Source: an uncultured Oscillospiraceae bacterium (GTDB taxonomy: Bacteria; Bacillota; Clostridia; Oscillospirales; Oscillospiraceae). Taken from it: a stretch of DNA of 37,333 nucleotides. This document shows, piece after piece, positions 1 through 37,333 of this stretch. Location: assembly GCA_947626785.1 (NCBI GenBank), contig CANQTO010000023.1, positions 1 through 37,333 on the forward strand, read 5' to 3'. Numbering within the stretch: position 1 is the first letter of the stretch; each line of letters opens with the position of its first letter. The notes beneath the pieces were generated by a model, which did no database searches, had not been told where the DNA came from, and saw only the letters and a program-made list of their open reading frames with translations. Both the position numbers and the translations under genes were made by a program.

Positions 1-400
1 TGACGGGCACGCCGGACAGGGCGTTGATGGCCTCCCGGTACATGCCGTTGCGGATATAGTTCTTGGCGGCGGTGTACTCGCTGCGCTCGGTCTGCTGCTG
101 GCGGTACTGGCCCTCTCCCCAGGCGCTGCCCCAGGGGTTCCAGCCGCCCCAGCCGTAGGCGCCGCCCGCCTGCTGATAGGCTCCGCCCCCGCCGCCGTAG
201 CCGTACTGCTGCTGTTGGGCGGTGCCGTTCTTGATCTGGTCGTAGGCCGCGTTGATGTCATTCATCTTCTGGGCGGCGGCCGCGTCTCCCGGATTCAGGT
301 CCGGGTGGTATTTTTTTGTCAGCTCTCGGTAGGCTTTCTTGATCTCTTCGTCCGAGGCGTCCGGGGAGACGCCAAGGACCTTGTACGGGTCCTGGATCAT
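1..400 (-). CDS. DnaJ (J-domain) protein, N-terminal part, runs off the left edge
   Basis: The translated start gives a typical J-domain: residues about 3-60 contain [20 protein letters not shown], followed by the HPD signature in YHPDLNPGD. This is the loop by which J-proteins stimulate the ATPase of a DnaK-type Hsp70. After it comes a Gln/Gly/Tyr/Trp-rich linker, then a helical [10 protein letters not shown] segment that resembles the start of a TPR-like repeat. It is not classical DnaJ, because a G/F linker into a Cys-rich zinc domain is not seen here, although the C-terminus lies outside the window. The ATG (398-400) follows the stop codon of the upstream DUF5685 gene directly, so the two are probably translationally coupled. 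A co-chaperone role is inferred from the domain; the client is unknown. Confidence 0.85.
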
Positions 401-1240
401 TTAAGAGGTCCCCTCTTCACGGTGCTTATCTTCAAATTTTCTGTCAAACCGGGCCCAGAGCCCGGCGCAGAGGATATTTTGCAGCAGCGGCAGGTCCTGC
501 ACCAGCGGCAGGCGGTCAAAATAAAACAGGCACTCGCCCAAAAACAGCGTCAGCAGCTCCCGGAAGCGGTCCCGATTGTCCGGCAGGCCATAATATCGCC
601 GGAAGGGATTGTAGCGCCCCCAAAGGGCATCCGCGTCCAGGTCCAGGCAGGCGTCCATCAGATAGATAAAGCCGCCCAGGGCCCGGCCCATGGCCCGCAG
701 GGTCTCGCTCCAGCGGTCCTCCCGCCACACCAGCGCCTCGGCCATCAACTCCCCGAAGGCGGCGGCGCCGGCGTCCGGGTCCTCGATGCGGCCCTTCTCC
801 AGCTCCGTCAGGCGTTCCATGCAGCGCTCCATGGCCCCGGTCTGCCGGGGGTAGTGTTCCGCGATCTGCCTGTAAGACTCCTTCAGCAGCCGGTTAGCGG
901 CCAGAGCGGCCAGGTTGCCGTCGTCCTCCCAGTCGTCCCGGCACTTGAGGGCGCTCAGGGCGATATTCAGATCTGCGGCGTATTCAGTGGCCCCGCTGAT
1001 AAACCAGCCCCGGGGCTGACGGGGATGGAGCAGGCACCGGTCCTCCCCCTGCCGCTCCTCCGGCTCGTACAGGGAGCCCAGCAGCAGGATCAGGAAGGTC
1101 ATGTCGTAATTCAAGGTCAGGCGGCTGAGCTGACCGTGCCGTTCCTTCAGACAGCGGCAGAGGCCGCAGTAGCAGGCCCGGTAACGGAGAGCCTGTTCCT
1201 CCGTCAGCTTTTCCGGCGCGGCGGTCAGGGTCCCGAACAT
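401..1240 (-). CDS. DUF5685-family protein
   Basis: 279 aa, no signal peptide. It begins MFGTLTAAPEKLTEEQALRY and carries an early Cys cluster (RACYCGLCRCLKERHG, residues about 20-36) that could bind metal. The rest is largely helical, with the acidic stretch MDACLDLDADALWGRYNPF near residue 195 and several His/Asp residues. I recognise this as the DUF5685 family, often found in Clostridia beside J-domain genes, as here; its function is not known. It starts one base after the stop of the zinc-ribbon gene and ends directly at the ATG of the J-domain gene, so all three form one transcription unit. The helical, Asp-rich build loosely recalls prenyl-synthase-like folds, but that is only an impression. 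Confidence 0.75.
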   Translation of the reverse strand: MFGTLTAAPEKLTEEQALRYRACYCGLCRCLKERHGQLSRLTLNYDMTFLILLLGSLYEPEERQGEDRCLLHPRQPRGWFISGATEYAADLNIALSALKCRDDWEDDGNLAALAANRLLKESYRQIAEHYPRQTGAMERCMERLTELEKGRIEDPDAGAAAFGELMAEALVWREDRWSETLRAMGRALGGFIYLMDACLDLDADALWGRYNPFRRYYGLPDNRDRFRELLTLFLGECLFYFDRLPLVQDLPLLQNILCAGLWARFDRKFEDKHREEGTS

Positions 1241-1241
1241 C

Positions 1242-1643
1242 TCAGGATTTTCCTATGAAGGAGCTGCCGCACTTGCGGCAGACGATCTTGATCTTGCCCT
1301 GGCCCCGGGGCACCCGGAGCGTGGTGTGGCAGGAGGGGCAGGTGAAAAACTTGTAGTCCTTCCGCTGGACCCAGCGCTCTTTGCGCACCTTCAGGGCGGC
1401 GGAGACCTTGAAGCGCAGGCGCATGTACTTTCCGTTCTCCTCCCGGCGGCGGTACACGTTGCGGGAGAACATGCGGAAATAGATGTAGATCAGCAGCAGG
1501 ACCGCCAGCGGATACAGGAATCTGCCTACCCCGTCGAAGATCGCCCCGACCAGCAGCAGGACCGCGTCTGTTATGAGCAGGAATAAATTGAACTGGTCAT
1601 TGCCGTTCCTACCGGCCATGAACCGCGCAAGGCGCTCTCTCAT
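1242..1643 (-). CDS. Small membrane protein with C-terminal zinc ribbon
   Basis: 133 aa. A short basic N-terminus (MRERLARFMAGRNGNDQ) precedes two hydrophobic stretches (residues about 18-36 and 39-58) that look like a membrane hairpin. A basic linker follows, and the protein ends in a zinc-ribbon module with CPSC and CRKC pairs separated by 17 residues. It is the first gene of the operon with the DUF5685 and J-domain genes. The ATG has the upstream Shine-Dalgarno-like sequence AAGGGTGAGGG. The function is unknown; the layout suggests a membrane-anchored partner for the downstream J-protein, which is inference from position only. Confidence 0.75.
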   Translation of the reverse strand: MRERLARFMAGRNGNDQFNLFLLITDAVLLLVGAIFDGVGRFLYPLAVLLLIYIYFRMFSRNVYRRREENGKYMRLRFKVSAALKVRKERWVQRKDYKFFTCPSCHTTLRVPRGQGKIKIVCRKCGSSFIGKS

Positions 1644-1681
1644 ACCCTCACCCTTGGTTCACCTTAAGATTTCTTAAGAAA

Positions 1682-1712
1682 ATTATAACACAAGTTGAGG
1701 CCAATTTGTCAC
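1682..1712 (-). promoter_or_regulatory. Probable extended -10 promoter of the zinc-ribbon/DUF5685/DnaJ operon
   Basis: Read on the minus strand there is TGTTATAAT, a perfect -10 with the TG extension, at 1682-1690. GTGACA lies 19 bases upstream at 1707-1712. Two CTTAAG palindromes separated by ATTT (1663-1678) lie just after the expected start site and could be an operator. Confidence 0.55.
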
Positions 1713-1763
1713 AAAACTGTGAACACCTGTCTTTTTATTGGGCCGTTAATCAAAATCTCTCAA

Positions 1764-2837
1764 TTATTTCCAATTTCTTTTTCCATGCTTCTCCAGAGAC
1801 AGACGCACGATCTCCTCGCACAGCTGGGCGTAGCTCATACCCTCCACGGCGGCGGCCTTGGGGATGAGGCTGTTGGGGGTCATGCCCGGCAGGGTGTTGA
1901 CCTCCAGGCACCAGGCCCGGCCCTCCCCGTCCAGGATGAAGTCCGCCCGGGAGTACACCGCCAGGCCCAGGGCCCGGTGCAGCTTGAGGGCGCTGTCCAT
2001 GAGCAGCTGCCGCTCCGCCTCCGTGACGGGCGCGGGGCAGATCTCACGGGCCCCCTCGCTGCCGCTCTGGTACTTGGCCACGTAGTCAAAGCACATGCCC
2101 TCCGGGGGCACGATCTCGATGGGATTCAGGGCCCGGTCCCCCAGGATGGGGACGGTCAGCTCCCGGCCCCGGATCTTCTTCTCGATGATGACCCGGTCCC
2201 CGTAGCGCAGGACCTCCTCCAGGGCTCCCGCCAGCTCCTCCCGGGTCTCCGGCAGGGCCACGCCCAGAGAGGAGCCGCCGCCCACGGCCTTCAGCGCGCA
2301 GGGCACGGGCAGGCTCTCCGCCAGCACCGGAATCTTGGCCTGGGTGTAAGAAAGCTCCCGCCACTCCGGCGTGAGGATGCCGGCGTGCTCCATGATCTTC
2401 TTGGCAACGGCCTTGTCCATAGCGATAGCGCTGCCCAGCATATCCGAGCCGGTGTAGGGCACGCCCAGCAGGTCCAGAGCGGCCTGGATCTTGCCGTCCT
2501 CCCCGTCGGCCCCGTGGAGGCCCAGGAAGACGCAGTCGGCCAGGGCGCAGATCTCCAGCACGCCCTTCCCAAGGCGGCTGGGGCCCTGATCCTTTCGGTA
2601 GGCCCGGACGGCGGCCAGATCCGGCTCCGTCTTTTCGATGGCCGCGCTGCCGCAGAGGCCGTCCGGGGCCTGAAAGGCCGCCTCCAGAGGGCCGGAGAAA
2701 TTTTCCAGGCCCAGGAACATATCCACAAAGACGGCCTCATGCCCCAGGCTCCGCAGGGCCCGGCAGGCGGAAGTGGCCGTCACCAGGGAGACGTGGCGCT
2801 CCGCGCTCACCCCGCCCCCTAAAACGACAATTTTCAT
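1764..2837 (-). CDS. ddl: D-alanine--D-alanine ligase
   Basis: About 357 aa from the ATG at 2835-2837, which has AAAGGAAACAGGG just upstream; the in-frame ATG at 2891 lacks such a site. It is an ATP-grasp enzyme that joins two D-alanines for peptidoglycan. Visible signatures are the N-terminal VVLGGGVSAERHVSL (GGxSxEh), HGADGEDGKIQ, PYTGSDMLGSAIAMDK, the phosphate-grip stretch AVGGGSSLGV, EKKIRGRELTVPILG, and the C-terminal CLEVNTLPGMTPNSLIP metal/substrate motif. The omega-loop region reads FDYVAKYQSG; the KY pair is typical of D-Ala specificity rather than D-Lac or D-Ser, but is not proof. It is cytoplasmic, monocistronic in appearance, and lies downstream of the luxS terminator. Confidence 0.95.
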   Translation of the reverse strand: MKIVVLGGGVSAERHVSLVTATSACRALRSLGHEAVFVDMFLGLENFSGPLEAAFQAPDGLCGSAAIEKTEPDLAAVRAYRKDQGPSRLGKGVLEICALADCVFLGLHGADGEDGKIQAALDLLGVPYTGSDMLGSAIAMDKAVAKKIMEHAGILTPEWRELSYTQAKIPVLAESLPVPCALKAVGGGSSLGVALPETREELAGALEEVLRYGDRVIIEKKIRGRELTVPILGDRALNPIEIVPPEGMCFDYVAKYQSGSEGAREICPAPVTEAERQLLMDSALKLHRALGLAVYSRADFILDGEGRAWCLEVNTLPGMTPNSLIPKAAAVEGMSYAQLCEEIVRLSLEKHGKRNWK

Positions 2838-2854
2838 CCCTGTTTCCTTTCCCC

Positions 2855-2872
2855 GCCGGGCTTTGGCCCGGC
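2855..2872 (-). other. Hairpin in the ddl 5' leader
   Basis: A 7-bp perfect GC stem (GCCGGGC / GCCCGGC, loop of 4) sits between the probable promoter and the Shine-Dalgarno site of ddl. It could affect translation or RNA stability; no known riboswitch is recognised. Confidence 0.4.
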
Positions 2873-2881
2873 ATATTTTAT

Positions 2882-2910
2882 AAGATACCACTTCCGCCCC
2901 GGAAGCACAA
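2882..2910 (-). promoter_or_regulatory. Possible promoter of ddl
   Basis: On the minus strand TTGTGC (2905-2910) and TATCTT (2882-2887) are separated by 17 bases, with a TGG extension before the -10. Both boxes are imperfect. Confidence 0.4.
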
Positions 2911-2927
2911 GGGAAAAATGGCAGACG

Positions 2928-2970
2928 ATAAAAAAGAGACCGCGAAAAACTGTAGCAGTTCTTCGCAGTC
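2928..2970 (-). terminator. Rho-independent terminator of luxS
   Basis: On the minus strand a 15-bp stem with two imperfect pairs (2956-2970 with 2938-2952) and a 3-nt loop is followed by TCTTTTTTATC. It starts 14 bases after the luxS stop codon. Confidence 0.85.
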
Positions 2971-2984
2971 TTAGTGATAACAGT

Positions 2985-3446
2985 TCAGGCCGTATAGTCC
3001 ATTTTTCCGGCGGTCCAGCCGTCCAGGACCCGGAGCATATCCTCCGCCACGGCCTTTGCCCCGGGCAGATCGTGCTCCCGGTAATTGCCGCACTCCCAGC
3101 GCTGACTGCCGGGGATGACCCCCTCAAAGTCCCGGACAAAGCGGAAGCTCTCCCGGACCAGCTCCAGCGCCTGCTCCCGGCTCACCACGTCCCGCAGCAG
3201 CAGATAGAAGCCGGTCCGGCAGCCCATGGGCCCCACATAGATCACCTCACCGCCTAAAGCGCTGTTTCTGGCATAGGTGGCGAACAGGTGCTCGAAGGTA
3301 TGCAGCGCGCCGTTGGAGAGATAATCGCCCTGGTTGGGCTTTTTCATGCGGATATCGTAGGTGACCACGTCCCCGTCGATGCGGGAGACGTACATCCCCT
3401 TTTCCAGTTTGTCGTGATCGACGGTAAAGCTGGCGATGGTTTTCAT
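2985..3446 (-). CDS. luxS: S-ribosylhomocysteine lyase (AI-2 synthesis)
   Basis: 153 aa, the usual LuxS length. The enzyme cleaves S-ribosylhomocysteine to homocysteine and the AI-2 precursor DPD in the activated methyl cycle. The metal ligands are seen as His49 and His53 in ALHTFEHLFA (the family's HTxEH) and the Cys in WECGNYREHDL. The catalytic Cys is in GPMGCRTGFYL. The ATG is preceded by AGGAGGAGCAACT. It appears monocistronic, with its own promoter and a strong terminator. No mtn/pfs gene is adjacent in this window. Confidence 0.97.
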   Translation of the reverse strand: MKTIASFTVDHDKLEKGMYVSRIDGDVVTYDIRMKKPNQGDYLSNGALHTFEHLFATYARNSALGGEVIYVGPMGCRTGFYLLLRDVVSREQALELVRESFRFVRDFEGVIPGSQRWECGNYREHDLPGAKAVAEDMLRVLDGWTAGKMDYTA

Positions 3447-3475
3447 AGTTGCTCCTCCTGAATCTTTTTGACTAT

Positions 3476-3504
3476 ATTTAACTCCCCCGGCGCTGTTCTG
3501 TCAA
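3476..3504 (-). promoter_or_regulatory. Promoter of luxS
   Basis: On the minus strand a perfect TTGACA (3499-3504) is followed, after 17 bases, by TTAAAT (3476-3481), about 30 bases before the luxS ATG. A perfect 16-bp inverted repeat begins 15 bases upstream of the -35. Confidence 0.7.
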
Positions 3505-3519
3505 GGGGGAGCGCAGGAC

Positions 3520-3556
3520 GTCAAATGACCCGGACGTTCTGTCCGGGTCATTTGAC
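3520..3556. repeat. Perfect 16-bp inverted repeat upstream of luxS
   Basis: Arms GTCAAATGACCCGGAC (3520-3535) and its exact complement (3541-3556) flank a 5-nt loop. It has no T-tract on either strand, so it is not a standard terminator. It lies between the surface-protein gene and the luxS promoter and could be an operator, an RNA 3' end structure, or both. Confidence 0.8.
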
Positions 3557-3559
3557 ACC

Positions 3560-3684
3560 GCCGGTTTACTCGCCTTTCGGCTTGCGCGCCGGCATAATTC
3601 TATTGGTTTCCCGCCCGCTTGTGACCCGTGGGAGTTCAGCTCTCACAGGCCGCGGTTTACTCGCCTTTCGGTTCGCGCCCCGCG
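3560..3684. repeat. Two copies of a hairpin element with a conserved 24-nt loop
   Basis: Copy A spans 3560-3593 and copy B 3651-3684. They share the core TTTACTCGCCTTTCGG and have loops of the same length. Their closing arms differ (GCCGG/CCGGC in A, CGCGG/CCGCG in B) yet remain complementary. This looks like a REP-like dispersed element or a structured RNA; I do not recognise the family. Confidence 0.6.
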
Positions 3685-3702
3685 AAACGGGCCTTTCGGA
3701 GC

Positions 3703-3737
3703 CCCCATGAAAGCCCAGCGAAGCGGGTTTCATGGGG
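3703..3737. repeat. 10-bp inverted repeat after the surface-protein gene
   Basis: Arms CCCCATGAAA (3703-3712) and TTTCATGGGG (3728-3737), with an inner CCC/GGG pairing. It lies 47 bases beyond the stop codon of the surface-protein gene and has no T-tract. It may protect the 3' end of that transcript. Together with the two elements before it, it fills the gene-free stretch 3447-3783. Confidence 0.65.
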
Positions 3738-3783
3738 TAGTGGAGAAACATTGCCGCTTATTGGCTATGCGGGATGTTCCGCC

Positions 3784-6700
3784 TCATTCACCCTGCTGTT
3801 TTTTCTTCTTGGGGATCAGGGCCACGACCGCCGCGCCGGAGAGGACCAGGACCACGGCCCACACTACGGCGTTGTTCTCGTCGCCGGTGGCGACGCCGGT
3901 GCCGCCGCTGGAGGTGCCGGTCACCTTGAAGTTGGCATAGGCGACCGCATGGTCAGCGACCGTAGTGGTCACGCCCAGGGTCCAATCCTGAGAGGCACGC
4001 TTGTTCAGGAAGGCGGCCTTCAGGGTGATGGTGTTGCCCTTGATCGTGTAGCCGTCGGCATCGTCCGCGGAGATGGACTTGGTGCCCAGGGTGGGGGCAT
4101 AGTTCGGATCGATTGGAGCGGAGCAGTCAAAGATCAGATCCGCGTCGCTGCCCTTCCGGTGGGTGTCCTCATTGTTCCGGGGCCAGAGGGCGGGGCGGAT
4201 GTTGATGGTGGCAGGCACATTTCCGTCCTCCGTCACGATGGTGAAGGTCTGGACGCCGTGGCCGTTCCCGGTCTCCGTATCTACCAGCCGCCGCAGATAG
4301 TCGCCCTTGATGGTGACGGTGCGGCCGTTCTCGCTGATGCTGTAGTCAGAGCTGGTGATGCCGACGCTTGTCGTTCCGGGGGCAGGCCCGGTCACGCTGG
4401 TAGCCTTGTTGGCCGCGGAGTAGACCGTCACGGTCACATCGCCGCCGTTATAGGCCCAGTTCTGGCTGCTGGGGCTGGCAGAGGGCTTCTCGCGTACCGT
4501 GACCCGCACGTAGATGTGGTGTCCGTCGGCATACCACAGGCCCAGGTAATAGGAGCCCGCCGTCGTGGCCTTTTTCGCCAGCGCCGCGTCGTTCACCGTG
4601 AGAGTCGTACCGTCCAGGGTATAATCCGTACCCGCGGCAAGTAATGTATCCTCGTTTCTCTCGTGATCGGAGCCAGCGGCAAAGCTGACAGCCTGGGGCT
4701 TATCTGCGTCAGTACCGCCAACACTGAACGTAACATTGTCGCCGCTGTCCATGACATACTTGACATCGGTATAGGTAAACCTGGGGAAGACGAAGACTCT
4801 TTCAGAGATCTCACCGTTGGTCAGAGTCTCACCGAAATCAAACACCATCTGATAATAGCCGGGTGCCAGCTTCTGGAGATTGGCGCCGCCCTTGTTCAGC
4901 TCCACGGTCCCGCCGGATTTTCCCTCGCCGTTGTTCTTTGAATAGGTATAGTCGGTACCCTCGACCAAATCTACGCTCACGCTGCTGCCAACGCGCTTGG
5001 CAACGATCTTTTGAAGGACACCAGTGCTGGATTCGGTCACATTCGTGATCTTCAGCTCAAACTTCGGCTCTTTGACATCCTTCAGCTCTTCCGCGGTGCC
5101 CTTATAGTAGACAGAATAGCTCTTATCATTACTCTGTTCGCCGTCCACAAAGCCCACGCTGCCGCTCATGGAGAGCAACATGATGCCGTTGTTCTCATTC
5201 AGGGTGTAGCCCTCGGCGATGAAGGCCTCGTCGATCTGAGCAAAGGTACCGCCGGTGACCTTCGTGCCGGAGACCAGATGGACCTCAGGCTCGCTGGCCG
5301 CGGAGATGCCATAGAAGGAAGCGCCGCCAAATACCAGGCCCTGGAAGGTGCCGGAGTTGATGTTGATCTCCACGTCGCCCTCAACGGACACGATGCCCAC
5401 TGTCACGCCGTCGGAACCCTGGACGTTCAGGGCGCCGCCGGTCATGGTCATAGACTTTACATCAGCAGTGCCTGTGAGGCTGATAGAGCCGCCCTCGATG
5501 GTGACGGACCCCACCTTGGCATCGCCCGTCAGGCTGACGGAACCGCCCTCGATGACCAGTTCCTTCACCTCGCTTGCGTCCACCACGGCCTCACCGGAGG
5601 ACACGGTCAGCTTCTCAACGCTGGCGCCGGGCATCAGGCTCACGCTACCGCTGGAGTTCACTTCCTGAGCCGTCACGCCGGTCAGATTCAGCTTGCCGGT
5701 GTTGTTGATCTTGGCCTCGACAGCGCCGCCGTTCAGGCTCAGCTCTGCCACGTTGGTCACCAGGATGCCGGTCCCCGTGAGCTTCTTTCCGGCCAGGTCC
5801 AGGGTCAGATCCTTCTCGACATCCAGATTCTTCTTCAGCTCGATATCGTTTGTGAACAGCACGGGAGCGTCGCTGCCGTTCGCAGCCCATCTGCTCAGTC
5901 TCTCTTCACCGTCGGCAAAGGCCGCGAACTGGCCCAGGCCGAGTCCGCCCTGAGGGAGCATCAGATCGTCGGTATAGCTGTCATTCTCCTCGCCTTCGGA
6001 CTCATCCTCCTCGTCAGACCCGATCGGGATGCCGGGGGCAGACTCGGGAGTGGTGGTGGGCTCAGCCGTAGGCTCGGTTGAGGGCTCGCTGGGTTCCACA
6101 GAGGGCTCAGCCGGGGTCTCAGGGCTGGGAGTAGGCTCAGCCGGGGTATCGTCCGCAGGCTCGTCCGTGGGCTCGTCGCTGGGAGTAGGCGCAGGCGTGG
6201 GCTCAGCTTCTTCGATCTCGCTGACTTTCCAGCCGTCCTCGGTCTTCTCGACGGTATATTCCTCGTCGTTCACGAAAGCGGACGGGTCGCTCATAAAGAC
6301 GCCGCACATGACCACCAGGTCGCCATCCTCATTTTCCTTGACCAACATGGAGCCGCCCGCGAGAGTGCCCCGGATGTCCAGCTCGTTCAGACCCAGCCAG
6401 CCGGCGTTAGAGACGATGCCGCTGGCATAGCCGGACACCTTCTCGTCTTTATCGGTTTCGCTGCCGATCTCGATCTGGCCGTTGATGATATTGACAAACT
6501 CGACGTCCTCCGCCACATAGACGGCACAGTTCTGGACGGCGCCAGCCGGCACGAACGTCAGGGTGTTCCCGTCCAGATCGATGGTCACGCTCTTGCCGAT
6601 CACCAGAGGAGCGGTCAGGTCCTCGATATCAGCGGTGACGGTGATGGTGCCCTTGAAGGCAATTTCCGTCAGCGCCTGACGCAGCTCAGCGGCTGTGGCG

Positions 6701-6960
6701 ACGCTGATGGCCGTCTTGCTGTCTTCAGGCTCTTCCGTCTCCTTGACCTCCTCGGTGGGGAGGGGGCTGGGAGAGGTCTCCGCCTCCTTCTCCGGCTCCG
6801 GAGAAGTGGGCACGGTCGTGATCGGCCCATGGCTCTCACTGAAGATCGTTGGCCCGGACTCACCGATCATAGCATTATCCAATGCGTAAGCGGCGGGTAC
6901 GAAGCTTACGCACAGGGCCATGACCAGGAGCACGGACAGGAATTTGGCACTTCTTTTCAT
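3784..6960 (-). CDS. Large secreted, C-terminally anchored surface protein
   Basis: About 1058 aa from the ATG at 6958-6960, preceded by AAGGAGAAACGCT; an ATG seven codons earlier is less likely. Residues 1 to about 27 (MKRSAKFLSVLLVMALCVSF...AYA) form a signal peptide. Next come a beta-solenoid-like region (SVTIDLDGNTLTF), a long Pro/Glu/Thr/Ser linker (residues about 250-330, repeats of EPSEPSTEPTAEPTT type), a second solenoid-like region with short Gly-rich turns (SLTGDAKVGSVTIEGG), several Ig-like or bacterial-surface domains, and a C-terminal hydrophobic helix ending IPKKKKQQGE. The VATGDENNA before the helix resembles a sortase signal whose Pro is missing. I infer a cell-wall or membrane-anchored surface or adhesion protein; no catalytic motif is seen. 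Confidence 0.8.
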   Translation of the reverse strand: MKRSAKFLSVLLVMALCVSFVPAAYALDNAMIGESGPTIFSESHGPITTVPTSPEPEKEAETSPSPLPTEEVKETEEPEDSKTAISVATAAELRQALTEIAFKGTITVTADIEDLTAPLVIGKSVTIDLDGNTLTFVPAGAVQNCAVYVAEDVEFVNIINGQIEIGSETDKDEKVSGYASGIVSNAGWLGLNELDIRGTLAGGSMLVKENEDGDLVVMCGVFMSDPSAFVNDEEYTVEKTEDGWKVSEIEEAEPTPAPTPSDEPTDEPADDTPAEPTPSPETPAEPSVEPSEPSTEPTAEPTTTPESAPGIPIGSDEEDESEGEENDSYTDDLMLPQGGLGLGQFAAFADGEERLSRWAANGSDAPVLFTNDIELKKNLDVEKDLTLDLAGKKLTGTGILVTNVAELSLNGGAVEAKINNTGKLNLTGVTAQEVNSSGSVSLMPGASVEKLTVSSGEAVVDASEVKELVIEGGSVSLTGDAKVGSVTIEGGSISLTGTADVKSMTMTGGALNVQGSDGVTVGIVSVEGDVEININSGTFQGLVFGGASFYGISAASEPEVHLVSGTKVTGGTFAQIDEAFIAEGYTLNENNGIMLLSMSGSVGFVDGEQSNDKSYSVYYKGTAEELKDVKEPKFELKITNVTESSTGVLQKIVAKRVGSSVSVDLVEGTDYTYSKNNGEGKSGGTVELNKGGANLQKLAPGYYQMVFDFGETLTNGEISERVFVFPRFTYTDVKYVMDSGDNVTFSVGGTDADKPQAVSFAAGSDHERNEDTLLAAGTDYTLDGTTLTVNDAALAKKATTAGSYYLGLWYADGHHIYVRVTVREKPSASPSSQNWAYNGGDVTVTVYSAANKATSVTGPAPGTTSVGITSSDYSISENGRTVTIKGDYLRRLVDTETGNGHGVQTFTIVTEDGNVPATINIRPALWPRNNEDTHRKGSDADLIFDCSAPIDPNYAPTLGTKSISADDADGYTIKGNTITLKAAFLNKRASQDWTLGVTTTVADHAVAYANFKVTGTSSGGTGVATGDENNAVVWAVVLVLSGAAVVALIPKKKKQQGE

Positions 6961-7023
6961 AGCGTTTCTCCTTCTTTCCATTGGTCCTTCTTATTTGAAA
7001 ATTGCTTTTCACAAGTGACCCGT

Positions 7024-7046
7024 TCCCTCTGCGGCCGGCAGAGGGA
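7024..7046 (-). other. Hairpin in the 5' leader of the surface-protein gene
   Basis: A 9-bp perfect stem (TCCCTCTGC / GCAGAGGGA) with a 5-nt loop lies between the probable promoter and the start codon, within a G+C-rich leader of about 125 nt. No known riboswitch class is recognised. The remainder of 6961-7494 holds only this leader, the promoter, an A+T-rich stretch around 7130-7210 and the terminator of the next operon. Confidence 0.5.
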
Positions 7047-7091
7047 GCGCCGGCAGCGCGCGGCGCGGGCCGGCAATTCCGGCTTGAGGAT

Positions 7092-7120
7092 AATGTACCA
7101 CAAAATAATTACAAATGCAA
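7092..7120 (-). promoter_or_regulatory. Probable promoter of the surface-protein gene
   Basis: On the minus strand TTGCAT (7115-7120), 17 bases, then TACATT (7092-7097) with a TGG extension before the -10. The surrounding DNA is markedly A+T rich. Confidence 0.55.
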
Positions 7121-7433
7121 GACATAATAAAACAAAATGAGAAAATTTTTTAAATTTCTTCAGGACGTCTTGTAACCATTATCCGACTCGACTGTAATTT
7201 TTTGTTTCTTTCTCCCTTTCCGGCCTGCTTATTAGACAACAGAGCAGCCCATTTTGTTCCCACAGGAACAGAAAAAACAGCTCCGAACGGAAAAAAACGT
7301 TCCCGGCTTTACAGCTTTATCATACTCTTGCCTCTGTTACAGTGTCAAGGCCGCCCCGCCTTAAATTTCGCTTAAGAAATAGCCGGGCCTCCTCCCCTCC
7401 CCTGTCAGGCCAATCTTGAGTTTCCCTTTACAA

Positions 7434-7473
7434 ACAAAAAAGCGGGGAATTCTCTCTCGAGAATTCCCCGGCT
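7434..7473 (-). terminator. Terminator of the bai-like operon
   Basis: On the minus strand a long stem CCGGGGAATTCTC...GAGAATTCCCCG is followed by CTTTTTTGTTTG, about 25 bases after the CoA transferase stop codon. Confidence 0.9.
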
Positions 7474-7494
7474 GGGTCAGATTATTCGCTTTTT

Positions 7495-8853
7495 TTACTT
7501 CTTGGGGGGATACTCCAGGCCGATGCGCTTGCTCTGGCGCTCGGGATCCCAGAAGAAGTGCCACTGGACGAAGTTCTTGATCCGCGCGGTGTCCGCGGGG
7601 GTCCAGGTGTTCAGCTCGCCCTTCTTGTACAGCTCGTCGATCTCCTCGTCGGTGTAGCCGAAGGAGGAGAGCACGTCCCGGTTGTGCTCGCCGAAGCAGG
7701 GGGCGGAAGCCACGATCTGAGAGGGGTTCTTCTTGAAGATGTTGACAACGCCGATGCCCTTCATGCGGCCGAAGCACTGGTCGTCCCACTCCACGATGTT
7801 CTCGCGGGCCTCGTACTGGGGATCCTTCTCGATGTCGGCCGGGCCGTAGGCGCGCTGGCAGGGGATGCCGGCGGCGTTGAAGATCTCTTCCAGCTCATCG
7901 CAGGTGCGCTCCGCGCAGAACTTGGCGCAGAGAGCCTCGGCCTTCTGGCCGCGGGGGTCGAACAGCGGGAAGCCGGTGCACTCCTTGGGGATATCGGGAT
8001 CCACGCCGGGCTTGCCCATGCCGATGATGGGATAGCCGCGGGTGACGGGGCCCTGGCCCACGATAGCGACGAACATGGCGCCGCCGTCCTTGGTGTCATA
8101 GAAGGAGAAGCAGGCGGCCTGGTCGCTCTTGTTGCCGGTGCGGTAGGGCACGGGCTCGCCGGGCTGGGGATAGCCCTTGTTGAACCAGTTGGCGGGGTAA
8201 TTGTCCAGCAGACGGAACATAGTGTCGTACTGGGCCACGTCGCAGGAGTCGCCCTCGCCGGTGTTCTTGGCCTTGATGTAACCGGCCATGGCGCAGATGC
8301 AGGCGTTGTAGGCGGTCACGTAGTCAGACAGATAGGGGTTGACCTTCAGGGGGCCGGCGGTGGGGGACACGCCGTTGAGGTACATGTAGCCGCCCATGGC
8401 CTGGCCGGACACGTCGTAGGAGGGCTTGTCCTTGGAGGGGCCGAACTGGCCGTAGCCGGAGACGTGGACGATGGACAGAGCCTTGTTGTGCTCCCAGCAG
8501 ACCTCGTCGGTCAGGCCGCGCTTCTTGTAGGTGCCGGGACGGCCGGCTTCGATCCAAATGTCGGCCCACTCGATGCACTTGAGGAAGATCTTCTTGCCCT
8601 TGGGGGAAGAGGTGTTGATGGTGATGGCAAACTCGTTGCGGTGGTTCTGGGACCAGGACAGCGTGCCGCGGGTCTGGCAGGCAATGTTGGGGGCCTCAGC
8701 CTGCAGGACCTTCGCGCCCATCTCGGCCATCAGGGAGCCGGCGAAGGGGCCGGCGATGTTGGTGCCGGTGACAAAGACCTTGACGCCCTGGAGGACGCCG
8801 AATACGGGATATTCGTCGAACTTCTGAGTCAGCTTATTGTCAATAACCTTCAT
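7495..8853 (-). CDS. Type III (CaiB/BaiF family) CoA transferase, BaiF-like
   Basis: 452 aa, somewhat longer than BaiF or CaiB (about 405-426) because of a C-terminal extension. Family III enzymes move CoA between acids through an aspartyl-CoA intermediate. Family features seen: GVKVFVTGTNIAGPFAGSLM, QNHRNEFAITIN, SIVHVSGYGQFGPSKDK, NPYLSDYVTAYNA (the Asp here is at the place of the catalytic Asp), GEGDSCDVAQYDTMF and RTGNKSDQAA. From memory, the IVHVSGYGQ, NPYLSD and RTGNKxxQAA segments agree closely with BaiF of bile-acid 7-dehydroxylating clostridia, which recycles CoA between bile acids. It is last in the four-gene operon; substrate assignment is inference. CaiB-like activity is the main alternative. 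Confidence 0.85.
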   Translation of the reverse strand: MKVIDNKLTQKFDEYPVFGVLQGVKVFVTGTNIAGPFAGSLMAEMGAKVLQAEAPNIACQTRGTLSWSQNHRNEFAITINTSSPKGKKIFLKCIEWADIWIEAGRPGTYKKRGLTDEVCWEHNKALSIVHVSGYGQFGPSKDKPSYDVSGQAMGGYMYLNGVSPTAGPLKVNPYLSDYVTAYNACICAMAGYIKAKNTGEGDSCDVAQYDTMFRLLDNYPANWFNKGYPQPGEPVPYRTGNKSDQAACFSFYDTKDGGAMFVAIVGQGPVTRGYPIIGMGKPGVDPDIPKECTGFPLFDPRGQKAEALCAKFCAERTCDELEEIFNAAGIPCQRAYGPADIEKDPQYEARENIVEWDDQCFGRMKGIGVVNIFKKNPSQIVASAPCFGEHNRDVLSSFGYTDEEIDELYKKGELNTWTPADTARIKNFVQWHFFWDPERQSKRIGLEYPPKK

Positions 8854-8907
8854 TTCGTTATTCCTTTCAGATAATTTGATGTTTAGGGGCTTCTCTTCAG
8901 GCTATGC

Positions 8908-10323
8908 TCAGGCCTTCTGCTTCTCGTGGACAGTGGGGAGCAGGAAGCACACCACGATGCCGACGATGACGCAGGCCAGCTGCACCATGGCGACGGTGTG
9001 CAGGGCGCTGGCGGCGGCAGCGGAGGCCGCGGCGCCGGCGGCAGCCTTCGAGGTCATGTTGGAAACGAACATGGACACGAAGATCGCAACACCGAAGGGA
9101 GCGCACATATCCTTGAACACGTTAAAGGTGCCGGAGGCGGAGGAGGAATCGGCCGGAGCGACGCCGGAGAGGGCGACCTTCATGAAGATGGTGGCGTTGC
9201 CGCCAAGGCCCAGACCCACGAAGAACAGAGCGCCGCCCATGGACAGGACGCCGGCCGTCTCGTTGATGAGGAGCATGATGGCGGAGCCGATGGCCACGAA
9301 CACCAGGGCCACAGCGGCGACGACCTTGGGCTCCTTCTTGTCAGCCATAGGTCCGAGCACGATGGTGCCGATGGCCATGCCCAGATACTCGATGCTCATG
9401 GCGACGGAGGCGATGGTGGCCTTCTCAATGGCATAGCCGAAGCGGATGATCTCGGTGAGGCAGGCGGTCATCAGGCCCTGGGTAAGGAAGAGCACGACCA
9501 CGGGGAGGATGAAGTTCTTCCGGGCCATGAACTTTCCGCTCAGGATGGGGTTGGCAGCCTTCTTCTCAACGAACATAAGGACGATCAGGCCGATCACGGA
9601 GGCTGCAATGGAGATCAGGGTGTAGGGGGAGCCCCAGCCCTTAGTGGCGTCCTGGCCGAAGGTGGGGATGCAGACCAGGCCGCCGAACATGATCAGCACG
9701 AACACGGCGCCGACCCAGTCGAAGCCCTTCATAGAGCCCTTGGGCAGGTTGGGGTTGTCGCGGACCATGGCAAAGCAGAGAGCAAAGGAGATCACGCACA
9801 GGGCAACGCAGATCCACATAACGATACGCCAGGATTCGGCGGTGCCGATCACGCTCATGACGATGCCGCCCACAGTGGGTCCAAAGATGACCATGCCGCA
9901 GGACAGCGCCATGTAGATCGTGAAGCCCTGGCCCATCTTCTCGGGGGGGAACTCCATCATGATGTAGGCCATGACCACCGGGGCGATACCGGCAGCGCCA
10001 ATACCGACCATAAAGCGGAAGATCAGCAGCAGGGGGACGTTGGCGGGGCAGATGGCGATCAGCGCCTGACCCACGGTGTACAGACCCATAGCGATCAGCA
10101 GCATCTTCCGGCGGCCGATGGTGCCGCCCAGCTTGCCCATGATGGGGGCCATGGCGGCGGCGGCCAGGGAGTAGGCCACGGTGATAAAGGTCAGCGACCA
10201 GTCAGCGTTCCAGCCGACCGCGATTGCCGAAGGCACGGAGGCGGTGAAGCCGCCGCAAAGGCTCAGGACCGCAGCGGCGATGGCATACGGTATAAAGCCC
10301 TTCATATAGTTTTTGTTTTCCAT
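8908..10323 (-). CDS. MFS transporter, BaiG-like
   Basis: 471 aa, 12-14 hydrophobic helices, no signal peptide. It starts MENKNYMKGFIPYAIAAAVL; the loop GKLGGTIGRRKM matches MFS motif A, with Gly in place of the usual Asp. The segments GKFMARKNFILPVVVLFLTQ, GPMADKKEPKVVAA and GLGGNATIFMKVALSG agree closely with my memory of BaiG, the proton-dependent bile acid importer of Clostridium scindens and relatives. The ATG has AAGGAGCTGGAAAAGTAA upstream. It sits between the CoA ligase (57-base gap) and the CoA transferase (55-base gap). The likely role is uptake of the operon's acid substrate across the cytoplasmic membrane. Bile acid specificity is inference. Confidence 0.85.
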   Translation of the reverse strand: MENKNYMKGFIPYAIAAAVLSLCGGFTASVPSAIAVGWNADWSLTFITVAYSLAAAAMAPIMGKLGGTIGRRKMLLIAMGLYTVGQALIAICPANVPLLLIFRFMVGIGAAGIAPVVMAYIMMEFPPEKMGQGFTIYMALSCGMVIFGPTVGGIVMSVIGTAESWRIVMWICVALCVISFALCFAMVRDNPNLPKGSMKGFDWVGAVFVLIMFGGLVCIPTFGQDATKGWGSPYTLISIAASVIGLIVLMFVEKKAANPILSGKFMARKNFILPVVVLFLTQGLMTACLTEIIRFGYAIEKATIASVAMSIEYLGMAIGTIVLGPMADKKEPKVVAAVALVFVAIGSAIMLLINETAGVLSMGGALFFVGLGLGGNATIFMKVALSGVAPADSSSASGTFNVFKDMCAPFGVAIFVSMFVSNMTSKAAAGAAASAAAASALHTVAMVQLACVIVGIVVCFLLPTVHEKQKA

Positions 10324-10379
10324 TTACTTTTCCAGCTCCTTATCTGGTTTCTCAGGGTCACAGCCGCGGTGAGGCAGGC

Positions 10380-11900
10380 TCAGTAACCCTTCTTCAGACT
10401 ATCCTCTATGAGAGCGGCCCTGACGGTCTTCCCGCTCTCGTTGCGGGGGATGGTATCCACAAACTCAAAGGATTTTGGCATTTTGTAAGGCGGGAGATAG
10501 TTGAGGGAGAACCGGATCAGCTCCTTGTCGCTGACCGCTTCGGAGGCCTCGATGATGGCGTGGATCCGGTGGCCCCACTCCTCGTCGGGCAGGCCCACCA
10601 CCACGGCGTCAGACACCTTCCGGTGCTTCTTCAGGACCTCTTCCACCTCGGCGGCAAAGACGTTTTCCCCGCCGGTGACGATCATGTCGCTGCGCCGGTC
10701 GGCAAAGTACAGATAGCCCTCCCCGTCCAGCCAGCCCATGTCCCCCACGCTGCGGAAGCCCTTTTCGTCCACAGGCAGGGGGGGCACGTTCTTATAGGTC
10801 ACCTGGGGGCCGTTTTCGCCCCAGCTCATGAAGATCTCCCCGATCTCGCCCGGGGGCAGGTCCCTGCCCTCCTCGTCCCGGATGACGGCGCTGCCGGAGA
10901 GCATCCGGCCTACGCTGCCCGGATGGCGGAGCCAGTCGTCGCCCCGGATCCAGGTCATACCCACGCACTCGGTCATGGCGTAGATCTCGTAGACCCGCTC
11001 CGGAGGCATCAGCTCCAGCCAACGGAGCTTCAGCTCCCGGGAGCAGATCCCTCCGGTGTGGCAAAAGGCCTTCAGGCTGGCGAGCTTCTCCTGGGAGAAG
11101 TCCGGCAGGCGCAGGATGCGCTCCATCAGCGTCGGCACCATCTGGACGTACTCGATCCGGTACTTCTCGATGAGCTCCAGGATTGTCTCCGCCTTGAGGC
11201 TGGCGGGCATCACCAGGGTGTTGCCCGCGTACAGCCCATTGAAGGCCGCCGAGTGGGGCGCGCCGTGGAACAGGGGGCCGGCCAGCAGCTGCCGCATCTC
11301 AAAGCTCATGCCCGTCATCTTAAACCAGGCTTCCATCCCCTCGTCGCTCTCTCCGGCGGGCATGTTCTGCTCTATCACCTTGGTCTTTCCGGTGGTGCCG
11401 CCGGAGCAGTTGGCCAGGTTGGGGATCGCCGGCACGTCCGGCGGGGCCTCCTCAGAGAAGCCCCGGCAGAGCTCCTTGAGCTCCCCGGTACCGATGCTCT
11501 CGTATCCCTCCGGCTTGATCCGGTTGGTCACCACCAGCGCCGGGGCGATGCACTCGCAGATCTCCGCCATATTGCGCTTGGGGCTCCGGTTGGAGACGGG
11601 GACATAGCAGGCCCCCGTCTTCCAAATGCCGAATGCCAGAGCCACATGGGTCGGGGTATTGGGCAGCGCCGCGATGACGCTTGTCCCCTTCCCGATCCCA
11701 CGGGACAGCAGAAACCAGGCTATCTGGTTGGAGAAGCTCTCCAACTCGCGCCAGGTCGTGATACTCTCTCCGCCTTCCTGCGATATGTAGATGATCGCTG
11801 GGGCGTCCGGCTTCACCCGGGCGATGTTCGCCAACTGCTTTCCGGCAGTAAAGCGGCTCTCCGTATCCCGGTTGAAGATGTTGAAATGCTTGACAGCCAT
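10380..11900 (-). CDS. Acyl-CoA ligase (AMP-forming), BaiB-like
   Basis: 506 aa, ANL superfamily. It activates a carboxylic acid through an acyl-adenylate to the CoA thioester. Motifs in order: ATP-binding loop NCSGGTTGKTKVIEQ (A3), GPLFHGAPHSAAFNGLYAGN, YAMTECVGMTWIRGDDW (A5), FRSVGDMGWLDGEGYLYFAD with RRSDMIVTGGENVFAAEVE (A7/A8 hinge), and the C-terminal NESGKTVR with the adenylation Lys (A10). The HGAPHSAAFNGL block and the SVGDxG/ADRRSDM block agree strongly with my memory of BaiB, bile acid-CoA ligase. The start is supported by an upstream AGAGG. It is the second gene of the operon. Other carboxylic substrates cannot be excluded. Confidence 0.85.
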   Translation of the reverse strand: MAVKHFNIFNRDTESRFTAGKQLANIARVKPDAPAIIYISQEGGESITTWRELESFSNQIAWFLLSRGIGKGTSVIAALPNTPTHVALAFGIWKTGACYVPVSNRSPKRNMAEICECIAPALVVTNRIKPEGYESIGTGELKELCRGFSEEAPPDVPAIPNLANCSGGTTGKTKVIEQNMPAGESDEGMEAWFKMTGMSFEMRQLLAGPLFHGAPHSAAFNGLYAGNTLVMPASLKAETILELIEKYRIEYVQMVPTLMERILRLPDFSQEKLASLKAFCHTGGICSRELKLRWLELMPPERVYEIYAMTECVGMTWIRGDDWLRHPGSVGRMLSGSAVIRDEEGRDLPPGEIGEIFMSWGENGPQVTYKNVPPLPVDEKGFRSVGDMGWLDGEGYLYFADRRSDMIVTGGENVFAAEVEEVLKKHRKVSDAVVVGLPDEEWGHRIHAIIEASEAVSDKELIRFSLNYLPPYKMPKSFEFVDTIPRNESGKTVRAALIEDSLKKGY

Positions 11901-11965
11901 ACCAATGCCTCTGCGCTTTTAGATTGCCGCCAGGGCTGGGGCCCTTCCGGGCCGGTCATTAAGCC

Positions 11966-12733
11966 TTACTTGGGCTGGTTGTTGGGACGGTAGCCGCCGT
12001 CTACCTGCAGGCAGACGCCGGTGATATAGGAGGCCGCGTCGGAGGCCAGGAACATCATGGCGTTGGCGATGTCCTCAGGCTGGCCCATGCGCTTCATGGG
12101 GATGGTGTCGCCGATGCTGTCCTTGGCGAACTTGGGCAGGTTCTTGACCAGGTCGGTCTCCACAACGCCGGGGGCGATGCAGTTGACGCGAACGCCGCGG
12201 TCAGCCAGGGAGTAGGCCAGGGACTTGGTCATGGCGATGACGGCAGCCTTGGAAGCGGGATAGGGCAGGCCGGTGGGGGTGCCGTAAACGCCGGCCACGG
12301 AGGCGGTGTTGATGATGCAGCCCTTGGTCTTCTGCAGATAGGGAACGGCATACTTGCTCATGTTGAAGGTGCCCTTCATGTTCAGGTTCACCACGTCGTC
12401 CCACTCGGACTGCTTCAGCTTGGTGATCCAGGTGCTGGAGTCCTTACCGGCGTTGTTGATGAGAACGTCGATCTTGCCCCACTTGGCCTCGACTTCCTTG
12501 AACAGATCCTGGGCGGCCTTGAAGTCGCACAGGTCGATGTGGCGGGTGAACACCTCGTAATCGGGGTTGATCTCCTTCAGCGCGGCCATTGCGGCAGCGC
12601 CGGTCTCCTCATAGTGGCTGAGGAAGCAGACTTTCGCGCCACCGGCCAGGAAGCCCTTGACAGCGGCAAAACCGATGCCGCGGCTGCCTCCGGAAATGAC
12701 GACTACCTTGTCTTTGAATGCGTTTTCGAACAT
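11966..12733 (-). CDS. Short-chain dehydrogenase/reductase, BaiA-like
   Basis: 255 aa, classical SDR length. Rossmann glycine motif at residues about 13-22 (ISGGSRGIGF), NNAG at about 90, catalytic Ser in NTASVAGVYG and the Tyr/Lys pair in YPASKAA, and a C-terminal VDGGYRP. The GIGFAA start, ITASV-like block and VDGxYRP end resemble BaiA, the NAD(H)-dependent 3-alpha-hydroxysteroid-CoA dehydrogenase. SDRs are a large family, however, so this alone would be weak; the neighbouring ligase, transporter and CoA transferase give the context. It is the first gene of the operon, with AAAGGAAG before the ATG. The 287-base gap 12734-13020 upstream contains no gene. Confidence 0.8.
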   Translation of the reverse strand: MFENAFKDKVVVISGGSRGIGFAAVKGFLAGGAKVCFLSHYEETGAAAMAALKEINPDYEVFTRHIDLCDFKAAQDLFKEVEAKWGKIDVLINNAGKDSSTWITKLKQSEWDDVVNLNMKGTFNMSKYAVPYLQKTKGCIINTASVAGVYGTPTGLPYPASKAAVIAMTKSLAYSLADRGVRVNCIAPGVVETDLVKNLPKFAKDSIGDTIPMKRMGQPEDIANAMMFLASDAASYITGVCLQVDGGYRPNNQPK

Positions 12734-12774
12734 AAGCTTTCTTCCTTTCTTAAATAGATTTAGAGTTTTCCGCA

Positions 12775-12805
12775 GATACCGCAGCCTTCCCGGAGCCGCG
12801 GTATC
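12775..12805 (-). other. Hairpin in the leader of the bai-like operon
   Basis: Arms GATACCGC and GCGGTATC (8 bp, 15-nt loop) lie about 40 bases before the first start codon, in the otherwise A+T-rich gap 12734-13020. It could be an operator or an RNA structure. No T-tract follows at once. I could not settle on a -35/-10 pair for this operon. Confidence 0.45.
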
Positions 12806-13020
12806 CCCTTTTACAGCTTGGGATCTTACGACAATATTTTAACAGTAACGGGTCTCATAGATTTGTATAAAAGAAGAGTTTTTATGCAGATGGAGCAGAC
12901 AAAATTTTACTTTTTGCTACATTTTTACAATTCCGCCGAGTTATGTAAATTTACCAAAGGCTCAGGCGTAATATCTGCCGCCCTTTAGAGAGTTTTTACA
13001 CATTTGACTCCGCTTTTTTG

Positions 13021-13647
13021 TCATTCGGCCGCGGACTGTCCGGAGGCTCCCCCTGTGGAGGCCTCGTCCTCCTTCTGGGCGTTCTTTCCGTTTTTGCCCC
13101 GGTTTTTGATCATCTCGTCGGTGATGATTCCGAACAGCTCCGTCATATAGCAGAAGCAGAGGCTGTCCGCGTCCCAGCTGTCCTTGCCGAACTCGGCCAG
13201 CAGCCCGTCCATGGCCGCGTAGGCGATGTCCTTCATCATGCCCTTGAGGTACACGATGGGCGGCTCGGAGGGGACGATAAAATTCTGCATCCGGAAATAG
13301 GGGTTGGAGACCAGGTACATATAGGTCCCGCTGTTCATCCGGCTCTCCACCACCTCCAGGGTCTGCCCCTCGTCGGGGATATAGCGGTAGATGTGGAAGG
13401 GCGACAGATTCACCAGCGTCCCCGGCCGGAGGGGGTAATTCAGGCCGTTGACGGTCAGGGTCCCTGTCCCCCGCCGGATCAGCAGGAAGGTCTGGTCCCG
13501 GTTGTGGATCATGGAGCCTGGGTTGTGGACGGTGCGCTTGCAGGCCTGGATATTTTTAGGCTGGACGTTTTCGATAAAATAGTCGTGGGCCTCTCCGAAG
13601 GGGGAGGCGATAAATTGGCCCTCGCCGGGCCGGTTTCTGTCGATCAT
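13021..13647 (-). CDS. AraC-type cupin sensor protein without DNA-binding domain
   Basis: 208 aa. The middle (residues about 45-120: IRRGTGTLTVNGLNYPLRPGTLVNLSPF) is the cupin ligand-binding fold typical of AraC-family N-termini. It matches the same part of the upstream regulator (VKRGSGSLVINGEEFPVRTGC). No helix-turn-helix follows. The C-terminus is a charged, low-complexity tail (RGKNGKNAQKEDEASTGG). Its ATG overlaps the stop of the AraC gene (ATGA), so the two are coupled. I infer that it binds the same or a related ligand and modulates the partner by dimerising with it or by sequestering ligand. It could also be a decayed regulator, but the reading frame is intact. Confidence 0.7.
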   Translation of the reverse strand: MIDRNRPGEGQFIASPFGEAHDYFIENVQPKNIQACKRTVHNPGSMIHNRDQTFLLIRRGTGTLTVNGLNYPLRPGTLVNLSPFHIYRYIPDEGQTLEVVESRMNSGTYMYLVSNPYFRMQNFIVPSEPPIVYLKGMMKDIAYAAMDGLLAEFGKDSWDADSLCFCYMTELFGIITDEMIKNRGKNGKNAQKEDEASTGGASGQSAAE

Positions 13648-14876
13648 GGCCGTCCCTCCCTGCGCTTTTTGCGAAATTCGCTGGGCGACACGCCATTGAT
13701 GTCCCAGAAGGTCCGGCTGAAGGTCCGGTCGGAGCTGAAGCCGGACTCGATGGAGATATCGATCACCGGCATGTCCGTGGTGGTCAGCAGGGCCTCGGCG
13801 TAGCGCACGCGAAACAGCGCCAAAATATTTTTATAGCTGGTGTTCAGGCAGTCCTTGAACTGGATGCGCAGAAGGCTGCCGGAGATGAACAGGGCCTTGG
13901 AAATGGTCTCCACGTCGATGTGCTCCGTCAGGTTCTCATACAAATAGTTGACCGTGGAGACGATGTGCTCGCTGAGGATCATCTTCCGGTACACCCGCTT
14001 GCCGCGCCCGTCGGAGAGCATCTCGTTGCGGTAGGTCTCCGGGGTCATGCCCGTGAGCTTTTTAAAGCGCCGGTAGAAGGTCACGTCGATATCGAAGCCC
14101 ACGCTGGAGGCGATATAGTCAAAGGGCAAGCTGTAATATAAAAAGTAGGAGGCAGCCATCACCAGCCGCAGCCGGACCAGGAATTGGCTGAAATTCATCC
14201 CCGTAGTGACCAGCAGCGCGTGGTTCACCGCCGCGCCGCTGAGCTCGGGGGCGATGGCCCGGGCCACGCTGTCCGCCGTCAGCTTCTGGGTGCTGTGCAG
14301 GGCCATATAGAGGCTGGCCCGGCGGCCCAGGGGCATGTCCTGGAGCCTGTAGTGCTCCTTATATTTCCGGGCCTCCCGGTTATAGAGCAGCTCGATCTGC
14401 CGCAGGTAGGCGCTGCGAATGACGGCGGAGCCGTTGGAGCGCATCCCGTCCAGCTTCTCGAACTGATTGAAGAGCCGGACGATGGTCTGGACGTTCTCCC
14501 CCTCCGGGCCGATCACCGGCACACCGGTGACCACGTCTGACTCCTCGTTGAGGCTGACCTTGTCGAAGATGAAGTAGCTCATCAGCTGGTAGTCGTAGGC
14601 GCAGACCCAGAGCTCCATTTCCTCCCCGAAGGCCGGGCGGATGGACAGCACCTGAGAGGCCTGGATCCAGGCCACGCAGCCGGTCCGGACCGGGAATTCC
14701 TCCCCATTGATGACCAAGCTGCCGCTGCCCCTCTTGACCAGGATGAAGTAGCTGTCAAACTCCAGGATGGGGGACATGTGCTCCCCCACTACGACCTTTT
14801 GCAGCAGCAGGTACTTGTCGGGGCCGGTGAAGACATGCTCTCTGGCCTTTTCATACAGAACGCTTCCCTGCTTCAA
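13644..14876 (-). CDS. AraC-family regulator with two DNA-binding domains
   Basis: 410 aa, starting at TTG (14874-14876), supported by GGAGG nine bases upstream and by the promoter at 14929-14956. N-terminal cupin sensor (residues about 20-110), a linker, then two AraC/HTH_18 DNA-binding domains: about 195-290 (ending FDIDVTFYRRFKKLTGMTPETYR) and about 303-405 (ending GFSSDRTFSRTFWDINGVSPSEFRK). Normal AraC members have one such domain and about 290-310 aa. It is the likely transcription activator of the bai-like operon downstream. AraC-type BarA regulators sit beside bai operons in some clostridia, which fits, but ligand and targets are inferred. Confidence 0.85.
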   Translation of the reverse strand: MKQGSVLYEKAREHVFTGPDKYLLLQKVVVGEHMSPILEFDSYFILVKRGSGSLVINGEEFPVRTGCVAWIQASQVLSIRPAFGEEMELWVCAYDYQLMSYFIFDKVSLNEESDVVTGVPVIGPEGENVQTIVRLFNQFEKLDGMRSNGSAVIRSAYLRQIELLYNREARKYKEHYRLQDMPLGRRASLYMALHSTQKLTADSVARAIAPELSGAAVNHALLVTTGMNFSQFLVRLRLVMAASYFLYYSLPFDYIASSVGFDIDVTFYRRFKKLTGMTPETYRNEMLSDGRGKRVYRKMILSEHIVSTVNYLYENLTEHIDVETISKALFISGSLLRIQFKDCLNTSYKNILALFRVRYAEALLTTTDMPVIDISIESGFSSDRTFSRTFWDINGVSPSEFRKKRREGRP

Positions 14877-14928
14877 CTTCCGCCGCCTCCCCTCTCTGTC
14901 CGTTTAGGGTACATCTATCCATTCAATA

Positions 14929-14956
14929 ATTGTACCATTTTTTTGAGTAATGTCAA
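14929..14956 (-). promoter_or_regulatory. Promoter of the AraC pair
   Basis: On the minus strand a perfect TTGACA (14951-14956), 16 bases, and TACAAT (14929-14934, five of six). It is about 53 bases before the TTG start. Confidence 0.75.
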
Positions 14957-15051
14957 GTGTGAGAACTGCTGAAGGGGAAATATTGACAGCGTAAAGGTGG
15001 CTTATTTCAGCTCAAATGTCGCAAATAATGAGATAAAACTGCTAAAAACAG

Positions 15052-15094
15052 CCGAAAAGAGACTGGAAAAAATTGTTTTCCAGTCTCTTTTCGG
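15052..15094 (-). terminator. Terminator of the spoIIIA operon
   Basis: A perfect 19-bp stem (CCGAAAAGAGACTGGAAAA with its complement) and a 5-nt loop, followed on the minus strand by CTGTTTTTAGC. It lies just beyond the spoIIIAH stop codon. Confidence 0.85.
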
Positions 15095-15106
15095 CGTGCG
15101 AACTTT

Positions 15107-15646
15107 TTAGGCTTTCACTTCTATGATGCTCAGCTGATCGGCGGTATACTGGGTCTCGCTGCATATGATGTCGGTGACCCGGGCCACCGCCTCCTGGCTC
15201 AGCCCCTCCTGGGGCGCCGGCACCGCCACGGTGACGGAGTTGTTGCCGATGTAGACCACGCAGTCCTCAAAGTCCTTGGCGATGAGCAGATTCTCGATCT
15301 GGGACTCCTGCATGGAGCTGGTGGCCATGGCGGATATGGCGTTCATGGCACTGTCGATGGTCTCCTGGGAGGCCGTCTCCGCCGTGGCCGCCGTCTGCAA
15401 GAGCTCCAGCGCCTCATCCCGGGACACCTGCCTTGTGAGCCGGGCCTCCGCGAAATAGGCCGAGGCGGTACCGCCGGCGCTCTGCACATACTCCGTCTCC
15501 GCGTTGAGCATGGCCTCGTCCTCGGCGGCCACCATCTCCGCGTCCGGTGTGCCCCAGCGGTTGTTGTAGGACCAGTTCAGCGCCACCGCCGCGCACACGA
15601 ACACCAGCACAGCGATCATCGTCACGTTTCTTTTCCGGTTTTTCAT
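15107..15646 (-). CDS. spoIIIAH: Stage III sporulation protein AH
   Basis: About 179 aa from the ATG at 15644-15646 with GGGAGGAGACGCAAA upstream; an ATG 15 codons earlier lies directly at the spoIIIAG stop but has no good ribosome site. One N-terminal membrane helix (MIAVLVFVCAAVALNWSYNN) is followed by an extracytoplasmic region with a YscJ/FliF-like ring-forming fold (DCVVYIGNNSVTVAVPAP). In the mother cell SpoIIIAH sits in the outer forespore membrane and binds SpoIIQ to form the feeding-tube channel. It is the last gene of the operon. Confidence 0.9.
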   Translation of the reverse strand: MKNRKRNVTMIAVLVFVCAAVALNWSYNNRWGTPDAEMVAAEDEAMLNAETEYVQSAGGTASAYFAEARLTRQVSRDEALELLQTAATAETASQETIDSAMNAISAMATSSMQESQIENLLIAKDFEDCVVYIGNNSVTVAVPAPQEGLSQEAVARVTDIICSETQYTADQLSIIEVKA

Positions 15647-15691
15647 TTTGCGTCTCCTCCCATGCTTTCCACTTGATTTGTTTTCCGCCAT

Positions 15692-16036
15692 TCACCCGGC
15701 GCCGCTCTCCGCCCTGTCCGCCATCCGGAGGATGGTGATCCGGTCCGAGCCAAAGCCGGTGTAGGCGCTGACGGCCCGGATGATATCCAGCCGCACCTTG
15801 GCGTTCTCCGCCCCGTCGCAGACCACCACCACCCCGTTCTCGGACAGGATGACCCGGACCTCCCCCACGCCCTGGGAGCAGGCCAGCGCCTGCTGCAAGA
15901 GGCCGTCTGCGTCCTCCGCCGTCTCCTCCGGTCCGCCGGAGCCGGGAAAGAGCATCAGCAGCACGCCCAGCGCCAGGATCAGCAGCGGGACCTTGAATTC
16001 CTTCAGCTTGCCCAGTTTATCCTTCAGTTGACTCAT
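15692..16036 (-). CDS. spoIIIAG: Stage III sporulation protein AG, short form
   Basis: 114 aa. Short basic N-terminus, one membrane helix (VPLLILALGVLLMLFPG), then a compact ring-building domain (GVGEVRVILSENGVVVVCDGA and AVSAYTGFGSDRITIL). It is about half the length of the Bacillus subtilis protein (about 229 aa), lacking most of the insert that builds the large barrel of its ring. It overlaps spoIIIAF by 20 bases. It forms part of the mother-cell ring complex of the SpoIIIA-SpoIIQ channel. Confidence 0.88.
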   Translation of the reverse strand: MSQLKDKLGKLKEFKVPLLILALGVLLMLFPGSGGPEETAEDADGLLQQALACSQGVGEVRVILSENGVVVVCDGAENAKVRLDIIRAVSAYTGFGSDRITILRMADRAESGAG

Positions 16037-16511
16037 CGCCGCTCCATTGCTGCCTTTCGGCCGGGATCCCCAACTCGGCCTCGATCTTCCCGGCGAGCTC
16101 CGCGCGCTGTTCTTCGCCCGCCTCGCCCGTCAGCTCCGCCGACCAGGGGAGCCAGCAGCCCTCCAGGCTCCATCTGGCCGTTACCCGGACGCCGGAAAGC
16201 TCTACGCCCAGTTCTTGTGCTTTGTCCAAAATATATGTCCCACACCGCTCCTCTATGACAAGTCGGTTGAGCCGGTCGTTCAGCTCCGTCCCCTGCTCCT
16301 CCAGCTCCGCCTCGAGCTCCTGGGTACGGGCCAGCTCTAAAGCATATGCCGTCAGGTCCAGCCCTATGAGGGGCTGGAACACCGCCGAGATCACCACCAC
16401 CGAGCAGACGATCTCCAGCACCCGCTTCACCACCCCCTCCGGGGCGATGCTCAGAGCCGCGCCGCAGAGGATGGACACGGCGCAGAGCTGCCGGATGGCC
16501 GAGGCGATCAT
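16017..16511 (-). CDS. spoIIIAF: Stage III sporulation protein AF
   Basis: 164 aa. Two N-terminal membrane helices (QLCAVSILCGAALSIAP and VLEIVCSVVVISAVFQPL), followed by a charged, partly coiled helical stretch (ELEAELEEQGTELNDRLNRL) and a small alpha/beta domain, as in the family. Its ATG overlaps the stop of spoIIIAE (ATGA), and it overlaps spoIIIAG at its end. It is a membrane component of the mother-cell channel. Confidence 0.9.
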   Translation of the reverse strand: MIASAIRQLCAVSILCGAALSIAPEGVVKRVLEIVCSVVVISAVFQPLIGLDLTAYALELARTQELEAELEEQGTELNDRLNRLVIEERCGTYILDKAQELGVELSGVRVTARWSLEGCWLPWSAELTGEAGEEQRAELAGKIEAELGIPAERQQWSGDESTEG

Positions 16512-17605
16512 GGCGTCACCACCTTTATGCCGGACATGATGGAGATGAACAGCATGATCCCGCAGCAGCCCACCAGGCCCAGCAGCATGCTCAGGGCCGT
16601 GCCCACATCGTTGATGAGCCCCGGCAGCCGCCCACCGGGCAGCATGTCCGCCGCGGCTGCCGCCGCCCGGAACAGCAGCATCTTCACCGACAGGGCCGCG
16701 AAGGGCCCGGCGCAGAGGGCGCAGACCGCCACCAGGCTGAAGGCCCCGGCGGAGTTTCGGATGATGGAGGCCGCCGACAGCACCACCGCCGAGGCGTCGG
16801 AGAGGATGCCCCCCACCACTGGCAAAGCGCTGGAGATCACCGTCCGGGCCGCCTTCACGGCCACCGCGTCCGTGCTGCCGGCGATAAGCCCGGTCAGGGT
16901 GATATAAGTGCTGAAGGCGATGGTGAGCGCCGTCATGGCCGTGACAGCGCACCATTTGGTGATGCGGGCCGCCGCCTTGAGCATCTGATTGGAGAAGGCG
17001 GCAGCGCTGACGGAGATGGCCAGATAGGCGTAGATCAGCGGGATGATCAGCCGTTGGGCCGCGCTCATCAGCACGTCGATCGCCAGGCACGCTGCCGCGT
17101 ACTTCACCGAGGCAGAGGTCACCGCCCCGCTGGCCGCGGCGGCGGTAAAGATGGCCGGCATGGCCGCCTTGGAGTAGTCCGAGAGCTGGTCCAGTGCCCC
17201 GGAGGCCTGGGAGATCACGCTGTCCATATCCCCCACGATCAGCAGGGCCGCCGCGCAGCATCCGGCCAGGTTGATGTACTCGGGGATGCTCTTCCCGGCG
17301 CAGAGGGCACCGGCCATGGAGCAGAGGGCCGCTATCGCCACCAGGCCCGCGATCGGCCGGAGGCCGTCCCTCAGCTGCTCCGCGGCGTCCTGCTTAAAGC
17401 GTTCCCAGAGCCGCTCCAAGGCCCCCTGGGCGTCATAGCTGCCGTCGGTGGTCAGCGGGCCGCTGACTGCCCTCTCCTCCTCCGGCAGGGCCTCCTCCAG
17501 GGCGTAGACCCCGGCGGCCCGGGCGGCCTCCTCCGCCGGGTCCTCGGCAAAGGCGGTCCCCACAAAGAGCGGGCACAGCAGCAAAATACATATCAACCGC
17601 TTCAC
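16508..17605 (-). CDS. spoIIIAE: Stage III sporulation protein AE
   Basis: 365 aa from a GTG (17603-17605) that overlaps the spoIIIAD stop (GTGA). The N-terminus is a signal peptide (MKRLICILLLCPLFVGTAFA); an acidic stretch and then about eight hydrophobic helices follow, ending MLFISIMSGIKVVTP. This is the polytopic, permease-like membrane component of the SpoIIIA complex, needed for forespore development after engulfment. Confidence 0.92.
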   Translation of the reverse strand: MKRLICILLLCPLFVGTAFAEDPAEEAARAAGVYALEEALPEEERAVSGPLTTDGSYDAQGALERLWERFKQDAAEQLRDGLRPIAGLVAIAALCSMAGALCAGKSIPEYINLAGCCAAALLIVGDMDSVISQASGALDQLSDYSKAAMPAIFTAAAASGAVTSASVKYAAACLAIDVLMSAAQRLIIPLIYAYLAISVSAAAFSNQMLKAAARITKWCAVTAMTALTIAFSTYITLTGLIAGSTDAVAVKAARTVISSALPVVGGILSDASAVVLSAASIIRNSAGAFSLVAVCALCAGPFAALSVKMLLFRAAAAAADMLPGGRLPGLINDVGTALSMLLGLVGCCGIMLFISIMSGIKVVTP

Positions 17606-17988
17606 ACCATCCCCCCGATCATCTTCAGCATCCCCATCACCAGGGGCATGGCCACGCTCAGGGCGCAGACCGTCCCCGCCAGCTCCACAGCGGCGGCCGC
17701 CGCCCCCTGGGAGGCGTCCCGGCACAGCTCGGAGGCCAATCTGGTGATGATGGCGATCCCCACGCACTTGAGGACCGGCCCCGTCAGGGTATCGCTGCTC
17801 CCGGCGATGGTCTTCACCGCGTCGGTCAGCTCCTTCAGGCTTTTAAGAAAGCCGGAGGCGGCCAGCAGGATCAGCACCACCGTGCAGGCGCTGAGCAGCA
17901 GGGCCAGCTCCGGGTCGTGCCGTCTGATAAGCAGGCCGATGGCGGCGGCCGTCAGCGCCGCAGCCGCTGCCTTGACCAGCAGCTCCAT
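17602..17988 (-). CDS. spoIIIAD: Stage III sporulation protein AD
   Basis: 128 aa, mostly hydrophobic, four predicted membrane helices, with the family's conserved centre (ASGFLKSLKELTDAVKTIAG and LKCVGIAIITRLASELCRDA). It lies two bases after spoIIIAC and overlaps spoIIIAE at its 3' end. It is a membrane component of the mother-cell complex. Confidence 0.92.
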   Translation of the reverse strand: MELLVKAAAAALTAAAIGLLIRRHDPELALLLSACTVVLILLAASGFLKSLKELTDAVKTIAGSSDTLTGPVLKCVGIAIITRLASELCRDASQGAAAAAVELAGTVCALSVAMPLVMGMLKMIGGMV

Positions 17989-17990
17989 CC

Positions 17991-18185
17991 CTACAGCCCA
18001 AAGAGGGTCTTGATCATGGTGAACAGCTCGCTGATCTTCTGCACCACGATCATCAGCACCACCACCAGCGCCGTGATGGTGGTCATCAAGGCCTGCTCCT
18101 CCCGGCCGGAGCGCTGGAGCAGGATGTTCAGCACCGCCACCAGAATACCCACCGCCGCGATTTTAAAAATCAGATCAATATCCAT
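17991..18185 (-). CDS. spoIIIAC: Stage III sporulation protein AC
   Basis: 64 aa, two membrane helices joined by a short basic loop (LLQRSGREEQALMT), with the typical start MDIDLIFKIAAVGILVAVLN. Length and sequence fit SpoIIIAC. It lies between spoIIIAB and spoIIIAD with very short gaps. Confidence 0.92.
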   Translation of the reverse strand: MDIDLIFKIAAVGILVAVLNILLQRSGREEQALMTTITALVVVLMIVVQKISELFTMIKTLFGL

Positions 18186-18201
18186 CGCAAACTCCTGTCC
18201 G

Positions 18202-18711
18202 TCAGTACAGTACGACGATCAGCAGCGCCCCCGCCGCCGCTCCCAGGCCCAGGCTCAGCCGCCGGTCCCCCGGATACCGGACCCGGGCCGCCTCCAGCTC
18301 TCCCCGCAGCGCCCGGACGCAGGCCTCCAGGGCCCCCAGCTGCCTGTCCAGCTCATAGCGGCCCAGGATCTGGCCCAGCCGGGCCAGTTCCTCCCGGTCG
18401 GCGCTGTTCAGGGAACTTAGGGCCGTGGCCGCCGCCCGGCTCCAGAGGGCGGCGAAATCCTCCGCCCCCAAAAAGCCAAAGGAGGCGTCCAGCAGCCGGA
18501 AGAAGTCCCCCGTCTGGCCGGAGCTCCGCCCGGCCAGCAGCCACACCAGCTCCGGCAGGGGCGTGAGCCGGGTCTCCAGCTCCCCCTCCGCCAGCTCCAG
18601 GGCCCCGCAGAGTCCCCGAAGCGTCTCCATCCGCCGCCGGGCCGAGGCGGCGCGGAGCAGGCCAGCCCCCAGGCAGGCCGTCAGGATCAATGCCGCGCCC
18701 CAGAGCCTCAT
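18202..18711 (-). CDS. spoIIIAB: Stage III sporulation protein AB
   Basis: 169 aa. N-terminal membrane helix (LWGAALILTACLGAGLLRA), a helical coiled region resembling a type II secretion GspF domain (RRRMETLRGLCGALELAEGE, LTPLPELVWLLAG), and a C-terminal hydrophobic helix (LSLGLGAAAGALLIVVLY). Its ATG overlaps the spoIIIAA stop (ATGA). It is thought to be the membrane partner of the SpoIIIAA ATPase. Confidence 0.92.
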   Translation of the reverse strand: MRLWGAALILTACLGAGLLRAASARRRMETLRGLCGALELAEGELETRLTPLPELVWLLAGRSSGQTGDFFRLLDASFGFLGAEDFAALWSRAAATALSSLNSADREELARLGQILGRYELDRQLGALEACVRALRGELEAARVRYPGDRRLSLGLGAAAGALLIVVLY

Positions 18712-19577
18712 TCCGCCAGCCTCTCTACTCGGTAGCGGCGGGCGCCGCCCGTGCCGCTGATGACCAGCAGCCTTTGAAACAGCCCCAGCTCCAGCAGCTC
18801 CCGGTACAACGGGCGCCGCTTGAGCTCGTCCAAGTCCGCGGCATGGGCGCTGGCCAGCAGCCAGGCCCCGCAGCCGGCGGCCTGGGCAGCCGCCTCCAGA
18901 TCCTCCCGCCGGGTGATCTCATCCATGGCCAGCAGCTGGGGGTTCATCCCCCGGAGGAGCCACAGGGCCCCCCGGGCCTTGGGGGCTCCGGTGAGCACGT
19001 CGGTGTGGGCCCCCAGGTCGAAGCCCTCCCCCGTTCCGCCGGCGGCCAGCAGCTCGTTGCGCTCGTCCACTACCGCCACCCGCAGCCCCCGGTCCGAGAG
19101 CTTCCGGATCAGCTCCCGCAGGGCGGTGGTCTTCCCGCCGCCGGGCCGGGAGATGACCAGGGTATTCTCGTAGCCGCCCCCGTAGAGGCTGTCCATCACC
19201 CCATCGCAGACCCCCCGGCACTCCCGGGGGATGCGGATGGCGGCGGAGCGGAAGTCCCTGAAGCCCGCCAGCTCGCCGTCGCGGACCAGCGCCTCTCCGC
19301 AAAGGCCCAGGCGCAGGCCCCGGTAGCTGAGGAAGCCCTCGGCTAAAGCCGGCGCCGCCGTGTGCAGGGAGGCCCCGGTGGCCTTCTCCAGCAGCAGCAA
19401 AAGCTCCTGCCGCGTCACCGGCGCGCCGTCCACTTCCCGCTCCCGGCCGTCGATCAGGGCCGTTGGGGGCCGGCCTGTCCGCAGCCGCAGCTCCTCCACG
19501 CCTGTCCCCCGGAAGCGCTCCGCCCTCTGCCGGAGCCTGCCCGGCAGCAGCTCCAGCGCCCGTTCAAATCCGTCCAT
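18708..19577 (-). CDS. spoIIIAA: Stage III sporulation protein AA (ATPase)
   Basis: About 289 aa from the ATG at 19575-19577, which has GGAGGAAGGAC upstream; an in-frame start 30 codons earlier lies upstream of the SigE-like promoter and is unlikely. It is related to secretion ATPases of the GspE/VirB11 type. Visible motifs: Walker A VISRPGGGKTTALRELI, VVDERNELLA, and a Walker B-like LLAMDEITRREDLEA. It is cytoplasmic in the mother cell and thought to power the SpoIIIA-SpoIIQ channel. It is the first gene of the eight-gene operon. Confidence 0.95.
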   Translation of the reverse strand: MDGFERALELLPGRLRQRAERFRGTGVEELRLRTGRPPTALIDGREREVDGAPVTRQELLLLLEKATGASLHTAAPALAEGFLSYRGLRLGLCGEALVRDGELAGFRDFRSAAIRIPRECRGVCDGVMDSLYGGGYENTLVISRPGGGKTTALRELIRKLSDRGLRVAVVDERNELLAAGGTGEGFDLGAHTDVLTGAPKARGALWLLRGMNPQLLAMDEITRREDLEAAAQAAGCGAWLLASAHAADLDELKRRPLYRELLELGLFQRLLVISGTGGARRYRVERLAE

Positions 19578-19626
19578 GTCCTTCCTCCGTACAGTCGCCT
19601 TAAGCTCTCGGAACTTGTCCTGCAAA

Positions 19627-19654
19627 AATCTATGCGGCCGGGATGGAAATATTC
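19627..19654 (-). promoter_or_regulatory. SigE-type promoter of the spoIIIA operon
   Basis: On the minus strand GAATATTT (19647-19654), 12 bases, and CATAGATT (19627-19634) fit the mother-cell SigE consensus (ATATT-like -35, CATAnnnT -10). It lies about 50 bases before the spoIIIAA ATG, as expected for this operon. Confidence 0.7.
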
Positions 19655-19718
19655 TTGAAACTTTCAAGCTCCTATGGTATTATGCTTTAAAACGATTTGT
19701 CTTTACGGAGGCGCTCTT

Positions 19719-20195
19719 ATGGAAGTCAAGATCATGTACGCCGGCCTGTTCTTTTTCTTTGGCTGGGGCTGGTTCTATCTGTTTATGCGGCAGTTTCTGT
19801 TCAATATACTGACCGCCCTTCCCCTGATCAAAAAAATGCGCTCCCTGCAGAAGGACCTGATCGCCGTGGGGGCCTCCCGCTACACCGCCGTTTCGCTGGC
19901 CGTGTGCGTGTTCATCTCCGCCCTGCTGATCGGCATCCTGGCCTGGCTCTGCGCGCCCTATCTGCTGATCTCCTTCGGCGTGGGGGCCCTGCTGGGGCTG
20001 GTGATGTTCGCCAACAAGCTCACCCCCACCAACCGCCCCATGTTCGACACCTTCTGCGACGGCTATTACCGCTTCGTGCCGGACGACGAGCTACGCACCG
20101 CCATGTACAACAAGAAGACCGGGCAGATGAAGATCCGCCTGCGGGAGATGGGCATCGAGGGCAGCTTCATCCCCGAGTTTAAAAAGGAAAAGTAA
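19719..20195 (+). CDS. Membrane protein of unknown function
   Basis: 158 aa from the ATG at 19719, with GGAGG eight bases upstream. Three hydrophobic stretches: MYAGLFFFFGWGWFYLFM, a central AVCVFISALLIGILAWLCA and LLISFGVGALLGLVMFA. A cytoplasm-like C-terminal domain of about 55 residues follows (TFCDGYYRFVPDDELRTAMY, ending FIPEFKKEK). I do not recognise the family. It is read divergently from spoIIIAA and ends at a strong two-way terminator. Confidence 0.75.
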   Translation: MEVKIMYAGLFFFFGWGWFYLFMRQFLFNILTALPLIKKMRSLQKDLIAVGASRYTAVSLAVCVFISALLIGILAWLCAPYLLISFGVGALLGLVMFANKLTPTNRPMFDTFCDGYYRFVPDDELRTAMYNKKTGQMKIRLREMGIEGSFIPEFKKEK

Positions 20196-20203
20196 ACCGG
20201 CAC

Positions 20204-20242
20204 AAAAAATGGGCTGTAGCACTTAAGCTACAGCTCATTTTT
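20204..20242. terminator. Two-way terminator
   Basis: Stem GCTGTAGC / GCTACAGC with flanking GGG/CTC and A/T tracts (AAAAAAT and ATTTTT), 6-nt loop. It separates the convergent membrane-protein gene (plus) and acetyltransferase gene (minus). Confidence 0.85.
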
Positions 20243-20262
20243 GATGCACAGTTTAAACGCCT

Positions 20263-20826
20263 CTACAGTTTCCCTATCCTGTTTGGATTGTACAGGACGG
20301 TCGCCACGGATGTCTCCATAGCGCCGTACTGAGTCTCATAGGGAATGGTTTTGATGTACGTAAAGCCGCACTTCTCGCCCACTCTTGCCGACTGCCTGTT
20401 TCTCTCAAAGTGCCCCGCCAGAATAAAGTCCAGCTTTTCCGCTTCAAACAGATAGCGGATCACCGCTTTGACCGCCTCGGGCATGAGCCCCTGTCCCCAA
20501 TAGTCTTTTGACAGGACGAAGCCCAGCTCCCGGCCCCGGAGCGCGGCAAATTCGGGATAAGATTCCTCACTATAGCGCTCTATGCCGAGAGAACCGATCA
20601 CCTTTCCCTGATGCTCCAGAGCAAAGGTCTTTTTCTGGGAAATAAAGCTCTCCAGGATCCTGCGGGATTCCCCGATGCTCCTGTGAGGCAGCCAGCCCGC
20701 CATCTGCCCGACGCCGTCCACGCTGGCATACTCGAAAAAGTCCTCCAGGTCCGCCTGTCTCCAGGGCCGCAGGATCAGGCGCTCCGTATGCAGAACGACG
20801 CCGCTGATGTCGATCACCGGATTCAT
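20263..20826 (-). CDS. GNAT-family N-acetyltransferase (RimJ/RimL type)
   Basis: 187 aa from the ATG at 20824-20826 with GGGGAGAA upstream. Typical RimJ/RimL-like start LHTERLILRPWRQADLEDFF, central KVIGSLGIERY, the acetyl-CoA-binding region ELGFVLSKDYWGQGLMPEAV and a late HFERNRQSARVGEKCGFTYI. It transfers an acetyl group from acetyl-CoA to an amine, possibly a protein N-terminus or a small molecule. Its ATG overlaps the stop of the upstream membrane protein (ATGA). The substrate cannot be told. Confidence 0.88.
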   Translation of the reverse strand: MNPVIDISGVVLHTERLILRPWRQADLEDFFEYASVDGVGQMAGWLPHRSIGESRRILESFISQKKTFALEHQGKVIGSLGIERYSEESYPEFAALRGRELGFVLSKDYWGQGLMPEAVKAVIRYLFEAEKLDFILAGHFERNRQSARVGEKCGFTYIKTIPYETQYGAMETSVATVLYNPNRIGKL

Positions 20827-21212
20827 GGGCTGTTCTCCCCTTTTATAAAATTCGCCCGGATGAACATGCAAATCAGCATCGCCGCGGTCCCCAGGGCCAG
20901 ATAGACTGCCGCGTAGAGGACAAAGGCCGTCTCGCCCATGTCGAAAGACAGCCACGCGCCGGCCAGAAAGAGAATCGCCGTGAGCAGCGGCAAAGCCCAG
21001 AGTCTTTTGGGATCTCTGCCCGCGCACGCCCCGGAAACGATCGCGTACAGCGGGTCCAGCGCGAAAAACAGGAGAAAGCAGACGGCCATCCCGCCGTCGC
21101 CCTTCACAAAAGTGACCGCCAGCCACGGCAGCACGAACATAACGGCCGCAGAGGCCGCCAGCCAGGAGAAAAACTGCTTCATAAACCCTCCAAACAGGAA
21201 GCTGTCAAACAT
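20823..21212 (-). CDS. Small polytopic membrane protein, hypothetical
   Basis: About 129 aa from the ATG at 21210-21212, which overlaps the end of the 74-aa gene; an ATG ten codons later is also possible. Four hydrophobic helices (FSWLAASAAVMFVLPWLAV, GGMAVCFLLFFALDPLYA, ALPLLTAILFLAGAW, AFVLYAAVYLALGTAAMLI). I do not recognise the family. It is the middle gene of a three-gene overlapping operon that ends with the acetyltransferase. Confidence 0.65.
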   Translation of the reverse strand: MFDSFLFGGFMKQFFSWLAASAAVMFVLPWLAVTFVKGDGGMAVCFLLFFALDPLYAIVSGACAGRDPKRLWALPLLTAILFLAGAWLSFDMGETAFVLYAAVYLALGTAAMLICMFIRANFIKGENSP

Positions 21213-21429
21213 GACGATCCTTTTCTTCCAACTCTCTGATGCGCTGTTCCAGTCCTTCGACCTTTTCCTCCAGCCTGATAAAAGCGTACACAATGACCGC
21301 GATCAGGAACGCGCAGGCTGCCGTTGCAAGCCAGAATCTGCTGCCGAAATCAAATAGCATCCAACCTCCGAAAAAAACAAAGACAACGCTCAAGAGAAAA
21401 ACGACGATAAAAACCTGGAAAAAATTCAT
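21205..21429 (-). CDS. Small membrane protein with coiled-coil tail
   Basis: 74 aa. Two hydrophobic helices (FQVFIVVFLLSVVFVFFGGW and WLATAACAFLIAVIVYAFI), then a charged heptad-like tail (RLEEKVEGLEQRIRELEEKD). AGGAGG is present upstream of the ATG. The function is unknown. It is the first gene of the small operon. Confidence 0.65.
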   Translation of the reverse strand: MNFFQVFIVVFLLSVVFVFFGGWMLFDFGSRFWLATAACAFLIAVIVYAFIRLEEKVEGLEQRIRELEEKDRHV

Positions 21430-21456
21430 TCCGGCTGCCTCCTGTAGTTTTTTAAC

Positions 21457-21491
21457 AAAAACGCTCCGGGCGAGATGTCACAGAGCGTTTT
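21457..21491 (-). terminator. Terminator of the P-ATPase-like/HAD operon
   Basis: Arms AAAACGCTC and GAGCGTTTT around a 16-nt loop, read on the minus strand into GTTTTTGTTAAAAAA. It lies 12 bases after the HAD gene. Confidence 0.6.
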
Positions 21492-21503
21492 CTGTATGAC
21501 GGT

Positions 21504-22076
21504 CTATCGTTCCTCTTCCGGCCAGGGGCGCAGGGTCTGGCCCTTTTCCACCAGGAAGGCCTTTTCGGCAAGCCGGGCCAGGGGCGCGTCGGACAGGGAG
21601 TCGGAATAGAACTCTCTGATCTGTTCCTCCGGGTACGCCTCATAAAAGCGCCGGACCTTCTCCTCGTCGTGGCAGTTGGCCCCCAGGATGCGGCCCGTGC
21701 GCTTGTCCATCCGGGTGGCGATGAGCCTCACGCCCAGCTCCCGGGCCATGGGCTCCAGCAGGAACTCCGGCGAAGCGGAGATGATCAGGTCGTCCTCCCG
21801 CTTCTGGGCCAGATACCAGGGGGCGATCTTCCCCCGGTGCTCCTCCCAGAAGTCCTGGACCGCCCGGTCCGGGTCCGGCAGCCGGGGCAGAAAGGCAAAG
21901 GTCTTCTCCTTCAGCTCCTTGACTTGAGCCTTTTTGCGCAGGACCTTGAGCCCCGCCCAGGCCGCCCCTGGAACGGCCCGCAGCACCGCCCCGGGGTACT
22001 TTTTCAGGCAGTACATCACAAAGCAGTAGGAGCTGTCCGGGTAAAAGATCGTCTGGTCAAAATCGTAGCAGTTCAT
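21504..22076 (-). CDS. HAD-superfamily hydrolase (subfamily IB, phosphoserine phosphatase-like)
   Basis: 190 aa. Motif I DFDQT near residue 5 (DxDxT, with the nucleophile and general acid), a helical cap, motif II LIISASPEF, and motifs III/IV NCHDEEKVRRF with YSDSLSDAPLA. The set fits HAD-IB phosphatases acting on small phosphorylated metabolites or lipid phosphates; the substrate is unknown. It begins six bases after the P-type-ATPase-like gene and ends at a terminator, so the two are one operon. Confidence 0.85.
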   Translation of the reverse strand: MNCYDFDQTIFYPDSSYCFVMYCLKKYPGAVLRAVPGAAWAGLKVLRKKAQVKELKEKTFAFLPRLPDPDRAVQDFWEEHRGKIAPWYLAQKREDDLIISASPEFLLEPMARELGVRLIATRMDKRTGRILGANCHDEEKVRRFYEAYPEEQIREFYSDSLSDAPLARLAEKAFLVEKGQTLRPWPEEER

Positions 22077-22082
22077 AGCCGC

Positions 22083-24038
22083 TCAGTCCTCCGGCCCCGG
22101 CCGCAGGGCCGCGAAAGCGCTTACACCGGCCCAGACCGCTACGCCGGCCTCCAGCAGCACCGCCCACATCAGGGGCAGAATGCCCAGCGCGCCCAGTACC
22201 AGGCCGCCCAGCCGGGCGGTCAGAGAGACCAGGATGCTCAGCCGGACGGATAGCTCCGTCTGCCGGCAGATGCGCATCAGCTCCGCCAGGGACCGGATGT
22301 CCTCCCCCATGACCAGCACGTCTGCCTCGTCCAGGGCCTGGGGGGCCTCCATGGTCCCCAGGGCGATCCCCGCGTCGGCCCGGCGGAACAGCTCCGCGTC
22401 CTGCACCCCGTCGCCCACAAAGATCAAAGACGCCCGGTCGCCTCTGGACGCCAGCAGATATTCCACCGCCGCCAGCTTTCCGGCCTGGTCCAGCTCGGTC
22501 TTCACCATGTCGAAGCTGAGGGAGGCGGCCACCTGCCTGGCCACGGCGTGCAGGTCCCCCGTGAGCATGACCATGTTCTTGACGCCCCGGCTGCGGATGG
22601 ACTCCAGCGCGTCAAAGGCCCCCTCCCGCACCTTGTTGTTCAGCAGGAAGTAGCCCATATACTCGTTGTCCGCCGCCACATGGATATCGATGCCCTTCCG
22701 GTCGGGGACCGCGCAGCGGACATGGTGCTCCATCATCAGCCCCGCGTTGCCCACGCACAGGTGCTTCCCGTCGGCAAAGGCGCTGACGCCCCGGCAGGGC
22801 TTGGTCTCCACCTCCATGATCTCCGAGGCGGAGGCGCCGCCGGCGGCCCGGAAGGCCTTGGCGATAGGGTGCTCGGACAGGGTCTCGGCCTTGGCGGCCA
22901 GGTCCAGCAGCTCCTGCTCGTCCCCCTTCTCAGGGAAGGCCTCCATGATCTCATACTCCCGCTCGGTGATGACGCCGGTCTTCTCAAAGACCGCGATCTG
23001 GGTCCGGGAGAGGGTCTCGATAAACTTGCTCCCCTTGAGGAAGCTCCCCCGCCGGGCTGCGCTGACCACACCGCCGAAATAGGTCAGCGGAGTAAAGGCA
23101 ATCAGCCCGCAGGGCGAGGCCAGGATGAGGAAGACCAGCGCCCGGCGCAGCTGTTCGGCCCACATCTGGTTGAACAGCGGCGGGATCAGAGCGACGAGCA
23201 GCGCCGCGCAGACCGCCACCGGGGTAAAGACGGTCGTAAAGCGGGACATGAAGCGCTCCTTGCCGCTCCGGTTGCTGTGGGCGATCTCCACCAGCTCCAC
23301 CAGCCGGGCGGCGGCGGACTCCTCCGCCGTCCGCTCCACCCGGAGCTTGAGCATCTGGGTCTGGTTGACGCTGCCGGAGAGCACCCAGCTCCCCGGAGCC
23401 ACGGGCAGCGCGGCGCTCTTTCCGGTGAGGAAGGAGCAGTCCAACGCGCTGATTCCCTCTTCTACAACGCCGTCCGCCGCCACCATCTCCCCCGGCATGA
23501 CCACCAGCAGGTCCCCCGGGACGATTTCCCCCGCGGGGACCACGTCCAGGCCATCCGCTGTCTCCACGCCGCCCTTCTCCGGCAGCCGGTCCCGGAGCTG
23601 ATCCAGGGCCGCGCTGGCGTGGGCGGTCAGGAAGGCCTCCATCAGCTCTGCCACCCGGTAGAGGATCACCGCCGCGGCGGCCGCCTGGTATTCGCCCAGG
23701 CAGAAGGCCCCGGCAGCGGCCAGGACGATGAGGATATCGCCCTCGGTAAACTCCCCACGCAGGGCAGCCGAGACGATGCGCAGCAGCACCGGCGCCCCGG
23801 CCAGGACCGCCGGCAGCAGGAAGGAGAGCAGGCCGGTCGTCCCCGCCGCCTTCAGGCGCAGGGCCAGCACGAACACCGCCAGGGCGGCCAGCACGGGCAG
23901 GGCCGCCGGCAGGGAGAACTCGGCCTCCGGCATTTTTCTCCGGCGGGTCAGGCGCTCCGCCGCGTCCGCCGCCTCGGAAAACTTCTCCATCGGGGGCTTC
24001 ACATGTTTATTTTTAGGCGCCGGCAGATGTTTGGACAT
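22083..24038 (-). CDS. P1B-type ATPase-like protein with replaced catalytic residues
   Basis: 651 aa with the full layout of a heavy-metal P-type ATPase: N-terminal helices (about 44-150), actuator domain (155-245), membrane pair around residue 300, P/N domains (350-560) and C-terminal helices. The key residues are changed. The phosphorylation motif DKTGT reads EKTGV (Glu352, codon GAG at 22983-22985). The actuator TGE reads TGK (Lys207). The metal-site CPC reads SPC (308-310). The hinge GDGxND reads GDGVQD (Gln546). SEHPIAKA of the nucleotide domain is kept. The frame is open, with a good ribosome site (AAAGGAGAGATACT). I infer a pseudo-pump, perhaps a metal sensor or regulator; transport is unlikely. 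It is co-transcribed with the HAD gene. Confidence 0.85.
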   Translation of the reverse strand: MSKHLPAPKNKHVKPPMEKFSEAADAAERLTRRRKMPEAEFSLPAALPVLAALAVFVLALRLKAAGTTGLLSFLLPAVLAGAPVLLRIVSAALRGEFTEGDILIVLAAAGAFCLGEYQAAAAAVILYRVAELMEAFLTAHASAALDQLRDRLPEKGGVETADGLDVVPAGEIVPGDLLVVMPGEMVAADGVVEEGISALDCSFLTGKSAALPVAPGSWVLSGSVNQTQMLKLRVERTAEESAAARLVELVEIAHSNRSGKERFMSRFTTVFTPVAVCAALLVALIPPLFNQMWAEQLRRALVFLILASPCGLIAFTPLTYFGGVVSAARRGSFLKGSKFIETLSRTQIAVFEKTGVITEREYEIMEAFPEKGDEQELLDLAAKAETLSEHPIAKAFRAAGGASASEIMEVETKPCRGVSAFADGKHLCVGNAGLMMEHHVRCAVPDRKGIDIHVAADNEYMGYFLLNNKVREGAFDALESIRSRGVKNMVMLTGDLHAVARQVAASLSFDMVKTELDQAGKLAAVEYLLASRGDRASLIFVGDGVQDAELFRRADAGIALGTMEAPQALDEADVLVMGEDIRSLAELMRICRQTELSVRLSILVSLTARLGGLVLGALGILPLMWAVLLEAGVAVWAGVSAFAALRPGPED

Positions 24039-24081
24039 AGTATCTCTCCTTTGCCAAAAGCGCTAACTCGATATCTTATTA

Positions 24082-24110
24082 ATAATTCCACATTTTTTGG
24101 CTTTTGTCAA
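24082..24110 (-). promoter_or_regulatory. Promoter of the P-ATPase-like gene
   Basis: On the minus strand a perfect TTGACA (24105-24110), 17 bases, and AATTAT (24082-24087, four of six), 44 bases before the ATG. Confidence 0.55.
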
Positions 24111-24175
24111 CAAAATATGTTTCCGCCTCCGCCGTCCGCTTGTCTCTTTACAAACCGCGAGGGGTGAACTCTTTC

Positions 24176-24204
24176 TGGACATTTCCTTTATGGCATGCTA
24201 TAAT
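24176..24204 (+). promoter_or_regulatory. Promoter of the histidine kinase gene
   Basis: TGGACA (24176-24181), 17 bases, and a perfect TATAAT (24199-24204). The predicted start site near 24211 makes the ATG at 24260 the real start rather than the earlier in-frame ATG at 24104. Confidence 0.8.
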
Positions 24205-24259
24205 TGATTTGAAAATTACATATTTTCCCAAATCATCGGTAAAAGAGGCGAGCGTACAT

Positions 24260-26197
24260 ATGGTCCGTGATACAGAACCCGTCAAAAGAGATAAAAGCCT
24301 GACAGCCACAGGCATCGTGATCGCCGTCATCGTGGCGCTCCTGCTCCTCGCCTATATCCAGATCTATACCAACCTCCGGCAGCGGTCCATGGGCCGGCTG
24401 GAGGAGGGCGCAAACACCGCCATTGAGGAGATCACCTCTAAGATCGAGCGGGACAGCCACCTGCTGAACGCCACGGCCAGCATCATCTCTCAGGCGGATA
24501 ATCTGGATATCGAGGCCACCCTGGCCATCATGAAGACCACCAACCCCCTGCTGGAGACCATGAACGTGCGCATCCTGCTGCCGGACGGCCGCGTCCTGTC
24601 TGCCGACGGCACGATCTCTGATCTGGCTGGCAACGGCGAGCTCTCCTTCGCGGAAGAGGCCCCCCAGGGCGAGCATATCTCCAACCGCACGCATGATATC
24701 ATCTCCGGCCAGCCGATCCTGCGGCATTACGTGCCCATCGTCCAGGACGGGGAGACCGTCGCCATGCTCTACGGCGTCACCGACCTGGACAGCCTGCCCG
24801 GCAGCCTCAATATCGACAACATCTTCAACGGCCGGGCATATGTCTATATTATAGACACCCGGTCCGGTGATTTTCTCGTGGACACTTGGCACGACAAGCT
24901 GGGCAACATCTCTGACTTCTCCTCCGCCAACTACGGCCGGGAGACCAAGGGCGAAAAGGACTGGAATGAATACACCGACGATCTTAGCCAGATGCACTCC
25001 GGCTATGTCGTCTACCGCACACCCAACACCGACGGTTGGGAATACATGTACTACGCCCCCATCGGGGTCAACAAGTGGTCGGTGGCAGTGGATGTGCCGG
25101 AGAGAGTGGCCTTTGCCACTGTCTTCACGGTGCAGCGGATCTGCGTCGTCCTGGGCGTGCTGATGGCTCTCACGGTCATCGCGTACTATCTGTGGGTGCG
25201 GCGCAACGCCAGGCAGATCATGGAGCAGGCGGTGGAGCACGCGGTGCTGGCCGAGAAGCTGCAAAAGGCCGAGGCCGCCGACCGGGCCAAGAGCGTATTT
25301 CTGTCCAACATGTCCCACGATATCCGCACGCCCATGAACGCTATCATCGGCTTTACCACCCTGGCCCAGGTCAATATCGACAACCGGGAGCGGACCCAAG
25401 AGTATCTGCGGAAGATCCTCTCCTCCAGCAACCATATGCTCTCCCTGATAAACGACGTGCTGGACATGAGCCGCATCGAATCCGGCAAGCTGAACATCGA
25501 GGAGAAGGAGTGCTCCATCTCGGACATTTTCCGGGACCTGCGTAACATCATCCAGACCCAGATGCAGTCCAAGCAGCTCAACTTCTTCATGGACACCGTA
25601 GACGTGATCGACGAGCACATCTACTGCGACAAGCTGCATGTGAACCAGGCCCTGCTGAACCTGCTCTCCAACGCCATCAAGTTCACGCCCCCCGGCGGCA
25701 CCGTGGCGCTGACGGTCCGGCAGAAGCCCCATGCGCCCAAGGGCTACGGCTCCTATGAGATCCGGGTCAAGGACACCGGCATCGGCATGAGTCCCGAGTT
25801 TGTAGAGCATATTTTCGAGCCCTTCGAGCGGGAGCGCAACACCACCGCCAGCGGCATCCAGGGCACCGGGCTGGGCATGGCCATCACCAAGAACATCATC
25901 GACACCATGGGCGGCACCATCGAGCTGCACTCCGAGCAGGGCAAGGGCACGGAATTCATCGTCAGCCTGGACTTCCGCCTCTGCGAGGAGCCGAAGACGG
26001 TGGAGGCTGTTCAGGAGCTCCAGGGCCTGCGGGGCCTGGTAGTGGACGACAGCTTTTCCACCTGCGACAGCGTCACCAAGATGCTGACCCAGATCGGTAT
26101 GCGGGCCGAGTGGACCATGCACGGGCAGGAGGCCGTCCTGCGGGCCCGGCAGGCCGTGGAGATGGGCGACGAGTACCACGCCTATATCATAGATTGA
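24260..26197 (+). CDS. Hybrid sensor histidine kinase, truncated in receiver domain 1
   Basis: 645 aa as read. Membrane helix about 17-36, an extracytoplasmic Cache/PAS-like sensor (about 40-285), membrane helix about 292-312, HisKA with the phosphorylated His353 in SNMSHDIRTPMNAI, HATPase_c with NLLSNAIKFTPPGG (N box), VKDTGIGMS (G1) and GTGLGMAI (G2), then receiver domain 1 from about 590 (LRGLVVDDSF). The frame stops at TGA directly after Asp645 of YIID, the place of the phosphoacceptor aspartate. The cause is a tandem 4-base duplication (GATTGATT, 26192-26199). The kinase core remains whole, so a kinase without its own receivers could be made. Start chosen from the promoter at 24176-24204 and a GAGG upstream. 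Confidence 0.85.
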   Translation: MVRDTEPVKRDKSLTATGIVIAVIVALLLLAYIQIYTNLRQRSMGRLEEGANTAIEEITSKIERDSHLLNATASIISQADNLDIEATLAIMKTTNPLLETMNVRILLPDGRVLSADGTISDLAGNGELSFAEEAPQGEHISNRTHDIISGQPILRHYVPIVQDGETVAMLYGVTDLDSLPGSLNIDNIFNGRAYVYIIDTRSGDFLVDTWHDKLGNISDFSSANYGRETKGEKDWNEYTDDLSQMHSGYVVYRTPNTDGWEYMYYAPIGVNKWSVAVDVPERVAFATVFTVQRICVVLGVLMALTVIAYYLWVRRNARQIMEQAVEHAVLAEKLQKAEAADRAKSVFLSNMSHDIRTPMNAIIGFTTLAQVNIDNRERTQEYLRKILSSSNHMLSLINDVLDMSRIESGKLNIEEKECSISDIFRDLRNIIQTQMQSKQLNFFMDTVDVIDEHIYCDKLHVNQALLNLLSNAIKFTPPGGTVALTVRQKPHAPKGYGSYEIRVKDTGIGMSPEFVEHIFEPFERERNTTASGIQGTGLGMAITKNIIDTMGGTIELHSEQGKGTEFIVSLDFRLCEEPKTVEAVQELQGLRGLVVDDSFSTCDSVTKMLTQIGMRAEWTMHGQEAVLRARQAVEMGDEYHAYIID

Positions 26198-26852
26198 TTG
26201 GTTCCTGCCCGATCTCAGTGGGCTGGAGGTGGTGCGCCAGATCCGCGCCATCGTGGGAGACAGCACGCCGATCATCATCGTCACCGCCTACGACTGGACC
26301 GCTTTTGAGGAGGAGGCCCGGGCGGCGGGCGTGAACGCCTTCTGCAACAAGCCCATCTTTCTCTCCGAACTCCGGGACATCCTGATCGAAGCCACCGGCA
26401 ATATGCTCAGCGCTCAGCCGGAGAACCCCATCCCCGACCTGTCCGAGCACCTGGGCGGCACCCGCCTCCTGCTGACGGAGGACAACGAGCTGAACCGGGA
26501 GATTGCGGTGGAGATCCTCACCGACAGCGGCTTTGTGGTGGACACGGCCGAGGACGGCTCCATTGCCGTGGAAAAGGTGAAAAACGCCGCTCCGGGCGCC
26601 TATTCCCTCATCCTCATGGACATCCAGATGCCGCAGATGAACGGGTACGACGCCACCAGGGCCATCCGGGCCCTGGACGATCCGGCCCGGGCCAGCATCC
26701 CCATCGTAGCCATGACGGCCAACGCCTTTGAGGAGGACCGGAAAAAGGCCTTTGACGCTGGGATGAACGCGTTCGTCTCCAAACCCATCGACGTGGATAA
26801 GCTGATGGGGGTCCTCAGTTCCATCTTAGGGGCCGAGGGAAAGCAGCAGTAA
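26198..26852 (+). pseudogene. Detached 3' part of the hybrid kinase: rest of receiver 1 and receiver 2
   Basis: In a frame shifted by one from the kinase, the sequence continues as LPDLSGLEVVRQIR and ends receiver 1 with VTAYDW and NKPIFLSELRDIL. A complete receiver 2 follows (RLLLTEDNELNREIAVEIL, phosphoacceptor Asp in LILMDIQMP, MTANAF, SKPIDVDK). Removing four bases at 26192-26199 joins both parts into one protein of about 860 aa. A GTG at 26229 could start it separately, but no good ribosome site is seen, so I treat it as a stranded fragment unless frameshifting or slippage restores it. Confidence 0.8.
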
Positions 26853-26869
26853 AACCGCCCGGAAAAGAC

Positions 26870-26913
26870 CAGCACCGAGGACTGCGAAAAGCAGTTCCCC
26901 GGTGCTGTTTTTT
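26870..26913 (+). terminator. Terminator of the kinase gene
   Basis: Stem CAGCACCG / CGGTGCTG with an inner GACTGC/GCAGTT pairing, followed by TTTTTT. Its T-tract overlaps the decayed last repeat of the CRISPR array. Confidence 0.85.
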
Positions 26914-29105
26914 GCAGTCCCCCTTGTGGGGGACGACTGCAGAGCTCCATGCCCAGGTCAGCCAGTGCCTATTTCAACCCACACCCCCTTGCGGGGGCGA
27001 CCTGATATTCAGCTTCGTTTGATTACTTGCGTATTATTTCAACCCACGCCCCCGCATGGGGGCGCTGCCTGAGTTTGCCGGCAACACCACGACCCGTGTG
27101 GGATTTCAATCCACACCCCCCGCGCGGGGGGCGACGCAACTGGACCAAGTACGCCCGGGACTTCGACCAATTTCAATCCACGCCCCGCGTGCAGGGGCGG
27201 CACGAACTTCGCAAATGTCAACAACAACGGGAACGCATTTCAACCCGCGCCCCCGTGTGGGGGCGACTACCGCCGTTGCAACGTCCATTTCGACATAGGT
27301 ATTTCAATCCACACCCCCGCGTGGGGCGACGCGATGCCGGTCGCGTTTTTGGCTTTCTCAAGATAGTTTCAACCCACGCCTCCGTGCGAGGCAACGGGGC
27401 CGTGTAGAGCAGCGTCTCGGCCTTGACCCAATTTCAATCCACGCCTCCACGCTGGGGGCGACTCCAATGGCGGTACGGCCATGCCCCTCACTGACGAATT
27501 TCAACCCACACCCCCGATCGGCCAGCCTGTGATTGGCAGGGACGGATTTCAACCCACGTCCTCCTCGCGGGGGGCGACCTCTGACCTGATAGGCGACAAT
27601 GTTTCCATCAAGTGATTTCAACCCGCGCCCCTCGCGAGGGGGCGGCCAAAAGCGCCGGGAGCTGGAGAAAGACGAACCGGAATTTCAACCCACGCCCCCG
27701 CGCTGGGGGCGACTGTCCGCAAGATGGAGCGGGAGAACGCGGCCCTATTTCAACCCGCGCCCCCCTGCGGGGGACGACATGTATTCTCGTCTAGCTTATA
27801 GCCCTTGGGGGCCTTATTTCAACCCACGCCCTCCATACGGAGGGCGACCCTATTTTTGCGGGCGACCGCCGCACCATACGGCAATTTCAATCCACGCCCC
27901 TACGCGACGGCGACCGTGCTGGAGTCCAGCAAATATGCTCAAATCCTGATTTCAATCCACGCCCCCACGCTGGGGGTGACCTGCGTTCCTATACTTGGCG
28001 ATACAGAGCAGCGTATTTCAACCCATGCCCCTCGTGAGGGGCGACACCACGGGATGGAGCCCCCTGGTCTTTTAGTCCCATTTCAACCCGCGCCCCCCGC
28101 ATGGGGGTGACGTTAATAATCGAGTTCTGTTTTCTCCTCAAAAGCAATTTCAACCCGCGCCTCCGCGGGGGGCGACCATGATTTCCCTCCAAATCCCGAC
28201 CCTGAATTAATTTCAACCTACGCCCCCTCGCGGGGGGCGACTGTGACGCCGTCTATCTGCAAATATGCGTTTGCAATTTCAACCCACGCCCCCCGCGCGG
28301 GGGGCGACATGGTCCGGCCACACGTCCCGCCCATCATCCCGATTTCAACCCACGCCCCCCGCGCGGGGGGCGACGTCCGGCCTTCGCAATGATGGCAAAA
28401 ATTTTCGATATTTCAACCCGCGCCCCCGCGCGGGGGGCGACCGCCGGAAGGCGTGGGTATGTCGGAGCTGCTGGAATTTCAACCCGCGCCCCCGCGCGGG
28501 GGGCGACGACAGGTCCAGGCCGATATAACACGGCTTCCCCCTATTTCAACCCGCGCCCCCGCGCGGGGGGCGACAATCACGGGCTTTTTTCCAGTCCGCC
28601 GACACATAATTTCAACCCGCGCCCCCGCGCGGGGGGCGACACCGAAACCGCACAACTATCCGCAAGGCGATCTTATTTCAACCCGCGCCCCCGCGCGGGG
28701 GGCGACCCGTTTTTGGTCACCCGCTGCTCGATGGCGTCAATTTCAACCCGCGCCCCCGCGCGGGGGGCGACCTTTTTTTGTTACCCTTTAGGCAAGGAGG
28801 ACAAAGATTTCAACCCGCGCCCCCGCGCGGGGGGCGACTCATGTGATCCTCCTCCCCGCCCTCGTACACGTCCAATTTCAACCCGCGCCCCCGCGCGGGG
28901 GGCGACGCTTGTCAAATCCAAACATGGCCGCATAGCACACATTTCAACCCGCGCCCCCGCGCGGGGGGCGACGAGCCAGGTATCTGAGTGATAGAGCACG
29001 AGGATATGATTTCAACCCGCGCCCCCGCGCGGGGGGCGACCAATATCAAGGGCAAGCCCACCAACAGCGAGTTATTTCAACCCGCGCCCCCGCGCGGGGG
29101 GCGAC
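26906..29105 (-). CRISPR. Type I-C CRISPR array, 33 clear repeats plus one decayed terminal repeat
   Basis: Transcribed on the minus strand from a leader at 29106-29279. The first repeat is 29074-29105 and the last clear one 26971-27001; a decayed copy ends at 26937, with a normal 33-base spacer after it. On the plus strand repeats begin ATTTCAAYCC and end GCGAC, around a GC stem. The 11 leader-proximal repeats (28410-29105) are identical, 32 nt. Two 33-nt repeats follow (28276-28308, 28342-28374). The 20 older ones differ from each other. Spacers are 33-37 nt and all different; the unit starting 27498 is about 18 nt short. The form (GTCGC...TTGAAAT on the transcribed strand) fits the type I-C cas genes beside it. 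The small ORFs within are repeat translations, not genes. Confidence 0.98.
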
Positions 29106-29123
29106 GGCAAACCTGCCCAAAAT

Positions 29124-29152
29124 CTTATAAAAAGTTCTGTGCAGTCTGCCAA
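29124..29152 (-). promoter_or_regulatory. CRISPR leader promoter
   Basis: In the 174-base leader between cas2 and the array, the minus strand has TTGGCA (29147-29152), 17 bases, and TATAAG (29124-29129). Transcription would start about ten bases before the first repeat. Confidence 0.7.
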
Positions 29153-29279
29153 AAAGCATTTGCCTTAGAAAGCTATACTACCTGAAAAGACGCCTTATTT
29201 TGCCGGAAATCCCTTCGCCGTGGGCAAAAGGCCGGTGCGAACCCTGCGGGGTTTTTCTGTCCGCTGGGCCCTCGCACCG

Positions 29280-29570
29280 CTATACCATCAGTACGCCCTC
29301 CGGCTCATAGGACGCTTTCACGCCAAAGTGTTCGATCTTGTTTTGATACTTGTTCCCTATCTGATAAAACCGCAGGCTGTCCCTCTCCGGGTCGATGGCC
29401 GCCAGCAGTTGGGCCTGGAGCTGTTTGTACTGCGCCGGGTCCAGCAGACATTCGAACACAGAATTCTGTACCCGCTGGCCGTAATTGACGCACTGCTTCG
29501 CCACCCGCCGCAGCCGTCTCCGCCCGGCGGCATCCTCTGTATTCACGTCATAGGTGATCAGCACCAGCAT
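29280..29570 (-). CDS. cas2: CRISPR-associated endonuclease Cas2
   Basis: 96 aa, ferredoxin-like fold. Begins MLVLITYDVNTEDAAGRRRL, with the conserved Asp after the first strand, then GQRVQNSVFECLLD and a C-terminal strand pair. Cas2 bridges two Cas1 dimers in the spacer-integration complex. It starts nine bases after the cas1 stop, is last in the cas operon, and is next to the leader. Confidence 0.96.
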   Translation of the reverse strand: MLVLITYDVNTEDAAGRRRLRRVAKQCVNYGQRVQNSVFECLLDPAQYKQLQAQLLAAIDPERDSLRFYQIGNKYQNKIEHFGVKASYEPEGVLMV

Positions 29571-29579
29571 AAGCTCGCC

Positions 29580-30611
29580 TCACTTCCACAAAAAGGGTGG
29601 ATAACCCTCCAGATCGCCCCGGAGGACCCGGGCCAGCAGCAGAGACTGGACATAGGGCACCAGTCCCCAGGCCAATTTTTCCTTTAAATAGGGGTGGGTG
29701 ATGGGCTCTGCCAGCCGCTTTTGCCAGGCAGAAAGGAAGAGCTTCCGCCCCTCCTCCGTGAGCCATACCGCCCCGCTTGGCTGCCGGTCAAAATGCTCGG
29801 GCCGTATCACCCGGTTGTTGATAAGAGTGAGCACGAACCGGTCGGCAAACAGGGGCCTCAGCTCTTCCATCAGATCCAGCGCCAGGGAGACCCGCCCCGG
29901 CCGGTCCCGGTGGAGAAAGCCCACATAGGCATCCAGCCCCACGCTCTCCAGCGCCCCGGCGCAGGCGTTGGCCAGCAGCGTATAGGCGAAGGACAGCAGA
30001 GCGTTCACCGGGTCCAGGGGCGGGCGGCGGGAGCGGCCGGTGAAAGCGAAGGTCTCCCGCTGATTCAGGATCAGCGCGTCGAAGGCGTCAAAATAGACGG
30101 CCGCCGTTTGGCCTTCCAGCCCTCGGAGGGACTCAGGGTCGGTTTCCTCCAGAAAGGCGGGCAGGCTGTCCGCCAGCAGAGAGGAAGCCCGGCCCAGCTT
30201 CTCATCGTCCACACGCATAGCGTGGTCCCGCCGGGTGCGCTCGATGCTCCACCGGCTGTTGTATACCTTACCGAAGAGGAAGTTTCGGGCAACAATGCAG
30301 CTCTGGGCCTCATCGTCGGCCACGCGGTACTGGGTCCGGCGCAGCAGGACGTTGCCCGGATTTTCCCCGCAGACTCTTGCCAAAAACCGGCCCTTGGGGG
30401 TCAGGAAGCACAGATTGATCCCCTCCTGGGCGCACTTGCCCATGAGGGCGGGACTGGCCCCCTTATAAGAGAAGCAGAGGATATTCTCCAGGGTGTGGAG
30501 GGGGAACTGGCCCCGCTTCTTCTCTCCGGCCAGCACGATCACCGTCTCCCCCTCCAGGGCCAGGTAGCTGTCCTCGCTGAGGACAAACAGCGTGTTCAGA
30601 AACTTCCTCAC
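29580..30611 (-). CDS. cas1: CRISPR-associated integrase Cas1 (type I-C)
   Basis: 343 aa from a GTG at 30609-30611 that overlaps the cas4 stop (GTGA); earlier in-frame starts lie within cas4. The N-terminus MRKFLNTLFVLSEDSYLALE is typical of I-C Cas1. The metal ligands are visible as Glu in LRGLEGQTAAVYF, His in GFLHRDRPGR and Asp in ALDLMEELRP. It integrates new spacers at the leader end together with Cas2 and, in this subtype, Cas4. The gene is intact. Confidence 0.96.
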   Translation of the reverse strand: MRKFLNTLFVLSEDSYLALEGETVIVLAGEKKRGQFPLHTLENILCFSYKGASPALMGKCAQEGINLCFLTPKGRFLARVCGENPGNVLLRRTQYRVADDEAQSCIVARNFLFGKVYNSRWSIERTRRDHAMRVDDEKLGRASSLLADSLPAFLEETDPESLRGLEGQTAAVYFDAFDALILNQRETFAFTGRSRRPPLDPVNALLSFAYTLLANACAGALESVGLDAYVGFLHRDRPGRVSLALDLMEELRPLFADRFVLTLINNRVIRPEHFDRQPSGAVWLTEEGRKLFLSAWQKRLAEPITHPYLKEKLAWGLVPYVQSLLLARVLRGDLEGYPPFLWK

Positions 30612-31282
30612 GGCGCACCCTCCTCTCCCGGCAGATGGGCCCGAAGATAGGCAGCCGGAGACGGACATTTTGCCAGCCGGGGCAGGCACAGATCATTCAG
30701 GGAGCAGGCGGAGCAGCTCTTACCTGACTTTACCTTAGGCGTGTAGCCTCTGGCATAGAGGGAGCGCATCTCCGCCAGCAGTGCCTCCGCCCGTTCCCGG
30801 AGGGCTGCATCCAGCGCCACTCTTGCGCGCCGCCTGGGCTCGCCATAGAACAGGCTGCCCTCCGGTATGTCGCACAGCAGCATCTCCTCCAGGCACATAG
30901 CCTGGACGCAGAGCTGGAGTTCGTCGGCGTCAAAGGGCTTGGGTTTGCCGCGCTTATATTCCACGGGATAGGGGCACCATCTCCCCTCCCGCCCTGCCAG
31001 AGTCACCCCCGAAGGGTCCCGGCGGAATTCCACCACATCGCATACTCCCTGGACCTGAAGTCGATGGGACACGACCCGAAGGCCGCGGACGGTCAGCGTA
31101 TCGCCGCGGCTCTCGATCTGGGTCTCGTCGTGGGCCCGCCGGTGGAGCAGGTCCCCCTCCACCGTGCGCACATTCTCCGCCCACTGCCGCTCGATGTGGA
31201 TCAGGGCCCACTGGCGGCGGCAAAAGGCGAAATGCTGGAGGCCGGAAAGGGCCAGGTACTCGTCCTCCGGAAAGCCGGTCAC
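30608..31282 (-). CDS. cas4: CRISPR-associated exonuclease Cas4
   Basis: 224 aa. RecB-like nuclease with an iron-sulfur cluster: first Cys in HFAFCRRQWAL, a C-terminal triplet CSACSLNDLCLPRL, and nuclease residues in LLHRRAH, GVCDVVEF and YPVEYKRGKP. Cas4 trims pre-spacers and checks the PAM before integration in I-C systems. Its ATG overlaps the cas7 stop (ATGA), and its end overlaps the cas1 GTG. Confidence 0.95.
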   Translation of the reverse strand: MTGFPEDEYLALSGLQHFAFCRRQWALIHIERQWAENVRTVEGDLLHRRAHDETQIESRGDTLTVRGLRVVSHRLQVQGVCDVVEFRRDPSGVTLAGREGRWCPYPVEYKRGKPKPFDADELQLCVQAMCLEEMLLCDIPEGSLFYGEPRRRARVALDAALRERAEALLAEMRSLYARGYTPKVKSGKSCSACSLNDLCLPRLAKCPSPAAYLRAHLPGEEGAP

Positions 31283-32169
31283 CCCATACGCGTGCAGGTG
31301 ACGCCGGCGGGGAGCGCGGCTTCGTTTACGGCGACGCTGTAGTCGCTGTAGGAACGGGGGCTGATAACACCCTCCTTCCGGGCAACGCTGACCGTATCGA
31401 AGAGCTTCCAGGCGGGGGCGCAGCCCAGCTCGGAGTTGTGCTTGAAGACGATCAGCTCCCGGACGGCCATCTTGCCCCGGGCGGCAGAGCGGTCGTTCTC
31501 GAACATATTCAGGATGGCCTGCCAGAGCAGCTCCAGGTCGCTCTCAGAGAAGCCGGTGACCTTCCGGGCCAGATTGGCGGAGACGTAGCCCTCGCAGCGG
31601 TAGAGCGCGTAGGGGACGATGTACTTGCGGCCCATCTCGGTGCCCTTTTTCTCCGCGTCGGCCTCGGTGGTGATGGCCACCCGGGTAATGGTGACCTCCT
31701 GGGGAACGATGGGGTCGACGCTCCGGGCAAAGCCCAGCTGCACCGGTCCGCGGATCTGGCCGCAGTTGAGATTGTTCTTCACAAAGGTGGTCATAACGGC
31801 CCCGAAGGCGCGGATATCGAAGAAGTTCTGGCACATGAAGTCCCGGACCTTCTCATCCAGCTTGTCGTCCCTCTTTTTTGCCTCCTTGACGGTCTTCTCG
31901 TCGATGTCCCAGTGGGCAAAGGCCTCGGCGTCAGAGCGGTTCAGAGGCACGCCGTCCTTGATGTAAATGCGGTAGCCGGGCTCGTCCTCCTTGGCGGTCT
32001 CCACGAAGTTCCGGATCTTCCGCTTCAGGCACACATCGGTGACAAGGCCGTAGCCGGTCTCCGGGTCCATCCGGGGCATGTTGCCCGCGTCCGGGTCCCC
32101 GTTGGGGTTGCCGTTCTCCACGTCGAACAGGAGCACGAATTCATAGCGGTTTTTGATAGGGTCAGACAT
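31279..32169 (-). CDS. cas7: CRISPR-associated protein Cas7c (Csd2)
   Basis: 296 aa from the ATG at 32167-32169 (AGGAGGAAAAGAAA upstream); longer readings on this frame run back into cas8c. Typical start NRYEFVLLFDVENGNPNGDP, then GLVTDVCLKRKIRNFV, NLNCGQIRGPVQLGFARSVD and ITRVAITTEA. Several copies form the backbone of Cascade along the crRNA. It overlaps cas8c by eight bases and cas4 by four. Confidence 0.96.
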   Translation of the reverse strand: MSDPIKNRYEFVLLFDVENGNPNGDPDAGNMPRMDPETGYGLVTDVCLKRKIRNFVETAKEDEPGYRIYIKDGVPLNRSDAEAFAHWDIDEKTVKEAKKRDDKLDEKVRDFMCQNFFDIRAFGAVMTTFVKNNLNCGQIRGPVQLGFARSVDPIVPQEVTITRVAITTEADAEKKGTEMGRKYIVPYALYRCEGYVSANLARKVTGFSESDLELLWQAILNMFENDRSAARGKMAVRELIVFKHNSELGCAPAWKLFDTVSVARKEGVISPRSYSDYSVAVNEAALPAGVTCTRMG

Positions 32170-33928
32170 TTTCTTTTCCTCCTTTATCTTTCTTCTCAAA
32201 GAATTTCTGTACCTGATGGTAGTAACCCAGATGGAAAGTCCCCTGGTCGGCCAGAGACAGCCGGGCGGGCAGGGGTTCCCGGATACGGCTCTCCAGATCG
32301 CCGATGAGCTTCTCATAGTAGACCCGCAGGCCCCCGTCCAGCTTGCGCAGATGGCTCTGGGACAGCTTAGTCAGCAGAGGGAAGATGGTGGCGGGGGTAG
32401 AGCAGGCGCTGTTGAAATACTTATCCTTGATGGTGGCGTTGAGGCCGGGGTTGGCGGCGGACTGGATGCGCTCCAGCACGGCGAACAGCCGGCCCAGCAC
32501 ATAGGGCAGATGGTTGCACTGGTCGTTAAGTTCCACTTGTAAGACCTCCTCCGGAAGTTCATATTCTCTGTTTTTCAGGAAAAACGCTTTCAAAATGGCC
32601 GCCCGGCCGTAGGTGACGTTCTGTTCGGCCCGGATGCGCAGCATAGTCTGCTCCAGCAGGGAGACCGGGTAAGACCCGTTGGACAGGATGGCCCGCGTGA
32701 CCGCTCCGGCCATAGCCGGGGACGCCTTTTTGTCCCTGCTGTTGGGATTGACCGTCTCTTTCAGCAGCCACCACAGAGGCAGGGCTCCGTTTGCTACATA
32801 GCCGGGCTTCACAATGTTCAGCCTGTCATAATGGGCCTGCACATTGGCGAGCATTTGGCCAAAGCTGCTCTGCAAGAAAAAGCGCACGCTCAGCCGGGCG
32901 GCGTTGGGGGCCAGCCCCAGCACATAGAACCGGTTGCCCGGGCGGAGCGGGATACCGCTCACATCCACCGGGTCGCCGTGGGCCAAGGCCCTTACAGCTC
33001 TTTGCAGATCCGTGTCGGTGATGAGCTCCGATGTGCCGCCGAACATGGCGCAGGAAAACAGGTCCTGGCACAGTGGCTCGGCATCCTCCGCCCAGTAGAC
33101 CACGGCGGTGTCGCCGATATCCTGAAGGTGCTTCCGGTCGGCGATGAGCCGGTTCAGCGCCGCTCCGTATTTGAAGGCGGCCTCCTCGGAGACCGGGGAG
33201 TTGAGCCCCTGGCCGGTGCCGTCAGCCTGTTCGTGGCCGTAGGATTCAAAAGCGGAGGCATTGAAGGAAACGAGAGATGCTCCGCTGGACTGAGCGCCCT
33301 GGACGCCCTTGATGGCGGGGTGCAGACGGGCGATAGGTGCCTGCTTGCCGGTGACCAGGCACAGACCGGCGGACGCGCCGGCGGAGTTGGCGGCGCGGTA
33401 GTCCTCCCATGCGGCGCGGACGGCGGGGTCGTTCTGGGCATACAGCCCCTTCACGGAGAAGATCAGATTGGCGCCCTTCAGCATCTCCTCCAGGCAGCGG
33501 TGCAAGGCCGGATGCTCCGCAGCCTGTTCCGGCTGCCAGCTTTCAAAGAAAGCACACACCGCCCGGGCAGCAGGGCTGTCTACCGGGCCCAGAAGCTTCT
33601 GATGCAGCTCTCTGGCCGCCTCGAAGCAAGTTCTCGTCCGGGCGGGTTTTCCCTTGTTGTCTATGCCAAGAATATAGGAACAATTGTCACATAGGAAGTT
33701 TGCACAGACATTAACGGCCCGTTTCTGCTGTTCTGGCACCGGCAGAGACTGGGGCACTTCTTTTTTGCCCCCCTCCGGCATGATCTTCAGCGGTATGACG
33801 CCGAGGAGGCTCCCCTGCTCGTCGATGTCCAGAGCAAAGGACACCTTGGCAAGGCTCCAGCCGGGGGGCGTGATGTCTCCCCGCCGGGCCAGGGCGTCGT
33901 AGTAATCGCAAAGCGCCTGTAAGATCAT
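32162..33928 (-). CDS. cas8c: CRISPR-associated protein Cas8c (Csd1)
   Basis: 588 aa, the normal length for this large subunit, which defines subtype I-C. It begins MILQALCDYYDALARRGDIT and contains CDNCSYILGIDNKGKPARTR and GNRFYVLGLAPNAARLSVRF, characteristic of Csd1. In I-C it recognises the PAM; an internal start can yield the small Cas11c subunit from its 3' part, which is known of the family and not tested here. Its ATG overlaps the cas5c stop (ATGA). Confidence 0.96.
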   Translation of the reverse strand: MILQALCDYYDALARRGDITPPGWSLAKVSFALDIDEQGSLLGVIPLKIMPEGGKKEVPQSLPVPEQQKRAVNVCANFLCDNCSYILGIDNKGKPARTRTCFEAARELHQKLLGPVDSPAARAVCAFFESWQPEQAAEHPALHRCLEEMLKGANLIFSVKGLYAQNDPAVRAAWEDYRAANSAGASAGLCLVTGKQAPIARLHPAIKGVQGAQSSGASLVSFNASAFESYGHEQADGTGQGLNSPVSEEAAFKYGAALNRLIADRKHLQDIGDTAVVYWAEDAEPLCQDLFSCAMFGGTSELITDTDLQRAVRALAHGDPVDVSGIPLRPGNRFYVLGLAPNAARLSVRFFLQSSFGQMLANVQAHYDRLNIVKPGYVANGALPLWWLLKETVNPNSRDKKASPAMAGAVTRAILSNGSYPVSLLEQTMLRIRAEQNVTYGRAAILKAFFLKNREYELPEEVLQVELNDQCNHLPYVLGRLFAVLERIQSAANPGLNATIKDKYFNSACSTPATIFPLLTKLSQSHLRKLDGGLRVYYEKLIGDLESRIREPLPARLSLADQGTFHLGYYHQVQKFFEKKDKGGKENV

Positions 33929-34578
33929 CGCAGCACCTCCTTCCCCGCCACCTCCAGCACGCCGTTTGTCAGCTCCGCCATAAAGAACGTGGGCCGGATG
34001 TCACGGGAATTGGAGTAGTCCATGTCGTAGAGCATCAGCCCCAGGGGCCGGCTCTCCGGGACGGTGGGAACCGGTCCCCCCTGCCAGGCCCGGAAGGAGG
34101 CCGGGAACTCCCGGCAGCCGAAATAGGGCTGGTGGTAGCACTGGCCCCGGGCCAGCCGTCGCCGGGCGATGTCGATAAACTTGCCCTCGTTGTCCGTTGC
34201 ATTGGCCTTGCCGGTCAAGGTAAAATGCGCGTCGATCACATACCGCACATCGGTCAGCACCATGGAGGCCCGCTGCTGGATGCTCTCGCCGGTGTAGAGT
34301 GCCAGAGGCTTGTCCCCTCCGGTCATGACCGAGCGCACATTGGAGGCCAGGATCTTGTCCTTGACCTCATTTCGCCGGATGTTGGTGAAGGCGATGGGGT
34401 TCATCACATGGATGCGGTCGATGTGCCAGCGCATCCCCGGGTGCCAATAGATCGCCTCGATCAGTCCCCGGGCAGCCGACGGCGTCATCACGTCGTAGCT
34501 GACGCGCTCTACCTTCAGCTCGGGCCTTGTAAAGAGGGCATAGGCTCCCCACACCTCCACCTGGATCCCTTGGCTCAT
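33925..34578 (-). CDS. cas5: CRISPR-associated protein Cas5c (Cas5d), crRNA endonuclease
   Basis: 217 aa. RAMP-fold protein that in type I-C replaces Cas6: it cuts the repeat RNA at the base of the hairpin and stays bound to the 5' handle. Visible: VEVWGAYALFTRPELKVERV, SYDVMTPSAARGLIEAIYWH and RRRLARGQCYHQPYFGCREF. It is first in the cas5c-cas2 operon, with GAGGTGG before the ATG, about 150 bases after the predicted promoter. The orphan repeat upstream should be a substrate. Confidence 0.96.
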   Translation of the reverse strand: MSQGIQVEVWGAYALFTRPELKVERVSYDVMTPSAARGLIEAIYWHPGMRWHIDRIHVMNPIAFTNIRRNEVKDKILASNVRSVMTGGDKPLALYTGESIQQRASMVLTDVRYVIDAHFTLTGKANATDNEGKFIDIARRRLARGQCYHQPYFGCREFPASFRAWQGGPVPTVPESRPLGLMLYDMDYSNSRDIRPTFFMAELTNGVLEVAGKEVLR

Positions 34579-34635
34579 TGTCGATCCACCTCACTTTCTC
34601 GTTTTGGATAATTTTGGATTATTTTTAAGAGGGGT

Positions 34636-34658
34636 GGCGGCCGGAAAGTCCGGCCGCC
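34636..34658 (-). other. Strong hairpin in the leader of the cas5c operon
   Basis: A perfect 10-bp GC stem (GGCGGCCGGA and its complement) with a 3-nt loop in the approximately 150-nt untranslated leader of cas5c. No U-tract follows on either strand, so it is not a standard terminator. It could be an attenuator or a block to transcription or translation. Confidence 0.6.
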
Positions 34659-34696
34659 GGTTCTCTGCATCTCCACCACAATAATTCATCCCCTTT

Positions 34697-34723
34697 TTCT
34701 GAAAAATGGTATTAATGAGTAAA
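34697..34723 (-). promoter_or_regulatory. Putative target site of the crRNA-like guide (PAM TTC + partial protospacer)
   Basis: On the plus strand TTC (34697-34699) precedes TGAAAAATGG (34700-34709), which equals guide positions 1-10 except position 6. With a one-base gap, TATTAATGAGTA (34710-34721) also matches. The site lies just after the predicted start of the cas5c operon transcript, where bound Cascade would block transcription. Confidence 0.65.
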
Positions 34724-34734
34724 GCCTCAAAGAC

Positions 34735-34763
34735 AGACTAATAGAAAAAGACAAATTTGTCAA
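34735..34763 (-). promoter_or_regulatory. Probable promoter of cas5c-cas8c-cas7c-cas4-cas1-cas2
   Basis: On the minus strand a perfect TTGACA (34758-34763), 17 bases, and TAGTCT (34735-34740, a weak -10 of three to four matches). The start would be near 34727. Confidence 0.55.
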
Positions 34764-34783
34764 GCCTTTTTTTGGGAAAGAGC

Positions 34784-34810
34784 TTGCTTTTTTCCTGATA
34801 TGGGTATATT
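34784..34810 (+). promoter_or_regulatory. Probable promoter of the crRNA-like RNA
   Basis: TTGCTT (34784-34789), 15 bases, and TATATT (34805-34810) in an A+T-rich stretch. The predicted start near 34817 lies three or four bases before the orphan repeat. Confidence 0.5.
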
Positions 34811-34817
34811 TAATATT

Positions 34818-34920
34818 ATAGTCACACCCTGCATGGGGGTGCGTGGATTGAAATTGAAACATGGGTATTAATGAGTAGGGTCGCAGGGCAGATGCTAGGG
34901 CATCTGCCCTGCGACTGTTT
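34818..34920 (+). ncRNA. crRNA-like RNA with orphan type I-C repeat, guide and hairpin (CreA/CreR-like)
   Basis: 34821-34854 is one I-C repeat: starts GTCAC, stem CACCC/GGGTG, ends TGGATTGAAAT, the same 5' handle as the older array repeats. It is on the strand opposite to the array and the cas genes, about 5.7 kb from the array. 34855-34879 is a 25-base guide-like segment (TGAAACATGG, then G, then TATTAATGAGTA). 34880-34915 is a perfect 15-bp stem (GTCGCAGGGCAGATG) with a 6-nt loop, followed by TGTTTATATG, in place of a second repeat. A promoter-like sequence lies just before. I infer an RNA cut and carried by Cas5c/Cascade that represses the cas5c operon. Transcription is not shown by sequence alone; a relic repeat is the alternative. 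Confidence 0.65.
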
Positions 34921-37081
34921 ATATGAAGAATCCCACGCCTTCATCGGCCTTCAGGGCCAACCCTGTGCTCTCACTGTACAGGGACAGATCGGTCAGCACC
35001 GCCAGATCCTCCTCCAGGACCTCCAACGCCCCCCGTCTCCTGAGCTCGTTGAAATGGGGCTCGTAGATGTTCACAGAAAACTGCCCGGCCTTCCGGAGCA
35101 GAGCGCGGCTGCGCTCGCCGCCGCGCAGGCGGTCCGCCAGAGCTTTGGCCTCCTCCGTGTAGGGGATGAGCACGGCGCGGGTGTTCTGGTCGATGAGATG
35201 GAATTTTTCGGCCGCTTGAGCAAAAGGAAAAGAAGGCTGGCGCATATCCTGTACCCCATCCTCAAACAGAGGGACGATGCGTTTACTGTCGATGGCCTCC
35301 CCGGTGAACTGGCGCAGGGCGGTGAAATAACTCTCGATGGTCTCCGGCGCGTCCAGGGCTGGGCAGTCCCGGGTGACGGAGCGCATGACGTCCATGGGCC
35401 GTTCCAGGCTGTGGGGCAGAGTGGCTGTATAGGCGTCGTCCGGCTGGAAGATATAGACTCGGCTGTCGTCTGCCGGGCGCCTCCCCTCCCGGTTGCACCG
35501 CCCGGCGGCCTGGACCAGGGAGTCCAGCCCCGCCTCGGCCCGGTAGACGGTGGGAAAATCCACGTCCACGCCGGCCTCGATCAGGCTGGTGGACACCACC
35601 CGGCAGGGCTGGCCCGCTTTCAGCCGCCTTTTCACAGTCTCCAAGATCGCCCGCCGGCTCTCCGGCGGCATGAGGGTGGACAGGTGGAAGCTGCCCTCTC
35701 CGTCCAGCAGGCTGTAGACCGCCTGGGCCTGTTTGCGTGTGGACACGATGCACAGGACCTGTTCATGGGAGCCCAGCCGTTGGGCCAGCTCTTTGTCGCT
35801 GAGCTGCCCCAGCTGCTCATAGCGCACCCGCCGGAAGACCTGAGCGGGGATCTGGGGCGCGATCTCTCTGGGGTTCAGGTCCGGGGAGACGGTCTGGAAC
35901 AGCGGAGCCAGTGCGGGCTGGGTGGCCGTGCAGAGGACGCAGGTCGCCCCATAGTTCACAGTCAGCTCCGCGATGGCCCGTACACAGGGCTGCAGATAGG
36001 GCAAGGGGATCGTCTGGGCCTCGTCAAAGATAATGACGCTGCCGGCCAGATTGTGGAGCTTTCTGCACCTGGACGGCTTGTTCGCGAACAGGGACTCAAA
36101 AAACTGCACGGCGGTGGTCACCACCACCGGCAGGTCCCAGTTTTCGGCGGCCAGCTTTTTGCGCTCCTTCGCCGGGTCCCGGGGGCCGGTCTCATCTTCT
36201 CCAAAGTCCACGTTGGCGTGGTGCTCCAGCACTGCGTCCTCGCCCAAAAACTTGCGGAAAGTGTCCGCCGTCTGTTCGATGATGCTGGTGTAGGGGATGA
36301 CGTAAACGATACGCTTCTTTCCGTAGGCCAGAGCGTGACGCAAAGCGAAAGTCAGGGAGGAGATCGTCTTGCCCCCGCCGGTGGGGACCGTCAGGGTGAA
36401 CAGGCCGGGAGCTTGCTCCTCCCCCGCCTTCAGGCAGGCGCGCCGGATATCGGACCGGACCCGGTCCAGCTCATTTTTCGGATCGTTCCAGCAGGCTGTG
36501 GAGGCTTCCAGGCGGGCGAACAGCTGCTCCATGGTGCAGTCGCTGCCCCGGGGCGGGGGCGAGGTACGCATGAAGGCCTCGGTGTCCAGATAGTCCGCGT
36601 CCACCAGGCAGGAGTACAGCATCCGGATCCAGAAAGCCATGGTAAAGCCGCCGCTGCCCAGGATCTTTGGCAGCCGGAACAGCACGCGCTCCAGTTGAAT
36701 ATCCTTGGAGAAATCCGCGTAGGGTTCTACCGGCCGCTTGAGCCGCCCGCAGAGGGTGGGGTCCGAGGCGGCGTCCGTTTTTCCCCCGCCGTCCGGCAGG
36801 CCTCCGTGGTGTCCGGCCACGCAGTAGGCGGCGGGCCAGCCCAAGTATTTGAAGATCTCCTGGGCTCCGGCGGTGGAGTGATCCGTTTGGATGCTTTCTC
36901 CCAGGATCCGTCGCTGGAACGCCGCGGAATATTTCCCGATATCGTGGGCCAGGCCCAGCTGCCGTCCCAACTCCTCCGCCCCAAAGGGAGCGGCGAAAGC
37001 GGCGCAGAGCGCGGCCACATTTTGGGCATGCTCAGGGGCGCTTTGCGTCCGGCCGTCTTCGGCCCTATGCGCGAGAACCAT
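34919..37081 (-). CDS. cas3: CRISPR-associated helicase/nuclease Cas3
   Basis: 720 aa from the ATG at 37079-37081, with GAGGAGGGAAAAGAG upstream and the promoter at 37146-37174; an ATG 31 codons earlier overlaps that promoter. N-terminal HD nuclease with LGLAHDIGKYSAAFQRR and a following TDHSTAGAQ and AGHHGGLPDG. SF2 helicase with VPTGGGKTISSL (motif I), VIIFDEAQTIP (motif II), STSLIEAGVDVDFPTVYR and QAAGRCNREGR (motif VI), and a C-terminal domain. It unwinds and degrades DNA bound by Cascade. All motifs are intact. It is read separately from the rest of the cas genes. Confidence 0.96.
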   Translation of the reverse strand: MVLAHRAEDGRTQSAPEHAQNVAALCAAFAAPFGAEELGRQLGLAHDIGKYSAAFQRRILGESIQTDHSTAGAQEIFKYLGWPAAYCVAGHHGGLPDGGGKTDAASDPTLCGRLKRPVEPYADFSKDIQLERVLFRLPKILGSGGFTMAFWIRMLYSCLVDADYLDTEAFMRTSPPPRGSDCTMEQLFARLEASTACWNDPKNELDRVRSDIRRACLKAGEEQAPGLFTLTVPTGGGKTISSLTFALRHALAYGKKRIVYVIPYTSIIEQTADTFRKFLGEDAVLEHHANVDFGEDETGPRDPAKERKKLAAENWDLPVVVTTAVQFFESLFANKPSRCRKLHNLAGSVIIFDEAQTIPLPYLQPCVRAIAELTVNYGATCVLCTATQPALAPLFQTVSPDLNPREIAPQIPAQVFRRVRYEQLGQLSDKELAQRLGSHEQVLCIVSTRKQAQAVYSLLDGEGSFHLSTLMPPESRRAILETVKRRLKAGQPCRVVSTSLIEAGVDVDFPTVYRAEAGLDSLVQAAGRCNREGRRPADDSRVYIFQPDDAYTATLPHSLERPMDVMRSVTRDCPALDAPETIESYFTALRQFTGEAIDSKRIVPLFEDGVQDMRQPSFPFAQAAEKFHLIDQNTRAVLIPYTEEAKALADRLRGGERSRALLRKAGQFSVNIYEPHFNELRRRGALEVLEEDLAVLTDLSLYSESTGLALKADEGVGFFI

Positions 37082-37145
37082 CTCTTTTCCCTCCTCAAAA
37101 ATGGATGCTGCCTTTCGTCTCTCAAAAACGTCTCCATTTGTCCAT

Positions 37146-37174
37146 ATTATAATCCTTCCGCTTCTGCTTGTCAC
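37146..37174 (-). promoter_or_regulatory. Promoter of cas3
   Basis: On the minus strand GTGACA (37169-37174), 17 bases, and a perfect TATAAT (37146-37151), about 65 bases before the ATG. Confidence 0.8.
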
Positions 37175-37265
37175 GCCCGGGCAGGCGGAAACATGTCAGG
37201 ATCCTGTGACAGCTGGACGTTTTTCCGATGGATTTTCTCCATCTATTCATAAAAGGTTTCGCGAG

Positions 37266-37308
37266 CAAAAAATCCCGGACCGTCGTGATAACGGTCCGGG
37301 AATTTTTG
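37266..37308 (-). terminator. Terminator of the gene entering from the right
   Basis: Stem CCCGGACCGT / ACGGTCCGGG, 7-nt loop, followed on the minus strand by ATTTTTTGCTC. A T-tract is also present on the plus side, so it may work both ways. Confidence 0.9.
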
Positions 37309-37311
37309 TCT

Positions 37312-37333
37312 TCACTTTTTCTCCTCGTCGGAG
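37312..37333 (-). CDS. Last codons of a gene beyond the right edge
   Basis: Read leftward the edge gives SDEEKK and TGA (37312-37314), a few bases before a strong terminator and followed by no other stop. This looks like the charged C-terminus of a protein; nothing more can be said. Confidence 0.4.

Follow-up and report, generated by a model that had tools for sequence, protein, structure and literature searches.

A candidate CreR-like autorepressor RNA in the type I-C cas locus of an uncultured Oscillospiraceae bacterium and in related loci

RNA-guided repression of own cas genes is known from tracr-L of type II-A (cited in PMC10651486), which differs from the element described here in belonging to a Cas9 system and in having the long tracrRNA form. 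In 2023 Shmakov et al. reportedly surveyed isolated repeats in the vicinity of cas genes whose guides have partial complementarity to cas promoters, and the crRNA-like elements of that survey are said to be mostly two-repeat mini-arrays. In the literature searched, no guide-based autorepression of cas genes was found for type I-C; an earlier I-C prediction in the survey of Shmakov et al. 2023 is possible. The closest described systems are outlined below. CreR is a crRNA-like RNA which is partly complementary to its own cas promoter and autorepresses via the Cas effector (PMC13131331, PMC12737573); it is reported for types I-B, I-E and V-A (PMC13131331), its repression is released when crRNAs or anti-CRISPRs draw Cascade away (PMC12737573), and it is called a mini-CRISPR RNA in a form having two repeats (PMC12948488). 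The one-repeat CreA of Haloarcula hispanica, from a type I-B CreTA system, is composed of a degenerate repeat, a guide and a terminator, and experiments on type I-B CreA gave a TTC PAM with pairing needed at guide positions 1–5 and 7–11 and not at 6 and 12 (PMC8501985). In type I-B this one-repeat form was present at lower levels and had a weaker effect than its two-repeat counterpart (PMC8501985). RacrIC1, an inhibitor carried by a phage, consists of a solitary I-C repeat that is read as RNA, and the excerpted text describes no guide to a cas promoter for it (PMC10651486).

Here we report an element comparable to these in a contig of 37,333 nt of an uncultured Oscillospiraceae bacterium (the whole stretch is called the window), whose minus strand encodes a complete type I-C locus, namely cas3, cas5c, cas8c, cas7c, cas4, cas1 and cas2 along with the CRISPR array (Table 1). 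The gap of 340 nt between cas3 and cas5c contains a solitary degenerate I-C repeat on the plus strand, opposite in direction to the cas genes, having a predicted 6-bp stem (34825–34830 pairing with 34836–34841) and an 11-nt handle, TGGATTGAAAT. An earlier note on this DNA had pointed out such a repeat with its stem and handle, and both the sequence and the predicted fold bear this out; its lengths of 25 nt for the following segment and 15 bp for the hairpin had to be corrected to a guide of 24 nt and a hairpin of 17 pairs. The predicted fold of an RNA from 34819 to 34926 has a z-score of −6.0, and the search of Rfam gave no match inside 34697–34920 even at E ≤ 1. The candidate promoter of the crRNA-like RNA would start the transcript inside or just before the repeat; one such promoter was found against 0.6 expected in shuffles, and in relatives the best promoter of the element mostly starts near the repeat. 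In the region 27027–28000 the translations of open reading frames repeat the array motif and a match occurs at 27168–27196, thus copies of the array seem to go on below the counted ones.

Table 1. Features of the type I-C locus and of the solitary repeat element in the window
Feature	Position	Strand	Remark
CRISPR array, copies counted	28015..29120	-	repeat GTCGCCCCCCGCGCGGGGGCGCGGGTTGAAAT; may extend to lower coordinates
cas4, cas1, cas2	29280..31282	-	
cas7c	31279..32316	-	TIGR02589
cas8c	32162..33928	-	TIGR01863
cas5c	33925..34578	-	TIGR01876, E = 2e-46; predicted processing enzyme and Cascade subunit
PAM of the site	34697..34699	+	TTC
Site (protospacer) matched by guide	34700..34721	+	lacks one base relative to the guide past position 10
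Predicted promoter of cas5c operon	34735..34763	-	script prediction; TTGACA (-35, 34763-34758), 17-nt spacer, TAGTCT (-10, 34740-34735)
Candidate promoter of crRNA-like RNA	34795..34822	+	weak; CTGATA, 16 nt, TATAGT
Solitary degenerate type I-C repeat	34821..34854	+	last 11 nt (34844-34854) = crRNA 5′ handle
Guide	34855..34878	+	24 nt, TGAAACATGGGTATTAATGAGTAG
Hairpin in place of second repeat	34879..34916	+	17 pairs, short T-rich tail, terminator-like
cas3	34919..37174	-	TIGR01587 and TIGR01596; upstream of element

The guide, TGAAACATGGGTATTAATGAGTA, was aligned with the site, TTC followed by TGAAAAATGGTATTAATGAGTA, and the two are identical over positions 1–10 save position 6 and then over 12 bases after an offset of one base, which agrees with the earlier note in respect of the ten matching bases with their single exception, the adjoining TTC and the shifted continuation. 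TTC is a PAM of type I-C (PMC8406640). The PAM-plus-seed TTCTGAAANATGG has a single occurrence in the whole 2.75-Mb genome and the reversed control pattern has none; other genomic targets of this guide were considered and rejected, none being found at the PAM-plus-seed level. The cas5c operon is predicted to start at about 34728, which places the site at about +8 to +29 of that start, just past it as had been proposed from the letters of the window; the start is predicted by script, promoter calls of this kind are consensus guesses, and the cas5c promoter is not among the calls of a stricter scan because of its weak −10 box (three of six consensus bases).

For comparison Cas5c (TIGR01876) was searched in 400 genomes of the same family and found in 88. 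The complete set of 253 type I-C loci, in which some genomes enter twice, was assembled from 92 family loci and the window (93 together), 80 named loci, and the first 80 of the 100 phylum-sample matches listed. In the first scan, which covered up to 900 nt upstream of cas5c, a handle-like repeat was found in 26 of the 93 loci, and in all but one (L120) it lies opposite to the cas strand. Sites were scored over 14 guide positions, with positions 6 and 12 left out. Of the 26 orphan repeats situated on the minus strand upstream of cas5c, 24 have a TTN-flanked site with a score of at least 11/14; the two that lack one are the repeat of L062 and the first of L111. Shuffled guides reached 11/14 in 4 of 520 trials and never exceeded it, so that a chance match is excluded. 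When guides were swapped between loci, 20 of 648 combinations scored at least 12/14, all of them inside groups of loci with similar guides, and arbitrary 24-mers taken from the same regions, which were not screened for overlap with guide or site, did so in 6 of 1409 cases. A detector with the cut-off at 12/14 was positive near cas5c in 24 of the 93 family loci and in none of 347 coding windows or 455 shuffled regions; owing to its indel, the window itself scores 11 and so escapes this threshold. Of the 80 named loci 31 were positive, including those of Eubacterium barkeri VPI 5359, Blautia sp. MSJ-19, Lachnoclostridium sp. An196, Hydrogenoanaerobacterium saccharovorans An564, Parablautia sp. 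Marseille-Q6255, a Selenomonas ruminantium MAG and Enteroscipio rubneri (Actinomycetota). From the phylum sample 8 of 80 loci matched and four were kept, those set aside being L272, whose match lies inside an array, and L303, L308 and L309, with matches that are weak, out of place or carried by a repeat.

The pairing between guide and site was profiled in a further collection of 64 non-redundant sets of repeat, guide and site drawn from the 253 loci, for which the first 16 positions were scored equally with a cut-off of 12/16 and guides sharing their first 20 bases were counted once. After curation 57 sets remained. The rows set aside from this collection were two of L309, those of L303 and L308 and the second of L131, and the plus-strand elements of L152 and L248 were left out of the 57 only since the promoter script assumes the minus orientation.

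Positions 1–5 are matched in 55, 57, 56, 57 and 57 of these pairs and positions 7–11 in 55, 56, 55, 55 and 56, that is in 96–100%, while positions 6 and 12 have 18 and 10 matches, which is the chance level. Matching goes on at positions 13–17 (49, 55, 52, 47 and 39 pairs, 68–96%) and stops there, each of the positions 18–34 having 9 to 17 matches, close to what base composition predicts. Rates at positions 1–16 are raised by the cut-off, all to the same degree, and position 17 onward is unscored, so the dips at 6 and 12 are no artefact of the scoring; a fall of matching to below chance beyond position 17 was sought in the 57 pairs and not clearly seen. The third base of the PAM is C in 48 pairs, T in 8 and A in 1, the leading TT being required by the detector.

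The guides differ among loci, and every guide fits the cas promoter of its own locus. Differences between guides were followed in 71 pairs of related elements, which overlap so that the counts are not independent events. At pairing positions such a difference goes with a matching site in both members in 305 instances and fails to do so in 54, and at positions 6 and 12 the corresponding counts are 6 and 97. For example, L091 and L098 have guides that disagree at positions 1 and 5, and the two sites show the same changes. The earlier note had asked whether guide seed and target co-vary in related loci, and they do; its further statement that a mismatch at position 6 is tolerated fits the near-chance matching of this position. 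This pattern would be expected if selection acts on an RNA–DNA hybrid bound by Cascade in which every sixth base is unpaired. Flipping of every sixth base takes place in type I-C. The excerpted text of the I-C structure paper PMC7684278 has no mention of it. The 57 co-varying pairs may be read as a natural mutagenesis which has kept positions 1–5, 7–11 and 13–17, has ignored 6 and 12 and ends its matching at 17, and they provide a testable position rule for binding without cutting.

The anatomy of the element is shared among the relatives as well. In 16 loci the handle is identical to that of the array repeat of its own locus at a mean of 10.5 of 11 positions, and the stem part shows 33% identity in ungapped comparison. 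A perfect stem of at least 4 bp abutting the handle is present in 43 of 58 elements against 17.5% of shuffles. In 59 of 65 cases the guide is followed by a strong hairpin, one exceeding the 95th percentile of 650 random windows, and the median guide before the hairpin is 24 nt; no strong hairpin was found in L199, the locus of the cultured Eubacterium barkeri VPI 5359.

The element occurs near cas5c in 22 of the 24 loci whose cas3–cas5c gap is at least 200 nt (the window counted as present). Among the 62 loci with a shorter gap a single one has it there, as do 2 of the 7 whose gap is unknown. A scan of all 1,474,620 bases of the 93 family loci, in which matches less than 200 nt from a detected array were dropped, gave seven more matches, all at 2.36–2.68 kb upstream of cas5c, and tblastn with the Cas3 of the window (25 loci) located cas3 between element and cas5c in all seven. 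By these placements the element stands either before cas5c or before cas3, in agreement with the place of the operon promoter; where cas3 and cas5c are closely spaced, the element, where found, is upstream of cas3. In L152 (Enteroscipio rubneri) and L248 the element, which is upstream of cas3, runs co-directionally with the cas genes and its site is on the opposite strand. The sites fall into two classes relative to the predicted start: of 58 sites, 29 lie at −65 to −45 (near −48) and 27 at −15 to +35, and random placement puts 5.4 on average and never more than 14 of the 58 into the −65 to −45 class. The strand of the site is that of the repeat in 17 of 29 sites of this class and in 26 of 27 of the −15 to +35 class, and either position would be expected to hinder RNA polymerase once the complex is bound. 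In L039 and L068 the site is more than 200 nt from the called promoter, perhaps through a wrong promoter call.

On the tree of Cas5c the presence of the element is patchy (67 of 250 rows) and it is missing from most of the loci examined; the tree was built by a quick method, with long branches flagged, and its well-supported branches force at least 15 gains or losses. Some of the absences may be misses of the detector or cut contigs. L128, which is close in Cas5c, has no repeat within 700 nt of cas5c. A repeat-like sequence with one mismatch in the handle lies 220–270 nt upstream of cas5c in L133 and L134, followed by a hairpin in L133, and the fetched loci of both contain no matching site at 12/14.

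Most likely the element is a type I-C autorepressor of the CreR kind, as the earlier note had proposed; the support comes from comparison of sequences, in particular from the covariation of guide and site. The element shares with CreR a repeat hairpin and handle of the cognate subtype, a guide partly complementary to a PAM-flanked site at its own cas promoter and pairing shorter than interference needs. It differs from the described CreR in belonging to type I-C, with Cas5c as predicted processor, and in having one repeat with a hairpin in place of the two-repeat form; it is doubtful that two repeats are essential to the definition, because CreA occurs in both forms. The Haloarcula CreA is alike in its TTC, its pairing at 1–5 and 7–11 and its general build, but it silences a toxin RNA, whereas the site in the window lies at the promoter of the cas operon and no toxin gene is seen.

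By the proposed mechanism the lone repeat would be transcribed together with guide and terminator hairpin, and Cas5c would cut the RNA at the base of the repeat hairpin; Cas5 processes the I-C crRNA (PMC10013973, PMC10651486). Cascade would then take up the processed RNA and be guided by it to the TTC-flanked site at its own operon promoter, where the bound complex would stop transcription; because the guide does not reach the length of an array spacer, this Cascade may be a shortened one. With about the first 17 of the usual ~34 positions paired, Cascade may bind without the full R-loop that calls Cas3, and with the R-loop incomplete self-cutting would be avoided; the end of pairing at 17 would thus be what prevents cutting in type I-C. 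Ordinary crRNAs compete for the same complex and anti-CRISPRs put it out of action, so more Cascade would be supplied through the loop when crRNAs are many or Cascade is inhibited. In the window cas3 would fall outside the loop. If the loop works in this manner, I-C immunity senses its own crRNA load and attack by anti-CRISPRs, which bears on the phage resistance of gut bacteria and on the use of type I-C as an editing tool.

Other explanations were weighed against the same data. The repeat of the window is degenerate as compared with the array and its guide–site pair carries an indel, as might be seen in a relic of a decayed array, devoid of present function, whose last spacer came by chance from its own cas promoter. 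Such a relic would drift, whereas guide and site co-vary, and unrelated guides in independent loci share the place, the TTC, the freedom at positions 6 and 12 and the stop at 17, which makes this account very improbable. The same indel leaves some real chance, small as it is, that the module is functional in general and that the copy in the window has been inactivated by a one-base deletion in the site, for only 9 pairs are in register before the offset and the relatives L105 and L111 pair in register. Against such an inactivation, all 12 of 12 bases after the offset are matched, and at one of them guide and site share a T in place of the G shared by those of L105; the missing base would lie beside position 12, which need not pair.

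The RNA may alternatively belong to an addiction module of the CreTA or CrePA type and act there as antitoxin, its guide silencing a toxin and having no part in the tuning of cas genes, and the DUF3990 gene and its partner which stand between guided promoter and cas5c in L172, L183, L184 and L185 would suit that idea. In the window, however, the cas3–cas5c gap has no open reading frame of at least 80 aa confined to it (a very short toxin RNA gene is possible) and the site precedes cas5c, so that the addiction module is quite improbable here. A decoy of the Racr type, in which a solitary repeat from a phage occupies the Cas proteins, has its precedent in RacrIC1, a solitary I-C repeat which inhibits I-C immunity (PMC10651486); the present element is situated inside host cas loci, in the window between cas3 and cas5c, has a guide matched to a site, is found in many bacteria, had no match in 50,697 phage records, and its guide pattern had none in viral contigs, so a decoy can hardly be entertained.

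Two further arrangements were observed among the relatives. In L111, at about 10580–10690, two repeats separated by a spacer of ~34 nt precede the guide, and it looks as if a new spacer had been taken up at the regulatory repeat. In L172, L183, L184 and L185 the two genes between the guided promoter and cas5c lie ~1.1 kb upstream of cas5c; one encodes DUF3990 (PF13151, E about 1e-50 in all four) and its partner has ~150 aa, and in L172 and L183, the two tested, the genes match PDC-M10A and PDC-M10B, a candidate defence pair of PADLOC. Should the guide act as a repressor in these loci too, a second defence would be under the control of Cascade. As a tentative scheme, with somewhat less than an even chance of being right as a whole, a one-repeat I-C module at the operon promoter would rewire guide and site together, some Lachnospiraceae would have captured DUF3990 and its partner behind the guided promoter, Cascade would restrain both itself and this back-up weapon with an anti-CRISPR freeing the two, and the 24-nt guide with its hairpin would give a shortened Cascade which binds without completing interference. 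Short open reading frames that look like remains of the DUF3990 pair are present in L189.
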